A DNA stretch of 64,000 bases, taken from contig NZ_CP047420.1 of NCBI RefSeq assembly GCF_009866655.1, forward strand, positions 2,976,001 through 3,040,000, in the 5' to 3' direction. Under the pieces are notes generated by a model that worked only from the letters and a program-made list of their open reading frames with translations, did no database searches and was not told where the DNA came from. A program made the translations under genes and the position numbers. Position 1 is the first letter of the stretch; each line of letters begins with the position of its first letter. Shown one piece after another: positions 1 to 64,000 of this stretch. The stretch comes from Rathayibacter sp. VKM Ac-2804. GTDB lineage: Bacteria; Actinomycetota; Actinomycetes; Actinomycetales; Microbacteriaceae.

Positions 1-1026
1 CGGCGTCCGCTCCCCTTCGAAGTACGGCAGGAGGGTGAGCCCCTCGGCCCCCGGTGCCGCGGCGAGCGCCAGGTCGGACAGGTCCGCGTAGCTGCAGCCG
101 AGCAGCGCCGCGCCGAGCTCGAAGTTGCGGGCGGCGTTGAGCGTCGCCACCAGCGGCAGGTGGGCGCCGGTCGCGTCCGCGTAGTCGCAGACGTAGCCGG
201 CGTAGTCGCGCACCGGCGAGGACGACCGGGTGTAGACGACTCCGGAGGTGCCGAGGGAGAGGACGACGTCGCCCTCCTCCAGGCCGAGCGCCAGCGCCGC
301 GGCGGCGTTGTCGCCGCTGCCGATGCCGAGCGCGAGCCCGGCGGGGATCCCGGGAGCGCCGGCGCCGGTGAGCCCGGCCGCGGCGAGCGGCGGCAGCACT
401 TCCGGCAGCAGAAGGTTCCGGCCGAAGGCGTGCTCGACGAGGTCGCGGTCGTACTGCCCGCTGGCGGCGGACCAGTACGCGGTCCCGCTCGCCTCGGAGC
501 GGTCGGTGACGAGAGCGCCGATACCGCCCTCGCGCCCGCGCAGCCGCCAGGTCAGCCAGTCGTGCACGATCGCCACGGCCGCGGTCCGGCGCGCCGCGTC
601 GGGGTCCGTGTCGCGCAGCCAGCGCAGCTTGACCGCGGTGTCGGAGAGCGTGATCGGCAGCCCGGTGCGCCGGATCCACTCGTCGCGGCCGAGCTCGGCG
701 TTGAGGTCCCGCATCTGCGCGTGCGAGCCGGTGTCGTTCCAGAGCGGAGAGGCGCAGACGACCTCGCCGGCCGCGTCCAGGAAGACAGGGGTGTGCTGCT
801 GCCCGCTGACGGAGACCGCGAGGACGTCCTCCAGGCCGCCGGCGCGGTCGACGGCCCGCAGCAGCGCGGTCCACCAGACGTCGGGGTGCACGATCGTCTG
901 CGGCGGGTGCTCGGCCTTCCCCTCGCGGACCGCCCGCCCTGTCTCGAGATCGCGGACCGTGACCTTGCAGGCCTGGGTGGAGGAGTCGATCCCCGCGACC
1001 AGCCTCGCCGGAGCGCCGCGCGTCAC
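1..1026 (-). CDS. xylB: Xylulokinase-like FGGY kinase (3' end outside window)
   Basis: FGGY-family sugar kinase, most like D-xylulokinase, which phosphorylates D-xylulose with ATP to give xylulose 5-phosphate for the pentose phosphate pathway. I translated the minus strand from a GTG at 1026. The N-terminus carries the phosphate-1 motif (AGIDSSTQACKV), then SVSGQQHTPVFLD and PLWNDTGSHAQM, both typical of xylulokinases, and later SLGTSGVVYT in the second actin-fold domain. About 341 residues are present of a usual 460-490; the rest lies beyond the left edge. The GTG overlaps the TGA of the upstream kinase gene by four bases, so the two are probably translationally coupled. Fourth gene of the polyol operon. 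Family is secure; the exact substrate is inferred. Confidence 0.88.
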   Translation of the reverse strand, partial: MTRGAPARLVAGIDSSTQACKVTVRDLETGRAVREGKAEHPPQTIVHPDVWWTALLRAVDRAGGLEDVLAVSVSGQQHTPVFLDAAGEVVCASPLWNDTGSHAQMRDLNAELGRDEWIRRTGLPITLSDTAVKLRWLRDTDPDAARRTAAVAIVHDWLTWRLRGREGGIGALVTDRSEASGTAYWSAASGQYDRDLVEHAFGRNLLLPEVLPPLAAAGLTGAGAPGIPAGLALGIGSGDNAAAALALGLEEGDVVLSLGTSGVVYTRSSSPVRDYAGYVCDYADATGAHLPLVATLNAARNFELGAALLGCSYADLSDLALAAAPGAEGLTLLPYFEGERTP

Positions 1027-2468
1027 GACGGCAGTCCCCGGAGGTGCTGCCACTGCTCCGCGGTCCGGGCGGACCATGCGGCGAGCAGGGCGCGGCGGTG
1101 GGGATCGGGGTGCACTTCGAGCGGGTCGCAGTCCTCCCAGCGCGCCGCGACACCGCTGGCGAGGGCCTGCGCGCCTCGCGAGACGACCTCGGGGAAGCGC
1201 GAGACGCTGAGGCTCGTGCCCAGCAGGTCCGCTTTCAGCTGCAGCCAGAGCGGGTTCCGGCTCGCCGGACCGATGACCTTGATGCGCTCGGGCCGCTCCG
1301 GGAACAGCGCAAGCACGTCGCGGAACTGCACCGCGAGCCCGAGGAAGCAGCCCAGGACGAGCTCGTCCCGGCCGGTGTCGCTGCGGAGCCCCGCGATGAT
1401 CCCGCGCGCCGCTGCATCCTTCGCGGGCGGAGGGCTGCCGCGGAACTGCGGAAGCACGAGCGGGAGTGCGTCGACGTCGACCCCGCCCTCGAGGTAGCGG
1501 CGGTGCGCGGTGCCGATGGTCGTCGACAGCTCCTCGGCGTCGATCCCGAGCAGCGACTGCAGGGTGGCGAAGGCGGACCCGCCGGTGGGGATCGAGGCGA
1601 ACAGGGTGGACCCGGCGCCGGTGCAGGCGATCCCGTTGGCGAGCTTCGCGCGCTCGGCGTCGGCGCCCAGCTCGGGGACGTCGCGCAGCAGCAGCAGGCC
1701 CTCGGTGGTGCCGGTCGAGTTCAGCAGCTCCCCCGAGCGCAGGTCCGCCCCGATGGCGCCGACCATGTGGTCGTGACCGGCGACGTGGACCGTCGCGTCC
1801 GGCGGGAGCCCCGTCTCCCCGGCGGCCCCGGCGCTGAGGGGCGTGCCGTCCGCCGCCGTCCGCAGCTCGGGCAGGACCTCGACGCCGACGCCGAGCAGCG
1901 CCGCCACCTCGGCCGACCAGGTGCGGGTGCCGAGGTCGAGCGCCATCGTGCGACTGGCGAGGGAGTACTCCGACCAGCGCCGCCCGGTGAGGGTCGCGGC
2001 CAGGTGCTCGGCGATGTTCAGCCACTGCGCGCCGGCGGCGTCCTCGCCCGCCTGCTCGAGGGCCCAGGCGATCTTCGACAGGCCGTAGTTCGCGTTGACC
2101 GGCAGACCGGTGGAGCGGTAGACGAGCGAGCGGTCCGCGGCGGTGAGCCCGGCGAGCCGCTCCGCTCCGCGGTGGTCGTGCCAGAGGATCATCGGCGATG
2201 CGAGCGAGCCGTCCGAGCGGACGAGGCCGCCCGACTCCCCCACCGCGGTGATCGCCAGCCGCTCGACGCCCGCGCGGAAGGACGGGTCGAGGCCGCGCAC
2301 GAAGGCGATCAGCCCGCCCCGGAGCAGGTCGACCTCGTAGATCTCGCCCCATGCGTCCTGCCGCGTCGGCGTGCCCTCTCGCGCCGAGGCGACGAGGCCG
2401 CCGTCCGCGTCGAAGGCGCACAGCTTCACGCTGGTCGTCCCGATGTCGATCGTGATGGTGGGGAGCAT
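1023..2468 (-). CDS. FGGY-family carbohydrate kinase (gluconokinase/xylulokinase-like)
   Basis: 481-residue cytoplasmic sugar kinase of the FGGY (hexokinase/actin fold) family. The start ITIDIGTTSVKLCAFD is the N-terminal phosphate motif; LITAVGESGG-like and GHDHMVGAIGAD segments mark the substrate and hinge regions; LLNSTGTTEGLLLL is the C-terminal domain adenosine motif. It is a full-length family member but only distantly like its downstream neighbour, so the operon encodes two different kinases rather than a recent duplication. It starts 11 bases after the aldolase stop codon. The operon context (polyol permease, class II aldolase) suggests a ketose or sugar-acid substrate whose phosphate is then split by the aldolase; this substrate assignment is inference. 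Confidence 0.85.
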   Translation of the reverse strand: MLPTITIDIGTTSVKLCAFDADGGLVASAREGTPTRQDAWGEIYEVDLLRGGLIAFVRGLDPSFRAGVERLAITAVGESGGLVRSDGSLASPMILWHDHRGAERLAGLTAADRSLVYRSTGLPVNANYGLSKIAWALEQAGEDAAGAQWLNIAEHLAATLTGRRWSEYSLASRTMALDLGTRTWSAEVAALLGVGVEVLPELRTAADGTPLSAGAAGETGLPPDATVHVAGHDHMVGAIGADLRSGELLNSTGTTEGLLLLRDVPELGADAERAKLANGIACTGAGSTLFASIPTGGSAFATLQSLLGIDAEELSTTIGTAHRRYLEGGVDVDALPLVLPQFRGSPPPAKDAAARGIIAGLRSDTGRDELVLGCFLGLAVQFRDVLALFPERPERIKVIGPASRNPLWLQLKADLLGTSLSVSRFPEVVSRGAQALASGVAARWEDCDPLEVHPDPHRRALLAAWSARTAEQWQHLRGLPS

Positions 2469-2479
2469 GCCGGCTCCCG

Positions 2480-3319
2480 TCAGGCGACCGAGGGGTTCAG
2501 CGTGCGGATGCGCCGCTCGACCACGTCAGCGATCGCCGCCACCGCGCTTGTGGACACCCGGATCAGCGAGGCCTCCCGGTTGTTCGCGTTGTAGGCCTCG
2601 CCGAAGGCGCGGATCATCGCGTTCCGGAGGTCACTGGCGACGTTCACCTTCACGACGCCGAACTCGTGCAGCCGGGCGAGCTGCTCGTCCGGCAGCCCCG
2701 AGCCGCCGTGGACGACGAGCGGGACGCTGCTCGCGGCGCGGACCCGCGCCAGGAGGTCGAAGTCGATCGTCGCGCCGGGCACGTAGCCGTGCTGGTTGCC
2801 GACCGAGACCGCGAGCATGTCGCAGCCGACGGCGTCGATGAAGTGCTTCACCTGATCAGGGTCGGTGGTGCTCGCGTGCTCGGGTGCGACGTCGTCCTCC
2901 TTGCCGCCGATGCTGCCGAGCTCCGCCTCGAGGGCGATCTCCGGGGCGCAGAGAGCCCGTGCCTGGGCGGAGACGCGCACGTTCTCCTCGTAGGGGTGCT
3001 CGGAGTAGTCGATCATCACCGAGGTGAAGTCGGCGGCGAGCGCGCCCTCCACGGCGGAGAGCTCCTTGCCGTGGTCGAGGTGCAGCGCGACGGGCACGTC
3101 CGTCGACGCCAGGCGCCGGCTGACCATGTCGTGGATGTACTCGTAACCCGAGAGCGCGACGTTCGTGGGCGCCACCTGGATGAAGGTGGGCACGCCGACG
3201 CGCTCGACCGCCTCCACGATCCCCATCGTCGTCTCGATGTTGGTGGTGTTGAACGCTCCGGCGACGAGGCCGCGGGAGGTGCACTGGCTGATGACGTCGA
3301 TTCCGCTGACCAGGGGCAC
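2480..3319 (-). CDS. Class II ketose-bisphosphate aldolase
   Basis: 279-residue zinc-dependent class II aldolase of the fructose/tagatose-bisphosphate aldolase (FbaA/GatY/KbaY) family, which cleaves a ketose phosphate to dihydroxyacetone phosphate plus an aldehyde. Visible motifs: GAFNTTNIET near the N-terminus, VALHLDHGKE with a zinc-binding His and catalytic Asp, the glycine-rich IALEAELGSIGGKED, and VVHGGSGLPDEQL with VKVNVASDLRNA, which bind the phosphate and second zinc His. I chose GTG 3319 because it follows a strong ribosome site (GAAAGGA) by six bases and gives the usual short N-terminus; longer open frames upstream run into the permease gene. Placed between the permease and two kinases, it is probably the catabolic aldolase of this operon. 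The exact bisphosphate substrate cannot be told. Confidence 0.88.
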   Translation of the reverse strand: MPLVSGIDVISQCTSRGLVAGAFNTTNIETTMGIVEAVERVGVPTFIQVAPTNVALSGYEYIHDMVSRRLASTDVPVALHLDHGKELSAVEGALAADFTSVMIDYSEHPYEENVRVSAQARALCAPEIALEAELGSIGGKEDDVAPEHASTTDPDQVKHFIDAVGCDMLAVSVGNQHGYVPGATIDFDLLARVRAASSVPLVVHGGSGLPDEQLARLHEFGVVKVNVASDLRNAMIRAFGEAYNANNREASLIRVSTSAVAAIADVVERRIRTLNPSVA

Positions 3320-3426
3320 GGCGGGTCCTTTCGTGTGGTGCGCCGGGGTGGCCGGCGAGGAGCGGGACGCGCCGAGGGGTCGCTCCCGTGGGAGGGGAGG
3401 CGGCGATCGCCGCGCGCCCCTCGGGA

Positions 3427-4773
3427 TCAGCGGCCCTCGGCCGGAGCCGCCGGGGCGGTGGAGCCGGAGAGGTCGTCCAGCGGGCGGCCCTCGGCGACGA
3501 CGCGCTGCGCCTCCTCCGGCACCTGGAGCCAGCGGACCGAGACGCCCGCGAGCACGTAGAGCGCGGCGAAGACGATGGTGACGCCGCCGGCGCCGATCGG
3601 CCCGAGGAGCAGCGCCACAATCAACGGACCGACGAAGGTCGCCGCTCCCGCGCCGAGGTTCAGCACGGCGATCGAGTTGCCCTTCTGGCCCGGGGCCATC
3701 AGCGACATCAGGACCGAGATCGGGGTGAAGCCGGCGAGCGTGATCCCGAACAGAGCGGCGCAGAGCGCGGCGACCCAGTACTCGTCGCTGACCGCCGTCG
3801 GCAGGAAGTAGAACGCCAGAACGCTCACGGCGGAGCCGATGCAGCCGAACCAGCGCAGCGTGCGGTGCCAGCCGAGGCGATCGCTGAGGACGCCGAAGAA
3901 CAGGTTCGCGAAGATGTTCGAGGCACCGAGGATGAAGACGAGCTGCAGCCAGCCCGCCGTGCCGAAGCCGAGATCGACCGCGAAGACGGTGGGGAAGAAC
4001 ACGAAGAGCCCGAACTGCGGCGCCGTGTTGACCACGCGGACCAGGCAGCCGAGGCCGACCCGGGGCTGGGTGAAGGCGATGGCGACGCTGTTCACCAGGC
4101 TGCGGCCGGTGCTCACCCCGGGAGCTGCGAGGCGGCCGCCGCCACGGGCCTTGCGCAGACCGACGAGGGAGACGAGACCGCCGAGGACCACCAGGCCGAG
4201 CGAGAGCCAGAACGTCTCGTACTCGCCGAGGACGGGGACGGTGCCGGAGGCGACGAGGGAGCCGAGCGTCGGCAGGCCGCCGGTGAAGGCGAAGTAGAAC
4301 CAGCCGACGGCCGAGCCGAGGCGGTGCGCCGGGCTCGCGCCGAGCACCCAGACCAGGAAGCCGTAGGCGAAGAACGGGTAGGCGATGCCGCGCAGCCCGT
4401 ACACGATCAGCATCAGGGTGAAGTTCTCGGAGGGGAGCGCCACCGCGAGGAACACCACCTGCAGGCTCGCCCAGAGGACCAGGCCGATGACCATCACCCG
4501 GCGCGGGCCCCAGACGTCGGAGAGGGCACCGGAGAGCCAGGAACCGAGGGTGACCATCAGCCCGTAGACCGTGATGATGACGGCCGCGTTGGTCTCCGAC
4601 CCGGCGCCGTTGTCGGCGAGGTAGGGCGCGATGTACCCCGACTCGACGCCGTCGCCGATCATGAAGAGCAGGAGGCCGACGAAGCCCCAGACGAGGGGCT
4701 TCGGCAGGCCGATCCTCTCGATGAACGAATGCGGCTCGGGGCCCTGAGCGCGGATGCTCGTCGTCGCTGACAT
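3427..4773 (-). CDS. MFS transporter, polyol permease (RbtT/DalT-like)
   Basis: 448-residue major facilitator with about 12 membrane segments. The opening KPLVWGFVGLLLFMIGDGVESGYIAPYL closely follows the proton-linked polyol permeases for ribitol and D-arabinitol (RbtT/DalT/CsbX group); GALSDVWGPRRVMV is the conserved loop 2-3 motif and GVLSDRLGWHRTLR its second-half counterpart. It is the first gene of the minus-strand operon, followed after about 107 bases by the aldolase. The upstream gap (4774-4955) carries a TGTACGTACA palindrome that may be the operator. The family fit is good; ribitol, arabinitol, xylitol or a related sugar alcohol are all possible. A polyol dehydrogenase would be expected and may lie left of the window. 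Confidence 0.82.
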   Translation of the reverse strand: MSATTSIRAQGPEPHSFIERIGLPKPLVWGFVGLLLFMIGDGVESGYIAPYLADNGAGSETNAAVIITVYGLMVTLGSWLSGALSDVWGPRRVMVIGLVLWASLQVVFLAVALPSENFTLMLIVYGLRGIAYPFFAYGFLVWVLGASPAHRLGSAVGWFYFAFTGGLPTLGSLVASGTVPVLGEYETFWLSLGLVVLGGLVSLVGLRKARGGGRLAAPGVSTGRSLVNSVAIAFTQPRVGLGCLVRVVNTAPQFGLFVFFPTVFAVDLGFGTAGWLQLVFILGASNIFANLFFGVLSDRLGWHRTLRWFGCIGSAVSVLAFYFLPTAVSDEYWVAALCAALFGITLAGFTPISVLMSLMAPGQKGNSIAVLNLGAGAATFVGPLIVALLLGPIGAGGVTIVFAALYVLAGVSVRWLQVPEEAQRVVAEGRPLDDLSGSTAPAAPAEGR

Positions 4774-4862
4774 GCGGATCCTTCGGTCGTGGTGCGGGAG
4801 GAGTTCCGCGAGGCGGTGGGCCGAGGGCTCGGACGCGGGAGGAGAGATGCGCTGACCGCCTC

Positions 4863-4892
4863 ATGCGGACTGTACGTACAGAACGTACCATG
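4863..4892. promoter_or_regulatory. Candidate operator upstream of polyol operon
   Basis: The perfect ten-base palindrome TGTACGTACA lies at 4871-4880, and GTACGT recurs as a partial second copy at 4884-4888 (GAACGTACCA on the plus strand). It sits about 100 bases before the permease start and downstream of the acyl-CoA ligase stop. The spacing and symmetry fit a dimeric repressor such as a LacI, GntR or DeoR type regulator. No regulator gene is present nearby, so the assignment is inference. Confidence 0.4.
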
Positions 4893-4955
4893 AGAACGCC
4901 GGCCACGGCGAGGGCGTCAGCCGTCCCGGCGAGACGGCCGTGCGCTCTCGGGCGC

Positions 4956-6374
4956 TCAGTCGACGGCGAGCGTCCCGCGCCGCACCTTGCCCGCGTCGTC
5001 GCGCAGCGGCGAGCGCTGGAGCCGCAGAGCCCGCGGCGCCCGCGAGCCGAGGTGCTCGCGCGCGAAGGCGAGCAGCTCCTCCTCCGTCACGTCGCTCTCC
5101 GCGATGTCCACCACCGCCTCCACCGCCTGGCCGAGCTCGGCGTCCGGGACGCCGAAGGCGACCGCGCCGCGCACCGCCGGGTGCTCCTCCAGCACCCGCT
5201 CGATCTCGGCCGGGTAGATGTTCACGCCACCGCGCAGGATCTGGTCGTCGGCCCGGTCGAGCACCGTCAGGTAGCCGTCCGCATCGACGGAGCCGAGGTC
5301 GCCGAGGGTGTCCCAGCCGTCCTCGGTCCGCTTCGACTCCCCACCGAGGTAGCGGTAGGTCGGCTCCCCACGGCGCAACTGCACGAGCCCCGGCTCGCCG
5401 ACCGCGCACTCCGACCCGTCCGACCGCAGCACCCGCAGCTCCGTGCCGCCGATCGGCCGGCCGACGCTCCCGGGCCGCTCGAGCCACTCGTCGCCGCGGA
5501 TCATCGTCAGCCCGTTCGACTCGCTGCCCGCGTAGACCTCGACGACCCGCTCCGCGCCGATCCACTCGATCAGCGCGCGCTTGTCCGCGGGCGGGCACGG
5601 CGAGCCGAGGTGCAGCACCGTCTCGAGCGAGGAGACGTCCACGTCCCGGTGCCCGGGCGTCCGCAGCAGCCGGTGGATCATCGTCGGCACCAGCAGCGCC
5701 CAGGTCACCCGGTGCTCCGCGATCGCCGCGAGCACCCGCGCCTCGTCGAAGCGCGGCAGGACCACCAGCCGCTGCCCGGTCAGCAGCCCGCGGAAGGCGT
5801 AGGTGAAGGTCGCGGAGTGGGTGAGCGGCCCGGCCACGAGCTGCACCCCCTCCCGAGGCAGGAAGGCCGCGACCGGCTGCGAGGGATCCATCAGCGCGGG
5901 CGCCGCCGCGAGCACGATCTTCGGCCGCCCGGTGCTGCCGGAGGAGGCGGGCGCCTTCCACGACGCAGCCCAGATGTCGGGCAGCTCGTCGTCCGGCAGC
6001 GCCGGGTCGGGCTCGAAGCCGGCGGGGACGAACGGCACGCCGTCGAGCTCGACCCCGATGCTCAGCGAGGGCCGCCCGAGCGCGCCCACCTCGGCGAGCT
6101 CCCGCGCCGACAGCCCGCGCGACAGCGGCTGCGGCGTCGCGCCCGCCTTCCAGATCGCCGCGCAGGCGAGCACCAGCTCGGCGCTGTTCGACAGCGAGAC
6201 CGCGACGAGCGAGTCCGGAGTGACGCCGAGCGCCGCGTAGGCGCGCGCGAGCCGGTTGGAGGCCCGGTCCAGGGCGCCCGCGGTCAGGGTCGCGTCATCG
6301 GCGACGACCACGACGCGCTCGGGGTCCTGCTCGGCGAGCGCCGAGAAGCAGCGCGAGAACGACCGGCGCATCAC
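4956..6374 (-). CDS. AMP-dependent acyl-CoA synthetase/ligase
   Basis: 472-residue ANL-superfamily ligase that activates a carboxylic acid as the acyl-adenylate and usually transfers it to CoA. The P-loop is ASSGSTGRPKIV (about residue 145), the adenine motif VYAGSESNGLT, the hinge motif GWDTLGDLGSVDADGYL followed by LDRADDQILRGGVNIYPAEIE, and the C-terminal catalytic Lys is in DDAGKVRRG. It is shorter than most family members (500-550). The start is GTG 6374 or ATG 6371; the upstream glycosyltransferase TGA is at 6371-6373, so the genes overlap and are coupled. It is the last gene of the Nit1C minus arm. Substrate unknown; the location suggests it acts on a product of that pathway, which is inference. 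Confidence 0.85.
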   Translation of the reverse strand: MMRRSFSRCFSALAEQDPERVVVVADDATLTAGALDRASNRLARAYAALGVTPDSLVAVSLSNSAELVLACAAIWKAGATPQPLSRGLSARELAEVGALGRPSLSIGVELDGVPFVPAGFEPDPALPDDELPDIWAASWKAPASSGSTGRPKIVLAAAPALMDPSQPVAAFLPREGVQLVAGPLTHSATFTYAFRGLLTGQRLVVLPRFDEARVLAAIAEHRVTWALLVPTMIHRLLRTPGHRDVDVSSLETVLHLGSPCPPADKRALIEWIGAERVVEVYAGSESNGLTMIRGDEWLERPGSVGRPIGGTELRVLRSDGSECAVGEPGLVQLRRGEPTYRYLGGESKRTEDGWDTLGDLGSVDADGYLTVLDRADDQILRGGVNIYPAEIERVLEEHPAVRGAVAFGVPDAELGQAVEAVVDIAESDVTEEELLAFAREHLGSRAPRALRLQRSPLRDDAGKVRRGTLAVD

Positions 6375-7486
6375 ACGCCCACGGATCGGCGGCCGAGGTG
6401 AGCCCGGTACAGCGCCTCGTGACTCGCGGCGACGTCGTCCCAGGAGTGCGAGAACGCGAGGTCCCGCCCGGCCCCGGGCTCCGGCGCCTCCCCCGCGAGC
6501 GCCGCGGCGAGCGCCTCCCGGATCCCCGCCACGTCGCTCCCGTACGCCACCGTCTCCCCGAACACCTCTCGCAGCACCGGCAGATCACGCGCGACGACCG
6601 GCACCCCCGCGGCGAGCGCCTCCATCGCCGCCAGCCCGAAGCCCTCCTTGGTCGAGACGAAGCCGAGCACCGCCGCACCCGCGACGAGTGACGCGAGCCG
6701 CTCCTCCGGCACCGTGCCGAGCACGACCGGCGTCACCCCCCGCTCGGCCGCCCGGCGCTCGAACTCCTCGCGGTAGCCCCGGTAGTCGAAGAGCGTCTCC
6801 CCGCCGCCGAAGACCAGCGACGCGCCCGGCGCGAGCCCCGCGAACGCCTCCAGCAGGTCGATGCTGCCCTTCCGCGGCTCGATGCCGCCCAGCGCGAGCA
6901 CGTAGCGGCCGAGCTCGGCCCGCCACTCCCCCGCCGAGTCGCCGTCGGCCGCGGCGGCGAACCGCGCGGCGTCGACGCCGTTCGGAATCACCGCCGGCAG
7001 CCGCCCCCACCCCGCCGCGACCTCGTCCGCGACGGCCTGCGACACCGCGAGCAACCCGGCCGGTCCGGTGATCGCGCGCTCGTGGCAGGCGATCAGCGCC
7101 GGCGTCGTGAAGGCGTCCAGGTGGTGCACCGTGCGGAGCAGTCCGCCGGCCCCCGCGAAGCCCGCGTCGAGCGCGGCGTTCGCCGAGATGCAGTCCTGCG
7201 CGTGCACGACGTCCCACTCCCCGCCGTCCTCCCCCAGCGCCACCGCGAGCGCGTCGAGCGAGCGGACGATCCGGTCTCCGACGTCCTCCCCGTCGCGCGC
7301 CGCGAACGGCACGACCCGGACGGCCACCGCGCGGTCGACCGCGCGGAAGAAGGCGGAGTCGCCGCCGCGGCCGAGCGTCCAGACGGTCACCTCGTGCCCG
7401 CGCCGGGCCAGCGCCTCCGAGAGCGCGAGCGTGTGCACCACGCCGCCCCGGGGCTTCGTGGAGTAGGTCAGCTGCGCGATCCGCAC
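6371..7486 (-). CDS. MSMEG_0565-family glycosyltransferase (GT4 fold)
   Basis: 371-residue GT-B glycosyltransferase of family 4. The N-terminal STKPRGGVVHTLALSEAL motif is characteristic of the MSMEG_0565 family found only in Nit1C nitrilase clusters; VIPNGVDAARF and GGIEPRKGSIDLLEAF precede the donor-binding STKEGFGLAAMEALAAG, which has the E-x7-E pair of the family. I prefer GTG 7486 (ValArgIleAla) because AAGGAG lies seven bases upstream, matching relatives that start directly at this strand; a longer frame reaches 7531 without a ribosome site. It follows the nitrilase-like gene by 69 bases and overlaps the acyl-CoA ligase. The sugar donor and acceptor are unknown; it may glycosylate the small molecule made by the cluster. 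Confidence 0.85.
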   Translation of the reverse strand: MRIAQLTYSTKPRGGVVHTLALSEALARRGHEVTVWTLGRGGDSAFFRAVDRAVAVRVVPFAARDGEDVGDRIVRSLDALAVALGEDGGEWDVVHAQDCISANAALDAGFAGAGGLLRTVHHLDAFTTPALIACHERAITGPAGLLAVSQAVADEVAAGWGRLPAVIPNGVDAARFAAAADGDSAGEWRAELGRYVLALGGIEPRKGSIDLLEAFAGLAPGASLVFGGGETLFDYRGYREEFERRAAERGVTPVVLGTVPEERLASLVAGAAVLGFVSTKEGFGLAAMEALAAGVPVVARDLPVLREVFGETVAYGSDVAGIREALAAALAGEAPEPGAGRDLAFSHSWDDVAASHEALYRAHLGRRSVGV

Positions 7487-7555
7487 GGGGTCTCCTTCGG
7501 GCGGGGCGGCACCCGCACGGGCGGGCGGCACCGGTCGGTCGGGCGGTCCCGCGGC

Positions 7556-8410
7556 TCAGCCGGTGGGAGCCGCGCGGTGGTACGCGTGCTCGGCGCGGTC
7601 GCGCAGGTGGTCCATGCTGCGGCGGGCGCGGGCGACGGAGGCGGAGACGTCGTCGGTCGCGACGGCCAGCCCGCCCTTCGCCCAGGTCTTCGCGAGGATC
7701 TCGCCGGCCGGGTCGACGACCTTCGCCTGCCCGAGGAAGCGGAGCCCGCCGAGCACGCCGGTCTGGTTCGAGGAGACCAGATACACCTGGTTCTCCGCGG
7801 CGCGCGCGCAGTCGTAGAGGTCGAACAGGTGCGCCTGGCGGTCGTTCCGGATCCGGTCGGAGCGGTCGGTGACGCTGGCCGGCCAGGCGCTGAGGCAGCA
7901 GAGGATCTCGGCCCCGTCGAGGGCGAGGGAGCGCGCCGACTCCGGGAAGGTCTTGTCGAAGTCGATCATCATCCCGATCCGCCCCACGGCGGTGTCGAAG
8001 GAGCGGAAGGAGTCGCCGGCCGCGTACGCCTCCGACTCGCCCAGCGGCAGGTGCACCTTCCGGTGCGTCCCGATCACCTCGCCGCCCTGCACGCAGACCG
8101 CCGAGTTGTAGCGCCGCACCTCGCCGCCCTCGAGCGCGCGCTCCGCGATGCCGAAGCAGACGGTGGTGTCGCCCGCCATCGCCGCGACGGCCGCGACCTC
8201 CGGACCGTCGACCTCCACGGCCTGCGGCAGGTCGTCGGGGCCGGGGTGGTGCATGTCGAGGAGGTAGCCGCCGAGGGTCGCGTCCGGCAGCACCAGCAGG
8301 TCGATCCCGCGCTCCTGCGCGCTCGCGATCATGCCGGGCAGCTTGACGAGGGTGCGCTCGATGTCGCGGCCGAAGTGCGCCGCGACCGCGGCCATCGTGA
8401 TCGTCGACAT
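7556..8410 (-). CDS. Nitrilase-superfamily protein lacking catalytic Glu and Cys
   Basis: 284-residue carbon-nitrogen hydrolase fold protein, counterpart of MSMEG_0566 in the Nit1C cluster. Nitrilases use a Glu-Lys-Cys triad. Here the Glu motif reads LLVLPDATLGGYL, so Glu is Asp43 (codon 8282-8284); the Lys is kept (THRKVHLPLGE, Lys118); and the nucleophile motif reads IGMMIDFDKTFPE, so Cys is Asp150 (codon 7961-7963). The paralogue three genes upstream keeps all three. The fold is otherwise intact through AAENQVYLVSSNQTG. The ATG at 8410 follows GAGAAGGACC. Without a cysteine, normal amide or nitrile hydrolysis is unlikely; a binding, regulatory or different catalytic role is more probable. 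The 113 bases before it (8411-8523) show no feature. Confidence 0.85.
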   Translation of the reverse strand: MSTITMAAVAAHFGRDIERTLVKLPGMIASAQERGIDLLVLPDATLGGYLLDMHHPGPDDLPQAVEVDGPEVAAVAAMAGDTTVCFGIAERALEGGEVRRYNSAVCVQGGEVIGTHRKVHLPLGESEAYAAGDSFRSFDTAVGRIGMMIDFDKTFPESARSLALDGAEILCCLSAWPASVTDRSDRIRNDRQAHLFDLYDCARAAENQVYLVSSNQTGVLGGLRFLGQAKVVDPAGEILAKTWAKGGLAVATDDVSASVARARRSMDHLRDRAEHAYHRAAPTG

Positions 8411-8523
8411 GGTCCTTCTCTCCCGCCCTCTGCAGGCGGACGGTGCGGCAGGGCGGACAGGAAGCCGTCGCCCTCCGCTGCCCCGCGCGGCCGGACGGCG
8501 CGCTCGGGGCGAGCACGTGGCCG

Positions 8524-9798
8524 TCACCGTACCGCGGCGCCCTCGAGCCGGTCCAACCGCGCGCCGCCGAGCAGTTGCTGCACCACGTGCTCCGCATCCC
8601 GCGCGATCGCCTCGAAGCGACCGGAGCCCCAGGTGTTCAGCCAGGGCAGCCCGAGGAAGTGCAGCCCGGGCACGGCGGTCGCGCCGCGCCGGTGGGTGGG
8701 GTGCCCCGCGCCGTCGAAGACGCCGATCTGCATCCAGGAGTAGTCGGCCCGGAAGCCGACCGCCCAGACGATGCTCGTGATCCCGGCGGCCGCCAGGTCG
8801 AGCTCCTCGATCTCGCGCTCCGGCCGCCAGACCGGCGCGTACCGGGCCTCGGTCGGCGCCTGGATGCCCGAGCGCTCGATGTAGGCGTCGATGTCGTTCT
8901 TGATCGACTCCGCCACCGAGTCCGCGTAGTCGAGCGACGCCTCCGCCGTCGGCGCGAAGCAGAGCGACGCACCGTCGACCTGCTGCAGCCGGCCGTAGAG
9001 CGTCATCCCGTCCCGCGCGAACGCACGCAGATCGATGTCGCGGCCGCCGCCGCGCCCGGTGACGTAGTGGTTGGTCGACTCCCGCTTGGAGAGCCCGCCG
9101 ACCTGCGCGTGGACGGGCACGTCGTAGACGCCCATGTCGGCGAGCCAGGCCACGCAGTCGCGCCCGCGGTAGAAGCGGGCGACCCGCGGAGCGGTGCCCA
9201 GCGCCAGGTGCACGTCGCGCCCCTCGAGGAAGAGGTCCTCCGCGATCTGCGCGCCGGACTGGCCGGAGCCGACCACGAGCACCCCGCCCTCGGGCAGCGC
9301 CGCGGCCGAGCGGTAGTCCGCCGAGTGCAGCTGGACGATCGCGTCCGGGATGCGGTGCGCGACCGCCGGCAGCACCGGCCGGTGGTAGCCGCCGGTGGCG
9401 ACGACGACCTGGTCCGCCGTGATCGTGCCGCGCGAGGTGACGATCTCGAAGGCCCCGTCGGCGCCCTCGCGCAGCCGCAGCACCTCGGTGTCCTCGGCCA
9501 CCGGCGCGCCGAACGACTCGGCGTAGCGCCGCACCCAGGCGTGCACCTCGTCGCGGGTCATGAAGCCGTCCGGGTCGTCGCCGTCGTAGGGGTAGCCGGG
9601 CAGCCGGCACTGCCAGTTCGGCGTGACGAGCGTGAAGTTGTCCCAGCGGCGGTCGATCCAGTCGTGCGCGATGGTGTCGCGCTCGATCACGAGGTGCTCG
9701 ATCCCCTGGTCCGTGAGCAGGCGGCTGATCGACAGCCCGGCCTGGCCGGCGCCGATCACGGCGACCGGGAGGTGCCGGCCGCTCTCGAGCGCGGTCAC
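8524..9798 (-). CDS. MSMEG_0569-family flavin-dependent oxidoreductase
   Basis: 424-residue FAD/NADPH-dependent oxidoreductase resembling flavin monooxygenases. The FAD-binding VIGAGQAGLSISRLL starts at about residue 14, and the second dinucleotide site VLVVGSGQSGAQIAEDL at about residue 170; VVVATGGYHRP and SIVWAVGFRADY are the ATG-type motifs joining the domains. This architecture is that of the MSMEG_0569 family, named from nitrilase clusters. Its ATG overlaps the end of the MSMEG_0570 gene by four bases, indicating coupled translation. It probably oxidises an intermediate of the cluster, for example by N- or C-hydroxylation; the substrate is not known. Family assignment is strong. Confidence 0.88.
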   Translation of the reverse strand: MTALESGRHLPVAVIGAGQAGLSISRLLTDQGIEHLVIERDTIAHDWIDRRWDNFTLVTPNWQCRLPGYPYDGDDPDGFMTRDEVHAWVRRYAESFGAPVAEDTEVLRLREGADGAFEIVTSRGTITADQVVVATGGYHRPVLPAVAHRIPDAIVQLHSADYRSAAALPEGGVLVVGSGQSGAQIAEDLFLEGRDVHLALGTAPRVARFYRGRDCVAWLADMGVYDVPVHAQVGGLSKRESTNHYVTGRGGGRDIDLRAFARDGMTLYGRLQQVDGASLCFAPTAEASLDYADSVAESIKNDIDAYIERSGIQAPTEARYAPVWRPEREIEELDLAAAGITSIVWAVGFRADYSWMQIGVFDGAGHPTHRRGATAVPGLHFLGLPWLNTWGSGRFEAIARDAEHVVQQLLGGARLDRLEGAAVR

Positions 9799-10121
9799 GC
9801 GCGCATCCCCTGCCCGGACGCGGGGACGGAGGACGGAGGGAGCGGCGGATCCATCGCCAGCACCCGCACCCGCCCGCCGTCGAAGCGCGCGGCGGCCGCG
9901 AGGATCTCCGACTCCTGCTGCAGCGCGGAGGTGCAGGCGAAGCCGAACTTCGCGCGCACCCGCTCGCTCGCCAGCCGCAGCGCCTCGGTCGAGCGCCCGA
10001 CGAAGTCCTCGAGCGGGTAGCTCTCGCCCTCGGCGAGGTAGTCGTGCATCACCAGGCTCGGCGAGTAGCAGCGCTCCTCGACGCCGTCCGGCCAGCGGAC
10101 GTGGAAGGTCATCTCAGGCAT
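9795..10121 (-). CDS. MSMEG_0570-family nitrogen starvation response protein
   Basis: 108-residue protein of the small MSMEG_0570 family, found next to Nit1 nitrilases. It opens MPEMTFHVRWPDGVEERCYSPSL, has the conserved DYLAEGESYPLEDFVGRS segment, and a RVRAKFGFACTSA motif with a conserved Cys. No signal peptide, membrane segment or known enzyme fold is seen. It overlaps the nitrilase gene upstream by eight bases and the flavoprotein gene downstream by four, so stoichiometric co-translation is likely. The function is unknown; the compact size and fixed location suggest a subunit or carrier for a neighbouring enzyme. The tail after about residue 90 (Pro/Ser-rich) is probably disordered. Confidence 0.88.
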   Translation of the reverse strand: MPEMTFHVRWPDGVEERCYSPSLVMHDYLAEGESYPLEDFVGRSTEALRLASERVRAKFGFACTSALQQESEILAAAARFDGGRVRVLAMDPPLPPSSVPASGQGMRA

Positions 10122-10992
10122 GGACCAGCCCTCCGCTCCAGACGCGGTCGATGTCGTAGGCGTCCGGCCGGCGGTCGCGGAGGTGGAACATCCCGCCGCG
10201 CATCGCCTCGAAGGTGCCGCGCACGTCGATGTCGGCGACCGCCATGCCCGAGCCGAGCAGCGTCGTCGCGAGGATGTTGCCGCCCGGATCGACGACCTTC
10301 GCGTTGCCCACGTAGCGCAGCGACCCGAAGGTGCCGGACTGGTTCGACGCCAGCCAGAACACCTGGTTGTCCAGCGCCCGGGCGATGTCGAACTGGTTGA
10401 AGCGGTAGGTCCAGCGGTCCTCCTGCAGGTTCTCCGCCGTCGCCGTCCGCGCGGCCGGCCAGGCGGAGAGCGAGGCGATGATCTCCGCCCCGTCCAGCGC
10501 CATCGAGCGGGCCGCCTCCGGGAAGGCCTTGTCGTAGCAGATCTGCAGCCCGACCCGGCCGACCGGGGTCTCGAAGACCGAGTAGCCGGGTCCGGGCGAG
10601 TACGACATGTGCTCGCCGAGCGGCTGGTGCACCTTGCGGTAGCTGCCGTAGATCTGCCCGCCGTCGAGCAGGGCGGCCGCGTTGTAGCGGGTCTCGCCGT
10701 CCGCGTCGAGCTCGCAGAAGCCGATCGCGACCAGCAGGTCGCCGGCGATCTCCTGCACCCGGCGCAGCTCCGGCCCGTCCAGCGCGATCGCCGGGGGCAT
10801 CGAGCGGGTGGTCGTCTTGACGGTGTCGCCGTGGTTGCCGAGGGAGGAGAGGTAGCCGCCGATCGCGGCCTCGGGCAGGACGAGGAACTCGACCCGCTTC
10901 TCGCGGGCCTCCTCGGCCAGCGCGGCGATGAGCGCGTAGTTCTGATCGAGGTCGCGGGTGAAGTTCGCCGCGACCGATCCGACGACGGTCAT
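10114..10992 (-). CDS. Nit1-type nitrilase (Nit1C cluster)
   Basis: 292-residue nitrilase of the Sll0784/MSMEG_0571 branch. The catalytic triad is intact: Glu41 in FLVLPEAAIGGYL, Lys in GSYRKVHQPLGE (about residue 119) and Cys152 in LQICYDKAFPEAARS. Length and the NQFDIARALDNQVFWLASNQSG segment match the family. Nit1 enzymes hydrolyse nitriles to acids or amides in a spiral homo-oligomer; the physiological nitrile of the Nit1C cluster is not settled, although related clusters have been tied to cyanide assimilation in Pseudomonas. The gene starts nine bases after the MSMEG_0572 stop and overlaps the MSMEG_0570 gene. It is presumably the hydrolytic core enzyme of this cluster. Confidence 0.9.
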   Translation of the reverse strand: MTVVGSVAANFTRDLDQNYALIAALAEEAREKRVEFLVLPEAAIGGYLSSLGNHGDTVKTTTRSMPPAIALDGPELRRVQEIAGDLLVAIGFCELDADGETRYNAAALLDGGQIYGSYRKVHQPLGEHMSYSPGPGYSVFETPVGRVGLQICYDKAFPEAARSMALDGAEIIASLSAWPAARTATAENLQEDRWTYRFNQFDIARALDNQVFWLASNQSGTFGSLRYVGNAKVVDPGGNILATTLLGSGMAVADIDVRGTFEAMRGGMFHLRDRRPDAYDIDRVWSGGLVHA

Positions 10993-11001
10993 GGCGTCGG
11001 C

Positions 11002-11571
11002 CTAGAGGTTGTAGGTCGAGTTGATGATGGCGCCCTTGCGGGCGTAGTGGATGACGGCGTCCTGGACGTCGAGCGGGTGGCAGGGGATGGTGCCCTCGAT
11101 CAGGTCCTCCTCGCGCAGACCGTGCAGCGCCATGCCGAAGCGGCAGACGAAGACGCGGTTGCCCTCGTCGATGAAGGTCTTCAGAGCGTCGTTGATGTTC
11201 TGCTCGCCGGGGAAGCCGGAGTCGCCTACGGTCGGGAAGCCGCGGGTCGCCATCGCGTTGATCGTGCCGGGGCCGTAGAAGTAGACGGCCGACTCGAAGC
11301 CCTTGCGAGCCGCGCGGGTCGCCTGCAGGATCGCGACGAAGCTGACCGAGGACTCGTGCGCGATGCCGTGCACGAGCGTGAAGTAGGACTGGCCGGGCTC
11401 GGCCTGGTAGTCGGGGAAGACCTTGGTGGAGCCGTAGAGGTTGCTGCCCTTGGGCAGCGAGGGGTGCGCGATCTCGGAGCGCGACTTCTCGATGTTCGCG
11501 CTGATCTGCTCCTCGATCGAGGCCTGGTCGTCGCTGCTGTGGTCGGCGGGGGTGGTCTGGTCGTCGGTCAT
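11002..11571 (-). CDS. MSMEG_0572/Sll0783-family nitrogen starvation response protein
   Basis: 189-residue protein of the MSMEG_0572/Sll0783 family, named because the Synechocystis member responds to nitrogen starvation. The first ~35 residues are acidic and probably disordered; then come SEIAHPSLPKGSNLYGSTKVFPDY and FTLVHGIAHESSVSFVAILQATRAARKGFESAVYFYGPGTIN, resembling DsrE-like small Rossmann folds (my impression). FVCRFGMALHG holds a single conserved Cys. It is the first gene of the minus arm, 379 bases from the divergent radical SAM gene, with GAACCTC-type ribosome site weak but AGGTTCTC present before ATG 11571. A direct role in the nitrile pathway or in sensing it is likely but unproven. 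Confidence 0.88.
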   Translation of the reverse strand: MTDDQTTPADHSSDDQASIEEQISANIEKSRSEIAHPSLPKGSNLYGSTKVFPDYQAEPGQSYFTLVHGIAHESSVSFVAILQATRAARKGFESAVYFYGPGTINAMATRGFPTVGDSGFPGEQNINDALKTFIDEGNRVFVCRFGMALHGLREEDLIEGTIPCHPLDVQDAVIHYARKGAIINSTYNL

Positions 11572-11765
11572 GAGAACCTCCGGGGTTCGGTGAGGAGCGC
11601 GCCGGGCGGGGCGCGAGCGAGTGGTGCAGGGACAGGAGTGCCGGGTGGAACGGGCGGTGCTGTGATGCAGAGGCCGGCGTCGCTCGAGCGGGACAGACGA
11701 CGAGCGGAGCGACGGGGCCGGGTCGGGTGCGTTCGTCCCGACTGCGTCCAGTCAAGGCCGCTCGT

Positions 11766-11781
11766 GTTTCGAAGTGGTTTC
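11766..11781 (-). promoter_or_regulatory. GlnR-like half-site pair facing the nitrilase arm
   Basis: On the minus strand the bases read GAAAC, six bases, GAAAC (plus strand GTTTC at 11766-11770 and 11777-11781). The 11-base period equals that of actinobacterial GlnR boxes (GTnAC-n6-GAAAC repeated). It lies 195 bases upstream of the MSMEG_0572 start in the divergent spacer. Two b-type half-sites without clear a-type partners make it a weaker candidate than the site at 11834. Confidence 0.4.
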
Positions 11782-11833
11782 GGCCAGAAGAAGCCTGCGT
11801 GACGCCGGGGACGAGTCCGGACACCCGCCGGAT

Positions 11834-11882
11834 GTAACACGATCGCGTTCCCGATGTCATCGCTCCGAAACACCGCGTTGAC
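11834..11882 (+). promoter_or_regulatory. GlnR-like box before the radical SAM gene
   Basis: Four half-sites fall on an exact 11-base period: GTAAC (11834-11838), GCGTT (11845-11849), GTCAT (11856-11860) and GAAAC (11867-11871), each separated by six bases; TTGAC follows six bases later (11878-11882). The published actinobacterial GlnR consensus is GTnAC-n6-GAAAC in tandem. Half-sites one and four fit well, three differs at one base, two is poor. It ends about 70 bases before the ATG at 11951. With the nitrogen-starvation families on both sides, nitrogen control of this divergent promoter is plausible. The rest of 11572-11950 shows no other feature. Confidence 0.5.
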
Positions 11883-11950
11883 CTAATGGAGGCTCACGAC
11901 GTCGGACTCCGCCGTCGCGCACCGCTCGACTCGACACTCCGAGGAGCACC

Positions 11951-13135
11951 ATGACCGATCTGCAGACGCCCCGCTTCCGCACCGCCGATCCCGCCCCCGT
12001 CTCCCCCGCCGACTCCGACGCTGCCGGCTCCTGCGCCGCCGACGCCTGCGGCTCGGCGCCCGTCCGGCGCACCGGCTCCTCCGCCCTGCGCACCCGCGTC
12101 GACATCGCCCTGCAGGGCATCCGCGTCGACGCCCCCGTGCACCGCGAGGCCGGCGCCGGCCCGAGCGACGACGGGCACGTGATGCTCGGCGGCCTCGGCG
12201 CCGCCATCCCCGTGAACCCGAAGAGCCCCTACGCCGTCACCAACGGCCGGCTCCTCCTCGACGGCGCCGACATCGGCCTCGACGTCGAGCCGGTGAAGCG
12301 CCCGCGCTTCTACGACCTCAGCACCGCCGACGGCGTCTCCTACGAGAAGATCGCCCGCCTGCACGGCCGGAACATCCTGGCCACCACCGTCGTGCAGACC
12401 TGCATGCGCTACGACGAGGCCGAGCGCTGCCGCTTCTGCGCGATCGAGGCCTCGCTCGCCAACGACTCCACCATCGCCGTGAAGACCCCCGCGCAGCTCG
12501 CCGAGGTCGCCGAGGCCGCCGCCCGGCTGGACGGCATCCGCCAGATGGTGATGACCACCGGCACCTCGAAGGGCCGTGACCGCGGCGCCCGGCACCTGGC
12601 CCGCTGCGTCCGCGCGGTGCTGCAGGCCGTCCCCGGGCTGCCGATCCAGGTGCAGTGCGAGCCGCCCGAGGACCTCGCCGCCCTGCAGGAGCTGAAGGAC
12701 GCCGGCGCCCTCTCGATCGGCATCCACATCGAGTCGATGGACGACGACATCCGCCGCCGCTGGACCCCCGGCAAGGCGCGCGTCTCGACCGCGAAGTACT
12801 GGGAGGCCTGGGACGAGGCGGTGCGGATCTTCGGCCGCAACCAGGTCTCGACGTACCTCCTCGTCGGCCTGGGCGAGGACCCGGACGAGCTGGTCGCCAG
12901 CGCCGGCGAGCTGATCGAGCGCGGGATCTACCCGTTCGTGGTGCCGTTCCGGCCGCTCAAGGGCACGCTGGCGACGGAGGTGGACCACGTCCTGCCGCCG
13001 GCCGGCTCGCTGCTGGAGAAGGTCAGCGAGCAGGTCGCCGCGCTGCTGATCGCCGCCGGGATGCTCTCCTCCGGGCAGAAGGCGGGCTGCGCGGCCTGCG
13101 GTGCCTGCGGTGTGCTGAAGACCGCCGGCGCCTGA
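11951..13135 (+). CDS. MSMEG_0568-family radical SAM protein
   Basis: 394-residue radical S-adenosylmethionine enzyme of the Nit1C cluster. The iron-sulfur motif is Cys151, Cys160, Cys163 (CMRYDEAERCRFC), that is C-x8-C-x2-C rather than the usual C-x3-C-x2-C, followed by AIEASL. MVMTTGTSKG is the SAM-binding Gly-rich strand, and GIHIESMDDDIRRRW and STYLLVGLGEDPDEL are later barrel strands. The C-terminus ends with a second cysteine cluster, GCAACGACG (C-x2-C-x2-C), which may bind another cluster. The first ~45 residues are low complexity. GAGGAGCACC precedes the ATG. The stop overlaps the next gene by one base. It probably makes or modifies the cluster's substrate by radical chemistry; the reaction is unknown. 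Confidence 0.88.
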   Translation: MTDLQTPRFRTADPAPVSPADSDAAGSCAADACGSAPVRRTGSSALRTRVDIALQGIRVDAPVHREAGAGPSDDGHVMLGGLGAAIPVNPKSPYAVTNGRLLLDGADIGLDVEPVKRPRFYDLSTADGVSYEKIARLHGRNILATTVVQTCMRYDEAERCRFCAIEASLANDSTIAVKTPAQLAEVAEAAARLDGIRQMVMTTGTSKGRDRGARHLARCVRAVLQAVPGLPIQVQCEPPEDLAALQELKDAGALSIGIHIESMDDDIRRRWTPGKARVSTAKYWEAWDEAVRIFGRNQVSTYLLVGLGEDPDELVASAGELIERGIYPFVVPFRPLKGTLATEVDHVLPPAGSLLEKVSEQVAALLIAAGMLSSGQKAGCAACGACGVLKTAGA

Positions 13136-14520
13136 TGGAGCTCTCGATCCTCGAGGGGGTCCGGGCGGTCGCGCCGGCCGCCCGCGACGCCTTCGTGGTC
13201 GTGGTCGCGGACCCGGCGGAGGTGTCCGCGTACCGCGCGCTGCGCCGCGAGGTCTTCGTCGGCGAGCAGGGCCTCTTCGACGCCGACGACCGCGATGCGC
13301 TCGACGAGGATCCGCGCACCGTCGTGCTGGTCGCCCGCTCGGCCGACGGCGTGCTCGGCGGCGTGCGGATCGCGCCCGCGCTCGAGCAGGACCTCGGCTG
13401 GTGGACCGGCAGTCGGCTGGTCGTCCGCCGCAGTGCCCGCGGCGGCGCCGGGATCGGGGCCGCTCTGGTCCGGGCCGCCTGCGCCGAGGCCGAGGCGCGC
13501 GGCGTGCTCCGCTTCGAGGCGACGGTGCAGACGCAGAACGAGGTGCTCTTCCGCCGGCTCGGCTGGGACCGGCTCGGCGCCGTCGAGGTCGCGGGGACTC
13601 CCCACGTGCGGATGCGCTGGCCGATCGACCGGTTCGACCGCCTCGCGCGCGGTGCGAAGGCCGCGCTCGGTCCGCTGCTCGACGCCTTCGCCGGGCAGCT
13701 CGGCGGACCGGGCTTCCGCGGCGACGACGGCGCGCCCGTCCCCGGCTCCGACCTCGTCGCCGTCTGCGACGCGATCGTCCCCTCGATGGTCGAGCGCGAC
13801 CCGGAGTGGGCGGGCTGGTGCTCGGTGCTCGTCAACGTCAACGACCTCACCGCGATGGGCGCGGACCCGGTCGGCCTGCTCGACGCGGTCGGCGCGCGCG
13901 ACGCCTCCTTCGCCGCCCGCGTCCTCCGCGGCCTGCGCGCCGGCGCCGAGGCCTGGGGCGTGCCGCTGCTCGGCGGGCACACCCAGCTCGGCGTCCCGGC
14001 TGCACTCTCCGTCACCGGCCTCGGCCGCACCGCGCGGCCGGTCCCGGGCAGCGCTCCGGTCGGGCACGAGCTGAGCCTCACCGCGGACCTCGCGGGCGGC
14101 TGGCGCCCGGGCTACGCCGGCCTGCAGTGGGACTCGACCTCGGAGCGCCCGCCGGAGGTGCTCCGCGCCCTCGCGGCGAGCATCGGCGCCGGCGCGCCCG
14201 ACGGCGCGAAGGACGTCAGCATGGCGGGCCTCGTCGGCACCGTCGGCATGCTCGCCGAGGCGTCCGGCGCGGGCGCCGACATCGAGGTCGCCGCGATCCC
14301 CCGCCCGGCCGCCGCGGGCCTCGCCGACTGGCTCTCCTGCTTCCCCGGCTTCGCGATGCTCACCGCCGACCGCCCCGGCGCCTCCGGCATGGGAACGCCG
14401 CACACGACGACCGCCGCCATCGGCCGCGTCGTCCCCGGCGAGGGCGTGACCCTCCGCTGGCCCGACGGCGAGACCACCCCGGCGATCACCTCCGCCGTCA
14501 CCCGCCTCGGCGCCGCCTGA
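13135..14520 (+). CDS. GNAT acetyltransferase / AIR synthase-like fusion (MSMEG_0567/Sll0787)
   Basis: 461-residue two-domain protein. Residues 1-160 form a GNAT acyltransferase: YRALRREVFVGEQGLFD, VVLVARSADGVLGGVRIAP and the acetyl-CoA loop VRRSARGGAGIGAALVRAA. Residues ~165-461 resemble the AIR synthase/PurM-type ATP-binding fold: VCDAIVPSMVERDPEWAGWCSVLVNVNDLTAMGADPVGLLDAV and LLGGHTQLGVPAALSVTGLG, with DVSMAGLVGTVGMLAEASGAGADIEV near the end. Cyanobacteria encode related functions in separate genes. The ATG overlaps the radical SAM stop (TGATG), so the two are coupled. The pairing of an acyltransferase with an amide- or ring-forming ATPase points to building a small molecule, not merely degrading a nitrile; this is inference. 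Confidence 0.85.
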   Translation: MELSILEGVRAVAPAARDAFVVVVADPAEVSAYRALRREVFVGEQGLFDADDRDALDEDPRTVVLVARSADGVLGGVRIAPALEQDLGWWTGSRLVVRRSARGGAGIGAALVRAACAEAEARGVLRFEATVQTQNEVLFRRLGWDRLGAVEVAGTPHVRMRWPIDRFDRLARGAKAALGPLLDAFAGQLGGPGFRGDDGAPVPGSDLVAVCDAIVPSMVERDPEWAGWCSVLVNVNDLTAMGADPVGLLDAVGARDASFAARVLRGLRAGAEAWGVPLLGGHTQLGVPAALSVTGLGRTARPVPGSAPVGHELSLTADLAGGWRPGYAGLQWDSTSERPPEVLRALAASIGAGAPDGAKDVSMAGLVGTVGMLAEASGAGADIEVAAIPRPAAAGLADWLSCFPGFAMLTADRPGASGMGTPHTTTAAIGRVVPGEGVTLRWPDGETTPAITSAVTRLGAA

Positions 14521-14646
14521 TGCTGGTCGAGTAGCCCCGCAGGGGCGTATCGAGACCCACCGTCACCAGCAGGGCGGATCTGCAGACTCCCGTTCTGACG
14601 GCGGTGGATCTCGATACGCCCGCTTCACGGGCTACTCGATCAGCAG
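14521..14646. repeat. Facing pair of REP-like units
   Basis: Two copies of the window-wide ~38-base unit in opposite orientation: 14521-14558 (TGCTGGTCGAGTAGCCCCGC start) and about 14603-14646. Each has its own imperfect stem-loop around a GCCCC-GCA-GGGGC or equivalent core. The ~45-base interior (AGCAGGGCGGATCTGCAGAC) resembles the interior of other pairs. It begins at the base after the preceding stop codon. 14647-14764 holds nothing else that I can identify apart from the ribosome site of the next gene. Confidence 0.85.
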
Positions 14647-14764
14647 GGATCCGCCCTCACCTGATGTTGTGCGGAGCGTTCCGTTTGAGCCGCCCCGGCA
14701 CGGGTACCGGAGGTCTGCACGCGCGTCCGCGACCCCTGCGGACGCCTCCGACCGAGAGGTGACC

Positions 14765-16111
14765 GTGACCATCGACACCGCGACCCCCGCCGCCGGCACG
14801 ACCGGCGCCACCGCCGACCTCGCCGCCGACGCCGTCTCCCGCGCCCGCGCCGCCTTCCCCGCCTGGGCCGCCACCGCGCCCGCCGAGCGCGGCGCCCTGC
14901 TGCGCGCCGCCGCCCACCGCGTGGCCGCCCGCGAGCAGGAGCTCGCCGATCTCAACACCGAGGAGACCGGCAAGCCCGCCGGCGACGCCCTCGGCGGCGT
15001 CCGCGCCGGCGTCGACACCCTGCTGCAGTACGCCGAGCTCGGCCCCCTGCACCGCGGGAAGAGCCTGCGCGGCGGTGCTCTCAACGTCGACCTCGCCCTG
15101 CCGCACCCGCGCGGCGTCGTCCTCGCGCTCACCCCCTGGAACGACCCGGTCGCCGTGGCCGCCGGCATGCTCGGCGCCGCGATCGTCTCCGGCGACGTCG
15201 TCGTGCACAAGTCCAGCGAGCGCAGCCCCGGCACAGGCGCCCTCTTCACCCGCCTGCTCGCCGACGCCCTGCCCGAGGGCGTGCTGACCCTCGTCGAGGG
15301 CGACGGCGCCGTGGGCGACGCCCTGGCCCGCACCGACGGCGTCGACGTCCTCGCGCACGTCGGCTCGACCGCCACCGGCCGCGCCCTGGCCCGGATCGCC
15401 GCCGTCACCGGCGCGCACACCATCCTCGAGAACGGGGGCAACGACGCGCTCGTCGTCGACCGCGACGTCGACCCGGTCTGGGCCGCCGAGCAGGCCGCCC
15501 TGGGCGCCTTCGCCAACGCGGGCCAGATCTGCACCTCCGTCGAGCGGATCTACGTGCACCGCGACATCGCCGAGGCCTTCACCGCCGCGCTGGTCGTCGA
15601 GGCCGAGCGCTGGCGCGACGGCCCGCTCCCCCGCCTGGTCGACGCCCGGATGCGCGACGCCGTGCACGAGCACGTCACCTCCGCCGTCCGCGACGGCGCC
15701 CGCGTCCTCACCGGCGGCGAGCCCGGCGACGGCACCTTCTACCCCGCCACCGTCCTCGCCGACTGCACCGACGAGATGCTGGTGATGACGGAGGAGACCT
15801 TCGGCCCCGTCGCCCCCGTCCTCGTCGTCGACGACTTCGACGAGGCGCTCACCCGCGCCGCCGCCGGCCCGTACGGCCTCGCCGCCACGGTGCTGACCGC
15901 CGACATGGAGCACGCGCACCGCGCCGCGGCGACCCTCCCGGTCGGCACCGTCAAGATCAACGGCGTCTTCGGCGGCGCCCCCGGCGGCAGCGCCCAGCCG
16001 CGCGGGACCAGCGGCTCGGGCTTCGGCTACGGCCCGGAGCTGCTCGACGAGATGACCACGACCACCGTCGTGCACTTCGGCCTCCCCGTCCTGCCCGGCG
16101 GCGCGCGATGA
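14765..16111 (+). CDS. Aldehyde dehydrogenase family protein
   Basis: 448-residue NAD(P)-dependent aldehyde dehydrogenase. The substrate/cofactor motif is LALTPWNDPVAVAAG, the catalytic Glu lies in HTILENGGNDALV and the nucleophilic Cys in AFANAGQICTSVERIYV; EETFGPVAPVLVVDDFDEAL and PVGTVKINGVFGG complete the fold. GTG 14765 is preferred: GAGAGG lies five bases upstream, and a GTG two codons earlier has none. It is slightly shorter than typical members (470-500). It overlaps the heptose kinase gene by four bases (ATGA), forming an operon with it. The substrate is unknown; a sugar-derived or glycolaldehyde-type substrate would suit the neighbours. Confidence 0.88.
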   Translation: MTIDTATPAAGTTGATADLAADAVSRARAAFPAWAATAPAERGALLRAAAHRVAAREQELADLNTEETGKPAGDALGGVRAGVDTLLQYAELGPLHRGKSLRGGALNVDLALPHPRGVVLALTPWNDPVAVAAGMLGAAIVSGDVVVHKSSERSPGTGALFTRLLADALPEGVLTLVEGDGAVGDALARTDGVDVLAHVGSTATGRALARIAAVTGAHTILENGGNDALVVDRDVDPVWAAEQAALGAFANAGQICTSVERIYVHRDIAEAFTAALVVEAERWRDGPLPRLVDARMRDAVHEHVTSAVRDGARVLTGGEPGDGTFYPATVLADCTDEMLVMTEETFGPVAPVLVVDDFDEALTRAAAGPYGLAATVLTADMEHAHRAAATLPVGTVKINGVFGGAPGGSAQPRGTSGSGFGYGPELLDEMTTTTVVHFGLPVLPGGAR

Positions 16112-17583
16112 GCCTCGAGGGCTCCGCGCTCCAGCGGGCGAGCGCGCTGGTCGCGCACGTGCGCGAGCGGCCGCCGGTCGTCGCGGTCGTCGGCGACCTC
16201 ATCCTCGACTCCTGGTGGCTGGGCGAGGCGGAGCGGGTGACCCGTGAGGCCCCCGCTCCGGTGCTGCGCCTCGAGGACGTCGTCGACGTCGCCGGCGGCG
16301 CGGCCAACACCGCGGCGAACCTCTGCGCGCTCGGCGCCGTCGTCCGCACGGTCGGAGTCGCGGGCCGGGACCCCGAGGGCGACCGCCTCCTCGCCGCGCT
16401 CGAGCGCGCGGGCCTGGACACCGGCGCGATCGTCCGCAGCGACGCCGCCACCACCATCAAGACCCGGGTCGTCGGCGGCGACAGCGTGATGCTGCGCGTC
16501 GACTCCGGCCCGCACCGCCCGTCCGACCCCGAGCTGGCCGAGCTCGCCGAGGCCGCCGTCCGCGCGGCCGACGGCGCCGACGCCGTGCTCGTCTGCGACT
16601 ACGGCTCCGGGATCCTCCGCGAGGCCGTCGAGCGGGTGCTCGCCGTGCAGCGCCCCGGCCTCCTCGTGATCGACGCGCACGAGCTCGCCGACTGGGCCTT
16701 CGCGGCCCCGGACCTGGTCACCCCGAACGCGAAGGAGGCGGAGCGCCTCCTCGGCACCCCGCTCGGCCGCGGCAGCGAGCGCGCCGCCGCCGTCCGCGCC
16801 GCGGCCGAGAGGCTCCGCGAGCGCTCCGGCGCCCGCCACGTCGTGGTCACCCTCGACCGCGACGGCTCGACCGCGCTCGACGCCGACGGCACCGTCTCCC
16901 GCACCTTTGCGCAGCCCGCGGAGGAGAAGCAGGCCTCGGGCGCCGGCGACACCTTCGCGGCCACCGCGACCCTCGCGCTCGCCGCCGGCCGCTCGCTCGC
17001 GACCGCCGTCGACCTCGCGCAGGCCGCCGCCGACGTCGTCGTCCAGCGCCCGGGCACCTCCGTCTGCACCGCGGACGACCTGCTCGCCTCGCTCGCCGCC
17101 CCCGGCGCCGTCGTGCTCGGCGAGGACGGACTGGTCGAGGTGCTCGCCGAGGAGGCCCGCCGCGGCCGCCGCATCGTCTTCACCAACGGCTGCTTCGACG
17201 TCCTGCACCGCGGCCACACCGCATATCTCCGCCAGGCGCGCGAGCTCGGCGATGTGCTGGTCGTCGCCGTCAACGACGACGACTCGGTCCGCCGGCTGAA
17301 GGGCGAAGGCCGCCCGATCAACCCCGAGGGCGACCGCGCCGGCGTCATCGCCGAGCTGGGCTGCGTCGACTACGTCACGCTCTTCAGCGGCGACACCCCG
17401 ATCCCGCTGCTCGAGCGCGTGCAGCCCGACGTCTACGTGAAGGGCGGCGACTACGCCCCCGACATGCTCGCGGAGGCGGTGGTCGTCCGCTCCTACGGCG
17501 GCACCGTCACCACCGTGGGCTACGTCTCCGAGCACTCGACGACCGAGATGGTGCAGCGCATCCGATCGTCGTCGGCGCCGTGA
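16108..17583 (+). CDS. hldE: Bifunctional heptose 7-phosphate kinase / heptose 1-phosphate adenylyltransferase
   Basis: 491-residue HldE (RfaE) homologue. The N-terminal ~320 residues are a PfkB/ribokinase-type kinase: GDLILDSWWLGEAERVTREAP, GGAANTAANLCALGA and the catalytic QASGAGDTFAATATLALAAG. The C-terminal ~150 residues are a nucleotidyltransferase: FTNGCFDVLHRGHTAYLRQA (HxGH), VAVNDDDSVRRLKGEGRPINP and YVSEHSTTEMVQRI. HldE makes ADP-D-glycero-D-manno-heptose, used for LPS core in Gram-negatives; in actinobacteria such genes usually serve glycosylation of cell-surface or secondary products. It overlaps genes on both sides by four bases. The isomerase GmhA, phosphatase GmhB and a family 9 heptosyltransferase are not in the window. 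Confidence 0.93.
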   Translation: MSLEGSALQRASALVAHVRERPPVVAVVGDLILDSWWLGEAERVTREAPAPVLRLEDVVDVAGGAANTAANLCALGAVVRTVGVAGRDPEGDRLLAALERAGLDTGAIVRSDAATTIKTRVVGGDSVMLRVDSGPHRPSDPELAELAEAAVRAADGADAVLVCDYGSGILREAVERVLAVQRPGLLVIDAHELADWAFAAPDLVTPNAKEAERLLGTPLGRGSERAAAVRAAAERLRERSGARHVVVTLDRDGSTALDADGTVSRTFAQPAEEKQASGAGDTFAATATLALAAGRSLATAVDLAQAAADVVVQRPGTSVCTADDLLASLAAPGAVVLGEDGLVEVLAEEARRGRRIVFTNGCFDVLHRGHTAYLRQARELGDVLVVAVNDDDSVRRLKGEGRPINPEGDRAGVIAELGCVDYVTLFSGDTPIPLLERVQPDVYVKGGDYAPDMLAEAVVVRSYGGTVTTVGYVSEHSTTEMVQRIRSSSAP

Positions 17584-18452
17584 GCAGCCGGCGCTGGTCG
17601 GGGCGCTGGGGCCGCGACCTGCCGCCGGAGACCCCGGCCGTCGACGTCCTGATCCCGACGGTCGGCCGCTCGGCGGAGCTGGCGGCGACCCTCGCCGGGC
17701 TCGCAGCGCAGGACGACCCGCCGTTCCGCGTCATCGTCAGCGACCAGTCGGACGCCGCGGTGACGGAGACGGATCCGACCGTGGTCTCGATGCTGCGGAT
17801 CCTCGCCGCGCAGGGGCGCGCTCCGCTCGTCCGCCGGCACCTCCCCCGGCGCGGTCTCGCGGAGCAGCGGCACTACCTGCTCTCGCTCGCGACGGCGCCG
17901 GCGGTGCTCTACCTCGACGACGACGTCTGGCTCGAGCCGGGCACCCTGGCGCGGCTGCACGAGGCGCTCGGGCGCCTGGACTGCGGCTTCGTCGGCTCGG
18001 CGGTGCAAGGGCTGTCCTACCTGGGCGACGAGCGGCCGCACGAGCAGACCGCGTTCGAGCCCTGGGACGACCGGGTGCAGCCCGAGCGGATCCGGCGCGG
18101 GACGCCGGAGTTCGAGCGCTGGCCGCTGCACAACGCCGCGAACCTCACCCACGTCGCCGCCCGCCTCGACGTCCCGGAGGGCGCCTGGCGCGCCTACCGC
18201 GTCGCCTGGCTCGGGGCGTGCGTGCTCTACCGTCGCGAGGCGCTCGTCGCCTGCGGCGGCTTCGACTTCTGGGAGCAGCTGCCCCCGGAGCACAGCGGCG
18301 AGGACGTCGCCGCGCAGTGGCGCGTCATGGAGCGCTTCGGCGGCGCGGGGCTCGTCCCCAGCGGTGCCGTGCACCTCGAGACGCCCACGACGGTCGCCGA
18401 CCGGCGCGTAGACGCCTTCGACCGGCTCTTCACCGAAGAGCACCAGCACTGA
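17580..18452 (+). CDS. Family 2 glycosyltransferase
   Basis: 290-residue GT-A glycosyltransferase. VDVLIPTVGRSAELAATLAGLAAQ is the donor-binding first strand, VLYLDDDVWLEPGTLARL contains the metal-binding DxD, and EHSGEDVAAQWRVMERFG is the acceptor-side ED motif seen in family 2 enzymes. No membrane segment is evident. It begins with GTG overlapping the hldE stop (GTGA), so it is likely to use or work with the ADP-heptose made upstream. The acceptor is not known. It is followed after 23 bases by the DUF2795 gene. Confidence 0.85.
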   Translation: MSSRRWSGRWGRDLPPETPAVDVLIPTVGRSAELAATLAGLAAQDDPPFRVIVSDQSDAAVTETDPTVVSMLRILAAQGRAPLVRRHLPRRGLAEQRHYLLSLATAPAVLYLDDDVWLEPGTLARLHEALGRLDCGFVGSAVQGLSYLGDERPHEQTAFEPWDDRVQPERIRRGTPEFERWPLHNAANLTHVAARLDVPEGAWRAYRVAWLGACVLYRREALVACGGFDFWEQLPPEHSGEDVAAQWRVMERFGGAGLVPSGAVHLETPTTVADRRVDAFDRLFTEEHQH

Positions 18453-18475
18453 CCGAACGACGAAAGGACAGCACG

Positions 18476-18667
18476 ATGGATGCACCCAACCCGATCCAGG
18501 TCCAGAAGTACCTCGCCGGGATCGACTACCCGGCCTCGAAGGACACGATCGTCGAGACCGCCGAGAAGGAGGGCGCCGACAGCGACGTCCTCGACGCCCT
18601 GCGCGCCATCCCCGAGGGCGACTACGACAAGCCCACCGACGTGAGCTCCGCCGTCTCGAACGTCTGA
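18476..18667 (+). CDS. DUF2795 small protein
   Basis: 63-residue cytoplasmic protein matching the DUF2795 pattern: NPIQVQKYLAGIDYPASKDTIVETAEKEGADSDVLDALRAIPEGDYDKPTDVSSAV. The family (often 60-140 residues) is common in actinobacteria and cyanobacteria, adopts a small helical fold, and has no defined biochemical role. AAAGGACAGCACG places a good ribosome site before ATG 18476. It is the last gene of the ALDH-hldE-glycosyltransferase run, although its link to sugar metabolism may be accidental. Confidence 0.85.
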   Translation: MDAPNPIQVQKYLAGIDYPASKDTIVETAEKEGADSDVLDALRAIPEGDYDKPTDVSSAVSNV

Positions 18668-18674
18668 CCCCTCC

Positions 18675-18733
18675 GCGAGATACCACTTGTGAGCACGACA
18701 CGCCGTGTCGCCCGCCCACAAGTGGCATCTCGC
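18675..18733. repeat. 59-base palindromic repeat, copy 1
   Basis: Outer arms GCGAGATACCACTTGTG and CACAAGTGGCATCTCGC (17 bases, one mismatch) enclose a second palindrome centred on ACACGCCGTGT. It starts eight bases after the DUF2795 stop, between convergent genes (recQ is on the other strand). The same element recurs at 21493 and 63007. It may act as a bidirectional terminator or as a mobile REP-like element; no poly-T tract follows on either strand. Confidence 0.85.
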
Positions 18734-18768
18734 ACGTGGCGCCCGGGGCGGACAGCACCCGGGTGCGG

Positions 18769-19130
18769 AGGTCGCACCTGCGGTGCGGCTGCCCCTTCAC
18801 GCTGATCGAGCACCCCGCGTCACGATGAAAGGTCGCACTCCGGTGCGGCTGCCCTTCCATGCTGGTCGAGCAGCCCCGGAGGGGCGTTTCGAGACCCGCC
18901 GTCCTCAGCAGGACGGTCTGCACACCGTTCTCTTGACGCCGGTGGATCTCGATACGCCCGCTGCGCGGGCTGCTCGATCGGCATGAAGGCCGCCTGCGGG
19001 GCGAATCGCCCCCGTCAGGGAAGACGTCGCCCACGCATGCCGGCCGAGCACTCACCTGCAGTGGACCGGGTAGAGACCATGACTCTTCATGCTGGTCGAG
19101 CAGCCGTCCGCAGGACGGCGTATCGAGACC
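18769..19130. repeat. REP-like units and a local duplication
   Basis: A facing pair of the ~38-base unit occupies 18858-18900 and 18941-18985, and a single unit 19088-19130. Before them, an imperfect ~48-base direct repeat (18769-18816 and 18831-18878, sharing GGTGCGGCTGCCC and CTGxTCGAGCA) shows that the unit has been copied along with its flank. 18986-19087 has no recognisable feature. The block separates convergent genes. Confidence 0.75.
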
Positions 19131-19145
19131 CCGGCCCGCCGGCGG

Positions 19146-20972
19146 CTACGCCGAGACCGGCTCCCGCTCCCTCAGCACGCCGGACTCCAGCGCCGCGAAC
19201 GACAGCACCTTGTACCCCTCGGACTCGAAGAAGATCGTCGCGCGGTCGTCCTCGACGCTCATCACGGTGCCGGCACCCCACTCGCGGTGCTCCACCGCCT
19301 CGTCGACGCTCAGCGGGGCGTCGGATCGAGCCCCGGACGCCGCCTCGTCGGCCGCCTCCTGACGCGCCTCGTGCCGCTCGCAGCCGTCGCAGTTGCCGCA
19401 CCACTCCGGACCCTCGACGCCGAAGTAGTCCAGCAGCACGCGCCGCCGGCACTGCGAGGTCTCCGCGTAGGCCCGCATCATCGACAGCCGCGACTCCGCG
19501 ATGCGCTCGCGGGAGGAGAGCTCCTCCTTCACCGCGCGGACCGCGTCGTCCCCGCTGGCGTCGCTCACGGCCCGCAGGCCGCCCTCGGTCTGGAGCAGGT
19601 CCGCCTCGGCCAGGTCGTTGACCAGCCGCGCGACGGTGCGCGGCGACTTGCCCAGCGCCTCCGCCAGCTCGTCGACCTGCACGCCCGGCTTGTCGGACAC
19701 GGCCGCCCACACCACGCGCAGCGCGGCCGGCTCGACCCGACGCTTGGCGAAGAAGCGCCGCAGCCCGAGGTCCTCGAGCCGGTAGTGCAGCGCGGCCGTG
19801 GCCGGCTCGCTGTCGCGGCCGGCGCGCCCGATCTCCTGGTAGTACGCGTCGAGCGACTCGGACGTCGTGGCGTGCAGAACGAAGCGCACGTCGCCGCGGT
19901 CGATCCCCATGCCGAAGGCGGAGGTGGCGACCACGACGTCCAGCTCGCCGTCGCGCCAGCGCCGATGCACCTCGCGCCGCTCGCTCGTCTTGAGCCCCGC
20001 GTGGTACGCCGCGACGGAGCGGCCCTCGGCGGCGATCTCCGCCGCGTACGTCTCGGTCTCCTTGCGGGTGGCCACGTAGACCAGCCCCGGGGCGGTCCAG
20101 CTGCGGGCCTCCTCGGCGACGGCCGCGCGCTTCTCGTTCTCGCTCTCGTGACGGTGCACCACGAGGCGGATCTCCGGGCGGTCGACGCCGTGCACCTGCA
20201 CCTCGGGGTCGGTCATGCCGAGGCGCTCGATGATCTCCTCGCGCACCGGCCGGGAGGCGGTCGCGGTCATCGCGAGCACGGGCGGGTCGCCCAGCGCGCC
20301 GCGGACGTCCTTGAGGCGCAGGTAGTCCGGGCGGAAGTCGTGCCCCCAGGAGGAGACGCAGTGCGCCTCGTCGACGACCAGGAGCGAGACGCCGGCCGCA
20401 GCGAGCCGGGCCACGTTCTCCGCCTTCGCCAGCTGCTCTGGAGCGAGCAGCACGTAGAGCGGTCCGCCCTCGTCGATGCGCTCCCAGGCCCGCGCGACGG
20501 CGGCGGCGCCCTGCGCGGAGTTGATGGCGACGGCGGGCGGCGCGGCCGGCGCGGCCTCGATCGAGGCGAGCTGGTCGGCCTGCAGCGCGACGAGCGGCGA
20601 GACGACGAGCACGACGCCCCCGCGGTCGGCGCCGGCGATCTGGTAGACGGCGGACTTGCCGCCGCCGGTGGCGAGGACGAGCAGCGTGTCGCGGCCCGCC
20701 GCGGCCGACTCGATGGCTTCGCGCTGCCCCGGCAGCAGCGACGTCCAGCCGAAGTCCTCGCGGGCGATGCGGTCCACGGTGCTGCGCGTGGTGCGGGCGC
20801 GCCCGGCGGTCGTCGTCGTCGCGGCAGCGGCCTTCGCGGTCGTCTTCTTCGCGGTCGTCTTCTTCGCGGTCGTCTTCTTCGCGGTCGTCTTCTTCGCGGT
20901 CGCGGTCTTCTCGGCGGCGGTCTTCGTCGTGGCGGCGGTGCCGGTGCTGCGGGTCGTGCGGGGCGAGCTCAT
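19146..20972 (-). CDS. recQ: ATP-dependent DNA helicase RecQ
   Basis: 608-residue 3'-5' DNA helicase acting in recombination and repair. Residues 1-70 are a Lys/Ala/Thr-rich tail with KKTTA repeats. The helicase core shows the Q-like FGWTSLLPGQREAIE, Walker A LATGGGKSAVYQ, DEAHCVSSWGHDFRPDYLRL, AMTATAS and the second-lobe ATSAFGMGIDRGDVRFV...EIGRAGRD motif VI. The zinc region is CRRRVLLDYFG with CGNCDGC, followed by a ~70-residue acidic C-terminus in place of a clear HRDC domain. The start codon is preceded six bases upstream by TAGCGT (20979-20984), so the mRNA may be leaderless. It stands alone between repeat blocks. Confidence 0.95.
   Translation of the reverse strand: MSSPRTTRSTGTAATTKTAAEKTATAKKTTAKKTTAKKTTAKKTTAKAAAATTTTAGRARTTRSTVDRIAREDFGWTSLLPGQREAIESAAAGRDTLLVLATGGGKSAVYQIAGADRGGVVLVVSPLVALQADQLASIEAAPAAPPAVAINSAQGAAAVARAWERIDEGGPLYVLLAPEQLAKAENVARLAAAGVSLLVVDEAHCVSSWGHDFRPDYLRLKDVRGALGDPPVLAMTATASRPVREEIIERLGMTDPEVQVHGVDRPEIRLVVHRHESENEKRAAVAEEARSWTAPGLVYVATRKETETYAAEIAAEGRSVAAYHAGLKTSERREVHRRWRDGELDVVVATSAFGMGIDRGDVRFVLHATTSESLDAYYQEIGRAGRDSEPATAALHYRLEDLGLRRFFAKRRVEPAALRVVWAAVSDKPGVQVDELAEALGKSPRTVARLVNDLAEADLLQTEGGLRAVSDASGDDAVRAVKEELSSRERIAESRLSMMRAYAETSQCRRRVLLDYFGVEGPEWCGNCDGCERHEARQEAADEAASGARSDAPLSVDEAVEHREWGAGTVMSVEDDRATIFFESEGYKVLSFAALESGVLREREPVSA
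20836..20895 (+). repeat. Four perfect 15-base tandem repeats within recQ
   Basis: The unit GCGGTCGTCTTCTTC occurs four times without a mismatch (20836, 20851, 20866, 20881), with degenerate copies on both sides. On the coding strand each encodes a five-residue KKTTA step. Being in-frame, copy-number change would alter only the length of the basic tail. Confidence 0.95.
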
Positions 20973-21055
20973 GCTTCGACGCTACGTCTCCGCCCCCGCC
21001 GAGCGTCTCCGCTTGACAGCTCCGGGGAGCACGGTGAAGCCATCGCCCCGGCCCC

Positions 21056-21155
21056 TGCTGATCGAGCACCGGTGGCCCGGACGTGCTGGTCGAGCAGCGC
21101 CGCAGGCCACCCCATGCTGGTCGAGTAGCGCCGGAGGCGCGTATCGAGACCCGCC
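21056..21155. repeat. REP-like units between recQ and the acidic protein gene
   Basis: Two truncated unit ends (CTGATCGAGCACC at about 21056; GCTGGTCGAGCAGCGCCGCA at about 21093) precede one full unit at 21114-21155. All are in the same orientation, unlike the facing pairs elsewhere, which suggests repeated insertion or decay. 20973-21055 and 21156-21234 hold only promoter-sized spacer. Confidence 0.7.
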
Positions 21156-21234
21156 GCCGTCCGACACCTGTCAAGACCCTGCCGCCCGCCGCCCCCCGCG
21201 TGCTCGGATGAAGGCTCCGACGAGAGGAGCCCCC

Positions 21235-21483
21235 GTGCCCGAGAACGTGAACGAGGACCTGCCCGAGCAGGAGTCCGACCTGACCCCGAACACCGGCGGC
21301 GCCCAGACCGTGCTCCCCGGCGAGGACGCGAGCGACGCGAGCGCTGCGGGCGCCGCTCCCGGCGGCACCGCGATCGACCGCGGCGTCTCCGACACCGTCA
21401 CCGAGGGCGACAGCGGAGGCGACACCGTCTCCGGCGACGCCGACCTCCCGGACGACACCGACGGCCCCGTCACCGACGACTGA
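21235..21483 (+). CDS. Small acidic hypothetical protein
   Basis: 82-residue, strongly acidic, Gly/Thr/Ser-rich protein without Cys, Trp, membrane segment or signal peptide: it opens VPENVNEDLPEQESDLTPNTGG and ends in DDTDGPVTDD. It is probably intrinsically disordered. GTG 21235 is chosen because GAGAGGAG lies six bases upstream; a start at 21208 lacks such a site. I do not recognise a family with a defined role. Low-complexity composition makes over-prediction possible, but the ribosome site and clean stop before a palindromic repeat support a real gene. Confidence 0.6.
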   Translation: MPENVNEDLPEQESDLTPNTGGAQTVLPGEDASDASAAGAAPGGTAIDRGVSDTVTEGDSGGDTVSGDADLPDDTDGPVTDD

Positions 21484-21492
21484 CCCGACCCC

Positions 21493-21553
21493 CGCGAGAT
21501 GCCACTTGTGCACGCGACACGCCGTGAGAAGCGTGCACAAGTGGCATCTCGCG
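21493..21553. repeat. 59-base palindromic repeat, copy 2
   Basis: Arms CGCGAGATGCCACTTGTGCA and the exact complement are longer than in copy 1 (about 24 bases: GCGAGATGCCACTTGTGCACGC against GCGTGCACAAGTGGCATCTCGC). The centre differs (GACACGCCGTGAGAA). It lies between the convergent acidic protein and FAH-family genes, ten bases after the stop of the first. Confidence 0.88.
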
Positions 21554-21560
21554 ACGAGCG

Positions 21561-22346
21561 TCAGGCCCGGGACACCACCGGGCTGAAGAGCGTGCCGATG
21601 CCCTCGATGTCGATCGCGACCGTGTCGCCGTTGGCGATCGGCCCGACGCCGGCGGGCGTCCCGGTCAGGATGATGTCACCCGGCAGCAGCGTGAACACCC
21701 GCGAGACGTAGGCGATGATCTCGGGCACCCCGTGGATCATGTCGCCGGTGTTGCCGGACTGCAGCCGCCGCCCGTTCACCCGCGTCTCGAGCGCGCTCTC
21801 GTTCCAGACGAACTCGGTCTCGATGACCGGCCCGATCGGGCAGAACGTGTCGTAGCCCTTGGCCCGCGCCCACTGCCCGTCCGACTTCTGCAGGTCGCGC
21901 GCCGTGACGTCGTTCGCGATCGTGTAGCCGAAGACGACGTCCTCGTAGTCCTCCGCCCGGACGTTCCGCGCGATCGCCCCGATCACGACCGCGAGCTCGC
22001 CCTCGAACTCCACCTGCTGGCTGTCCTCGGGCAGCACGATCGGCTCGTCCGGCCCGATCACCGAGGTGTTCGGCTTCAGGAACATCAGCGGCTCGGCCGG
22101 AGCGTCGCCGCCCATCTCGGCCGCGTGGTCGGAGTAGTTCTTGCCGATCCCGATCACCTTCGAGCGCGGGATCACCGGCGCGAGCAGCTTCGCCTCGGCG
22201 AGCGGGATCCGCTCCCCCGTGGTCTCGAAGCCCGCGAACATCGGGTCGCCGGCGAGCACGACCAGGTCGTCCTCGTCCAGGATCCCGAAGTGGATCGCGC
22301 CCCCGTTGTCCCCGGAGCGCTGCGTGGCGAATCGTGCGATCTTCAT
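21561..22346 (-). CDS. Fumarylacetoacetate hydrolase family protein
   Basis: 261-residue member of the FAH superfamily, whose metal-dependent enzymes hydrolyse or isomerise/decarboxylate 2-oxo-diacids. IGIGKNYSDHAAEMGGDAPAEPLMFLKPNTSVIGP is the family entry motif; the metal-binding Glu residues lie in VEFEGELAVVIG, with the Asp in GYTIANDVTARDLQ; ILTGTPAGVGPIANGD closes the fold. It overlaps ilvE by four bases (ATGA). In many actinobacteria the same pair lies near gltX and leu genes, so it may repair or remove keto-acid by-products of branched-chain metabolism. The exact substrate is unknown. Confidence 0.9.
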   Translation of the reverse strand: MKIARFATQRSGDNGGAIHFGILDEDDLVVLAGDPMFAGFETTGERIPLAEAKLLAPVIPRSKVIGIGKNYSDHAAEMGGDAPAEPLMFLKPNTSVIGPDEPIVLPEDSQQVEFEGELAVVIGAIARNVRAEDYEDVVFGYTIANDVTARDLQKSDGQWARAKGYDTFCPIGPVIETEFVWNESALETRVNGRRLQSGNTGDMIHGVPEIIAYVSRVFTLLPGDIILTGTPAGVGPIANGDTVAIDIEGIGTLFSPVVSRA

Positions 22347-23449
22347 GCGTCCAACCTCGTCATCCAGCCGTGCGCGTCCTCGCGACGTCCGTACTGGATG
22401 TCGGTCAGCTCCTCGCGCAGCGACATCGTCAGCGCGCCGGCCGGCGCGCCCTCGTGGCCCACCGAGAAGCCGTCGCCTTTGAGCTCGGCGATCGGCGTGA
22501 TGACCGCCGCGGTCCCGCAGGCGAACACCTCCACCACGTCGCCGGACTCGACCCCGTCGCGCCACTCGTCGATCGACACCTGGCGGCGCTCGACGCGGTG
22601 GCCGCGGTCCTCGGCCAGCTGCAGCACGCTGTCGCGGGTGATCCCCTCGAGGATCGAGTCCGACTCCGGCGTGACGAGCGTGCCGTCCTTCTTCACGAGC
22701 ACGACGTTCATTCCGCCGAGCTCCTCGATCCAGCGCGACTCCTGCGAGTCGAGGAAGAGCACCTGCGCGCAGCCGTGCTGGTACGCCTCCTGCTGCGGCA
22801 GCAGCGACGAGGCGTAGTTGCCGCCGGTCTTCGCCGCTCCCGTGCCGCCCTTGCCCGCGCGGGCGAAGGACGTCGACAGCCAGATCGACACCGGGGCGAC
22901 GCCGCCGGAGAAGTAGGCGCCGGCCGGGCTCGCGATCACGTAGTAGCCGACCTCCTCGGCCGCGCGCACCCCGAGGAACGCCTCCTTCGCGAACATGAAC
23001 GGCCGCAGGTACAGGCTGGTCTCCGGCTCGGACGGCACCCAGGCGCCGTCCGCCGCGATCAGCTGACGCAGCGACTCGACGAACAGCTCGGTCGGCAGCT
23101 CGGGCAGCGCGAGGCGGCGGGCGGAGCGCTGCAGCCGACCGGCGTTCGCCTCGGGGCGGAAGGTCCAGATCGAGCCGTCCGCGTGGCGGTAGGCCTTCAT
23201 CCCCTCGAAGATCTCCTGCGCGTAGTGCAGGACCGCCGCGGCGGGGTCGAGCTGGATCGGGCCGTAGGGCTCGACGCGCGGGTGGTTCCAGCCGTCGGCG
23301 CGCGACCAGCGGATGTCGACCATGTGGTCGGTGAAGTGGACCCCGAAGCCGGGGTTCGCGAGGATGCGGGCGCGCTCCTCGGCGGAGCGCGGCGCGGGGT
23401 TGGCGGTCACCTCGAAGGCGAGGTCCTGCGCGGGGAGGGTGTCGGTCAT
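22343..23449 (-). CDS. ilvE: Branched-chain amino acid aminotransferase
   Basis: 368-residue fold type IV PLP aminotransferase making Val, Leu and Ile from their 2-oxo acids with glutamate. Family motifs: HYAQEIFEGMKAYRHADGSIWTFRP, LYLRPFMFA, the PLP Lys in GGTGAAKTGGNYASSLL (about residue 208) and SDSILEGITRDSVLQLAEDRG. Length matches actinobacterial IlvE. It follows leuB by 61 bases and overlaps the FAH-family gene, so leuB-ilvE-FAH look like one transcript. Confidence 0.97.
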   Translation of the reverse strand: MTDTLPAQDLAFEVTANPAPRSAEERARILANPGFGVHFTDHMVDIRWSRADGWNHPRVEPYGPIQLDPAAAVLHYAQEIFEGMKAYRHADGSIWTFRPEANAGRLQRSARRLALPELPTELFVESLRQLIAADGAWVPSEPETSLYLRPFMFAKEAFLGVRAAEEVGYYVIASPAGAYFSGGVAPVSIWLSTSFARAGKGGTGAAKTGGNYASSLLPQQEAYQHGCAQVLFLDSQESRWIEELGGMNVVLVKKDGTLVTPESDSILEGITRDSVLQLAEDRGHRVERRQVSIDEWRDGVESGDVVEVFACGTAAVITPIAELKGDGFSVGHEGAPAGALTMSLREELTDIQYGRREDAHGWMTRLDA

Positions 23450-23510
23450 GAGGGGTTCTTCCTGGAGTGGCGTGGGGGCCGGTGGGGAGCGGGGGCCCGG
23501 AGGGAGCGGG

Positions 23511-24560
23511 TCAGCGGAGCCGGGCGACGACGGAGTCGCCGATCGCGGCCGTGGAGCGCGGGGTGCCGTCGCGCGACTCGATGTCGGCGGTCACGGCCGC
23601 CGTCACGCGGGCGGCCTCGTCACCGCGACCCAGGTGGTCGAGCAGCAGCGCCACCGACAGGATCGCGGCGGTCGGATCGGCGAGCTGCTTCCCGGCGATG
23701 TCGGGCGCGGATCCGTGGACCGGCTCGAACATGCTGGGGAACGCGCCGTCGGGGTTGATGTTGCCCGAGGCCGCGAGTCCGATGCCGCCGCTGATCGCGC
23801 CGGCCAGATCGGTCAGGATGTCGCCGAACAGGTTGTCGGTGACGATGACGTCGAACCTAGCAGGATCGGTCACCAGGAAGATCGTCGCCGCGTCCACGTG
23901 GAGGTAGTCGACGGCCACGTCCTCGTAGGTGGCCCCGATCTCGTCCACGAGCCGCTTCCAGAGCGAGCCGGAGAAGACGAGCACGTTGGTCTTGTGCACC
24001 AGCGTGAGCTTCGAGCGGCGCGCGCGGGCCAGCTCGAAGGCGTGCCGGACGACGCGCTCGACGCCGTAGGCCGTGTTCACCGAGACCTCGTTCGCGATCT
24101 CGTGCGGCGTCCCCTGGCGGATCGAGCCGCCGTTGCCGACGTACGGCCCCTCGGTGCCCTCGCGCACGACGACGAAGTCGACCTCGCCGGGTGCCGACAG
24201 CGGCGACGGCACGCCCGCGTAGAGGCGGGTCGGCCGGAGGTTGACGTAGTGGTCGAGCGCGAAGCGCAGGCGCAGCAGCAGCCCGCGCTCGATGTTCGCG
24301 TCCTTGAGGCGCGGGTCGCCGGGCACGCCGCCGACCGCGCCGAGCAGGATCGCGTCGTGCGCGCTGATCGAGGCGAGGTCCTCGTCGGTGAGGACGTCGC
24401 CGGTCTCGAGGAACCGGCCGGCACCGAGCGAGAACGGCGTCCTCTCGATCACCAGGTCGGAGTCGGCGATGACGGCGTCGAGGACCTTCACGGCCTCGGC
24501 GATCACCTCCGGTCCGATCCCGTCTCCGGGGATGACGGCGAGCTTCACGGTGCGGGTCAT
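23511..24560 (-). CDS. leuB: 3-isopropylmalate dehydrogenase
   Basis: 349-residue NAD-dependent decarboxylating dehydrogenase of leucine synthesis (3-isopropylmalate to 4-methyl-2-oxopentanoate). [19 protein letters not shown] starts the Rossmann-like fold; [14 protein letters not shown] and [15 protein letters not shown] hold the substrate Arg residues; [20 protein letters not shown] carries the metal-binding Asp pair and [14 protein letters not shown] the cofactor loop. ATG 24560 gives the family-typical [21 protein letters not shown] -10 candidate lies at 24660-24665, implying a ~95-base leader in 24561-24699; it holds no convincing leucine-rich leader peptide. Confidence 0.97.
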
Positions 24561-24699
24561 GGCGGTCCTCAGACGTGCGGGGGGCACGGGCCGGGGTGCT
24601 GCGCGTCCAGAGCACTGGGCGTGCGGAGCACTCGAGCGTGCGGGGCAGGAGACCAGCCCAGCGTACTCTCGGGCCGCTCCTCCCGCCGGTCGCGCCGCG

Positions 24700-26274
24700 T
24701 CAGCTGCGGCGCAGCCGCCAGGCCGCCACGACGCCGGCGAGCAGCACCAGTCCGACGCCGATCCAGGCCGACCAGCCGACGCCCGCGTCGAACGCGGCCC
24801 CGGCCGACGCCAGCAGGCTCGACGCCGACTCGGCCGGGATCTCGCCCGCGACCGCCACGGCACCGCCCAGTGTCTCCCCCGCGCGCTGCGCCTGACCGGC
24901 GTCGAGGCCCGCGGGCAGCACCACACCACTGCGGTAGGCCGCCGTCAGCACCGTGCCGAGCGTCGCCGTGCCGAGCACCGCGCCCAGCTCGTACGCCGTC
25001 TCCGACACCGCCGAGGCGGACCCGGCCTTGTCGGCGGGCGCGTTCGCGAGCACCAGCTCGTTCGAGACCGTCTCGGCCGCTCCGATCCCGAGGCCCAGGA
25101 AGGCGAACGAGACGGCGACGGTCAGCGCGGAGGCGCCGCCGGGCGCCGCACTGCCGATCGCGAGCAGCGCGTAGCCCACCGCCGAGATCACGAGTCCGGC
25201 CGGCACGACGATCCGCGGCGAGATCCGCCGGGCGATCGGCACCACGCCGAGTCCCGCGCCGATCATCACCACGAGTCCCGGCACCAGCACGAGCCCCGCC
25301 TCGAGCGGCGAGAGGCCGACCACGAGCTGGAGGTGCTGCGAGACGAAGAACAGCCCGCCCACCAGCGCGACGACGCTGAGCAGGTTGACCAGGATGGCCG
25401 CGCTGAACGAGCCGCGGCGGAAGAGCGAGAGGTCGAGCATCGGCACCTCGCGGCGCTGCTGCCGGCGCACGAAGAGCACGCCGCTGACGACGCCGACCAC
25501 GAGCGAGAGCACCGCGACCGCGTCGATCCCGTGCTCGGCGGCCGACTTGATCGCGTAGACGATCGGGGCCATCGTCGCGAGCGAGAGCACGATGCTGACC
25601 ACGTCGACGGGCCCGGGCCGCGGGTCGCGCGACTCCGGCACCAGGATCGGCGCGAGCACCACCAGCGGCAGCAGCACCGGCACGGCGAGCAGGAACACCG
25701 AGCCCCAGGGGAAGTTCTCCAGCAGCACGCCGCCGACCAGCGGGCCGACCGCCGAGCCGACCGCGAAGCCGGTCGCCCAGATCGCGATCGCCATCCGGCG
25801 CTGATCGCGGTTCGGGAAGAGGCTGCGCAGGAGGGAGAGGGTCGAGGGCATCAGCGTCGCGCCGAAGAGACCGAGCGCCGCGCGGGCGGCGATCAGCGCG
25901 CCGGCCGTCGGGGCGAACGCCGCGGCGACGGAGACGACCGCGAAGCCGACCGCGCCGATCAGCAGGAGCCGGCGCCGGCCGACCCGGTCGCCGAGGCTGC
26001 CCATCGCGACCAGCAGTCCGGCGAGCACGAGCGGGTAGGCGTCGACGATCCAGAGCAGCTCGGTGCCGGAGGGCCCGAGGTCCTCGGCGATCAGCGGCAG
26101 CGCGAAGTTGAGGACGGTGTTGTCGACCGAGACGAGCAGCACCGGCAGCATCAGCACGGCCAGCGCGAACCAGGCGCGGCGGCCGACGCGGGGACCGTCG
26201 GGCTCGACCGCGGCTCCGGTGACGGCGGAGCCGGTGATGGTGACGGTGGCGACGGGTGCAGTGCGGGCGGACAC
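24700..26274 (-). CDS. MFS multidrug exporter, DHA2 (14-segment) family
   Basis: 524-residue drug:proton antiporter. About 14 membrane segments are visible. [57 protein letters not shown] is the EmrB/QacA signature region with motif A, and [29 protein letters not shown] is motif C of exporters. It is divergent from a TetR gene, with a shared operator-like spacer, the usual arrangement for repressor-controlled efflux. The transported compounds are unknown; a role in resistance to toxic small molecules is inferred. Confidence 0.9.
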
Positions 26275-26310
26275 AGTGGTGCTCTCTCTCGAACGGGGTG
26301 ATCGCGACCG

Positions 26311-26334
26311 AGTATACCGTCCAGCCGGTACAGT
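26311..26334. promoter_or_regulatory. TetR-type operator overlapping the exporter promoter
   Basis: TACCG (26315-26319), six bases, CGGTA (26326-26330) form a perfect inverted repeat. On the minus strand TATACT, a good -10 box for the exporter gene, overlaps its right arm, so binding would block transcription. The site lies between the exporter (start 26274) and the TetR gene (26376), which is typical of a repressor acting on its neighbour. Confidence 0.6.
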
Positions 26335-26375
26335 AGCCAGGGGTTGAACCGGGATCCGTCCCTAGGATGGAGCCC

Positions 26376-26906
26376 ATGCCCGCCGCCCCCGCCCGCGACC
26401 GCGTCCTCGACGCGTTCGAGGCCCTGCTGATCGACCAGGGCGAGCGCGCGGCCACCCTCGACGCCGTGGCGAAGGCCGCCGGCGTGTCCAAGGGCGGTCT
26501 GCTCTACCACTTCCCCTCGAAGGACGCCCTCGTCGACGGACTCGTCGGGCGCCTGGACGACCGGCTCGCCGAGGACATCGACCGCATCCGCACGTCCGAC
26601 GAGGGCGTCGTCCCGTACCTGATCCGCACGTCGTTCGCCGCGGACACCCCCTTCGACCGCACGATCCTCGCCGTCTCGCGCGTCGCCCAGGGCCACGACG
26701 AGCGCGCGAGCGCCGGCCTCGCCCGCATCCACGACAGCTGGTACGCCGTCGTCGCCGAGGCCGTCGGCGACCCCCTGGTCGCCCGCGCCATCGTCCTGAT
26801 GAGCGACGGCCTCTACTACAACTCCGCCCTGCTCCCCACCGGCGACAGCCCCCGCGGCGAGGCCGCCGACGTCCTCGCGGTCATCGCCCGCCTCCTCCCG
26901 AGCTGA
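26376..26906 (+). CDS. TetR-family transcriptional repressor
   Basis: 176-residue TetR regulator. Residues ~1-50 hold the helix-turn-helix (ATLDAVAKAAGVSKGGLLYHFPSKDALVDGLV); the rest is a small all-helical ligand domain ending LMSDGLYYNSALL. It probably represses the divergent exporter and is released by an exported compound. ATG 26376 is preferred: a TAGGAT -10 box ends seven bases upstream (26363-26368), which would give a leaderless mRNA; an in-frame ATG at 26367 would lie inside that box. Confidence 0.9.
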   Translation: MPAAPARDRVLDAFEALLIDQGERAATLDAVAKAAGVSKGGLLYHFPSKDALVDGLVGRLDDRLAEDIDRIRTSDEGVVPYLIRTSFAADTPFDRTILAVSRVAQGHDERASAGLARIHDSWYAVVAEAVGDPLVARAIVLMSDGLYYNSALLPTGDSPRGEAADVLAVIARLLPS

Positions 26907-27020
26907 CCCCGCAGGACCAGCCGCCGAAGGAGCAGCCGCCGTCCCCGCCGACGAAGGAGCGGCCGCAATCGCGCCCGCCCGCCCTCTGTGCCGGTCGACC
27001 GGCCGTCCGAAGGACGCGGC

Positions 27021-27226
27021 TCATGCTGGTCGAGCAGCCGGCCGCAGGCCGGCGTATCGAGACCCGCCACCGCCAGCACGCCGGATCGCGATACGCCCGC
27101 TCCGCGGCCTACTCGATCAGCAAGCAAGGAGCAGCCGCTGGCGCGCCTGCCACGCGCTGCCCTGCCATGCCGAAGGACATGCTGGTCTAGCAGCCGGCCG
27201 CCGGCCGGCGTCTCGAGACCCGCCGC
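27021..27226. repeat. Three REP-like units after the TetR gene
   Basis: Units at 27021-27065, 27085-27122 and 27178-27223. The first two face each other; the third repeats the first orientation. All have longer GC stems (CCGGCCGCAGGCCGG type) than other copies. They fill the convergent gap between the TetR and PhzF-like genes. 26907-27020 is GC-rich spacer with imperfect GGAGCAGCCGCC repeats and no gene that I can support. Confidence 0.75.
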
Positions 27227-28075
27227 CTACAGCCGCACGGTCCCCTCGATCAGCGTCGCCGTCGCTCCGCCGATCCACACGTCGTCGCCGACGCGCTCCA
27301 CGAGCACGCGCCCCGCTCGCCCCATCGCGGTCCCCTGCGCCGCGACGTACCGCTCGGGCGCCAGCCCGGCCCCGATCAGCCACTGCGCGATCCCCGCGTT
27401 CAGGCTCCCCGTCACCGGATCCTCCGGCACCCCCGCGTCCGGGATGAACGCGCGCACCTCGAAGGCGCACTCCGCCCCCGCCGGATGCGGCCCGACGACG
27501 CCCACGGCGAGCCCGCCGAGCCGCGCCGAGTCCGGCCGGATCGCGAGCACCCGCTCCGCCGACTCCAGCCGCAGCGCCAGCCAGCCCGGACCGTTGTCGG
27601 CCCACTCGTGCCCGAGGATCTCCTCGCGCGCGAGCCCCAGAGCGGCGGCCGCGCGCGCCAGCGTCGGCTCGTCCACCAGCCCGGTGCGCTGCCGCGGCGG
27701 CGCCGCGAACGCGATCGCCCCGTCCGACACCCGCAGCCGCACGAGCCCGGCCGCGCACTCCTGCACCAGCACTCCGGCGTCGCGCGGCACTCCCCCGGCC
27801 GCGAGCCACGCGTGCGCGCTGCCGAGCGTCGGGTGACCGGCGAAGGGCAGCTCGCGCCCCGGCGTGAAGATCCGCAGCCGGTAATCGGCCTCCGGCGTCG
27901 TCGGCGGCAGCAGGAACGTCGTCTCCGACAGGTTCGTCCACCGCGCGAACGCGGCCATGTCCGCGTCGGCCACGCCGTCGCCGTCGACGACCACCGCGAC
28001 CGGATTGCCGAGGAACGGCTCCGCGCCGAACACGTCGACCTGGGCGAACCTGCGCTGCACGGAACTGCGCTGCAC
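27227..28075 (-). CDS. PhzF-family epimerase/isomerase-like protein
   Basis: 282-residue protein of the PhzF/diaminopimelate epimerase fold. RRFAQVDVFGAEPFLGNPVAVVVDGDG, the ETTFLLPPT segment (catalytic Glu of PhzF), FTPGRELPFAGHPTLGSAHAWL and the phosphate-free binding motif GVPEDPVTGSLNAGIAQWL are all family marks. PhzF isomerises dihydrohydroxyanthranilate in phenazine synthesis, but no phenazine genes are present and most genomic homologues have no known substrate. It ends at the repeat block and lies 34 bases downstream of... the serA stop on the same strand's opposite side, so it may be a separate unit. Confidence 0.88.
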   Translation of the reverse strand: MQRSSVQRRFAQVDVFGAEPFLGNPVAVVVDGDGVADADMAAFARWTNLSETTFLLPPTTPEADYRLRIFTPGRELPFAGHPTLGSAHAWLAAGGVPRDAGVLVQECAAGLVRLRVSDGAIAFAAPPRQRTGLVDEPTLARAAAALGLAREEILGHEWADNGPGWLALRLESAERVLAIRPDSARLGGLAVGVVGPHPAGAECAFEVRAFIPDAGVPEDPVTGSLNAGIAQWLIGAGLAPERYVAAQGTAMGRAGRVLVERVGDDVWIGGATATLIEGTVRL

Positions 28076-28109
28076 GGCGCCGTCCTCTCTCGTCGTGGCG
28101 GGCGGAGTC

Positions 28110-29699
28110 CTACTCCGTGATGTCGATCTCCTGCATCAGATCGGCGTCGATCGCGACGCGGACCTTCTCCAGCAGTCCGTCCGGCGCCGGCGAGTCGATC
28201 GTGATCACCGAGAGGGCCTTGCCGCCCGCCTCGGTGCGCGCGATCTGCATGCCCGCGATGTTGACCGAGGCCTCGCCGAACTCGCGCCCGTAGACCGCGA
28301 CGATCCCGGGCCGGTCGACGTAGCTCATCACCACGTGGTGCTTCGCGAGCGGCACCTCGACGTCGTAGCCGTTGATCGCGACGAGCTTCTCGACCTGCTT
28401 GGTGCCGGTCAGCGTGCCCGAGACCGAGATCTGCGAGCCGTCCGAGAGAGCGCCGCGGAGCGTGATCACGTTGCGGTACTCGTCCGAGACCGCGTCGGTG
28501 ATCAGGCGCACCTCGATGCCGCGCTGCTCCGCCAGCACCGGCGCGTTGACGTAGGACACCGTCTCCGACACCACGTTGCTGAAGACGCCCTTGAGCGCCG
28601 CGAGCTTGAGGACCTTGACGTCGAAGCCGGCCAGCTCGCCGCGCACCTCGACGTCGATCGAGGTCACCGGCGAGGCGGCGAGACCCGAGAAGACCTGGCC
28701 CAGCTTCTCCACCAGCGGGATGCCGGGGCGGACGTACGGGTCGATGACGCCGCCCGCGACGTTCACCGCGTCCGGCACGAGCTCGCCCGAGAGCGCGAGG
28801 CGCACCGACTTCGCGACCGAGACGCCCGCCTTCTCCTGCGCCTCGTCGGTCGACGCCCCGAGGTGCGGAGTGACGACCACGTTCTCGAGGGCGAGCAGCG
28901 GCGAGTCGGTCGGCGGCTCCTTGACGAACACGTCGAGCCCGGCGCCGGCGATGGTCTTCGCGACGAGGGCGCGGTGCAGCGCGTCCTCGTCGATCAGCCC
29001 GCCGCGGGCGACGTTCACGAGGAACGCGGTCGGCTTCATCAGCGCGAGCTGCGCGTCCGAGATCATCCCGGTGGTCTCCGGCGTCTTCGGCATGTGGATG
29101 GTGATGAAGTCGCTCTGCGCGAGGAGCTCCTCGAGCGGCAGGAGCGTGACGCCGAGCTGCTGCGCGCGGGAGCTGGTGACGTAGGGGTCGTAGGCGACGA
29201 CGTTCACGCCGAAGGCCTGCAGGCGCGCGGTGATCAGCGCGCCGATGCGGCCGAGCCCGATGATGCCGACCGTCTTCTCGTAGAGCTCGACGCCCGTGTA
29301 CTTCGAGCGCTTCCAGAGGCCCTGCGCGAGCGCGCTGTGCGCGGCCGGGATGTGGCGGGCGAGGCTCAGGATGTGGCCGACGGTGAGCTCGGCGGCCGAG
29401 ATGATGTTCGAGGTCGGCGCGTTCACCACCATGACGCCGGCGGCGGTCGCGGCCGTGATGTCGACGTTGTCGAGTCCCACGCCCGCGCGCGCGACGACCT
29501 TCAGCGAGGGGGCCGCGGCGATCGCCTCCGCGTCGACCTGCGTCGCGGAGCGGACCAGGATCGCGTCGGCCGAGCCGAGCGCCTCCAGCAGCGCGGGGCG
29601 GTCGGTGCCGTCCACGGAGCGGATCTCGAAGTCGGGACCGAGGGCGTCCACGGTGGCGGGCGAGAGTTCTTCGGCGATCAGGACGACCGGCTTAGTCAC
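28110..29699 (-). CDS. serA: D-3-phosphoglycerate dehydrogenase
   Basis: 529-residue first enzyme of serine synthesis, oxidising 3-phosphoglycerate with NAD. The long actinobacterial form: catalytic/NAD domain (ARAGVGLDNVDITAATAAGVMVVNAPT; GIIGLGRIGALITARL; NVARGGLIDEDAL; VVTPHLGASTDEAQEKAG with the catalytic His), an intervening domain (residues ~315-450), and a C-terminal ACT domain (HHVVMSYVDRPGIVAVYGREFGEASVNIAGMQ) for serine feedback. GTG 29699 begins VTKPVVLIAEE as in relatives, after GAAGGAAG. TACAGT at 29767-29772 (minus strand) is a -10 candidate, giving a ~60-base leader. Confidence 0.97.
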   Translation of the reverse strand: MTKPVVLIAEELSPATVDALGPDFEIRSVDGTDRPALLEALGSADAILVRSATQVDAEAIAAAPSLKVVARAGVGLDNVDITAATAAGVMVVNAPTSNIISAAELTVGHILSLARHIPAAHSALAQGLWKRSKYTGVELYEKTVGIIGLGRIGALITARLQAFGVNVVAYDPYVTSSRAQQLGVTLLPLEELLAQSDFITIHMPKTPETTGMISDAQLALMKPTAFLVNVARGGLIDEDALHRALVAKTIAGAGLDVFVKEPPTDSPLLALENVVVTPHLGASTDEAQEKAGVSVAKSVRLALSGELVPDAVNVAGGVIDPYVRPGIPLVEKLGQVFSGLAASPVTSIDVEVRGELAGFDVKVLKLAALKGVFSNVVSETVSYVNAPVLAEQRGIEVRLITDAVSDEYRNVITLRGALSDGSQISVSGTLTGTKQVEKLVAINGYDVEVPLAKHHVVMSYVDRPGIVAVYGREFGEASVNIAGMQIARTEAGGKALSVITIDSPAPDGLLEKVRVAIDADLMQEIDITE

Positions 29700-29836
29700 G
29701 AGAGGCGCTTCCTTCGGGGAGGGGACGGAGCGGGCACCGAGCACGGGGCGCGGTGGAGCCCCCGCCACTGTAGCGGAGGGCCGCAGCCGCCCCCGGCCGT
29801 GTGACGCCCGCTCTCGACAGCGGGCGCCACGACCGA

Positions 29837-30277
29837 CTAGAGCGAGACCAGGCTCTCGAATCCGAGGATCAGCTGCACGTCGAGCGAGAGGGCGGCCGAG
29901 AGGCAGAGCCCCGCGAACAGCAGGCCTGTCCGGGCGAGGAGCCCGCGGCGGCGACCGAGCACCAGCGCCAGCACGAAGCAGACCACCGGCAGCAGCAGCC
30001 CGAGCAGCAGCACGATCCAGCCCGTGCCGTTGAGGTCGGTGCCGAGCGTCGCGGCGTAGGTGCGCAGCCCGACGAGGTTGCCGATCCCCTCCCAGACGTC
30101 CCAGGCGAAGAGGAGCGCGAAGACCGCGGCGATCAGCACCGAGAGGAGGAGGCGCCGGCGCGGGTCGCTGCGGCGCGCGCCGCCGCCGAGGGTCGCCTTC
30201 GCCGAGCTGTCGGCCGAAGTGGAGTCGGTCGAGGTGGAGTCGGTCGCGGTGGAGTCGGCCGCGGTGGAGTCGCTCAT
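29837..30277 (-). CDS. Membrane protein of unknown function
   Basis: 146-residue protein with a Ser/Thr/Asp-rich N-terminus containing repeats of ADST/TDST (residues 1-28), then three hydrophobic segments: LLLSVLIAAVFALLFAWDVW, GWIVLLLGLLLPVVCFVLALVLG and LLFAGLCLSAALSLDVQLIL. It overlaps the upstream membrane protein gene by one base (TGATG), so the two are cotranslated and may interact. No family is recognised. The 137-base gap to serA holds the serA promoter region. Confidence 0.75.
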   Translation of the reverse strand: MSDSTAADSTATDSTSTDSTSADSSAKATLGGGARRSDPRRRLLLSVLIAAVFALLFAWDVWEGIGNLVGLRTYAATLGTDLNGTGWIVLLLGLLLPVVCFVLALVLGRRRGLLARTGLLFAGLCLSAALSLDVQLILGFESLVSL

Positions 30278-30831
30278 CACGCGCCCTTCAGGAACGGCAG
30301 GGGGGCCAGCAGGATCAGCCCGGCGATCAGCCAGAGCACGCGGGTCCTCGTGCGGGCGCTCCGCGTGCCCAGCAGCACCGCGGCGAACCAGGCGGCCGGT
30401 CCGGCGACCGCGAGCCAGAGACCGAGCCCGTAGAGCCCGCCGCCGAGCGGGTCGCCCGCGAAGGTCGCGGCGATCGTGGCGTTCTGGCGGGTCGCGGTGA
30501 TCATCCAGCCGATCGTCCAGAGGAGGTAGAGGCCTGCGGCGACGCCCATCGCGACCAGCAGCACGGAGGAGGCTGCCGCCGCGTCGGCGGCGTCGCGCTC
30601 GTCGTCCGGCTCGTCGTCCTCGAGCCCGTCCTCGTCGTCCTCGCGCAGCTCGTCCGGCAGCTCGTCGACGTCGCCGTCCCGTGCCTCGCGCTCCCGGGGA
30701 GCCGAGCGGACCGCCCGCGGCGCCTTCCGCCGCACAGGCCCGTCGCCCGCGACCAGCGTCGGGTCGCCGCCCTCGCCCGCCCAGCTGAGCGCGTCGTCGT
30801 CCCGGTCGTCCTCGGGTCTGCTCTCGATCAC
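30277..30831 (-). CDS. Membrane protein with acidic cytoplasmic domain
   Basis: 184-residue protein. The first ~85 residues are highly charged and acidic (DELPDELREDDEDGLEDDEPDD), then three predicted membrane helices: ASSVLLVAMGVAAGLYLLWTIGW, GLYGLGLWLAVAGPAAWFAAVLLG and VLWLIAGLILLAPLPFL. Function unknown. TAGGGT ends six bases before the GTG start (30838-30843), suggesting a leaderless mRNA. It begins the two-gene operon with the neighbouring membrane protein. Confidence 0.78.
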   Translation of the reverse strand: MIESRPEDDRDDDALSWAGEGGDPTLVAGDGPVRRKAPRAVRSAPREREARDGDVDELPDELREDDEDGLEDDEPDDERDAADAAAASSVLLVAMGVAAGLYLLWTIGWMITATRQNATIAATFAGDPLGGGLYGLGLWLAVAGPAAWFAAVLLGTRSARTRTRVLWLIAGLILLAPLPFLKGA

Positions 30832-30938
30832 CGCAACACCCTAGCCGCGCGTCCCTCGCAGTCGGCTCGGAGCACCCCGACACCTCCCCGCCACCGCGCG
30901 GTCACCCCCCGGCCTCCCCCAGGCGGGACCCTTCGGGG

Positions 30939-31781
30939 ATGGCGGAGCAGTCGGGGACGGACGAGCGCGCGGCGGAGGGCGGCCGGCGCCGCTACGTCGC
31001 GATCGGCGACTCCTTCACCGAGGGCGTCGGCGACCCGCACCGGCTCCTGCCCAACGGCGTCCGCGGCTGGGCCGACCGCGTCGCCGACCGCCTCGCCCGC
31101 GCCGAGCCCGGCTGGGAGTACGCGAACCTCGCCATCCGCAGCAAGCGGCTCGCGCAGATCACCGCCGAGCAGCTGACGCCCGCGCTGGAGCTGCGGCCGA
31201 CCCTGGTGACGCTCTACGCCGGCGGCAACGACATCCTCGACCTCGGCACCGACATGCGCGTGCTGATCGACGGCTACGAGCACCTGGTCGACGCGCTCGC
31301 GACGACGGGCGCCTCGCTCGTGCTCTTCACCGGCTTCGACATCCCCGGGCTGCCCGCACCGCGGATGTTCGTCAAGCGCAACCGCGTCTACAACAGCGCC
31401 GTCCGCCGGATCGCCCGCGAGCGCGGCGCCGTCCTCGTCGACTACTGGCGGATGCAGGCGTTCCGCGAGCCCGCGATGTGGTCGAGCGACCGGATGCACC
31501 TCTCCAAGCGCGGGCACCGCGTGCTGGCGGCCGAGGTGCTCGACGTCCTGGGCGTCCCGCACACCATCTCCGCCGGCCCCTGGGACGCGCCCGAGCCGCT
31601 CACCCCGCGCGAGCTCCTGCGCGACCAGTACCGCTGGGCGCACGACTGGGTGCTCCCCCTGGTCGGCCGGAAGATCCGCCGGGTGACGCTCGGCGACCAC
31701 CTCGCTCCGCGCTGGCCCGAGCCCGTGCTCGTCCCGCCGAAGGGCGGCCTGCGCCGCCTGGCCCGCGACGCCGCCTCCTGA
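30939..31781 (+). CDS. SGNH/GDSL-family hydrolase
   Basis: 280-residue serine esterase/lipase of the SGNH fold. Block I is VAIGDSFTEGVGDP (nucleophile Ser), block III TLYAGGNDILDLGTDM (Gly and Asn), and block V SSDRMHLSKRGHRVLA (Asp-x-x-His pair). The last ~65 residues (RELLRDQYRWAHDWVLPLVGRKIRRVTLGDHL) are the extension common in actinobacterial SGNH proteins. There is no signal peptide, so it probably acts inside the cell. Substrate unknown. 31782-31896 is spacer without a clear feature. Confidence 0.9.
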   Translation: MAEQSGTDERAAEGGRRRYVAIGDSFTEGVGDPHRLLPNGVRGWADRVADRLARAEPGWEYANLAIRSKRLAQITAEQLTPALELRPTLVTLYAGGNDILDLGTDMRVLIDGYEHLVDALATTGASLVLFTGFDIPGLPAPRMFVKRNRVYNSAVRRIARERGAVLVDYWRMQAFREPAMWSSDRMHLSKRGHRVLAAEVLDVLGVPHTISAGPWDAPEPLTPRELLRDQYRWAHDWVLPLVGRKIRRVTLGDHLAPRWPEPVLVPPKGGLRRLARDAAS

Positions 31782-31896
31782 CGGGCACTCCCCCACAGAG
31801 CATCAGCCGAGAGCACACCGCATCCGCCATCAGCGATGAGCGGCGGTCTCCGCTGATGTTCCGCACGATCAGCCGCCCGCATCGCCCCGCGCGTCC

Positions 31897-32793
31897 CTAG
31901 GACAGCAGCGGCAGCAGGGCCACCAGCAGCAGGGCGAACGCGAGCATTACGATCGGCGCCGCCCGCCCCGCATCCGAGCTCAACGGCGCGGCCCGCCTCC
32001 CGGTGCCGGTCAGACCGCGGCGATCGATCGCCGCCACTCCCCCGCGCACCGAGAGCGGCCCCTCTTCGAGATCGCCCGGCCAGCGCTCGACCAGCAGCCG
32101 CCGACTGCGGGCCAGTGCGGCATCGGAGGCACGCAGAACGGCCAGCGGCAGCGCGTTGGCCTGCGACGAACCGATTCCGGCCGCCGCGCCGGCCGCGACG
32201 ACGACCACAGCCGTGACCACCGCCCCCTCCGCCGCCTGCAGTGCGATGGCCGCGACCAGCAGGAGCACCCCGATGAGCGCGATGACGACGCCCGCGAGCG
32301 AGAGCACCGAGAACAGCGCCGAACTCGCCTTCAGATCCCGCGTGGCCGCCCGCCCGCGGGCCTCTGCCCGCGCCGAGCGCGACGGCGCGAGGATGCCGGG
32401 CAGATCGGCCGGCGACAGCGCGTCCTCCGGCAGCCGCACATCGAAGGGCAGGTCCGCGGTCTCGGCGAGGTCGTCCCGCCCGAGATCGGCCGGCACCGGC
32501 CAGGCCGCGCGGGCGAGGCGCGCCGCCGCGTCCTCCGTCCGCCGCCGCAGCGCCGAAGCGGTGGCGACGAGCAGCGTCCCCGCGATCAGCGCGAGCGCGA
32601 AGGCCGTGACCGTCCGCAGCGCGACCGGCGCCGACTCGAGGATCCCCCCTGACGCCAGCGCGAGCGCCGCAGCGAGCCCACCACCGGCGACCCCGCAGAG
32701 CACGACCCCCGCGGACACCTCGTACGACAGCCCGTCCCGTGCCGCCGCCACGCCCTCGTCCCACTGCCGCAGCCGCCGTGCCCGTCGCTCCAT
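31897..32793 (-). CDS. Hypothetical membrane protein
   Basis: 298-residue protein with about five hydrophobic segments: two near the N-terminus (SAGVVLCGVAGGGLAAALALASG; RTVTAFALALIAGTLLVATASAL), two in the middle (LFSVLSLAGVVIALIGVLLLVAAIAL; AVVTAVVVVAAGAAAGIG) and a C-terminal anchor (IVMLAFALLLVALLPLL). No enzyme motif. ATG 32793 is preferred to an upstream GTG because TAGCGT ends seven bases before it (32801-32806), consistent with a leaderless transcript. It is preceded by the large repeat array. Confidence 0.72.
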   Translation of the reverse strand: MERRARRLRQWDEGVAAARDGLSYEVSAGVVLCGVAGGGLAAALALASGGILESAPVALRTVTAFALALIAGTLLVATASALRRRTEDAAARLARAAWPVPADLGRDDLAETADLPFDVRLPEDALSPADLPGILAPSRSARAEARGRAATRDLKASSALFSVLSLAGVVIALIGVLLLVAAIALQAAEGAVVTAVVVVAAGAAAGIGSSQANALPLAVLRASDAALARSRRLLVERWPGDLEEGPLSVRGGVAAIDRRGLTGTGRRAAPLSSDAGRAAPIVMLAFALLLVALLPLLS

Positions 32794-32828
32794 CCGCCCC
32801 ACGCTACCCGCGCCCCCCGTGGTGCGCA

Positions 32829-33628
32829 TGCTGATCGAGCAGCCCGCGCAGCGGGCGTATCGAGCGGAGGGGGCGCCTCCGGCGCCACCGCGGGGCGGGG
32901 AAGCGGCAGACGTTCATGCGGTGGTGGGTCTCGATACGCCCCTGCGGGGCTACTCGACCAGCATGTCTGCGGGCGTCTCTTCCAAGTAGATCCGCCAGCG
33001 CCAGAACGACGGTCAGCAGACCATCCGTGCTGGCGACGCCGGGTCTCGATACGCCCCTGCGGGGCTACTCGACCAGCATGTCTGCGGGCGTCTCTTCCAA
33101 GTAGATCCCCAGCTTCAGACCACCGTGGATGGAGTGCAGCGGAGGAACGCCCCCTCGTGCTGATCGAGTAGCCCCTAGAGCGGGCGTATCGAGATCCTCC
33201 AGCTTCAGACGCCGACCCTGCAGACCCGCCCTCCCGACGACTTCAGGTCTCGAGACGCCCCTCCGGGCCTGCTCGCCCACCGTGGAGCGAGGGCCGATGC
33301 GAGTCGACCCGTGACGGGCTTCGGCCGAGCAGCAGGGCCCGAGACGGGTCGACTCGACTGACGCGCAGGTGTCGAGTGGACGTGGGCAGGGGCCGGCGCA
33401 GAGCTCAGCGCCCGTTTCGGGTCCGTTCGCGAATCATGCAGATCGAGTGGACCGCGCAGCGGGCGTATCGAGATCCACCAGCGCCGGAACGAGGGTCTGC
33501 AGACCCGCCCTGCGGAAGACGGCGGGTCTCGATACGCCGCTGCGCGGCTACTCGACCAGCATGAGATGCGGCGCCCGACCAACATGAGGTGCGGCGCCCG
33601 ACCAACATGAGGTGCGGCGCCCGACCGA
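32829..33628. repeat. 800-base array of REP-like units and direct repeats
   Basis: Seven units: 32829-32862, 32926-32966, 33041-33081, 33158-33197, 33246-33280, 33437-33477 and 33521-33564, mostly as facing pairs. A 68-base exact direct repeat (32926-32993 and 33041-33108) contains a unit plus the sequence GTCTGCGGGCGTCTCTTCC. No coding frame here has a ribosome site or a recognisable product. The array lies between the hypothetical membrane protein promoter and the 3' end of ilvC. Confidence 0.85.
33560..33628 (+). repeat. Three 23-base tandem repeats
   Basis: The 23-base unit beginning CATGAGGTGCGGCGCCCGAC occurs at 33560, 33583 and 33606; the first has ATGAGAT and the third ends CCGA. It directly abuts the end of the last REP-like unit, as if the unit's terminal CAT had been duplicated with neighbouring sequence. 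Confidence 0.9.
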
Positions 33629-33673
33629 GGCGGACCACCCCCGGACGCGACGGAGCCCCGGCCCCGCCGGCGT

Positions 33674-33691
33674 CCACCGCGAGTGCGGTGG
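33674..33691 (-). terminator. Candidate terminator hairpin after ilvC
   Basis: CCACCGC (33674-33680), four-base loop, GCGGTGG (33685-33691): a perfect seven-pair stem, nested in a larger GGAGCCC/GGGCTCC pairing (about 33649-33712). It lies 43 bases beyond the ilvC stop codon. No U-tract follows, as is common in high-GC actinobacteria. Confidence 0.45.
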
Positions 33692-33733
33692 CCGTCGACG
33701 GCCCAGGGCTCCGAGGTCCGTCAGTGCGGGCGA

Positions 33734-37166
<3,433 letters not shown>

Positions 37167-37201
37167 GCGGGTGTCGATTCCTTCGAAGCGTGATGCGGCG
37201 G

Positions 37202-37240
37202 CGGGCACCGGGGGCTCGGGGTGCGAGCGAGCGGTGCCCG
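37202..37240 (-). promoter_or_regulatory. Hairpin in the ilvD-ilvB spacer
   Basis: CGGGCACCG (37202-37210) pairs with CGGTGCCCG (37232-37240), a nine-pair stem with a 21-base loop, about 35 bases before the ilvB start. It could be the terminator of ilvD or part of an ilvB leader. No open frame rich in Val, Leu or Ile codons accompanies it, so classical attenuation is not supported. Confidence 0.4.
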
Positions 37241-37278
37241 GGAGGCGCGAATGCGCGGCCGGCCCGAGCGGGCCGGGA

Positions 37279-38973
37279 TCAACCCGTGGTGGCGCCCTCG
37301 GCGGCCGAGCGGACGAGCTTGGCGTACTTGGCGAGGACACCGCGGGTGTAGCGCGGAGGGAGGGGCGCCCAGCCTTCTCGGCGGGCGGCGAGCTCGGATT
37401 CGTCGACGAGTAGGTCGATCGATCGAGCGGCGATGTCGACCCGAATCGGGTCTCCGTCGCGGACGAATGCGATGGGACCTGCGTCCACCGATTCGGGAGC
37501 TATGTGGCCGATGCACAGGCCGGTTGTGCCGCCTGAGAATCGTCCGTCGGTCAACAGTAGTACATCTTTTCCGAGGCCGGCCCCCTTGATGGCGGCCGTG
37601 ATGGCCAGCATCTCGCGCATGCCCGGGCCGCCCTTGGGGCCCTCGTAGCGGATGACCACCACGTCGCCCTTCTTGATGTCGCCGTCGGTCAGCGCGTCCA
37701 TCGCCGCGCGCTCGCGCTCGAAGACCCGCGCGGGGCCCTCGAAGACCGAGGCGTCGAAGCCGGCCGTCTTGACGACCGCGCCCTCGGGAGCGAGCGAGCC
37801 CTTGAGGACGGTCAGGCCGCCGGTGGCGTGGATCGGGTTGTCGAGAGTGCGGATGACCTCGCCGTCCAGCGGCGCGATGTCCATCGCCGCGAGGTTCTCG
37901 GCGACCGTCTTGCCGGTGACCGTGAGGCAGTCGCCGTGCAGGAGGCCCGCGTCGAGCAGGGCCTTCATCACGGCGGGGACGCCGCCGTGGCGGTCCACGT
38001 CGTTCATGACGTACTTGCCGAACGGCTTGAGGTCGCCGATGTGCGGGATCGTGTCGCCGATGCGGTTGAAGTCGTCGATCGTGAGGTCGACCTCGGCCTC
38101 GTTGGCGATCGCGAGCAGGTGCAGGATGACGTTGGTCGAGCCGCCGAACGCCATGGCCACGGCGATCGCGTTCTCGAACGCCTCCTTGGTCAGGATGTCG
38201 CGCGCGGTGGTGCCGTTGCGCAGCAGCTCGACGACCGCCTCCCCCGACTTGCGGGCGAAGTAGTCGCGGCGGCGGTCGGCCGCGGCGGGCGACGCGGAGC
38301 CGGGCAGGCTCATCCCGAGCGCCTCGGCGACGCTGGCCATCGTGTTCGCGGTGTACATGCCGCCGCACGAGCCCTCGCCCGGGGCGAAGGCGCACTCGAT
38401 GCGCTTGGCGTCCTCCTCGGACATGATCCCGGCCTTGACGCCGCCGACCGCCTCGAAGGAGTCGATGATCGTGATGTCCTTCTCGGTGCCGTCGGACAGC
38501 TTGACCCAGCCCGGCGCGATCGAGCCGGCGTAGACGAAGACGGCGGCGAGGTCGAGGCGCGCGGCGGCCATCAGCATGCCGGGCAGCGACTTGTCGCAGC
38601 CGGCCAGCATGACGGTGCCGTCGAGGCGCTCGGCCATCATCACGGTCTCGACGGAGTCGGCGATGACCTCCCGCGAGACGAGCGAGAAGTGCATGCCCTC
38701 GTGGCCCATCGAGATGCCGTCCGAGACGGAGATGGTGCCGAACTGCAGCGGGTAGCCGCCGCCCGAGTGCACGCCCTCCTTCGCGCTGCGCGCGAGGCGC
38801 TCCAGCGAGAGGTTGCAGGGGGTGATCTCGTTCCACGACGAGGCGATGCCGATCTGGGGCTTCTCCCAGTCGTCATCGCCCATTCCCACGGCGCGCAGCA
38901 TCCCGCGCGACGTCGTGGCCTCGATGCCGTCCGTGACGGTGCGCGAACGAGGCTTCCAATCGATTTCCGGCAT
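37279..38973 (-). CDS. ilvD: Dihydroxy-acid dehydratase
   Basis: 564-residue iron-sulfur dehydratase making the 2-oxo acid precursors of Val and Ile. Cluster ligands: Cys in [13 protein letters not shown] and in [14 protein letters not shown]; the catalytic Ser is in [23 protein letters not shown] near the C-terminus; [17 protein letters not shown] is also conserved. TAGCCT (38980-38985) ends six bases before the ATG, suggesting a leaderless mRNA. From about 37390 to 37580 codon use changes sharply (AAA, GAT, GTA, CTA, TTG, ATA, ACA codons rare elsewhere here) although the protein stays conserved. It heads the ilvD-ilvB-ilvN-ilvC block. Confidence 0.97.
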
Positions 38974-39033
38974 GTGACGAGGCTACCGCCTCGCACGCGG
39001 TGCTCCCGCGCTCCGCAGCGCGCTCCGATCCGT

Positions 39034-39074
39034 CGCGAACGGTCGTGTCGGCGGCCCGGGGGCAGCCGTTCGCG
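39034..39074. promoter_or_regulatory. Inverted repeat between ilvD and otsB
   Basis: CGCGAACGG (39034-39042) and CCGTTCGCG (39066-39074) form a perfect nine-base inverted repeat with a 23-base spacer. It is just beyond the otsB stop and about 60-100 bases upstream of ilvD, so it may be the otsAB terminator or an operator for ilvD. The sequence alone does not decide. Confidence 0.4.
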
Positions 39075-39093
39075 CCGGATCGACGGGACGGGC

Positions 39094-39902
39094 TCAGCCC
39101 GCGGTGGCGCGGAAGTCGGCGAGCAGCGACAGCACGTGGGCGATCTGCTCGGGCCCGCGGACGCGGTAGGCGGCCGAGGTCGTGCCGGCGCCGCTCTTGA
39201 CGCCGACGTCGCCGGTGCCGAGGACCGCGAAGGCGTCCTCGTCGGTGACGTCGTCGCCCGCGTAGAGCACGGCGGTCGCGCCGGTGTAGCGGCGCAGGTG
39301 CTGCACGGCCTCGCCCTTGGTGGTCGAGCGGACCGAGAACTCGAGCACGTTCTTGCCCTCGCGGACGGTGACGCCCTCGACCTCCGCGCGCGCCTCGGAG
39401 AGGGCGACGACGTGCGCGACGCGGCTGTGCCGGTCCGTCGCGAGGCGGGTGTGCAGGGCGAAGCCGGCCGGCTTGTCCTCGATCCAGACGTTGTCGATGC
39501 CGCGGGCGATGCCCTTCAGCACGTCCTCGAGCACGCCGACCTTCGCCAGCTCCGTCTCGTCGAGGCGGACGGCGTCGTCGCCCGGGTCCAGGCGGATCTC
39601 GATGCCGTGCGAGCCGACCAGCAGCGCCTCATCCGGCAGCTGCGCGACCTCCTCGAGGCTGCCGAGCGCGCGGCCGGAGACCAGCGCGACGCGGGTGCCG
39701 GGCAGCGCGAGCAGCCGGAGCACGGCCTCGCGCGCCTCGGGCAGGGCGCGGGCGCCCGCAGGGTCGTCGACCTCCGGGGCCAGCGTGCCGTCGAAGTCGA
39801 GCGCCACCAGCAGCCGTCCGGTCGCGGCGAGCTCGCGCAGCGCGGTGACGAGGCGGTCGGGCACGCCGGGCAGGTGCTCGCCGGGCGTCGGGGCGACGAC
39901 GG

Positions 39903-39906
<4 letters not shown>
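39094..39906 (-). CDS. otsB: Trehalose-6-phosphate phosphatase
   Basis: 270-residue HAD-superfamily phosphatase releasing trehalose from trehalose 6-phosphate. HAD motif I is [18 protein letters not shown] (nucleophile Asp), motif [17 protein letters not shown], then [12 protein letters not shown]; motif III Lys is in [12 protein letters not shown] and motif [17 protein letters not shown]. The start ATG overlaps the otsA stop by four bases, so the two pathway enzymes are coupled. Trehalose serves as a compatible solute and reserve. Confidence 0.95.
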
Positions 39907-41501
<1,595 letters not shown>

Positions 41502-41694
41502 GAACGCGTTGCGTGCGGTCGAGACGGGGGCGTCCGCGGTCGCGGTGTCCCGGTCGTCGGTGCTGTCGTCGGTGCTGTCCTCGAGGGGTGCGGGGGCGGA
41601 GGCGGAGTGCGGAGGAATGGTGGGTCCCGATCGTCGGTCGTGCCGTCTTCGTACCCGGGGAGGCTACCAGCCGCACTCGGACGGGGGCCGGGTC

Positions 41695-42852
41695 TCAGCC
41701 CTGAGCGAGAGCGAGCGCCAGCACCGCGCCGCCGACCGTCGGCACCACCGCGACGGCGCCGAGCAGCGCGTACTGCCGCCAGGAGATCGTCACGCCGAGC
41801 GCGGTCAGCCGCTGGTGCCAGAGCAGCGTGGCGAGCGAGGCCCACGGGGTGATCAGCGGCCCGGCGTTCACGCCGATCAGCAGGGCGACGAGGCGCACCG
41901 GATCGGCGGCGACCGGCTCGAGCGCGAGGTAGGCCGGCAGGTTGTCGACGAGGTTCGCGGCCACGACGCCGGAGCCCGCGAGCCGGAGCAGGTCGCCCAC
42001 GCCGCTCCCGTCGCCCGCGACCACGGCGAGCGCCGCTCCGAGGCCGAGCTGGTGCGCAGCCTCCATCACGACGAAGAGACCGGACGCGAAGACGACCAAC
42101 TGCCACGGCAGGAGCGAGACCTTCAGCGCGGATGGCCGCCGCACCGCGAAGAGCACGACGAGGGCGAGCGCCGCGACGGCCGCGGGGATCCACACCTCGA
42201 GCCCGGAGACGAGGGCGGGCAGCAGCAGCGCGACGACGACGCCGGCGCCGATCAGCAGGACGCGGTCCTCGACCGGGGTCCGCTCCCCCGTCCGGTAGCG
42301 GCCGGCGAGCTCGCGGCGGTAGCGGATCGCGAGCACGAGCACCGGGATCACGGCCGCGACGAGCGCGGGCGCGGCGGTCAGCGCGGCGAAGGCGAGCGGC
42401 CCGTCGACGCCGAGCCGCCTCTCTGCCAGGAGGTTGGTGAGGTTCGACACAGGGAGCAGCAGGGAGGCGCAGTTGGCGAGCCAGACGGTCGCCATCGCGA
42501 ACGGCAGCGGCGACACCCGCACGTGCGCGGCGAGCAGCACGACGACCGGCGTGAGCAGCACGGCGGTGGTGTCGAGGGAGAGGAAGACGGTGCTGACGAT
42601 CGCCATCGCGACCACGAGGAGCCAGAGCAGAGCGGTCCGCCCGCGGCCCCAGATCGCGGCCCGCTCGGCCACGACCGTGAAGACTCCGGCCTCGGACGCC
42701 AGCTCCGCCACCACGGTGACGGCGACCACGAAGGCGAGGATCGGCGCCGTGCGCTCGACCAGCTCGCCGAGCGCGTCCATCGGCAGGACCCCGGTGAGGG
42801 CGGCGATCGCGCCGAGCACGAGGAGCACCGCCCCGATCACAGCCGTGCGCAT
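41695..42852 (-). CDS. ArsB/NhaD/SLC13-like permease
   Basis: 385-residue polytopic membrane protein with about ten segments, of the ion transporter superfamily that includes ArsB and NhaD. VAELASEAGVFTVVAERAA, VSTVFLSLDTTAVLLTPVVVLLA (the conserved loop of these carriers) and ANCASLLLPVSNLTNLLAERR in the first half are echoed by VAANLVDNLPAYLAL and GVNAGPLITPWASLATLLWH in the second, reflecting the inverted repeat. Arsenite, sodium/proton or dicarboxylate transport are all possible; no arsR or arsC is near. It stands alone between otsA and a small plus-strand gene. Confidence 0.85.
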   Translation of the reverse strand: MRTAVIGAVLLVLGAIAALTGVLPMDALGELVERTAPILAFVVAVTVVAELASEAGVFTVVAERAAIWGRGRTALLWLLVVAMAIVSTVFLSLDTTAVLLTPVVVLLAAHVRVSPLPFAMATVWLANCASLLLPVSNLTNLLAERRLGVDGPLAFAALTAAPALVAAVIPVLVLAIRYRRELAGRYRTGERTPVEDRVLLIGAGVVVALLLPALVSGLEVWIPAAVAALALVVLFAVRRPSALKVSLLPWQLVVFASGLFVVMEAAHQLGLGAALAVVAGDGSGVGDLLRLAGSGVVAANLVDNLPAYLALEPVAADPVRLVALLIGVNAGPLITPWASLATLLWHQRLTALGVTISWRQYALLGAVAVVPTVGGAVLALALAQG

Positions 42853-43018
42853 CTCGTATCCGTTCTCCTCGGTGCCCGCCGCGGCCCGGCGTCGAGCAGC
42901 GGTTCACCGTAGCGGGCGGAACCGGCGACGGAGCCGCCCGATGGCCGTCGGCGGTGTCAACCGTTGGGAGGGAAGCGGGCCGCACCGCTAGCGTCGTGGT
43001 GAACACAGGAGGCAATCG

Positions 43019-43228
43019 ATGCGCAAGTTCATTCTCAATTCCAGCGTCATCAGCGCGATCGTCGGAGGCTGGTCCATCCTGCAGACGACGCGCAAGGGTC
43101 CGCGCGACTGGCGGCTGGCCCTGCAGTGGGTCAGCTGGGCGATCGCGCTCGCGGTCGCCATCGGCTCGGTCTCCTACGACTCGAAGGAGCTCGTCAAGGA
43201 GCAGAACGGTAAGAAGCGCGACCGCTGA
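43019..43228 (+). CDS. Small membrane-associated hypothetical protein
   Basis: 69-residue basic protein with one likely membrane helix in the middle (LALQWVSWAIALAVAIGSVSY) and a weaker hydrophobic N-terminus (FILNSSVISAIVGGWSIL), ending KKRDR. A strong AGGAGG ribosome site precedes ATG 43019, and TAGCGT at 42989-42994 is a -10 candidate, so the gene is probably expressed. Similar short proteins occur in Microbacteriaceae without known role. Confidence 0.75.
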   Translation: MRKFILNSSVISAIVGGWSILQTTRKGPRDWRLALQWVSWAIALAVAIGSVSYDSKELVKEQNGKKRDR

Positions 43229-43344
43229 CCGCCGCACCCCTCTGACACGCCGCGTGCCCTGGGCCGCGGCGTGTCAGCGCGCTCCGGCGCCCTCGCCCCG
43301 GGACACTGGAGACTCAGCACGCGGCACGGGAAACGGGGTTCGTC

Positions 43345-43776
43345 ATGAGGTTTCGTCTGAGGCGCCGCCAACCGGCCCCCGAGGTCGTCGCGGCCCCCGC
43401 GCTCACGCAGGACCAGCTCTTCGCCGTCGTGCACGAGCGCCTCTCCGCCTTCGTCGGCGCCGAGGGCGCCTGGGTCGTCACCCGGCGCAGCCACGACGAC
43501 CGCGACCCGATCTTCCACGGGATGCTCGCCCGCTCGCTCGCCCACGAGCTGTCCGCCGCGATCCAGTCCGAGCAGCTGCGCGCCGGCGTCGAGGCCACCG
43601 CGAACCCGGTCACCTCCGCCATCCCCGTGATGCGCGCCTCCACTCCCCCCGTCACCGCGGAGCCGGCCGCCCCCGTTGTCGAGCCCGCCGCCCTCACCTG
43701 GGACCCGAAGCCGATCGCCGTCTGGGCCGAGCCCGACGCCGCGTCCGTCGCGACCTCCGCCGACGCCACCCGCTGA
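43345..43776 (+). CDS. Hypothetical protein
   Basis: 143-residue protein. The basic N-terminus (MRFRLRRRQPAP) is followed by a folded-looking region, LTQDQLFAVVHERLSAFVGAEGAWVVTRRSHDDRDPIFHGMLARSLAHELSAAI, and an Ala/Pro/Thr-rich, probably disordered tail from about residue 80. No family or membrane segment is recognised. There is no strong ribosome site (ACGGGGTTCGTC before ATG). It is separated from the PTS gene by a REP-like unit. Codon use is typical for the region, which supports a real gene. Confidence 0.6.
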   Translation: MRFRLRRRQPAPEVVAAPALTQDQLFAVVHERLSAFVGAEGAWVVTRRSHDDRDPIFHGMLARSLAHELSAAIQSEQLRAGVEATANPVTSAIPVMRASTPPVTAEPAAPVVEPAALTWDPKPIAVWAEPDAASVATSADATR

Positions 43777-43806
43777 CCCGAGGGTCCCCTGCCTGCTGAG
43801 CCCGTC

Positions 43807-43846
43807 GGGTCTCGATACGCCGCTCCGCGGCTGCTCGACCAGCATG
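43807..43846. repeat. Single REP-like unit
   Basis: One unit (GGGTCTCGATACGCCGCTCC start, ending CGACCAGCAT) fills the convergent gap between the hypothetical gene and the PTS gene, eight bases before the PTS stop. Confidence 0.85.
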
Positions 43847-43853
43847 TGCTGCG

Positions 43854-45392
43854 TCAGAGCGCGTCGAGGATGTCGTTCTTCAGCGCCTCCGCGCGGGGTC
43901 CGAAGACCGCCTGGACGTTCTCGCCCACCTCGAGCACACCGGCCGCCCCGAGCGCCTTCAGCCGCGCCTGATCGACCAGCGAGCGGTCGCCGACCTCGAC
44001 GCGCAGGCGCGTGATGCACGCGTCGACGTGGACGAGGTTGCCGCGCCCGCCGAAGGCCGCGATGAGCGACTCGGCCTCGGACTCCGGCGGGTCGTTCGTG
44101 ACGGGGGTCGGCTCCGGCGCTTCGACAGCGGCGGAATCGCCCTCGTCCACGCCGGAGACGACGTCCTCGCGCCCGGGAGTGCGCAGGTTCCACCTCGTGA
44201 TCACGAGCCGGAACAGCAGGTAGTAGACGACGGAGTACACGACTCCCATCACCACGAGCAGCCCGACGTTCTTCGCGGCGGGCGCCGTGCCGTAGAGAAG
44301 CAGGTCGACGAGCCCGGCGGAGAACGAGAAGCCGAGGTGGACGTCGAGGAGGTCCGCGAAGGCGAGGGACAGACCGGTCAGCACGGCGTGCACGACGTAG
44401 AGCGGGAACGCCGCGAACATGAACGCGAACTCCAGCGGCTCCGTGATGCCGGTGAGGAAGGCGGTCAGGCCGGCCGCACCGAGGATGCCGATCGCGGCGG
44501 CGCGCTGCGAGCGGTTCGACACGTGGATCATCGCCAGCGCCGCCGCCGGGAGTCCGAACATGAGCACCGGGTAGAAGCCCGACGTGAGCGCGCCCGCCGT
44601 CGGGTCCCCCGCGGCGAAGCGGGTCAGCTCCCCCGTGACGACACCGCCGTCGGCGTTCGTGTACGAGCCCTGGAGGAACCAGACGTACGAGTTGAGGATG
44701 TGGTGCAGCCCGAGGGGGATCAGCATCCGGTTGGCGAAGCCGTAGACGAAGGCGCCGAGCGCCCCGGTGCCGCCGATGAAGGCTCCGAGACCGGTGAGGC
44801 CGGACTCGAAGACCGGGTAGAACCAGCTGAGACCGAAGCCGACGACGAGGCACGCGAGCGAGACGACGATCGGGACGAACCGCCGGCCGCTGAAGAAACC
44901 GAGGGAGGCGGGGAGCTGAACGGTGTGGAACCGGTCGAACAGCACGGCCGTGAGCAGACCGACCACGATCCCGCCGAAGACGCTGTAGTCGATCTGCGCC
45001 TGGTCGCCGGCGGCCGTCGTCCGCCCCGCCAGGACGATCGGCGACAGGACGGTGAAGACCTTCGCGAGCACGAGGTGGCCGACGACGGCCGCGAGCGCGG
45101 TCGAGCCGTCCGGCTTCCTGGTGAAGCCGATGGCGACGCCGACGGCGAACAGCAGCGGCAGGTTCTCGAAGAGGGCGCCGCCCGCCGCGCTCATGGCCGT
45201 GAAGAACGGGCCCAGGACGGGCACGTCGATCCGCCCGAGCAGGTCCGGCTGCCCGATCCGGAGGAGGAGCCCCGCCGCGGGCAGGACCGCGATCGGGAGC
45301 ATCAGGCTCTTGCCGAGGCGCTGCAGTCCGGCGAAGCCGCGGACGGCCGGGCGACGGCGCGAGACGGGCGCGCTCCCGGGGCGGGCGGTCAT
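43854..45392 (-). CDS. nagE: PTS EIICB component, N-acetylglucosamine/glucose type
   Basis: 512-residue membrane transporter of the glucose-glucoside PTS family, which phosphorylates its sugar during import. The EIIC domain (residues 1-400) begins GLQRLGKSLMLPIAVLPAAGLLLRIGQ and includes GLHHILNSYVWF, SGFYPVLMFGLPAAALAMIH and the GITEPLEFAFMF loop; these read more like NagE than PtsG. The EIIB domain ends the protein with the phosphocysteine in VHVDACITRLRVEVGD (about residue 445). EIIA is encoded separately just upstream (four-base overlap). EI and HPr are not in the window. N-acetylglucosamine is the likeliest sugar, glucose possible. Confidence 0.88.
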   Translation of the reverse strand: MTARPGSAPVSRRRPAVRGFAGLQRLGKSLMLPIAVLPAAGLLLRIGQPDLLGRIDVPVLGPFFTAMSAAGGALFENLPLLFAVGVAIGFTRKPDGSTALAAVVGHLVLAKVFTVLSPIVLAGRTTAAGDQAQIDYSVFGGIVVGLLTAVLFDRFHTVQLPASLGFFSGRRFVPIVVSLACLVVGFGLSWFYPVFESGLTGLGAFIGGTGALGAFVYGFANRMLIPLGLHHILNSYVWFLQGSYTNADGGVVTGELTRFAAGDPTAGALTSGFYPVLMFGLPAAALAMIHVSNRSQRAAAIGILGAAGLTAFLTGITEPLEFAFMFAAFPLYVVHAVLTGLSLAFADLLDVHLGFSFSAGLVDLLLYGTAPAAKNVGLLVVMGVVYSVVYYLLFRLVITRWNLRTPGREDVVSGVDEGDSAAVEAPEPTPVTNDPPESEAESLIAAFGGRGNLVHVDACITRLRVEVGDRSLVDQARLKALGAAGVLEVGENVQAVFGPRAEALKNDILDAL

Positions 45393-45838
45393 GCGGAGAG
45401 CAGAGGGTCGCCGGCGAGGACGGACGCGCCGTCCGCCGCGAGGACGTCGACGTGGTCCGCCGTGCACTCCAGCACGACGACGGGGACGACGGGCGGGAGT
45501 CCCGCGGCGACGATCGCGGGGACGTCGTAGGCCAGGACGGGAGTCCCCGCCTCGACACGGTCGCCCTTGGCGGCGAGGATCGTGAATCCGACGCCCTTCA
45601 GCCGCACCGTGTCGATCCCGAGATGGACGAGCACCGCCCGACCGCCGTCCGCGACGACCACGAACGCGTGCGGCAGGACCTGGAGCAGGATCCCGCGGAC
45701 CGGGGACACCACCTCGACGGCCTCAGCAGGAGGCTCGATCGCGACCCCCGCTCCCATCACGCCGGCCGCGAAGAGCGGGTCGGGGACGGCCGAGAGGGGC
45801 ACGGCGCGCCCGGCGAGTGGGGACAGGACGACGACCAC
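45389..45838 (-). CDS. crr: PTS EIIA component, glucose type
   Basis: 149-residue EIIA(Glc)-type phosphocarrier. VLSPLAGRAVPLSAVPDPLFAAGVMGAGVAIEP opens the beta-sandwich; the phosphorylated His is in AVLVHLGIDTVRLKGVGFTI (about residue 72), with the supporting His in LPHAFVVVADGG. It passes phosphate from HPr to EIIB of the gene it overlaps. The 114-base region upstream to the repeat pair at 45953 contains no clear operator. Confidence 0.92.
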   Translation of the reverse strand: MVVVLSPLAGRAVPLSAVPDPLFAAGVMGAGVAIEPPAEAVEVVSPVRGILLQVLPHAFVVVADGGRAVLVHLGIDTVRLKGVGFTILAAKGDRVEAGTPVLAYDVPAIVAAGLPPVVPVVVLECTADHVDVLAADGASVLAGDPLLSA

Positions 45839-45952
45839 GGAGACTCCCTCGAACCGGAGACCGGCTCGTGCTCACCACCGGTCGCCGATCACAGTAGGTC
45901 GGCGCGGAGCCCGGCCGAGCTGTGGCGCGAAACGCCCTGCGCGCCTGCCGAC

Positions 45953-46080
45953 GGGTCTCGATACGCCGCTGCGCGGCTACTCGACCAGCATGAACTCCCC
46001 TGCTGATCGATCAGCACTGCAGAGGGCGTCTCCGCTTCACGCGGATCGAGTAGCCCTCGCAGAGGGCGTATCGAGATCCC
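45953..46080. repeat. Facing pair of REP-like units
   Basis: Units at 45953-45992 and 46037-46078 face each other; the space between holds a further broken fragment (TGCTGATCGATCAGCACTGC). The pair ends seven bases before the zwf stop codon. Confidence 0.8.
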
Positions 46081-46086
46081 GCGCGC

Positions 46087-47460
46087 TCAGACGGTCGGCC
46101 AGCTCTCCGGGCCCTCGCTGCCGGCCGGGTACTCGTCCAGCGGCACGTCGTCGGCGCGCCAGGCGTCGATCGCCGGCTGGACGATCCGCCAGCACTCCTC
46201 GGCCGCGTCGCCGCGGACCGACAGCGACGGGTCGTCGTCGAGGATCCCCGAGATGACCTCGCCGTAGGCCAGCAGCTCCCCCGCCCCGAAGGTCGCCTCG
46301 AGCGATGCGCGCTCGAGCGTGTAGGGGTCGCCGGGGCCGTTGATGTTCAGCTCGAGCGCCATCTGGTCCGGCGCGAGGAAGAGCCGCAGCACCGACGCCT
46401 CCGCCGTCCCGTGGAAGCCGGCCGGCAGGTGCGGCACCGGCTTGAAGCGGATGACGATCTCGCGCCGCCGCTCCCCCAGCGCCTTGCCCGAGCGCAGCGT
46501 GAACGGCACTCCCGCCCAGCGCCAGGTGTCGATCTCGACGGTCAGCTCGGCCAGCGTCTCGGTCTTGCGCGCGGGGTCGACGCCCTTCTCGTCCGCGTAG
46601 GCCGGCAGCTGGCGTCCGTCGACCGAGCCGGCGGCGTAGCGCGCCCGCCGCGAGCTCGCGGTCAGGTCCTCGCCCGCCAGCCGCGTCGCGCGCAGGACGA
46701 TGCCCTTGGCATCGCGCAGGTCCGCCGCGTCCAGCGTCGACGGCGGCTCCATCGCGACGACCGCGAGCACCTGCAGCAGGTGGCTCTGGATCATGTCGAT
46801 CAGCGCGCCGGCGCCGTCGTAGTAGCCGGCCCGCCCCTCCAGGCCCAGCTGCTCGTCGTAGACGATCGCGACGCTCTCGATGTGCTCCGCGGACCACAGC
46901 GGCTCGAGGATCCGGTTCGCGAAGCGCAGCCCGAGCAGGTTCATCACCGTCGCGCGGCCGAGGAAGTGGTCGACGCGGTGCACGCGATCCTCGGGGACGA
47001 GGGCGGCGACGCGCGCGTTCAGATCGCGGGCGCTCTCCTCGTCGGTGCCGAAGGGCTTCTCGAGCGCGAGCACGGTCCCCTCCGGCAGGTCGTGCGCGGC
47101 GAGCGCGTCGCAGGCCTTCGCCGCGACGGCGGGCGGCAGGGCGAAGTAGATCGCGACCGGGCCCTCGCAGCTCGCGAGCAGCGCGGCGAGCGCCTCCGGA
47201 TCCGTCACGTCCACCTGCTGGTACCGGGTCCCCGACACGAGGGCCTCGATGCCGGCGCCCGAGGCCGTCTCGGTCGCGAACGACGTGGTCACCACCTGGT
47301 GCCAGTGCTCCTGCGTCCAGTCCTCCTGACCGGCGCCGACGAGGTGCAGGCGGCGATCGGGCTCGCGGGTCAGGAGCTGACCGACAGCGGGCAGGAGGAG
47401 GCGGGCGGACAGGTCCCCCGTCGCACCGAGGATGAGCAGCGTGGAGACCGACTGAGGCAT
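46087..47460 (-). CDS. zwf: Glucose-6-phosphate 1-dehydrogenase
   Basis: 457-residue NAD(P)-dependent enzyme opening the oxidative pentose phosphate pathway. LLILGATGDLSARLLLPAVGQL is the cofactor site, ALEKPFGTDEESARDLN and HRVDHFLGRATVMNLLGLRFAN hold the catalytic Lys and His-containing active site, and WRWAGVPFTLRSGKAL is a conserved substrate-side segment. It stands alone, not in the usual tal-zwf-opcA-pgl run, and may be a second copy of zwf in this genome (inference). TAGGGT (47468-47473) ends seven bases before the ATG, suggesting a leaderless mRNA. Confidence 0.95.
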   Translation of the reverse strand: MPQSVSTLLILGATGDLSARLLLPAVGQLLTREPDRRLHLVGAGQEDWTQEHWHQVVTTSFATETASGAGIEALVSGTRYQQVDVTDPEALAALLASCEGPVAIYFALPPAVAAKACDALAAHDLPEGTVLALEKPFGTDEESARDLNARVAALVPEDRVHRVDHFLGRATVMNLLGLRFANRILEPLWSAEHIESVAIVYDEQLGLEGRAGYYDGAGALIDMIQSHLLQVLAVVAMEPPSTLDAADLRDAKGIVLRATRLAGEDLTASSRRARYAAGSVDGRQLPAYADEKGVDPARKTETLAELTVEIDTWRWAGVPFTLRSGKALGERRREIVIRFKPVPHLPAGFHGTAEASVLRLFLAPDQMALELNINGPGDPYTLERASLEATFGAGELLAYGEVISGILDDDPSLSVRGDAAEECWRIVQPAIDAWRADDVPLDEYPAGSEGPESWPTV

Positions 47461-47577
47461 GCGCCACACCCTACGGCGCCCCCGCCGACGGTTTCCCGGC
47501 CTTGACGGGGGCGCGCCCCGGTCGGTGGTCCTCGGACCTCGCAGGAGCGCCCAGCGTTCTGCTGCCAGGATCAGCGC

Positions 47578-49350
47578 ATGGTCTCCCCGATCGAGGACTA
47601 CGCCGTCCTCTCCGACTGCCGCACCGCCGCTCTCGTCTCCCGCGACGGCGGCATCGACTGGCTCTGCCTCCCCCGCTTCGACTCCGCCTCGATCTTCGGC
47701 GCGCTCCTCGGCGGTGACGACCAGGGCCGCTGGTCGCTGCGGCCGGTGGACGCGGAGGCGACCGTCGAGCGGCACTACCTCGGCGACACCCTCGCGCTCG
47801 TCACCACCTGGACCACCGCGACCGGCGTCGTCGAGGTCACCGACATCATGCCGCTGCGCGACGACCGGGCCGAGCTCGTGCGCCGCGTCCGCGGCGTCTC
47901 CGGCACAGTGCGGATGCGGCAGGAGCTGCGGATCCGGTTCGACTACGCCCGCACGCTGCCGTGGGTGCGCCAGGAGGGGACGGACGAGGATCCGCTGCTC
48001 GTCGCCGTCGCCGGCCCGGACGCGGTCGTCGTCCGCGGCGTGCGCCTCTCGGCGACCGATCACGTGCACGCGGCCGAGTTCGACACGGCGCCCGGCGAGA
48101 CGGTCGACCTGTCGATGGCCTGGTTCCCCTCGCACCAGCGCGCCCCGAAGGTGCTCGACGTCGACAAGGCGATCGAGCGCACCGTCCGCTGGTGGACGGA
48201 GTGGGCGGGCGCGATCCGCTACGACGGCCCCTACCGCGAGGCCGTGGTCCGCTCGCTGCTCACCCTCCGCGCCCTCACCGACGACCAGACCGGCGGCATC
48301 GTCGCCGCCGCGACCACGTCGCTCCCCGAGGAGTTCGGCGGCAGCCGCAACTGGGACTACCGCTACGTCTGGCTCCGTGACGCCTCCCTCACCCTCGAAG
48401 CCCTGCTCGCGCACGGCTTCGAGAAGGAGGCGCAGAAGTGGCGCGCCTGGCTGCTCCGCGCCGTCGCCGGAGCCCCCGAGGACGTCCAGATCATGTACGG
48501 CCTCGCCGGCGAGCGCGACCTGGCCGAGCGGGAGATGCCGAGCCTGCCCGGCTACGACGGCGCCTCGCCCGTCCGGATCGGCAACGCGGCCGTCGACCAG
48601 TACCAGGCCGACGTCATCGGCGAGGTGATGGTCGCCCTGCACGAGGCGCGCGCCGCCGGAGTGGACGAGACCGAGTTCTCCTGGCCGCTGCAGCGCGCGC
48701 TGCTCGGCTTCGTCGAGAGCAACTGGCAGCGGCCCGACAACGGCATCTGGGAGATCCGCGGCGAGCCGAGGCACTTCACCCACTCCCGGGTGATGATCTG
48801 GGCGGCGCTGGACCGCGGCGTCCGCGCGGTCCGCGAGCACGGCCTCGACGGTCCGGTCGAGACCTGGGAGCGGCTGCGCGACACCGTCCGCGCCGAGATC
48901 GAGGAGCAGGGCTTCGACGCCGAGCGAGGCCACTACGTGCAGTCCTACGGCTCCAGCGAGGTCGACGCCTCCCTGCTCGTCCTGCCGATGGTCGGCTTCG
49001 TCGCCGCCGACGACCCGCGGATGCTCGGCACGGTCGCCGAGCTCGAGCGGGCGCTGATGCACGACGGCCTGCTGCACCGCTACCGGACGGAGTCCTCGGT
49101 CGACGGCCTGGCCGGCGGCGAGCATCCGTTCCTCGCCTGCTCGTTCTGGCTGGTCAGCCAGTACGCCGCCTCCGGCCGCCTCGACGACGCCCGGACGCTG
49201 ATGGACCGCCTCGTCGGGCTCAGCAACGACGTCGGGCTGCTCTCGGAGGAGTACGACGTCGAGAACCGCCGCCACGCGGGCAACACCCCGCAGGCGCTCT
49301 CGCACCTCGCGCTGGTCCAGGCCGCCGACGCGATCGCGGCGCACCGGTGA
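47578..49350 (+). CDS. Glycoside hydrolase family 15 protein (trehalase/glucoamylase-like)
   Basis: 590-residue GH15 enzyme of the actinobacterial trehalase/glucoamylase group. The N-terminal beta domain opens SPIEDYAVLSDCRTAALVSRDGGIDWLCLPRFDSASIFGALLGG. The (alpha/alpha)6 barrel carries RNWDYRYVWLRDASLTLEALL (substrate binding), the catalytic Glu candidate in DNGIWEIRGEPRHFTHSRVMIWAALDRG, and a second acid in GLLSEEYDVENRRHAGNTPQALSHLALV. Mycobacterial relatives hydrolyse trehalose, which would balance OtsAB in this window. CAGGAT (47566-47571) ends six bases before the ATG, so the mRNA may be leaderless. The GTGA overlap couples it to the next gene. Confidence 0.92.
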   Translation: MVSPIEDYAVLSDCRTAALVSRDGGIDWLCLPRFDSASIFGALLGGDDQGRWSLRPVDAEATVERHYLGDTLALVTTWTTATGVVEVTDIMPLRDDRAELVRRVRGVSGTVRMRQELRIRFDYARTLPWVRQEGTDEDPLLVAVAGPDAVVVRGVRLSATDHVHAAEFDTAPGETVDLSMAWFPSHQRAPKVLDVDKAIERTVRWWTEWAGAIRYDGPYREAVVRSLLTLRALTDDQTGGIVAAATTSLPEEFGGSRNWDYRYVWLRDASLTLEALLAHGFEKEAQKWRAWLLRAVAGAPEDVQIMYGLAGERDLAEREMPSLPGYDGASPVRIGNAAVDQYQADVIGEVMVALHEARAAGVDETEFSWPLQRALLGFVESNWQRPDNGIWEIRGEPRHFTHSRVMIWAALDRGVRAVREHGLDGPVETWERLRDTVRAEIEEQGFDAERGHYVQSYGSSEVDASLLVLPMVGFVAADDPRMLGTVAELERALMHDGLLHRYRTESSVDGLAGGEHPFLACSFWLVSQYAASGRLDDARTLMDRLVGLSNDVGLLSEEYDVENRRHAGNTPQALSHLALVQAADAIAAHR

Positions 49351-50117
49351 GCGCCCGGCGTGCCGCGCCGCGTCGGCGCCGCCCTCTCCGGATCGTCCTG
49401 CTGAGCCTGGGCGGGCTCGTCGCGGTCGCCGTCCTCGCCTTCCTGACCTGGTCCTCGATCGTGATGGGCCCGGACGCCGAGGCCCTCGCCCGTGTCGACG
49501 CGGATCCCGCGGTCGCCGTCGAGCGCACCGACACCGCGATCGTGCTGACGCCGACCGACGACGCCGGCACCGCCCTCGACGGGGTCGGGCTCGTCTTCGT
49601 CCCGGGTGCCAAGGTCGACGCCGCCGCCTACGAGGCGACCCTCGCGCCGCTCGTCGAGGCCGGCGCGAGCGTGGTGATCACCCGGCCGATCCTCAACCTG
49701 GCCTTCTTCGACCTCCGCTCGCTCGAGAGCTTCACCGCGCAGGCCGGCGGCGTCGACGAGTGGCTGGTCGGCGGCCACTCCCTCGGCGGCGTGAAGGCCT
49801 GCCAGTGGGGCGAGGACCCCGAGGTCGCGGGTCTCGTGCTCTTCGGCAGCTACTGCGCGAACGACCTCTCCGCGTCGGCGCTGCCGGTGCTGAGCGTGAG
49901 CGGCTCGGAGGACGGCCTGAGCACCCCGGAGAAAGTCGCGGCGGCGAGCGACCAGCTGCCCGCCGACGCGCGCTTCGTCGAGATCGACGGCGCCAACCAC
50001 GCCGACTTCGGCTGGTACGGCCCGCAGCCGGGCGACGGCACCGCCACGATCAGCCACGAGGAGGCCGACGCGCGGATCGCCGAGGCGCTGCTCGCCTTCG
50101 CGTCCGACCAGGCCTGA
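49347..50117 (+). CDS. Alpha/beta hydrolase with N-terminal membrane anchor
   Basis: 256-residue protein. After a basic start, LRIVLLSLGGLVAVAVLAFLTWSSIVMG is a single membrane helix, so the enzyme domain is likely extracytoplasmic. VGLVFVPGAKVDAAAYEATLAPLVEAGASVVITRP begins the hydrolase fold; the nucleophile is in WLVGGHSLGGVKAC, the Asp near SVSGSEDGLST, and the His in VEIDGANHADFGWYG. It matches the PF12695-type alpha/beta hydrolases. Substrate unknown. Start GTG 49347 overlaps the GH15 stop by four bases. Confidence 0.85.
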   Translation: MSARRAAPRRRRPLRIVLLSLGGLVAVAVLAFLTWSSIVMGPDAEALARVDADPAVAVERTDTAIVLTPTDDAGTALDGVGLVFVPGAKVDAAAYEATLAPLVEAGASVVITRPILNLAFFDLRSLESFTAQAGGVDEWLVGGHSLGGVKACQWGEDPEVAGLVLFGSYCANDLSASALPVLSVSGSEDGLSTPEKVAAASDQLPADARFVEIDGANHADFGWYGPQPGDGTATISHEEADARIAEALLAFASDQA

Positions 50118-50140
50118 TCCGGGCCCGGCCGCGGCCGCGC

Positions 50141-51334
50141 TCAGTCGCGCGGGCGGCCGTCGCGGTCGGGCGTCTCGCGCAGGTCGATCAGGCCGGTGAA
50201 GAGCGCGCCGCGCTCGTTCGACTGCTGGTCGCCCGAGAACAGGTTGTCCGGCGCCGAGCGGGTGCGGCTGCGCGGTACGGGCGCGGTGCCCGCCTCCTCG
50301 TGCTGCATCTCGACGCGCTGGCGCGGCAGGGCGATCGGGTCGCTCTCGTGCAGCCAGGTGACCAGCCGCTCACGGACGTAGCAGCGCAGGTCGAACAGCG
50401 TCGGCGCGTCCTTCGCGGTGACGAGCACGCGGATGCGGACGTAGCCGCCGACCGCGTCGGTCACCTGCAGGACGCCCACCCGGTGATCCCAGAGCTCGGT
50501 CTCCTCGAGGATGCGGTGCAGCTCGGTGCGCATCTCCTCGGGGCGCACGCGCCAGTCGAGGTCGAGCTCGACGGCGCCGAGCAGCTCGGAGCCGGTGCGG
50601 GTCCAGTTCTGGAACGGCTGCGTCGTGAAGTAGTTGGTCGGCAGCACCAGGCGGCGGTCGTCCCAGAGGTGCACGACCACGTAGGTCAGCGTGATCTCCT
50701 CGATCCGCCCCCACTCGTTCTCGACGATGACCACGTCGTCCAGGCGGATCGCGTCGCTGAAGGCGAGCTGCATCCCCGCGAAGATGTTGGTCAGGCTCGA
50801 CTGCGCCGCGAGACCGGCGACGATCGAGAGCACACCGGCGGAGGCGAGCAGGGACGCCCCGGCGGTCCGCGCCTCGGGGAAGGTCAGCAGCGAGGCGCCG
50901 ATCGCGATCACGACGACGGCTGCGACGGCCACGCGCCGGATGATCGTCATCTGCGTGCGCAGGCGCCGCGCCCGCCGGTTGTCGGCGGTGTCGGTGCGGT
51001 AGCGCTCCGCGCCGAGGTCCTCGAGGAAGACGAAGGTCGCGCCGACCAGCCAGGCGGCGGCGCCGATCGTGGCGATCTGGAAGATCCGGTCGACGAGCCC
51101 CGGCCAGGTGTCGCCGGAGACGGTCGCGGCGAGCGCGGCCCAGACGGCGATGGTGAGCAGCAGCACGCGGAACGGGATGCGCACCCGGCGGATCAGCAGC
51201 CGCGCCCAGGTCTTGCGCTTGCCGATCGAGCGGATGATCAGGGCCACGACCGCGGTCACGACGACGGCGATCACGACGGCGATCAGGACGGCGAGGGCGA
51301 TGGAGCCGACTTCTTGCAGGGCGTCTTCGGGCAC
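50141..51334 (-). CDS. MscS-family mechanosensitive channel
   Basis: 397-residue small-conductance mechanosensitive channel homologue. Four to five N-terminal helices (AVLIAVVIAVVVTAVVALII; VLLLTIAVWAALAATV; IATIGAAAWLVGATFVFLEDL; IIRRVAVAAVVVIAIGASLL) lead to the pore helix LLASAGVLSIVAGLAAQSSLTNIFAGMQLAFSDAIRLDDVV, followed by the beta domain (ITLTYVVVHLWDDRRLVLPTNYFTTQPFQNWTR) and an alpha/beta tail. GTG 51334 is chosen because GAAAGGACC precedes it; a longer frame reaches 51403 without a site. It would release solutes on hypo-osmotic shock. Confidence 0.92.
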   Translation of the reverse strand: MPEDALQEVGSIALAVLIAVVIAVVVTAVVALIIRSIGKRKTWARLLIRRVRIPFRVLLLTIAVWAALAATVSGDTWPGLVDRIFQIATIGAAAWLVGATFVFLEDLGAERYRTDTADNRRARRLRTQMTIIRRVAVAAVVVIAIGASLLTFPEARTAGASLLASAGVLSIVAGLAAQSSLTNIFAGMQLAFSDAIRLDDVVIVENEWGRIEEITLTYVVVHLWDDRRLVLPTNYFTTQPFQNWTRTGSELLGAVELDLDWRVRPEEMRTELHRILEETELWDHRVGVLQVTDAVGGYVRIRVLVTAKDAPTLFDLRCYVRERLVTWLHESDPIALPRQRVEMQHEEAGTAPVPRSRTRSAPDNLFSGDQQSNERGALFTGLIDLRETPDRDGRPRD

Positions 51335-51494
51335 GGCGGTCCTTTCGGGAGGGGGACGGGCGCGCACCATCGAGCGGATCGGACGAAGAGGGCAGCCTCC
51401 CACGGACGAGGCGGGGAGCGCAGGGAGCGCAGCCGCACGTTGCGGGGATGCCCAGGCGGAGAGCGGCGGCGTCGCGCGCTCCGCAAACGACGAA

Positions 51495-51517
51495 ACGCCC
51501 GCCGGAGTGGCGGGCGT
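51495..51517 (-). terminator. Intrinsic terminator of tRNA-Lys
   Basis: ACGCCCGCC (51495-51503), five-base loop, GGCGGGCGT (51509-51517): a perfect nine-pair stem, followed on the minus strand by TTCGTCGTTT. It lies seven bases beyond the tRNA 3' end. Confidence 0.85.
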
Positions 51518-51523
51518 CTCGAG

Positions 51524-51599
51524 TGGTGCACCCCCTCGGACTTGAACCGAGAACCCACTGATTAAGAGTCAGTTGCTCTGCCGATTGAGCTAGAGGTGC
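51524..51599 (-). tRNA. tRNA-Lys (anticodon CTT)
   Basis: 76-base cloverleaf on the minus strand: acceptor GCACCTC pairs with GGGGTGC, D-arm AGCTCAATCGGCAGAGCA, anticodon arm CTGACTCTTAATCAG with CTT, T-arm TTCAAGTCC type, discriminator A and encoded CCA. Decodes AAG, the dominant Lys codon in this high-GC genome. Confidence 0.97.
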
Positions 51600-51698
51600 G
51601 TGGTGACCGGCGAATCGTGCGTGCCGAACCGAGGGATCACATTACCAGCGCCCACCCCCGTTTCGTCAAATCGACACTCGGACACCCCGCTCGCTGCC

Positions 51699-51900
51699 GA
51701 TCGAGCAGTCCGCGCCTCATGCTGATCGAGCAGTCCGCGCCTCATGCTGATCGAGCAGCCCGCGCAGCGGGCCTATCGAGATCCACCGGGTCCGGACGGC
51801 CGGTCGCCATAACCCGTCCCTCGGAGGCGGAGGGTCTCGATACGCCCCTCCGGGGCTGCTCGACCAGCATGCAGTGCGCCCCTCCGGAGCTGCTCGAGCA
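51699..51900. repeat. REP-like units with 25-base tandem step
   Basis: The left half of the unit (GATCGAGCAGTCCGCGCCTC) recurs with a 25-base period at 51699, 51724 and 51749, the last continuing into a full unit to about 51783. A facing unit follows at 51827-51872 and a broken copy at 51880-51905. The block lies between the divergent tRNA-Lys and phosphatase genes. Confidence 0.8.
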
Positions 51901-51969
51901 GCAGGGAGACGCGCGTCCACACCGCGCTGGCACCAGGCCATCGGCGGGGTCGCTCAGTATCGTGGACGC

Positions 51970-52815
51970 GTGACCCTCGACGACGACCTCCGCCTCGCCC
52001 TCCGCCTCGCCGACGCCGCCGACGCGATCTCGCGCGAGCGCTTCCTCGCGCTCGACCTCGTCGTGGACACCAAGCCCGACAGCACGCCCGTCTCGGACGC
52101 CGATCGGGCCGTCGAGGAGGCGATCCGCGCGATCCTCGCCGCCGAGCGCCCCGACGACGCGATCCTCGGCGAGGAGTTCGGCACCTCCGGCGACGCCGCT
52201 CGGCAGTGGATCCTCGACCCGATCGACGGGACGGCGCACTTCGTCCGCGGCGTCCCGATCTGGGCGACGCTGATCGCTCTCGCGATCGACGGCGTCCCGG
52301 TGGTCGGCGTCGTCTCGGCCCCCGCCCTCGGCAAGCGCTGGTGGGCCTCGAAGGGCTCCGGCGCCTGGGTCGACGAGAGCCGGGCTCCCCTGGGCAGCCT
52401 CGACCTGCCGGACGGCCTGCGCGGCGTGCTGGTCGCCCCCGCCGCGGAGGAGCCGCGCCGCCTGCAGGTCTCGCGCGTCGCCTCCCTCGCCGACGCCACC
52501 TTCAGCTTCAACAGCATCCAGCAGTGGGACGGCGCCGGCCGGCTCGAGCAGCTGCTGGAGCTCGCCCGCACGGTCTGGCGCGACCGGGCCTACGGCGACG
52601 CCTGGCCCTACATGCTCGTCGCCGAGGGCCTCATCGACGGCGCCGGCGAGTTCGACGTGAAGCCCTACGACCTCGCCGCCCTGGTGCCGATCGTGCAGGA
52701 GGCGGGCGGCCGCTTCACCTCGGCCGACGGCGAGGACGGCCCCTGGCACGGGAGCGCCGTCGCGACGAACGGCCACCTGCACGACGAGGTCCTCGCGATC
52801 GCCGCCCGCCGATGA
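51970..52815 (+). CDS. hisN: Inositol monophosphatase family, histidinol-phosphatase-like
   Basis: 281-residue magnesium-dependent phosphatase. DTKPDSTPVSDADRAVEEAIRAIL and GEEFG carry the first metal Glu, WILDPIDGTAHFVRGVPIWATLIAL the DPxDGT core, and AYGDAWPYMLVAEGLIDGAGEF the last metal Asp. The wording is closest to the HisN histidinol-phosphatase found in actinobacteria, which supplies the penultimate step of histidine synthesis; an inositol or other sugar phosphatase cannot be excluded. TATCGT (51958-51963) ends six bases before the GTG start, suggesting a leaderless mRNA. It overlaps the lipoprotein gene. Confidence 0.82.
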   Translation: MTLDDDLRLALRLADAADAISRERFLALDLVVDTKPDSTPVSDADRAVEEAIRAILAAERPDDAILGEEFGTSGDAARQWILDPIDGTAHFVRGVPIWATLIALAIDGVPVVGVVSAPALGKRWWASKGSGAWVDESRAPLGSLDLPDGLRGVLVAPAAEEPRRLQVSRVASLADATFSFNSIQQWDGAGRLEQLLELARTVWRDRAYGDAWPYMLVAEGLIDGAGEFDVKPYDLAALVPIVQEAGGRFTSADGEDGPWHGSAVATNGHLHDEVLAIAARR

Positions 52816-53309
52816 GCCGGCGCCGCTCGGCTCTCCTCGCCGCGGTGCTCCTCGCGGCCTCCCTGCCGCTCGCGGCGTGCTCCTCGGTCGTCGGCTCCGG
52901 CGGACCCGACGCGGTGCGCGACGAGACGGGAGCGGTCGTGACCGCGGGCACGGTCGACCCCTTCTCGATCGCCAAGGGCGACTGCCTCCAGGAGCCGGAC
53001 GACGACCGCGTCGCCGACGTCGAGGCCGTCCCCTGCGCCGAATCGCACGATCTCGAGGTCTTCCACGTCTTCGCGCAGCCCGGCGACGACTACACGAGCC
53101 GCAACACCCTGCTCGCCCAGGCGGACGCGGGGTGCGAGCCCGAGTTCGGGGCCGTGATGAGCATCGCCTACGGCGACTCCGCCCTCGAGTACCGCAGCTT
53201 CGTGCCGTCCGAGGTCAGCTGGCGGCACGGCGACCGCGCGATCCTCTGCGCCGTCTTCGACCCGGCGACCGGAGCGAGCACCGGCAGCCTCTTCGGTGCC
53301 GCGCGCTGA
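52812..53309 (+). CDS. Putative lipoprotein
   Basis: 165-residue exported protein. MSRRRSALLAAVLLAASLPLAAC is a lipoprotein signal with lipobox LAAC (Cys at about 23), so it should be anchored to the outer face of the membrane. The mature part contains GDCLQEP...VPCAESHDLEVFHVF, C in AGCEPEFG and RAILCAVFDP, matching the septum-formation/DUF4190-associated pattern of actinobacterial surface proteins with conserved cysteines. Function unknown. The start overlaps the phosphatase stop (ATGA). 53310-53455 is spacer. Confidence 0.85.
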   Translation: MSRRRSALLAAVLLAASLPLAACSSVVGSGGPDAVRDETGAVVTAGTVDPFSIAKGDCLQEPDDDRVADVEAVPCAESHDLEVFHVFAQPGDDYTSRNTLLAQADAGCEPEFGAVMSIAYGDSALEYRSFVPSEVSWRHGDRAILCAVFDPATGASTGSLFGAAR

Positions 53310-53455
53310 GGCGGGAGGCCGGTGCCCCGGCCGACGCGGTCAACCCCCTCCGCCCGTCGTTTGACAGCACCGCAGCGCGCGCGCATCGTGGGAGCACGGT
53401 CGGACACGGCCGACCAACGGCTCGGGGGCGCCGCGATGCGCTTCAGGAGTCGGCT

Positions 53456-54100
53456 ATGCACGAGCACGCGGGAGACACCCCGGAGAGCCCCGAGCCGGAG
53501 CGATCGGCGACGACGGAGCACGTGCTCCGCCCGGCGGACACCCTCTTCACCCGCCTGCAGCAGCAGAGCGCGCTGCTCGCCGCCGCCGAGGCACTGGCCG
53601 GATCGTCCGACGACGCGGTCCGGCGCTGGGGCCGGCTGGTGCACGACTACGCGCTGATCTCCGACCGGGTGGTGTCGGTGCACGGCGACGCCGAGGAGGC
53701 CGTGCTCGGCTGGCTGAAGCCCCGCGGCGTCGTCGCCCTGCTCGTGACGGAGGACTGCGTCGACGACCACGCGGTCGAGCACCTGGCAGCGGCCCTCGGG
53801 GCGATGAACGCAGTGACGCTGACCGTGGACGGAGAGCGCTCCGACCGCCTCGCGCCCCTCACGAGCACACTCGAGCGGCTCCTGCCGAGCGCGTTCGCGG
53901 AGCTGCGCATCGATGCCGAGGCGCGCTACCCGGTGGGGGCGACGGCGGCGGTCCTCACGCGGCAGCACCTCTACCGGGCCTGGACTCCGCCGCTGACGCT
54001 GGACGCGCCCACGGGTGGGGACGTCCGCGACGACGACGAGCGCCTGGCGCTGCTGACCCTCTACGGGCGGGTCCGTCAGCTCGACGTCCGGCCGGAGTGA
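53456..54100 (+). CDS. Hypothetical protein
   Basis: 214-residue cytoplasmic protein with an acidic, flexible first 25 residues, then mostly helical sequence: LFTRLQQQSALLAAAEALAGSSDDAVRRWGRLVHDYALISDRVVSVHGDAEEAVLGWLKPRGVVALLVTEDCVDDHAVEHLAAALGAMNAVTLTVDGE was read through without a stop. No family recognised, no membrane segment. AGGAG lies seven bases before ATG 53456. TTGACA at 53360-53365 may be a -35 element, but no good -10 follows. It converges on the tmRNA gene. Confidence 0.68.
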   Translation: MHEHAGDTPESPEPERSATTEHVLRPADTLFTRLQQQSALLAAAEALAGSSDDAVRRWGRLVHDYALISDRVVSVHGDAEEAVLGWLKPRGVVALLVTEDCVDDHAVEHLAAALGAMNAVTLTVDGERSDRLAPLTSTLERLLPSAFAELRIDAEARYPVGATAAVLTRQHLYRAWTPPLTLDAPTGGDVRDDDERLALLTLYGRVRQLDVRPE

Positions 54101-54110
54101 CCGGACCGGC

Positions 54111-54163
54111 GCAGCATCCGTACCGTGCAGCATCCGTACCGTGCTGCATCCGTACCGTGCAGC
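54111..54163 (+). repeat. Three 16-base tandem repeats near ssrA
   Basis: GCAGCATCCGTACCGT at 54111 and 54127, and GCTGCATCCGTACCGT at 54143, then GCAGCAGCAGC. The last copy with its flank forms a hairpin GCTGCA/TGCAGC. It lies in the convergent gap between the hypothetical gene and the 3' end of ssrA, where a terminator would be expected. Confidence 0.85.
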
Positions 54164-54226
54164 AGCAGCCCCGTGGAGCAGCCGCTGCGGCGGGAGCGCG
54201 TCCTCCTCGTGTGCGACGACGACCGG

Positions 54227-54599
54227 TGGTGGAGATGGGGGGAATCGAACCCCCGTCCATCGCTGTGATTCTGCGCCTTCTACGGGTGTAGCCAGTGAGA
54301 GCGTTCTGCTCGGCCCCGACCGTTACCACTGGCGCATCGGTCGACGGGCCCAGCCCGAGTGCAAGTCCCGCGTCGCCCTCAGGCGTAACGACGCAGCAAG
54401 TCCTCTAGATGACGCCAGGATCCGGGGCGAGGACGCACCCACGGGCTGACGGACTATCTACTCTGGCTTAGGCAGCGAGAGCGAAGTCGGTGCGCTTCTG
54501 TTCGGCACCTGTGTTTTTCAGAGATCGTTAACGAGATAACCCTGAATCCTCGACCCGCTTCTCGCAGTTTCGCAGGCGATGTCGAAACCGATCATCCCC
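54227..54599 (-). ncRNA. ssrA: Transfer-messenger RNA (tmRNA)
   Basis: About 373 bases on the minus strand. The tRNA-like ends are GGGGATGATCGG at 54599 and CATCTCCACCA ending at 54227, pairing over seven positions with an encoded CCA; the T-arm is TTCGATTCC-like (GGGGGTTCGATTCCCCC region at 54237-54255). The internal reading frame ends with AEQKRTDFALAA and a TAA at 54468-54470, the degradation tag with the usual ALAA end; it is probably preceded by Asn-Thr-Gly. It rescues stalled ribosomes with SmpB, encoded at 56219-56695. A TAGACT -10 candidate overlaps the stop codon of the MFS gene upstream. Confidence 0.95.
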
Positions 54600-54671
54600 G
54601 CGAGCACTCGCCGGCCGATGGCCGGGTGGAGTGGGTCGTCGTCGCACACTGTGGAGTTACGAGGCAAGAGT

Positions 54672-56153
54672 CTACCTCGTCGAGCGGGCCGTGACCCGTC
54701 GACGGCGCAGATCGAGCAGTCCGAGCACCAGCGCCAGCGCGATCAGCCCGAGGGTGACGAAGTAGCCGTTGCGGAAGGCGTCGTGGTACTGGTCGAGTCC
54801 CTCGGCCATCCCGGCCTCGCTGGCGAGAGTGGCGAAGAACACCGCCGAGGCGCAGGCCGTGCCCACCGCCGTGCCGACGCGCTGCCCGAGCTGGCCGACC
54901 GAGCCCGCGACGCCGCCCTGCTCGGGCGAGATCTCGGCCAGCGTCAGGGTCTGGTTCGGCGAGACGACGAAGCCGCCGCCCGCGCCGGCGACGAGCATCG
55001 CCGCGCCCATCCCGTAGGCGGCCGTCTCGGCCGGCAGCAGCTCGGCGGCCAGCAGCACGAGGGTGAAGCCGATCACGACGAGCACGATGCCCAGCACGAC
55101 GAGGGCGCGGCCGTAGCGCTGGACGAGCTTGCCGCCGTACCAGGCGGTCACCGCGGAGCTGAGGGCGAACGGGATGCTCACCATGCCCGCGAACACGGGC
55201 GCGAGGCCGAGGCCCTGCTGGAGGAAGAGCGTGGTCAGCAGGAAGGTCGCCGGGATGGCCGCGAAGTAGGAGGTCGCGACCAGGATCCCGTTGCGGTACG
55301 AGCTGGTGCGGAAGATCCGGAAGTCGATGACCGGGGTGCGGTCCTTCGCGGCGTAGTGCGCCTCCCACTTCACGAAGGCGTACGCGGCGACGACCGCGAG
55401 CAGCAGCCAGAACCAGCGGAACGGCGAGTCCGTCGAGGCGCCGGTGGTCAGCAGGAACGGCAGCATGAAGGCGAAGATCGTGACGCCCAGCAGGAGCAGC
55501 CCGACCGGATCGAGCGAGGTGTCGCCCTGCGGGGTCCGCTGCACCTTCGGCAGCAGCTTCCAGGCGAAGACGAGGGCGGCGATGCCGAGCGGGATGTTCA
55601 TCCAGAACAGCAGGCGCCAGCCGTCCTGCTCGCCGCCGATCGCGATCAGCAGACCGCCCAGCGTCGGGCCGAAGGCCGTGGAGAGCCCGATCACGGCGCC
55701 GAAGACACCGAAGGCGCGGGCCCGCGCCGCCCCGGTGAACAGCTGCTGCACCAGGCCGAGCACCTGGGGCATCTGGATGCCGGCGGCGACGCCCTGGACG
55801 AAGCGGGCGACCACGAGCAGCTCGATGGTCGGCGCCACGGCGCAGAGCAGGCTCGCGAGGGTGAACGCGGTGAGCCCGACGAGGAACAGCAGTCGCCGCG
55901 ACTTGATGTCGCCGAGCCGACCCGACGGCACGAGCGAGAGGCCGAACGCGAGCGCGTAGCCCGCCACGATCAGCTGCAGCTGGCTCGGGTCCGCCGAGAG
56001 CGACTTCTCGATCGAGGGCAGCCCCACGTTGACCTTGGACAGGTCGAGGATCGTGAAGGCGGCGACGGAGACCGCGACGGCGAAAGCCCGCCAGCGCGTC
56101 CTCTCCTCCGCGGCGGTGGTCGGCGCGTCGGGAGCGTTGTCGGGAGAGGTCAC
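54672..56153 (-). CDS. MFS exporter, DHA2 family
   Basis: 493-residue drug:proton antiporter with about 14 helices. FTILDLSKVNVGLPSIEKSLSADPSQLQLIVAGYALAFGLSLVPSGRLGDIKSRRLLFL is the family's segment 1-3 region with motif A; FGPTLGGLLIAIGG is motif C. Unlike the exporter at 24700 it has no adjacent regulator. GTG 56153 (VTSPDNAPD) is a reasonable start although the ribosome site is weak. It interrupts the common smpB-ssrA order, lying between those two genes on the same strand. Confidence 0.88.
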   Translation of the reverse strand: MTSPDNAPDAPTTAAEERTRWRAFAVAVSVAAFTILDLSKVNVGLPSIEKSLSADPSQLQLIVAGYALAFGLSLVPSGRLGDIKSRRLLFLVGLTAFTLASLLCAVAPTIELLVVARFVQGVAAGIQMPQVLGLVQQLFTGAARARAFGVFGAVIGLSTAFGPTLGGLLIAIGGEQDGWRLLFWMNIPLGIAALVFAWKLLPKVQRTPQGDTSLDPVGLLLLGVTIFAFMLPFLLTTGASTDSPFRWFWLLLAVVAAYAFVKWEAHYAAKDRTPVIDFRIFRTSSYRNGILVATSYFAAIPATFLLTTLFLQQGLGLAPVFAGMVSIPFALSSAVTAWYGGKLVQRYGRALVVLGIVLVVIGFTLVLLAAELLPAETAAYGMGAAMLVAGAGGGFVVSPNQTLTLAEISPEQGGVAGSVGQLGQRVGTAVGTACASAVFFATLASEAGMAEGLDQYHDAFRNGYFVTLGLIALALVLGLLDLRRRRVTARSTR

Positions 56154-56218
56154 GACGTCCAGTCTCTCAGGACCGCAGGGCACGCCTCCCCCGCTTGCGG
56201 GACGTCGGCGCGGGCGCC

Positions 56219-56695
56219 CTACTCGCCCATGCGGCGGCGGGTCGACATGGCGCGGTCGGCCTCGCGGCGGTCCTGGCGCTCGCGGAGCACCTGGCGCTTG
56301 TCGTAGTCCTTCTTGCCCTTGGCGACCGCCAGCTCGACCTTGGCCTTGCCGTCGCTGAAGTAGAGCGAGAGCGGGATCAGCGTGTACCCGCCCTCCTTCA
56401 CCTTGTTGTGGATCTTGAGGATCTGCGCCTTGTGCAGCAGCAGCTTGCGCTTGCGCCTCGGCGGGTGATTCGTCCAGGTGCCCTGGGCCCACTCGTTGAT
56501 GTGCACGGCGTCGAGCCACGCCTCGCCGCCGTCGACGAAGGCGTAGCCGTCCACGAGCGACGCGCGCCCGTTGCGGAGCGACTTGACCTCGGTTCCCGAG
56601 AGCACGAGTCCCGCCTCGTAGGTGTCCTCGATGAGGTAGTCGTGGCGCGCCTTGCGATTGGTCGCGACGACCTTCTGTCCCTGTTCCCTGGGCAC
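56219..56695 (-). CDS. smpB: SsrA-binding protein
   Basis: 158-residue tmRNA partner. [41 protein letters not shown] is the conserved OB-fold entry, [14 protein letters not shown] the RNA-binding loop, and the basic tail [25 protein letters not shown] the part that enters the mRNA channel. GTG 56695 follows AAGGAGCAGCC. It is downstream of ftsEX by 93 bases, as in other actinobacteria. Confidence 0.97.
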
Positions 56696-56788
56696 GGCTG
56701 CTCCTTCGGTCCGAGAGCGATGGTGGGCCACCCCGATCGGGGCAGCCCACCAGTATACGGCCGCACGCGGCCGATCGCGCCGGGCGGT

Positions 56789-57703
56789 CTAGACCCGCAG
56801 GTACCGCGCGATCGCCACGTTGGCGGAGATCGCCGCCAGGATGATCCCCACCACGATGAGGATCGGCACGACGATCAGGGCGTCGTCCACCCCGACGAAG
56901 GACGTCAGCGGGATCCGGTAGGCGAGGAAGCCCTGCACGAAGAAGACCACGATCGCCACGACCGCGACTCCCGCGAGGATCGAGCCGAGCAGCGCCGCGA
57001 ACACGCCCTCGAGGATGAACGGGGTCTGGATGAACCGGTTCGACGCGCCCACGAGCCGCATGATGCCCAGCTCCCGTCTCCTCGAGAACGCCGACAATCG
57101 GATCGTCGTCGCGATCAGCAGCACCGCCGCCACGAGCATCAGCACCGCGATGCCGATGGCCGTGTAGCTGGCCGCGTTGAGGATCGAGAAGATCTGATCG
57201 AGGTACTGCTTCTGGTCGGTGACGCTCTCGACCCCCGAGACGCTGGACAGGCTCTCCACGAGCACGTCCGACTGCGTCGGGTCCTTCAGGTTGATCCAGA
57301 AGGTCTGGTTGAGCAGGTCGGGCGTGACGTACTCGGCCACCGGGTTCCCGGCGAACTGCTCCTGGAAGTTCGCGTAGGCCTGGTCGTGGTCCTCGAAGTA
57401 GGAGCGGTCGATGTACGGCGCCAGCGTCGCGCCGGCGAGCTGCGTCTCGACGGTGTCGATCTGCTCCTGGGTGGCGTCGGACCCGCTGCAGTTCGCGCCG
57501 CCGGAGGTGGCCGTGCACATGTACACGGCGACCTGGGCCTTGTCGTACCAGAAGTTCTTCATCTGGCCGATCTGCATCTGCAGCAGGATCGCGGTGCCGA
57601 CGAAGGTGAGCGAGATGAAGGTCACCAGGATCACCGAGACGACCATGGAGACGTTGCGCCGGAGGCCGCTCGAGACCTCCGACCAGATCAGTGCGTATCT
57701 CAC
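56789..57703 (-). CDS. ftsX: Cell division protein FtsX
   Basis: 304-residue membrane partner of FtsE that relays ATP hydrolysis to peptidoglycan hydrolases at the septum. One helix near the N-terminus ([27 protein letters not shown]), a large external domain (residues ~50-170) with a Cys pair ([15 protein letters not shown]), and three C-terminal helices with [35 protein letters not shown] between, the typical FtsX cytoplasmic loop. It overlaps ftsE by four bases. Confidence 0.96.
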
Positions 57704-58902
57704 TTGACGGGTCCTACATCCTGCTGGTCGTCCCCGGACTCGTCGCCCTCGCCCGCGTGGGCGCGCAGCCCCAGGCGGGCCGCGAGCGACTCCTCGGGGA
57801 GGGCCCCGGTGTCGGCGGGGAGGTAGATCGGGCCGGTCTGGCTCTGCAGCTCGACCACGCGCGGCGAGACGGGGGTCTCGGCCGGAGCGGGGGGCGGCGG
57901 CACGACCGGGTTCGACCGGGTGGTGGGGCGGGCCGGAGCGACGTGCGTCTCGGGAGCGGCGGCCGAACGGCGGCCCTCCGGGACGCGGGGCTGAGGCGCG
58001 GTCTGCTGCAGGCGCGGGCGCGCGAACGCGGCGCCGTGCTCGGGGAGCTCCGGAGCGGCGGCGGCGGGCGCCGGTTCGCGGCGCAGGTCGACCTCGGGGA
58101 CCTCGGCGGGCGCGAGGGCGCTCTCGGTGATCACGGGGACGGCGATCGAGGAGGTGGTCGTCGGGTGGTCGTCGGCCGCGACGACCACGACGCCGTCGTG
58201 CACGACGGTGATGCTCTCGGTCTGGCCGTAGCCGCCGCGGCTCTCGTCGCGGACGATGCTGCCGGCCGAGAGCTCGATGACGCGGCGCTTCATCTGGTCG
58301 ACGATGCCGGCCTCGTGGGTGGCCATGATCACGGTCGTGCCGCCGGCGTTGATCCGCTCGAGCAGCGCCATGATGCCGGCGCTGGTCGTCGGGTCGAGGT
58401 TTCCGGTCGGCTCGTCGGCGAGGAGGACCGCGGGCTTGTTGACCACGGCGCGGGCGATGGCCACGCGCTGCTGCTCGCCACCACTGAGCTCGTGCGGCAG
58501 GCGCGCGGCCTTGCCGGCGAGGCCCACCATCTTGAGCGTGTCGGGGACCGCCTCCTGGATGTAGCCCTTCGACTTGCCGATCACCTGGAGGCTGAAGGCG
58601 ACGTTGTCGAAGACGGACTTGTTCGGGAGCAGCCGGAAGTCCTGGAACACCACGCCCATGTTGCGGCGGAAGTAGGGGACCTTGCGGCTCGAGATCTTGC
58701 CCAGGTTCTGCCCGAGCACGTGGATCGAGCCGGAGGAGGGCCGCTCCTCCTTGAGGATCAGGCGGAGGCAGCTGGACTTGCCGGACCCGGAGGCGCCGAC
58801 GAGGAAGACGAACTCGCCCCGGAGGATCTCGAGATCGATGGCGTTGAGGGCGGGTCTCGTGCCACCCCGATACTGCTTGGAGACGTTGTCGAAGCGAATC
58901 AT
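57700..58902 (-). CDS. ftsE: Cell division ATP-binding protein FtsE with long C-terminal extension
   Basis: 400-residue ABC ATPase of the division complex. Residues 1-225 are canonical: Walker A in [19 protein letters not shown]-loop [20 protein letters not shown], signature [34 protein letters not shown]-loop [19 protein letters not shown]. Family members usually stop near 230; here a Pro/Ala/Glu-rich extension of ~170 residues follows ([20 protein letters not shown]... to [17 protein letters not shown]). TACCCT lies nine bases before the ATG. It is followed directly by ftsX. Confidence 0.96.
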
Positions 58903-58996
58903 GTCGGTACGAGGGTAAGCGACGATTCCGGAGAGTGACCCGTCCGGCCGCCCGGCGCGCCGAGCGGCCGGCGCTCCGGCGGGCCCGACCCGGGAG

Positions 58997-59461
58997 TCAG
59001 GCGCCCCGCGACTCCCCCGGTCGCCGCACCAGGGCGACGACGAAGGAGCAGGCGGAGACGGCCGCGCAGGCGAGGAGAGCGATCGCGAGAGCGGACGACG
59101 CCCTCTGCGCCTCGGGAGCCGGCATCGACGTCGCCGGCTCCGTCCCGACGCTGACGAGCGACAGCCAGACGAGGAGGCAGACCGCCGCCGCGGCCGCCGT
59201 CGTCGCGATCACGGGGGCTGTGCTCCCCCCTCGCTCGGCACCCCACGCGCGCCCGAGGAGAGCGGCGGCGCCCAGCAGCAGCAGGCCGGCAATCGCCAGC
59301 GCCACCGCGAAGCCGGCCCGCCACTCCTCGTCCGGCACGGCGTCGAACGCACCTGTCCGGTTGCCGATGACGGACGCGACGACGAACGCGGCCGCCGCGA
59401 GCGCGAGAGCCGCGCCGCCGCGCCCCGCGAGGGAGGCGGAGCGGCGGGCGCTCGTGCTCAT
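58997..59461 (-). CDS. Hypothetical membrane protein
   Basis: 154-residue protein with four hydrophobic segments: [65 protein letters not shown] and [24 protein letters not shown]. No known family. It lies 22 bases after the prfB stop on the same strand, and before ftsE, so it is probably cotranscribed with them. Confidence 0.75.
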
Positions 59462-59483
59462 CGTCCGTGCGGGTCGCCGCGGG

Positions 59484-60584
59484 TCAGGCGGACTTGCGCC
59501 AGCGGATGCCGGCGGCGATGAAGCCGTCGAGGTCGCCGTCGAAGACGTGCGAGGGGTTGCCGACCTCGTGGTCGGTGCGGAGGTCCTTGACCATCTGGTA
59601 CGGCGCGAGCACGTAGCTGCGCATCTGGTCGCCCCAGCTGGCAGTGATGTTGCCGGCCAGCTCCTTCTTGGTCGCGGCCTCCTGCTCCTTCTGCAGCAGC
59701 AGCAGGCGCGACTGCAGCACGCGCATGGCGGCAGCGCGGTTCTGGATCTGGCTCTTCTCGTTCTGCATCGAGACGACGAGGCCGGTGGGGAGGTGGGTCA
59801 GGCGCACCGCGGAGTCGGTCGTGTTGACCGACTGGCCACCGGGGCCCGAGGAGCGGAAGACGTCGACGCGGATGTCGTTGTCCGGGATCTCGATCGCGCC
59901 GGCCTCCTCCATCAGCGGGATGACCTCGACCGCGGCGAAGGACGTCTGGCGCTTGCCCGCGGCGCCGAAAGGGCTCATCCGCACGAGGCGGTGGGTGCCG
60001 GCCTCGACGGAGAGGGTGCCGAAGGCGTAGGGCGCGTCGATCTGGAAGGTGGCGGACTTGATGCCCGCCTCCTCCGCGTAGCTCGCGTCCATCACGGTCG
60101 CGGAGTACTTGTGCTTCTCGGCCCAGCGGAGATACATCCGCATCAGCATCTCGGCGAAGTCGGAGGCGTCGACGCCGCCGGCGCCCGCGCGGATGGTGAT
60201 GACGGCGGGGCGGTCGTCGTACTCGCCGTCGAGGAGGGTCTGCACCTCGAGCTCGCCCATCGTCTTCTGCAGGGCCTCGAGCTCGGCGATCGCCTCCTGC
60301 TCGGACTCGGCGTCGTCCGCCTCGTTGGCCATCTCGACCAGGACCTCGAGGTCGTCGAGGCGGCGCTCGATCGCGGTGATCCGCGCGAGCTCGGACTGGC
60401 GGTGGCTGAGCGCGCTGGTCACCTTCTGCGCGTTCTCGGTGTCGTCCCAGAGGTCGGGGACGCCCGCCTGCTCGTTCAGCTCCTCGATCTTCGCGCGGAG
60501 CTCGTCGACGTCGATGACGGCGAGGATGTCGGAGAAGGTGGAGCGGAGAGCAGTGATCTGCTCGGTGAAGTCGTTGTCCAGCAT
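59484..60584 (-). CDS. prfB: Peptide chain release factor 2
   Basis: 366-residue RF2 that releases peptides at UGA and UAA. The stop-codon recognition SPF is in [24 protein letters not shown] and the catalytic GGQ in [30 protein letters not shown] (about residue 240). The frame is continuous from ATG 60584: there is no in-frame UGA near codon 26 and no programmed frameshift, unlike E. coli. TAGTCT lies nine bases before the ATG. It heads the prfB-ftsE-ftsX-smpB region. Confidence 0.97.
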
Positions 60585-60672
60585 GGTGACCCCAGACTAC
60601 CGGGGCCGCCCCGGGTCGCCGCGGGCCACCCTCCCGGGAGGCGCTCGGCAGGGGGCGCTTAGGATGGGGCCA

Positions 60673-61947
60673 GTGAGCAGCACCGCCGAGCGCCCGTTCC
60701 CCGTCGGGCCCCTCCTGCTCTCGACCTTCCTGCCGACCCTGCTCTTCTCGGTCGGCGAGGGCGCGATCATCCCGCTGCTGCCCGCCGTCGCCGGCGACCT
60801 CGGGGCGACGCTGGCGATCGCCGGCCTCGTCGCGGGCATGATCATGATCGGCGAGCTCGCGGGCGACATCCCGAGCGGCTGGATCGTCTCGCGGATCGGC
60901 GAGCGCGGCGCGATGCTCGGCGCCTCGGGCGCCTCGATCCTCGGGCTGGTGATCTGCCTCGTCTCGACCTCGTGGGTGACGCTGACCGTCGGCGTCTTCC
61001 TCATCGGCCTCGCGACGGCGGTCTTCGCGCTCGCGCGGCACGCCTTCATGACCTCGTTCGTGCCGATCAGCCACCGGGCGCGGGCGCTGTCCTCCCTCGC
61101 CGGGGTGTTCCGGGCGGGCTGGCTGATCGGCCCGTTCCTCGCGGCCGGTGTCGTGCACCTCAGCGGCTCGGTGGAGTCGATCTTCTGGGTGCACATCATC
61201 TGCTGCGTCGCCGCGGTGGTCGTGCTGCTGCTCGTGCCCGACCCGGCGACGGTGCTGCGCCGCGCGGCGGCCGCCTCGGCCGCCGCCGACCCCGCGCTCG
61301 ACACCGCCGCCGAGGCCGCAGCCGTGCCCGAGTCCTCCCCCGGACTCGTCCGCACCCTGCGCGCGCACCGCGGGGTCCTCGCCCGGATGGGCTCCGGGGC
61401 GGCCGTGATCGGCGCTCTGCGGGCGAGCCGGACGCTGATCCTCCCGCTCTGGGCGGTCAGCCTCGGCCTTGCCGAGACCGACACCGCGATCATCATCGGC
61501 GTCGCCGGCGCCCTCGACTTCGCCCTCTTCTACGCGGGCGGGCAGGTGATGGACCGCTTCGGCCGCGGCGCCACCGCGATCCCGTCGATGATCGGCCTGG
61601 GCGTCGGGCACCTGCTGCTGGTGGCGACGCTCCTCGCCGCGGACCCGGTGCCGTGGTTCGTCGCGGTCGCCTGCGTCCTGGCGGTGGCGAACGGGATCGG
61701 CTCGGGCATCCTGATGACCATCGGCGCGGACCTCGCACCGCCCGACGATCCGGCGCCCTTCCTCGGCGCCTTCCGCTTCACCGGCGACGCGGGCAACGCC
61801 GCCGCGCCGATCGCGGTCTCGGCGCTGACCGCGGCGGTCTCGCTGCCGTTCGCCGCGGGGGCGATGGGAGTGCTCGGGCTGGCGGGCGCCGCCGCGCTCT
61901 CGCGCTGGATCCCGCGGTACCTGCCGCACCGGCGCCCGCGCGGCTGA
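60673..61947 (+). CDS. MFS transporter
   Basis: About 424-residue, 12-helix major facilitator. GPLLLSTFLPTLLFSVGEGAIIPLLPAVAGDLGATLAIAGLVAGMIMIGELAGDIPSGWIVSRIGERGAML is the first-half region with motif A, and FYAGGQVMDRFGRGATAIPSM the second-half counterpart. A central loop (residues ~195-225) is Ala-rich. GTG 60673 is preferred because a TAGGAT -10 box (60660-60665) ends seven bases upstream, implying a leaderless mRNA; an ATG at 60664 in the same frame lies inside that box. Substrate unknown; divergent from prfB. Confidence 0.85.
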   Translation: MSSTAERPFPVGPLLLSTFLPTLLFSVGEGAIIPLLPAVAGDLGATLAIAGLVAGMIMIGELAGDIPSGWIVSRIGERGAMLGASGASILGLVICLVSTSWVTLTVGVFLIGLATAVFALARHAFMTSFVPISHRARALSSLAGVFRAGWLIGPFLAAGVVHLSGSVESIFWVHIICCVAAVVVLLLVPDPATVLRRAAAASAAADPALDTAAEAAAVPESSPGLVRTLRAHRGVLARMGSGAAVIGALRASRTLILPLWAVSLGLAETDTAIIIGVAGALDFALFYAGGQVMDRFGRGATAIPSMIGLGVGHLLLVATLLAADPVPWFVAVACVLAVANGIGSGILMTIGADLAPPDDPAPFLGAFRFTGDAGNAAAPIAVSALTAAVSLPFAAGAMGVLGLAGAAALSRWIPRYLPHRRPRG

Positions 61948-61997
61948 CCCTCTCGCGGCTCCCTCCTCGACGTCCCCTCCTACACTGGAGCCCGCAC

Positions 61998-62078
61998 GCG
62001 GGAGTGGTGGAATGGCAGACACGCAGGATTTAGGTTCCTGTGCCGAGAGGCATGTGGGTTCGAGTCCCACCTTCCGCA
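61998..62078 (+). tRNA. tRNA-Leu (anticodon TAG)
   Basis: Class II tRNA: acceptor GCGGGAG pairs with CTTCCGC, D-arm TGGCAGACACG, anticodon arm CAGGATTTAGGTTCCTG with TAG, short variable arm GCCGAGAGGC, T-arm GTGGGTTCGAGTCCCAC, discriminator A. CCA is not encoded (CGA follows). Decodes CUA and wobbles to other CUN codons. TACACT at 61981-61986 is a -10 candidate. Confidence 0.95.
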
Positions 62079-62253
62079 CGAGGGGCGGCACGGGGCGCCG
62101 CAGCGCGCCACCTTCGGGGGCCGCCCCGGTCGTCTTCCCGGTTTCGCCGGTACAGTGAGCGCGGTCGAGCCGCCGCAGACCGAGGACCGGCTGCGGCGTC
62201 GGCCGGCCGGACGGCACCGATCGACCGAACGGCACTGATCGACTGGAGAACCG

Positions 62254-62994
62254 TTGAACCACGCCGCCCTCATCCCCTGGCTGGACCCGGAGACGATCCT
62301 CACCTCGTTCGGTCCGTGGGGCGTGCTCGTCGTCTGCCTGATCGTCTTCGCCGAGACCGGCCTGCTGATCGGCTTCCTCTTCCCCGGCGACACCCTGCTC
62401 ATCATCACGGGCCTGCTCGCGCACGAGAACGCCTCCAACGGCGGGCTCGGCGTTCCCATCTGGGTGATCTGCCTCGCGGTCGGCTTCTCGGCGTTCGTCG
62501 GCGGCGAGGTCGGCTACCTGATCGGGCACAAGGCGGGTCCGCGCATCTTCGAGCGCAAGGAGTCCGGCCTCTTCAGCGTCGAGAACGTCAAGCGCACCAA
62601 CGCCTTCTTCGAGCGCTTCGGCGGCCTCGCCGTGATCCTCGCGCGATTCGTGCCGATCGTCCGCACCTTCGCGCCGATCGCGGCCGGCGTCGCCCACATG
62701 AACTACCGCAAGTACAGCCTCTACAACCTGATCGGCGCTCTGATCTGGGGCAGCGGAGTCACGCTGATCGGCTGGCTGCTCGCGTTCATCCCGCCCGTCG
62801 CGGACTTCGTCTCGCACTACATCGACGTCATCCTGATCGGCGCCGTGGCCCTCGCGATCATCCCGACGGTGTTCCACTTCCTCCAGCAGCGCCGCAAGGC
62901 CCGCCTGGCCGCCGACAAGGACACCGACGCGTCCGAGGCGAGCGCGCTCGTCCTCGACCCGACCGCCGTCGACGACGAGCGCCGCAAGCACTGA
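62254..62994 (+). CDS. DedA-family membrane protein
   Basis: 246-residue DedA/VTT-domain protein, a family linked to undecaprenyl-phosphate and phospholipid recycling across the membrane. FAETGLLIGFLFPGDTLLIITGLLA is the conserved re-entrant entry; FVGGEVGYLIGHKAGPRIF and FFERFGGLAVILARFVPIVRTFAPIAAGVAHMNYRKYSLYN carry the family's Arg-containing motif. TTG 62254 is the start, after GGAGAACCG. TACAGT at 62151-62156 is a -10 candidate; the ~97-base leader contains a short tandem repeat (ACGGCACCGATCGACCGA type). Confidence 0.92.
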   Translation: MNHAALIPWLDPETILTSFGPWGVLVVCLIVFAETGLLIGFLFPGDTLLIITGLLAHENASNGGLGVPIWVICLAVGFSAFVGGEVGYLIGHKAGPRIFERKESGLFSVENVKRTNAFFERFGGLAVILARFVPIVRTFAPIAAGVAHMNYRKYSLYNLIGALIWGSGVTLIGWLLAFIPPVADFVSHYIDVILIGAVALAIIPTVFHFLQQRRKARLAADKDTDASEASALVLDPTAVDDERRKH

Positions 62995-63006
62995 TCCGCT
63001 GACCCC

Positions 63007-63076
63007 CTCCCGCGAGATGCCACTTGTGCACGCGACACGCCGTGTCGAGCGTGCACAAGTGGCATCTCGCGGGGGA
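63007..63076. repeat. Palindromic repeat, copy 3 (longest)
   Basis: Arms GCGAGATGCCACTTGTGCAC and complement are perfect and continue outward through CTCCC/GGGGGAG, with a GACACGCCGTGTC inner palindrome: about 70 bases in all. It starts 13 bases after the DedA stop and ends 16 bases before the rdgB stop on the other strand. Confidence 0.9.
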
Positions 63077-63091
63077 GCGGCTGCGCCCCGA

Positions 63092-63709
63092 TCAGGACAG
63101 GGTCGTCGCCAGGGCGGTCAGCTCGGCTCGGAGGGCGGTGAAGGCCCGGGCTCGGTGGCTGCGGGCGTTCTTCTCGGCGGGGGCGATCTCCGCCGCCGAG
63201 AGGGCCGAGCCCGAGGGGACGAAGACCGGGTCGTAGCCGTGGCCGTTGGTGCCGCGCGGACCGGCGGCGATGGCGCCGTCCCAGCGGCCCTCGACCACGA
63301 TCTCGCAGCCGCCGGGCAGGACGGACTCGGGGACGACCAGCGCGATCGTGCAGACGAAGTGCGCGCCGCGGTGCTCCGGCTTCACGTCGGCCAGCTGCGC
63401 GAGCAGCAGCTCGTAGTTCGCGACCGCGTCGTGCGCGTGTCCTGACCAGCGGGCCGAGAAGATGCCCGGCGAGCCGCCGAGCACGTCGACGCAGAGACCG
63501 GAGTCGTCCGCGAGGGCGACCAGGCCGGTGTGCGCCGCCGCGGCCCGCGCCTTGATCAGCGCGTTCTCGGTGAAGGAGACGCCGTCCTCGACCGGCTCCG
63601 GCCCGTCGTAGGCGCGGACGCCGACGCCCGGCAGCGCGCCGGCCAGCATCGCCCGGAACTCCTCGACCTTGCCCGCGTTGTGGGTGGCGAGGACGAGGTC
63701 GAGGCTCAC
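63092..63709 (-). CDS. rdgB: XTP/dITP pyrophosphatase (non-canonical purine NTP)
   Basis: 205-residue HAM1/RdgB enzyme that removes ITP, dITP and XTP from the nucleotide pool. [18 protein letters not shown] is the nucleotide-binding SHNxGK-type entry; [40 protein letters not shown] (catalytic Asp) and [16 protein letters not shown] follow. GTG 63709 overlaps the rph stop by four bases, the usual rph-rdgB arrangement. Confidence 0.96.
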
Positions 63710-64000
63710 GCGTCCTGCCCTGCGGCCAGGGCCTCGGCCTGGAACCGCGCCAGGTCGGCCGCCCCGCCGACGGCGAGGTCGAGCAGCGCGTCCAGCTCGC
63801 GGCGGTCGAAGGGGGCGCCCTCGGCGGTGCCCTGCACCTCGACGAAGAGGCCGCGGCCGGTGACGACGACGTTCATGTCGGTCTCCGCGCGCACGTCCTC
63901 GACGTAGGCCAGGTCGAGCATCGGGACGCCGTCGATGATGCCGACCGAGACCGCGGACAGGCTGTCGATCAGCGGCTGGGCCTTCTGGCCGACGTACTTC
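63706..64000 (-). CDS. rph: Ribonuclease PH (5' end outside window)
   Basis: The last ~97 codons of RNase PH, a phosphorolytic exonuclease that trims tRNA 3' ends. Readable: [50 protein letters not shown] in pieces, then [28 protein letters not shown], matching the C-terminal core with the phosphate-side Asp residues. The start lies beyond the right edge. It is coupled to rdgB. Confidence 0.95.

What the first reader, a model, noticed from the sequence alone, without database searches (positions are those of the whole stretch)
7556..8410. Nitrilase paralogue with both catalytic residues replaced by Asp
The second nitrilase-fold protein of the cluster has Asp43 where nitrilases have the catalytic Glu and Asp150 where they have the nucleophilic Cys (codons 8282-8284 and 7961-7963), yet keeps Lys118 and the fold, and sits in a tightly packed operon with an intact Nit1. 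Two independent, chemically similar substitutions suggest retained function other than thiol hydrolysis: a structural partner of the Nit1 filament, a sensor, or new acid-base chemistry. I saw the substitutions directly; the role is inference.
Basis: partly seen in the sequence, partly recalled or inferred. Interest (0 to 1): 0.75.

Follow-up and report, generated by a model that had tools for sequence, protein, structure and literature searches.

The report
Conserved cysteine-less nitrilase twin
A nitrilase-like protein that has lost the family's reactive cysteine belongs to an old, well-preserved protein family in actinobacteria, usually encoded beside an intact nitrilase-like enzyme, so it is not a decaying gene and probably works as that enzyme's partner or does another, non-cysteine job.

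Summary
Window 7556-8410 (-) encodes a 284-aa nitrilase-fold protein ("NitD") with Asp43, Lys118, Glu125 and Asp150 where active relatives have Glu, Lys, Glu, Cys. It is not a local accident. In 103 NitD-type sequences from Actinomycetota (the window's own included; the others 53-99% identical to it), residue 150 is Asp in 100 and Ser in 3, never Cys. Residue 43 is Asp in 95, Gly in 7, Gln in 1, never Glu. Lys118 is kept in 103 and Glu125 in 102. In trees they form one clade beside Glu/Lys/Glu/Cys proteins. dN/dS matches that of the intact paralogue ("NitC"), so decay is very unlikely.

In a class-wide sample 32 of 33 genomes with NitD also hold NitC. NitD and NitC are the most strongly co-evolving pair among seven cluster proteins, without sign of gene conversion. 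Best reading: a non-thiol pseudoenzyme partner of NitC that keeps a Lys/Glu/Asp pocket (0.5). Main rival: a self-standing non-thiol enzyme or binder.

Two corrections: the intact neighbour is not Nit6803/Nit1-type (39.5 bits, cut-off 502.6); and since residue 43 drifts to Gly or Gln, Asp150 rather than the Asp/Asp pair is the hallmark.

The parts
7556..8410 (-). NitD: nitrilase-fold paralogue (MSMEG_0566 position) with D43/K118/E125/D150
8282..8284 (-). codon of Asp43, at the site of the catalytic Glu; Asp 95, Gly 7, Gln 1 of 103
8057..8059 (-). codon of Lys118, kept in 103 of 103
8036..8038 (-). codon of Glu125 (second Glu), kept in 102 of 103 (Asp in one)
7961..7963 (-). codon of Asp150, at the site of the nucleophilic Cys; Asp 100, Ser 3 of 103
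10114..10992 (-). NitC: intact paralogue E41/K120/E127/C152 (MSMEG_0571 position)
   Evidence: TIGR04048 only 39.5 bits vs 502.6
9795..10121 (-). MSMEG_0570 family nitrogen starvation response protein
   Evidence: TIGR04042 125.6 bits, over cut-off
8524..9798 (-). MSMEG_0569 family flavin-dependent oxidoreductase
   Evidence: TIGR04046 631.7 bits, over cut-off
6371..7486 (-). MSMEG_0565 family glycosyltransferase (GTG start at 7486 chosen by me)
   Evidence: TIGR04047 405.6 bits, over cut-off; sequence
11002..11571 (-). MSMEG_0572/Sll0783 family protein
   Evidence: TIGR04044 242.3 bits, over cut-off
11951..13135 (+). MSMEG_0568 family radical SAM protein (divergent)
   Evidence: TIGR04043 496.5 bits, over cut-off
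13201..14520 (+). MSMEG_0567-type GNAT/AIR-synthase-like fusion (matched part of ORF 12655-14520)
   Evidence: TIGR04050 435.7 and TIGR04045 116.9 bits, both over cut-off
4956..6374 (-). acyl-CoA ligase-like gene; found with the glycosyltransferase in 59 of 109 loci
   Evidence: PF00501; gene orders

Best explanation
NitD is a conserved, non-thiol paralogue of the cluster's amidase/nitrilase-like enzyme NitC. SHOWN: it keeps the nitrilase fold (model), Lys118, Glu125 and 64 alignment sites that are near-fixed in both paralogues; it lost the Cys nucleophile, by the trees once and early, and has been under purifying selection since; it travels with NitC and co-evolves with it more than any other pair of the seven cluster proteins compared. 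INFERRED: it cannot form the thioester or thioimidate of the nitrilase mechanism; it assembles with NitC (heterodimer or mixed oligomer) as a pseudoenzyme subunit, in which Asp150, paired with Lys118 and perhaps with Thr154 one helical turn on, holds the pocket in a charge-satisfied, non-reactive form that binds a ligand or shapes the partner's active site. This would work like known active/dead paralogue pairs (for example trypanosomal AdoMet decarboxylase and its prozyme), probably under nitrogen-starvation control as in the mycobacterial gpr cluster.
For: Conservation of D150 (100 of 103), K118 (103 of 103), E125 (102 of 103) over 53-99% identity. Origin: with columns 43/125/150 removed, the 60 D/S rows in the tree (of 103 sequences, thinned) fall on one side of one branch, SH-aLRT 94, next to Glu/Cys proteins of other classes (99 for 59 rows). 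Selection: median dN/dS 0.090 NitD against 0.082 NitC in the 33 closest pairs, 0.231 against 0.221 over the 650 pairs used; amino-acid distance ratio 1.01 over 1225 pairs. Partner: 32 of 33 NitD genomes in the class sample also hold the EKC paralogue (one as a fragment without the Glu region); NitC is in the same locus in 90 of 94 NitD loci of 7 kb or more. Co-evolution: partial correlation NitD-NitC 0.61, highest of 21 pairs, next FMO-SAM 0.43, top in 288 of 300 subsamples; no sign of gene conversion (own partner is best match in 1 of 51). Clade-specific fixed sites cluster in residues 183-205 (6 of 14; hypergeometric 3e-4, region chosen after the fact), helices that in this fold lie near a subunit interface (recalled). 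T154 is Thr in 101 of 102 NitD, in 1 of 108 EKC proteins. In nitrogen-starved M. smegmatis both cluster C-N hydrolase genes are GlnR-dependent: wild type over glnR mutant 8.94-fold (0566) and 48.04-fold (0571) (PMC4222082, section 6 read).
Against: NitC occurs without a found NitD in 16 of 49 class-sample genomes with a match (at most 6 candidates per genome were scored), so NitC does not always need it. One genome (G811) has NitD alone, with no cluster gene seen in the 16 kb read. A pure scaffold would not need Lys118 and Glu125 fixed; that leans towards a working pocket. Mirror-tree correlation can come from joint transfer or from shared rate patterns of paralogues. Q192, one of the interface-side marks, is already present in Glu/Cys proteins of other classes, so it may be ancestral. 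Only monomers were modelled; no interface or site geometry was computed, no coordinates were available.
Confidence: 0.5

Rival explanations
1. NitD is a self-standing ligand-binding protein or enzyme with non-thiol chemistry: Lys118, Glu125 and Asp150 form an acid-base (or metal-binding carboxylate) site that acts on a cluster intermediate, for example a hydration, isomerisation or amine/amidine binding step.
For: K118 (103/103), E125 (102/103) and D150 (100/103) are kept; 64 alignment sites are at least 93% the same residue in both paralogues; NitD is alone in G811; 14 f95 genomes without an over-cut-off MSMEG_0569 flavoprotein also lack a found NitD, which could mean a shared step.
Against: Residue 43 drifts to Gly (7) and Gln (1), and residue 150 to Ser (3), so neither is strictly needed. 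The flavoprotein link rests mainly on one tree clade and has exceptions both ways (G975 and G819 have the flavoprotein without NitD; G806 and G811 the reverse), and several of the 14 hold flavoprotein relatives under the cut-off, up to 364 bits. NitD-FMO partial correlation is only 0.23.
Confidence: 0.3
2. NitD is still a hydrolase, with Asp150 as nucleophile (acyl-anhydride) or as base for a water, in the manner of Asp-nucleophile hydrolases.
For: Asp150 aligns with the nucleophile site and Lys118 and Glu125 are intact; the modelled fold is that of amidases.
Against: Ser at 150 in 3, and no carboxylate at 43 in 8, of 103. Among the rows listed no title announces a natural Asp-for-Cys member; I judged by titles and four alignments only.
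Confidence: 0.12
3. Simple decay of a redundant nitrilase.
For: Both residues of the hydrolytic mechanism are changed.
Against: No Glu43 or Cys150 in 103 sequences, dN/dS about that of NitC, old single origin by tree, full-length frames. C to D needs two base changes (TGC/TGT to GAC/GAT).
Confidence: 0.02

Closest known systems
M. smegmatis gpr cluster, MSMEG_0565-0572 (PMC6039565 passages; PMC4222082 passages and section 6)
   Same: Same eight gene families by name, with two C-N hydrolase genes at the 0566 and 0571 positions; GlnR-controlled there.
   Different: There MSMEG_0566 is called a (putative) aliphatic amidase. I could not read MSMEG_0566 itself; the NitD-type proteins that I read, named Rhodococcus plasmid copies included, have no Cys at the site.
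Nit1C cluster with Nit6803-type nitrilase (PMC1199592; passages read)
   Same: Radical SAM, GNAT, AIR-synthase-like, 0570, 0572 and flavoprotein families, over NCBIfam cut-offs here.
   Different: No TIGR04048 nitrilase over cut-off in the window's genome; another C-N hydrolase subfamily instead, plus NitD. The passages seen describe one nitrilase in a seven-gene cluster.
N-carbamoylputrescine amidase and Pyrococcus PH0642/PaNit amidase
   Different: Those use Glu-Lys-Cys; NitD has Asp-Lys-Asp and scores far under their cut-offs (97.3 vs 410.25 bits for the carbamoylputrescine amidase model).
Dead/active paralogue pairs (AdoMet decarboxylase-prozyme, PMC5201418, start of abstract only)
   Same: A catalytically impaired paralogue kept with its active sister.
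   Different: Activation or complex formation is unproven for NitD/NitC.

Membership tests
Nitrilase (C-N hydrolase) superfamily, by fold | PF00795 domain and alpha-beta-beta-alpha fold | tested here: met
Nitrilase superfamily, as thiol enzyme | catalytic Glu | tested here: not met
   Asp43; 0 of 103 have Glu
Nitrilase superfamily, as thiol enzyme | catalytic Lys | tested here: met
   Lys118, 103 of 103
Nitrilase superfamily, as thiol enzyme | nucleophilic Cys | tested here: not met
   Asp150; 0 of 103 have Cys
Nit6803/Nit1 (TIGR04048) | score over 502.6 bits (NitD and NitC) | tested here: not met
   NitD 35.3, NitC 39.5 bits; none over cut-off in the own genome
Nit1C-type cluster | 0572, radical SAM, GNAT, AIR-like, 0570 and flavoprotein families together | tested here: met
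   over cut-off via TIGR04044, 04043, 04045, 04050, 04042, 04046; the AIR-like part is met by TIGR04050, not by TIGR04049 (168.9 vs 321.3)
Nit1C cluster sensu PMC1199592 | subfamily 1 (Nit6803-type) nitrilase | tested here: not met
   by the TIGR04048 cut-off
gpr cluster (M. smegmatis) | eight syntenic genes under GlnR | tested here: inconclusive
   gene families present, two of them divergent here; GlnR control not tested in this genome
Pseudoenzyme partner of NitC | no own hydrolase activity, and physical complex with NitC | not testable with these tools
   only co-occurrence and co-evolution

The most novel reading that the evidence does not exclude
NitD is an enzyme with new chemistry on the nitrilase scaffold: a Lys118/Glu125/Asp150 site that performs a non-covalent acid-base reaction on an unknown nitrogen-starvation metabolite, working side by side with NitC. 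It would be a class-wide case of a thiol hydrolase fold turned to thiol-free catalysis.
Probability: 0.22. Interest if true: 0.85.

Novelty: new variant of a known kind. Interest (0 to 1): 0.6.

Why it matters
Annotated Rhodococcus copies are named 'carbon-nitrogen hydrolase family protein', and a paper on the mycobacterial gpr cluster calls its MSMEG_0566 member a putative aliphatic amidase. If the reading holds, such labels are wrong for a whole actinobacterial family, and models of what the Nit1C/gpr-type cluster does must include a dead or rewired subunit beside the active one: 32 of 49 class-sample genomes with a match carry the pair. The pair makes a direct test possible. My literature searches listed no paper whose title or abstract start describes this Asp-bearing paralogue; the library is open-access only, with no preprints.

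Tried and rejected
Decay: judged very unlikely. Gene conversion between the paralogues as cause of their correlation: not supported (within-genome identity 0.512, cross-genome 0.504). A first mirror-tree run mixed full ORFs and BLAST pieces (0.62); the uniform rerun (0.61) is the one cited. A tight NitD-flavoprotein link was considered and kept only as a weak lead, because the genomes lacking both fall mainly in one clade of the tree. The 0570 family was found in 4 of 26 genomes tested and is missing from several NitD genomes, so no link there. Four ORFs around the lone NitD of G811, picked mechanically, gave one thioesterase-like match and nothing else in Pfam. Phage and metagenome sets were not searched. 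Of the plasmid set, four Rhodococcus records and one Sinorhizobium record matched at E 1e-30; the latter has Glu/Cys. Phyla other than Actinomycetota were reached only by the plasmid search and by the one genome-contig scan, which works by exact peptide patterns of P0001; one of its six patterns contains Asp150 (a bias that the genome search samples do not have).

Rows dropped before counts: from 283 places 212 distinct ORFs were kept (duplicates merged, 2 fragments under 200 aa dropped). The tree used 118 of these after an 87% identity filter and a 240-aa limit; one search dropped L001 and added seven rows. dN/dS used 650 of 1225 pairs from 50 loci. The co-evolution test used 51 of 87 loci after removing near-copies. 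The tally of 103 is 102 distinct sequences plus L183; the 108 EKC proteins leave out L001 and one fragment.

Full report

THE CLUSTER. Around it lie, over NCBIfam cut-offs, MSMEG_0572, 0570, 0569 and 0565 families on the same strand and, divergently, the MSMEG_0568 radical SAM and MSMEG_0567 GNAT/AIR fusion. NitC is not the Nit6803/Nit1 nitrilase: TIGR04048 gives 39.5 bits against 502.6, and no gene of the genome passes that cut-off. So this looks like an actinobacterial form of a Nit1C-like cluster, with the families of the eight-gene gpr cluster of M. smegmatis (PMC6039565, passages). Contigs of the same sizes as Rathayibacter VKM Ac-2856/2857 contigs appear among 'same genus' genomes with 99% identical NitD, so the window is most likely Rathayibacter (inference).

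IS IT CONSERVED? Pooled loci gave 212 distinct nitrilase-like ORFs. NitD-type: 102, with D43-K118-E125-D150 in 91, Gly43 in 7, Gln43 in 1, Ser150 in 3. One search adds one from another class of the phylum (D-K-D-D). In total D150 is found in 100 of 103, S150 in 3, K118 in 103, E125 in 102, D43 in 95. None has Glu43 or Cys150. That is not true by definition: in the trees no Glu/Cys row falls inside the clade, and the three Glu/Cys proteins nearer to NitD than to NitC by score lie outside it where they are in the trees. The EKC paralogues keep Glu-Lys-Glu-Cys in 108 of 108. The hallmark is therefore residue 150 with the kept Lys/Glu, not the Asp/Asp pair.

ORIGIN. In the first tree (118 rows) the 59 NitD-type rows make one group, SH-aLRT 99. 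In the second (124 rows, trait columns 43/125/150 removed) the 60 D/S rows are on one side of one branch, support 94, and sit next to EKC proteins of other classes, supports 87 and 92. Both are quick trees rooted on one long-branched Glu/Cys outgroup row. The simplest story is one loss of Cys in an active ancestor, with later D43 to G (two changes on the tree), D43 to Q and D150 to S. Codons GAC/GAT at 150 against TGC/TGT mean two base changes.

SELECTION. Among 50 loci with both genes, median dN/dS (NG86) is 0.090 for NitD and 0.082 for NitC in the 33 closest pairs, 0.177 and 0.152 in the next 130, 0.246 and 0.236 in the next 487; distances of the two proteins correlate at 0.96 with median ratio 1.01. 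Pairs are not independent and the method is crude, but there is no sign of relaxation.

COMPANY. In the class sample (394 genomes) 49 have a match at E 1e-40: 32 have both paralogues, 16 only EKC, 1 only NitD. In the family sample (398 genomes) 32 match: 31 have a NitD-type gene, one (G658) a single 39% match whose site I did not read. In the phylum sample (396 genomes) 9 match: NitD is in the window's genome, three of its class and one of another class (G374, with a Glu/Cys partner in the same cluster); the other four, of other classes, have Glu/Cys proteins only. At most six candidates per genome were scored. In 94 loci of 7 kb or more with NitD, the next gene is the MSMEG_0565 glycosyltransferase in 85, and NitC is in the same locus in 90; three of the four others are short contig pieces, the fourth is the lone NitD of G811. 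In ten loci NitD directly follows NitC, which suits an origin by tandem duplication.

CO-EVOLUTION. For 51 non-redundant loci with seven cluster proteins, NitD-NitC has the highest partial correlation of distances, 0.61 (2.5-97.5% of subsamples 0.45-0.76), then FMO-SAM 0.43 and NitD-GT 0.30; it ranks first in 288 of 300 subsamples. In the commonest gene orders NitD lies nearer to the flavoprotein gene than to NitC, so linkage alone does not explain it. Joint transfer or shared rate patterns of paralogues could contribute.

CLADE MARKS. Fourteen sites are 93% or more one residue in NitD and have that residue in under 20% of EKC proteins: besides D150, T154 (101 of 102), and a cluster in residues 183-205 (R183, R186, Q192, L195, Y199, A205), six where 1.2 would be expected, p 3e-4, the region being chosen after the fact. 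Q192, L195 and Y199 are spaced to lie on one face of the predicted helix 191-207. EKC proteins mostly have W, R, F there. Six Glu/Cys proteins of other classes already have Gln at 192, so part of this may be ancestral. In nitrilases the corresponding helices are near the dimer interface (recalled, not computed here).

READING. Decay is very unlikely. A non-thiol partner of NitC fits co-occurrence, co-evolution and the helix marks; a self-standing non-thiol binder or enzyme fits the fixed Lys118/Glu125/Asp150 and the lone copy in G811. I give 0.5 to the partner, 0.3 to the rival, 0.12 to an Asp-based hydrolase.

LITERATURE. PMC4222082 (passages; section 6): in nitrogen-starved M. smegmatis, transcripts of MSMEG_0566 'aliphatic amidase' are 8.94-fold and of 0571 48.04-fold higher in wild type than in the glnR mutant; GlnR binds upstream of 0572. 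PMC6039565 (passages): the eight-gene cluster gives GlnR-dependent peroxide resistance; 0566 is a 'putative aliphatic amidase'. PMC1199592 (passages): Nit1C confined to subfamily 1 nitrilases, seven genes. The listings showed no title or abstract start on an Asp-bearing nitrilase paralogue; searches returned nothing.

Noticed in passing
window 10114-10121: The NitC stop codon TGA overlaps the start of the 0570 gene. PMC6039565 proposed that the UGA of MSMEG_0571 is read as selenocysteine; among 106 NitC ORFs here 104 end in TGA and 2 in TAG, which fits an ordinary overlapping stop/start at least as well.
   Followed up: partly
window 4956-6374: An acyl-CoA ligase-like gene accompanies the glycosyltransferase in 59 of 109 loci, suggesting that the cluster has an extra step there.
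   Followed up: partly
L104, L106, L107 (Rhodococcus plasmids): The cluster with both paralogues sits on large linear plasmids, with transposase genes on both sides in L104 and downstream in L106 and L107, so it may move.
   Followed up: no
L094, L095, L096 and L036-L038: A subclade of one genus has Ser at site 150 with Thr at 149, and keeps Asp43 and Thr154.
   Followed up: partly
L137:7390-8178: A lone NitD gene with no recognised cluster gene in 16 kb and no second match in its genome at E 1e-40.
   Followed up: partly
L139, L140, L142, L143, L145-L151, L153 (f95 genomes): Large-genome actinobacteria with a shortened cluster 572-SAM-GNATAIR-NitC-GT without NitD; their genomes show no 0570 gene and no over-cut-off flavoprotein.
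   Followed up: partly
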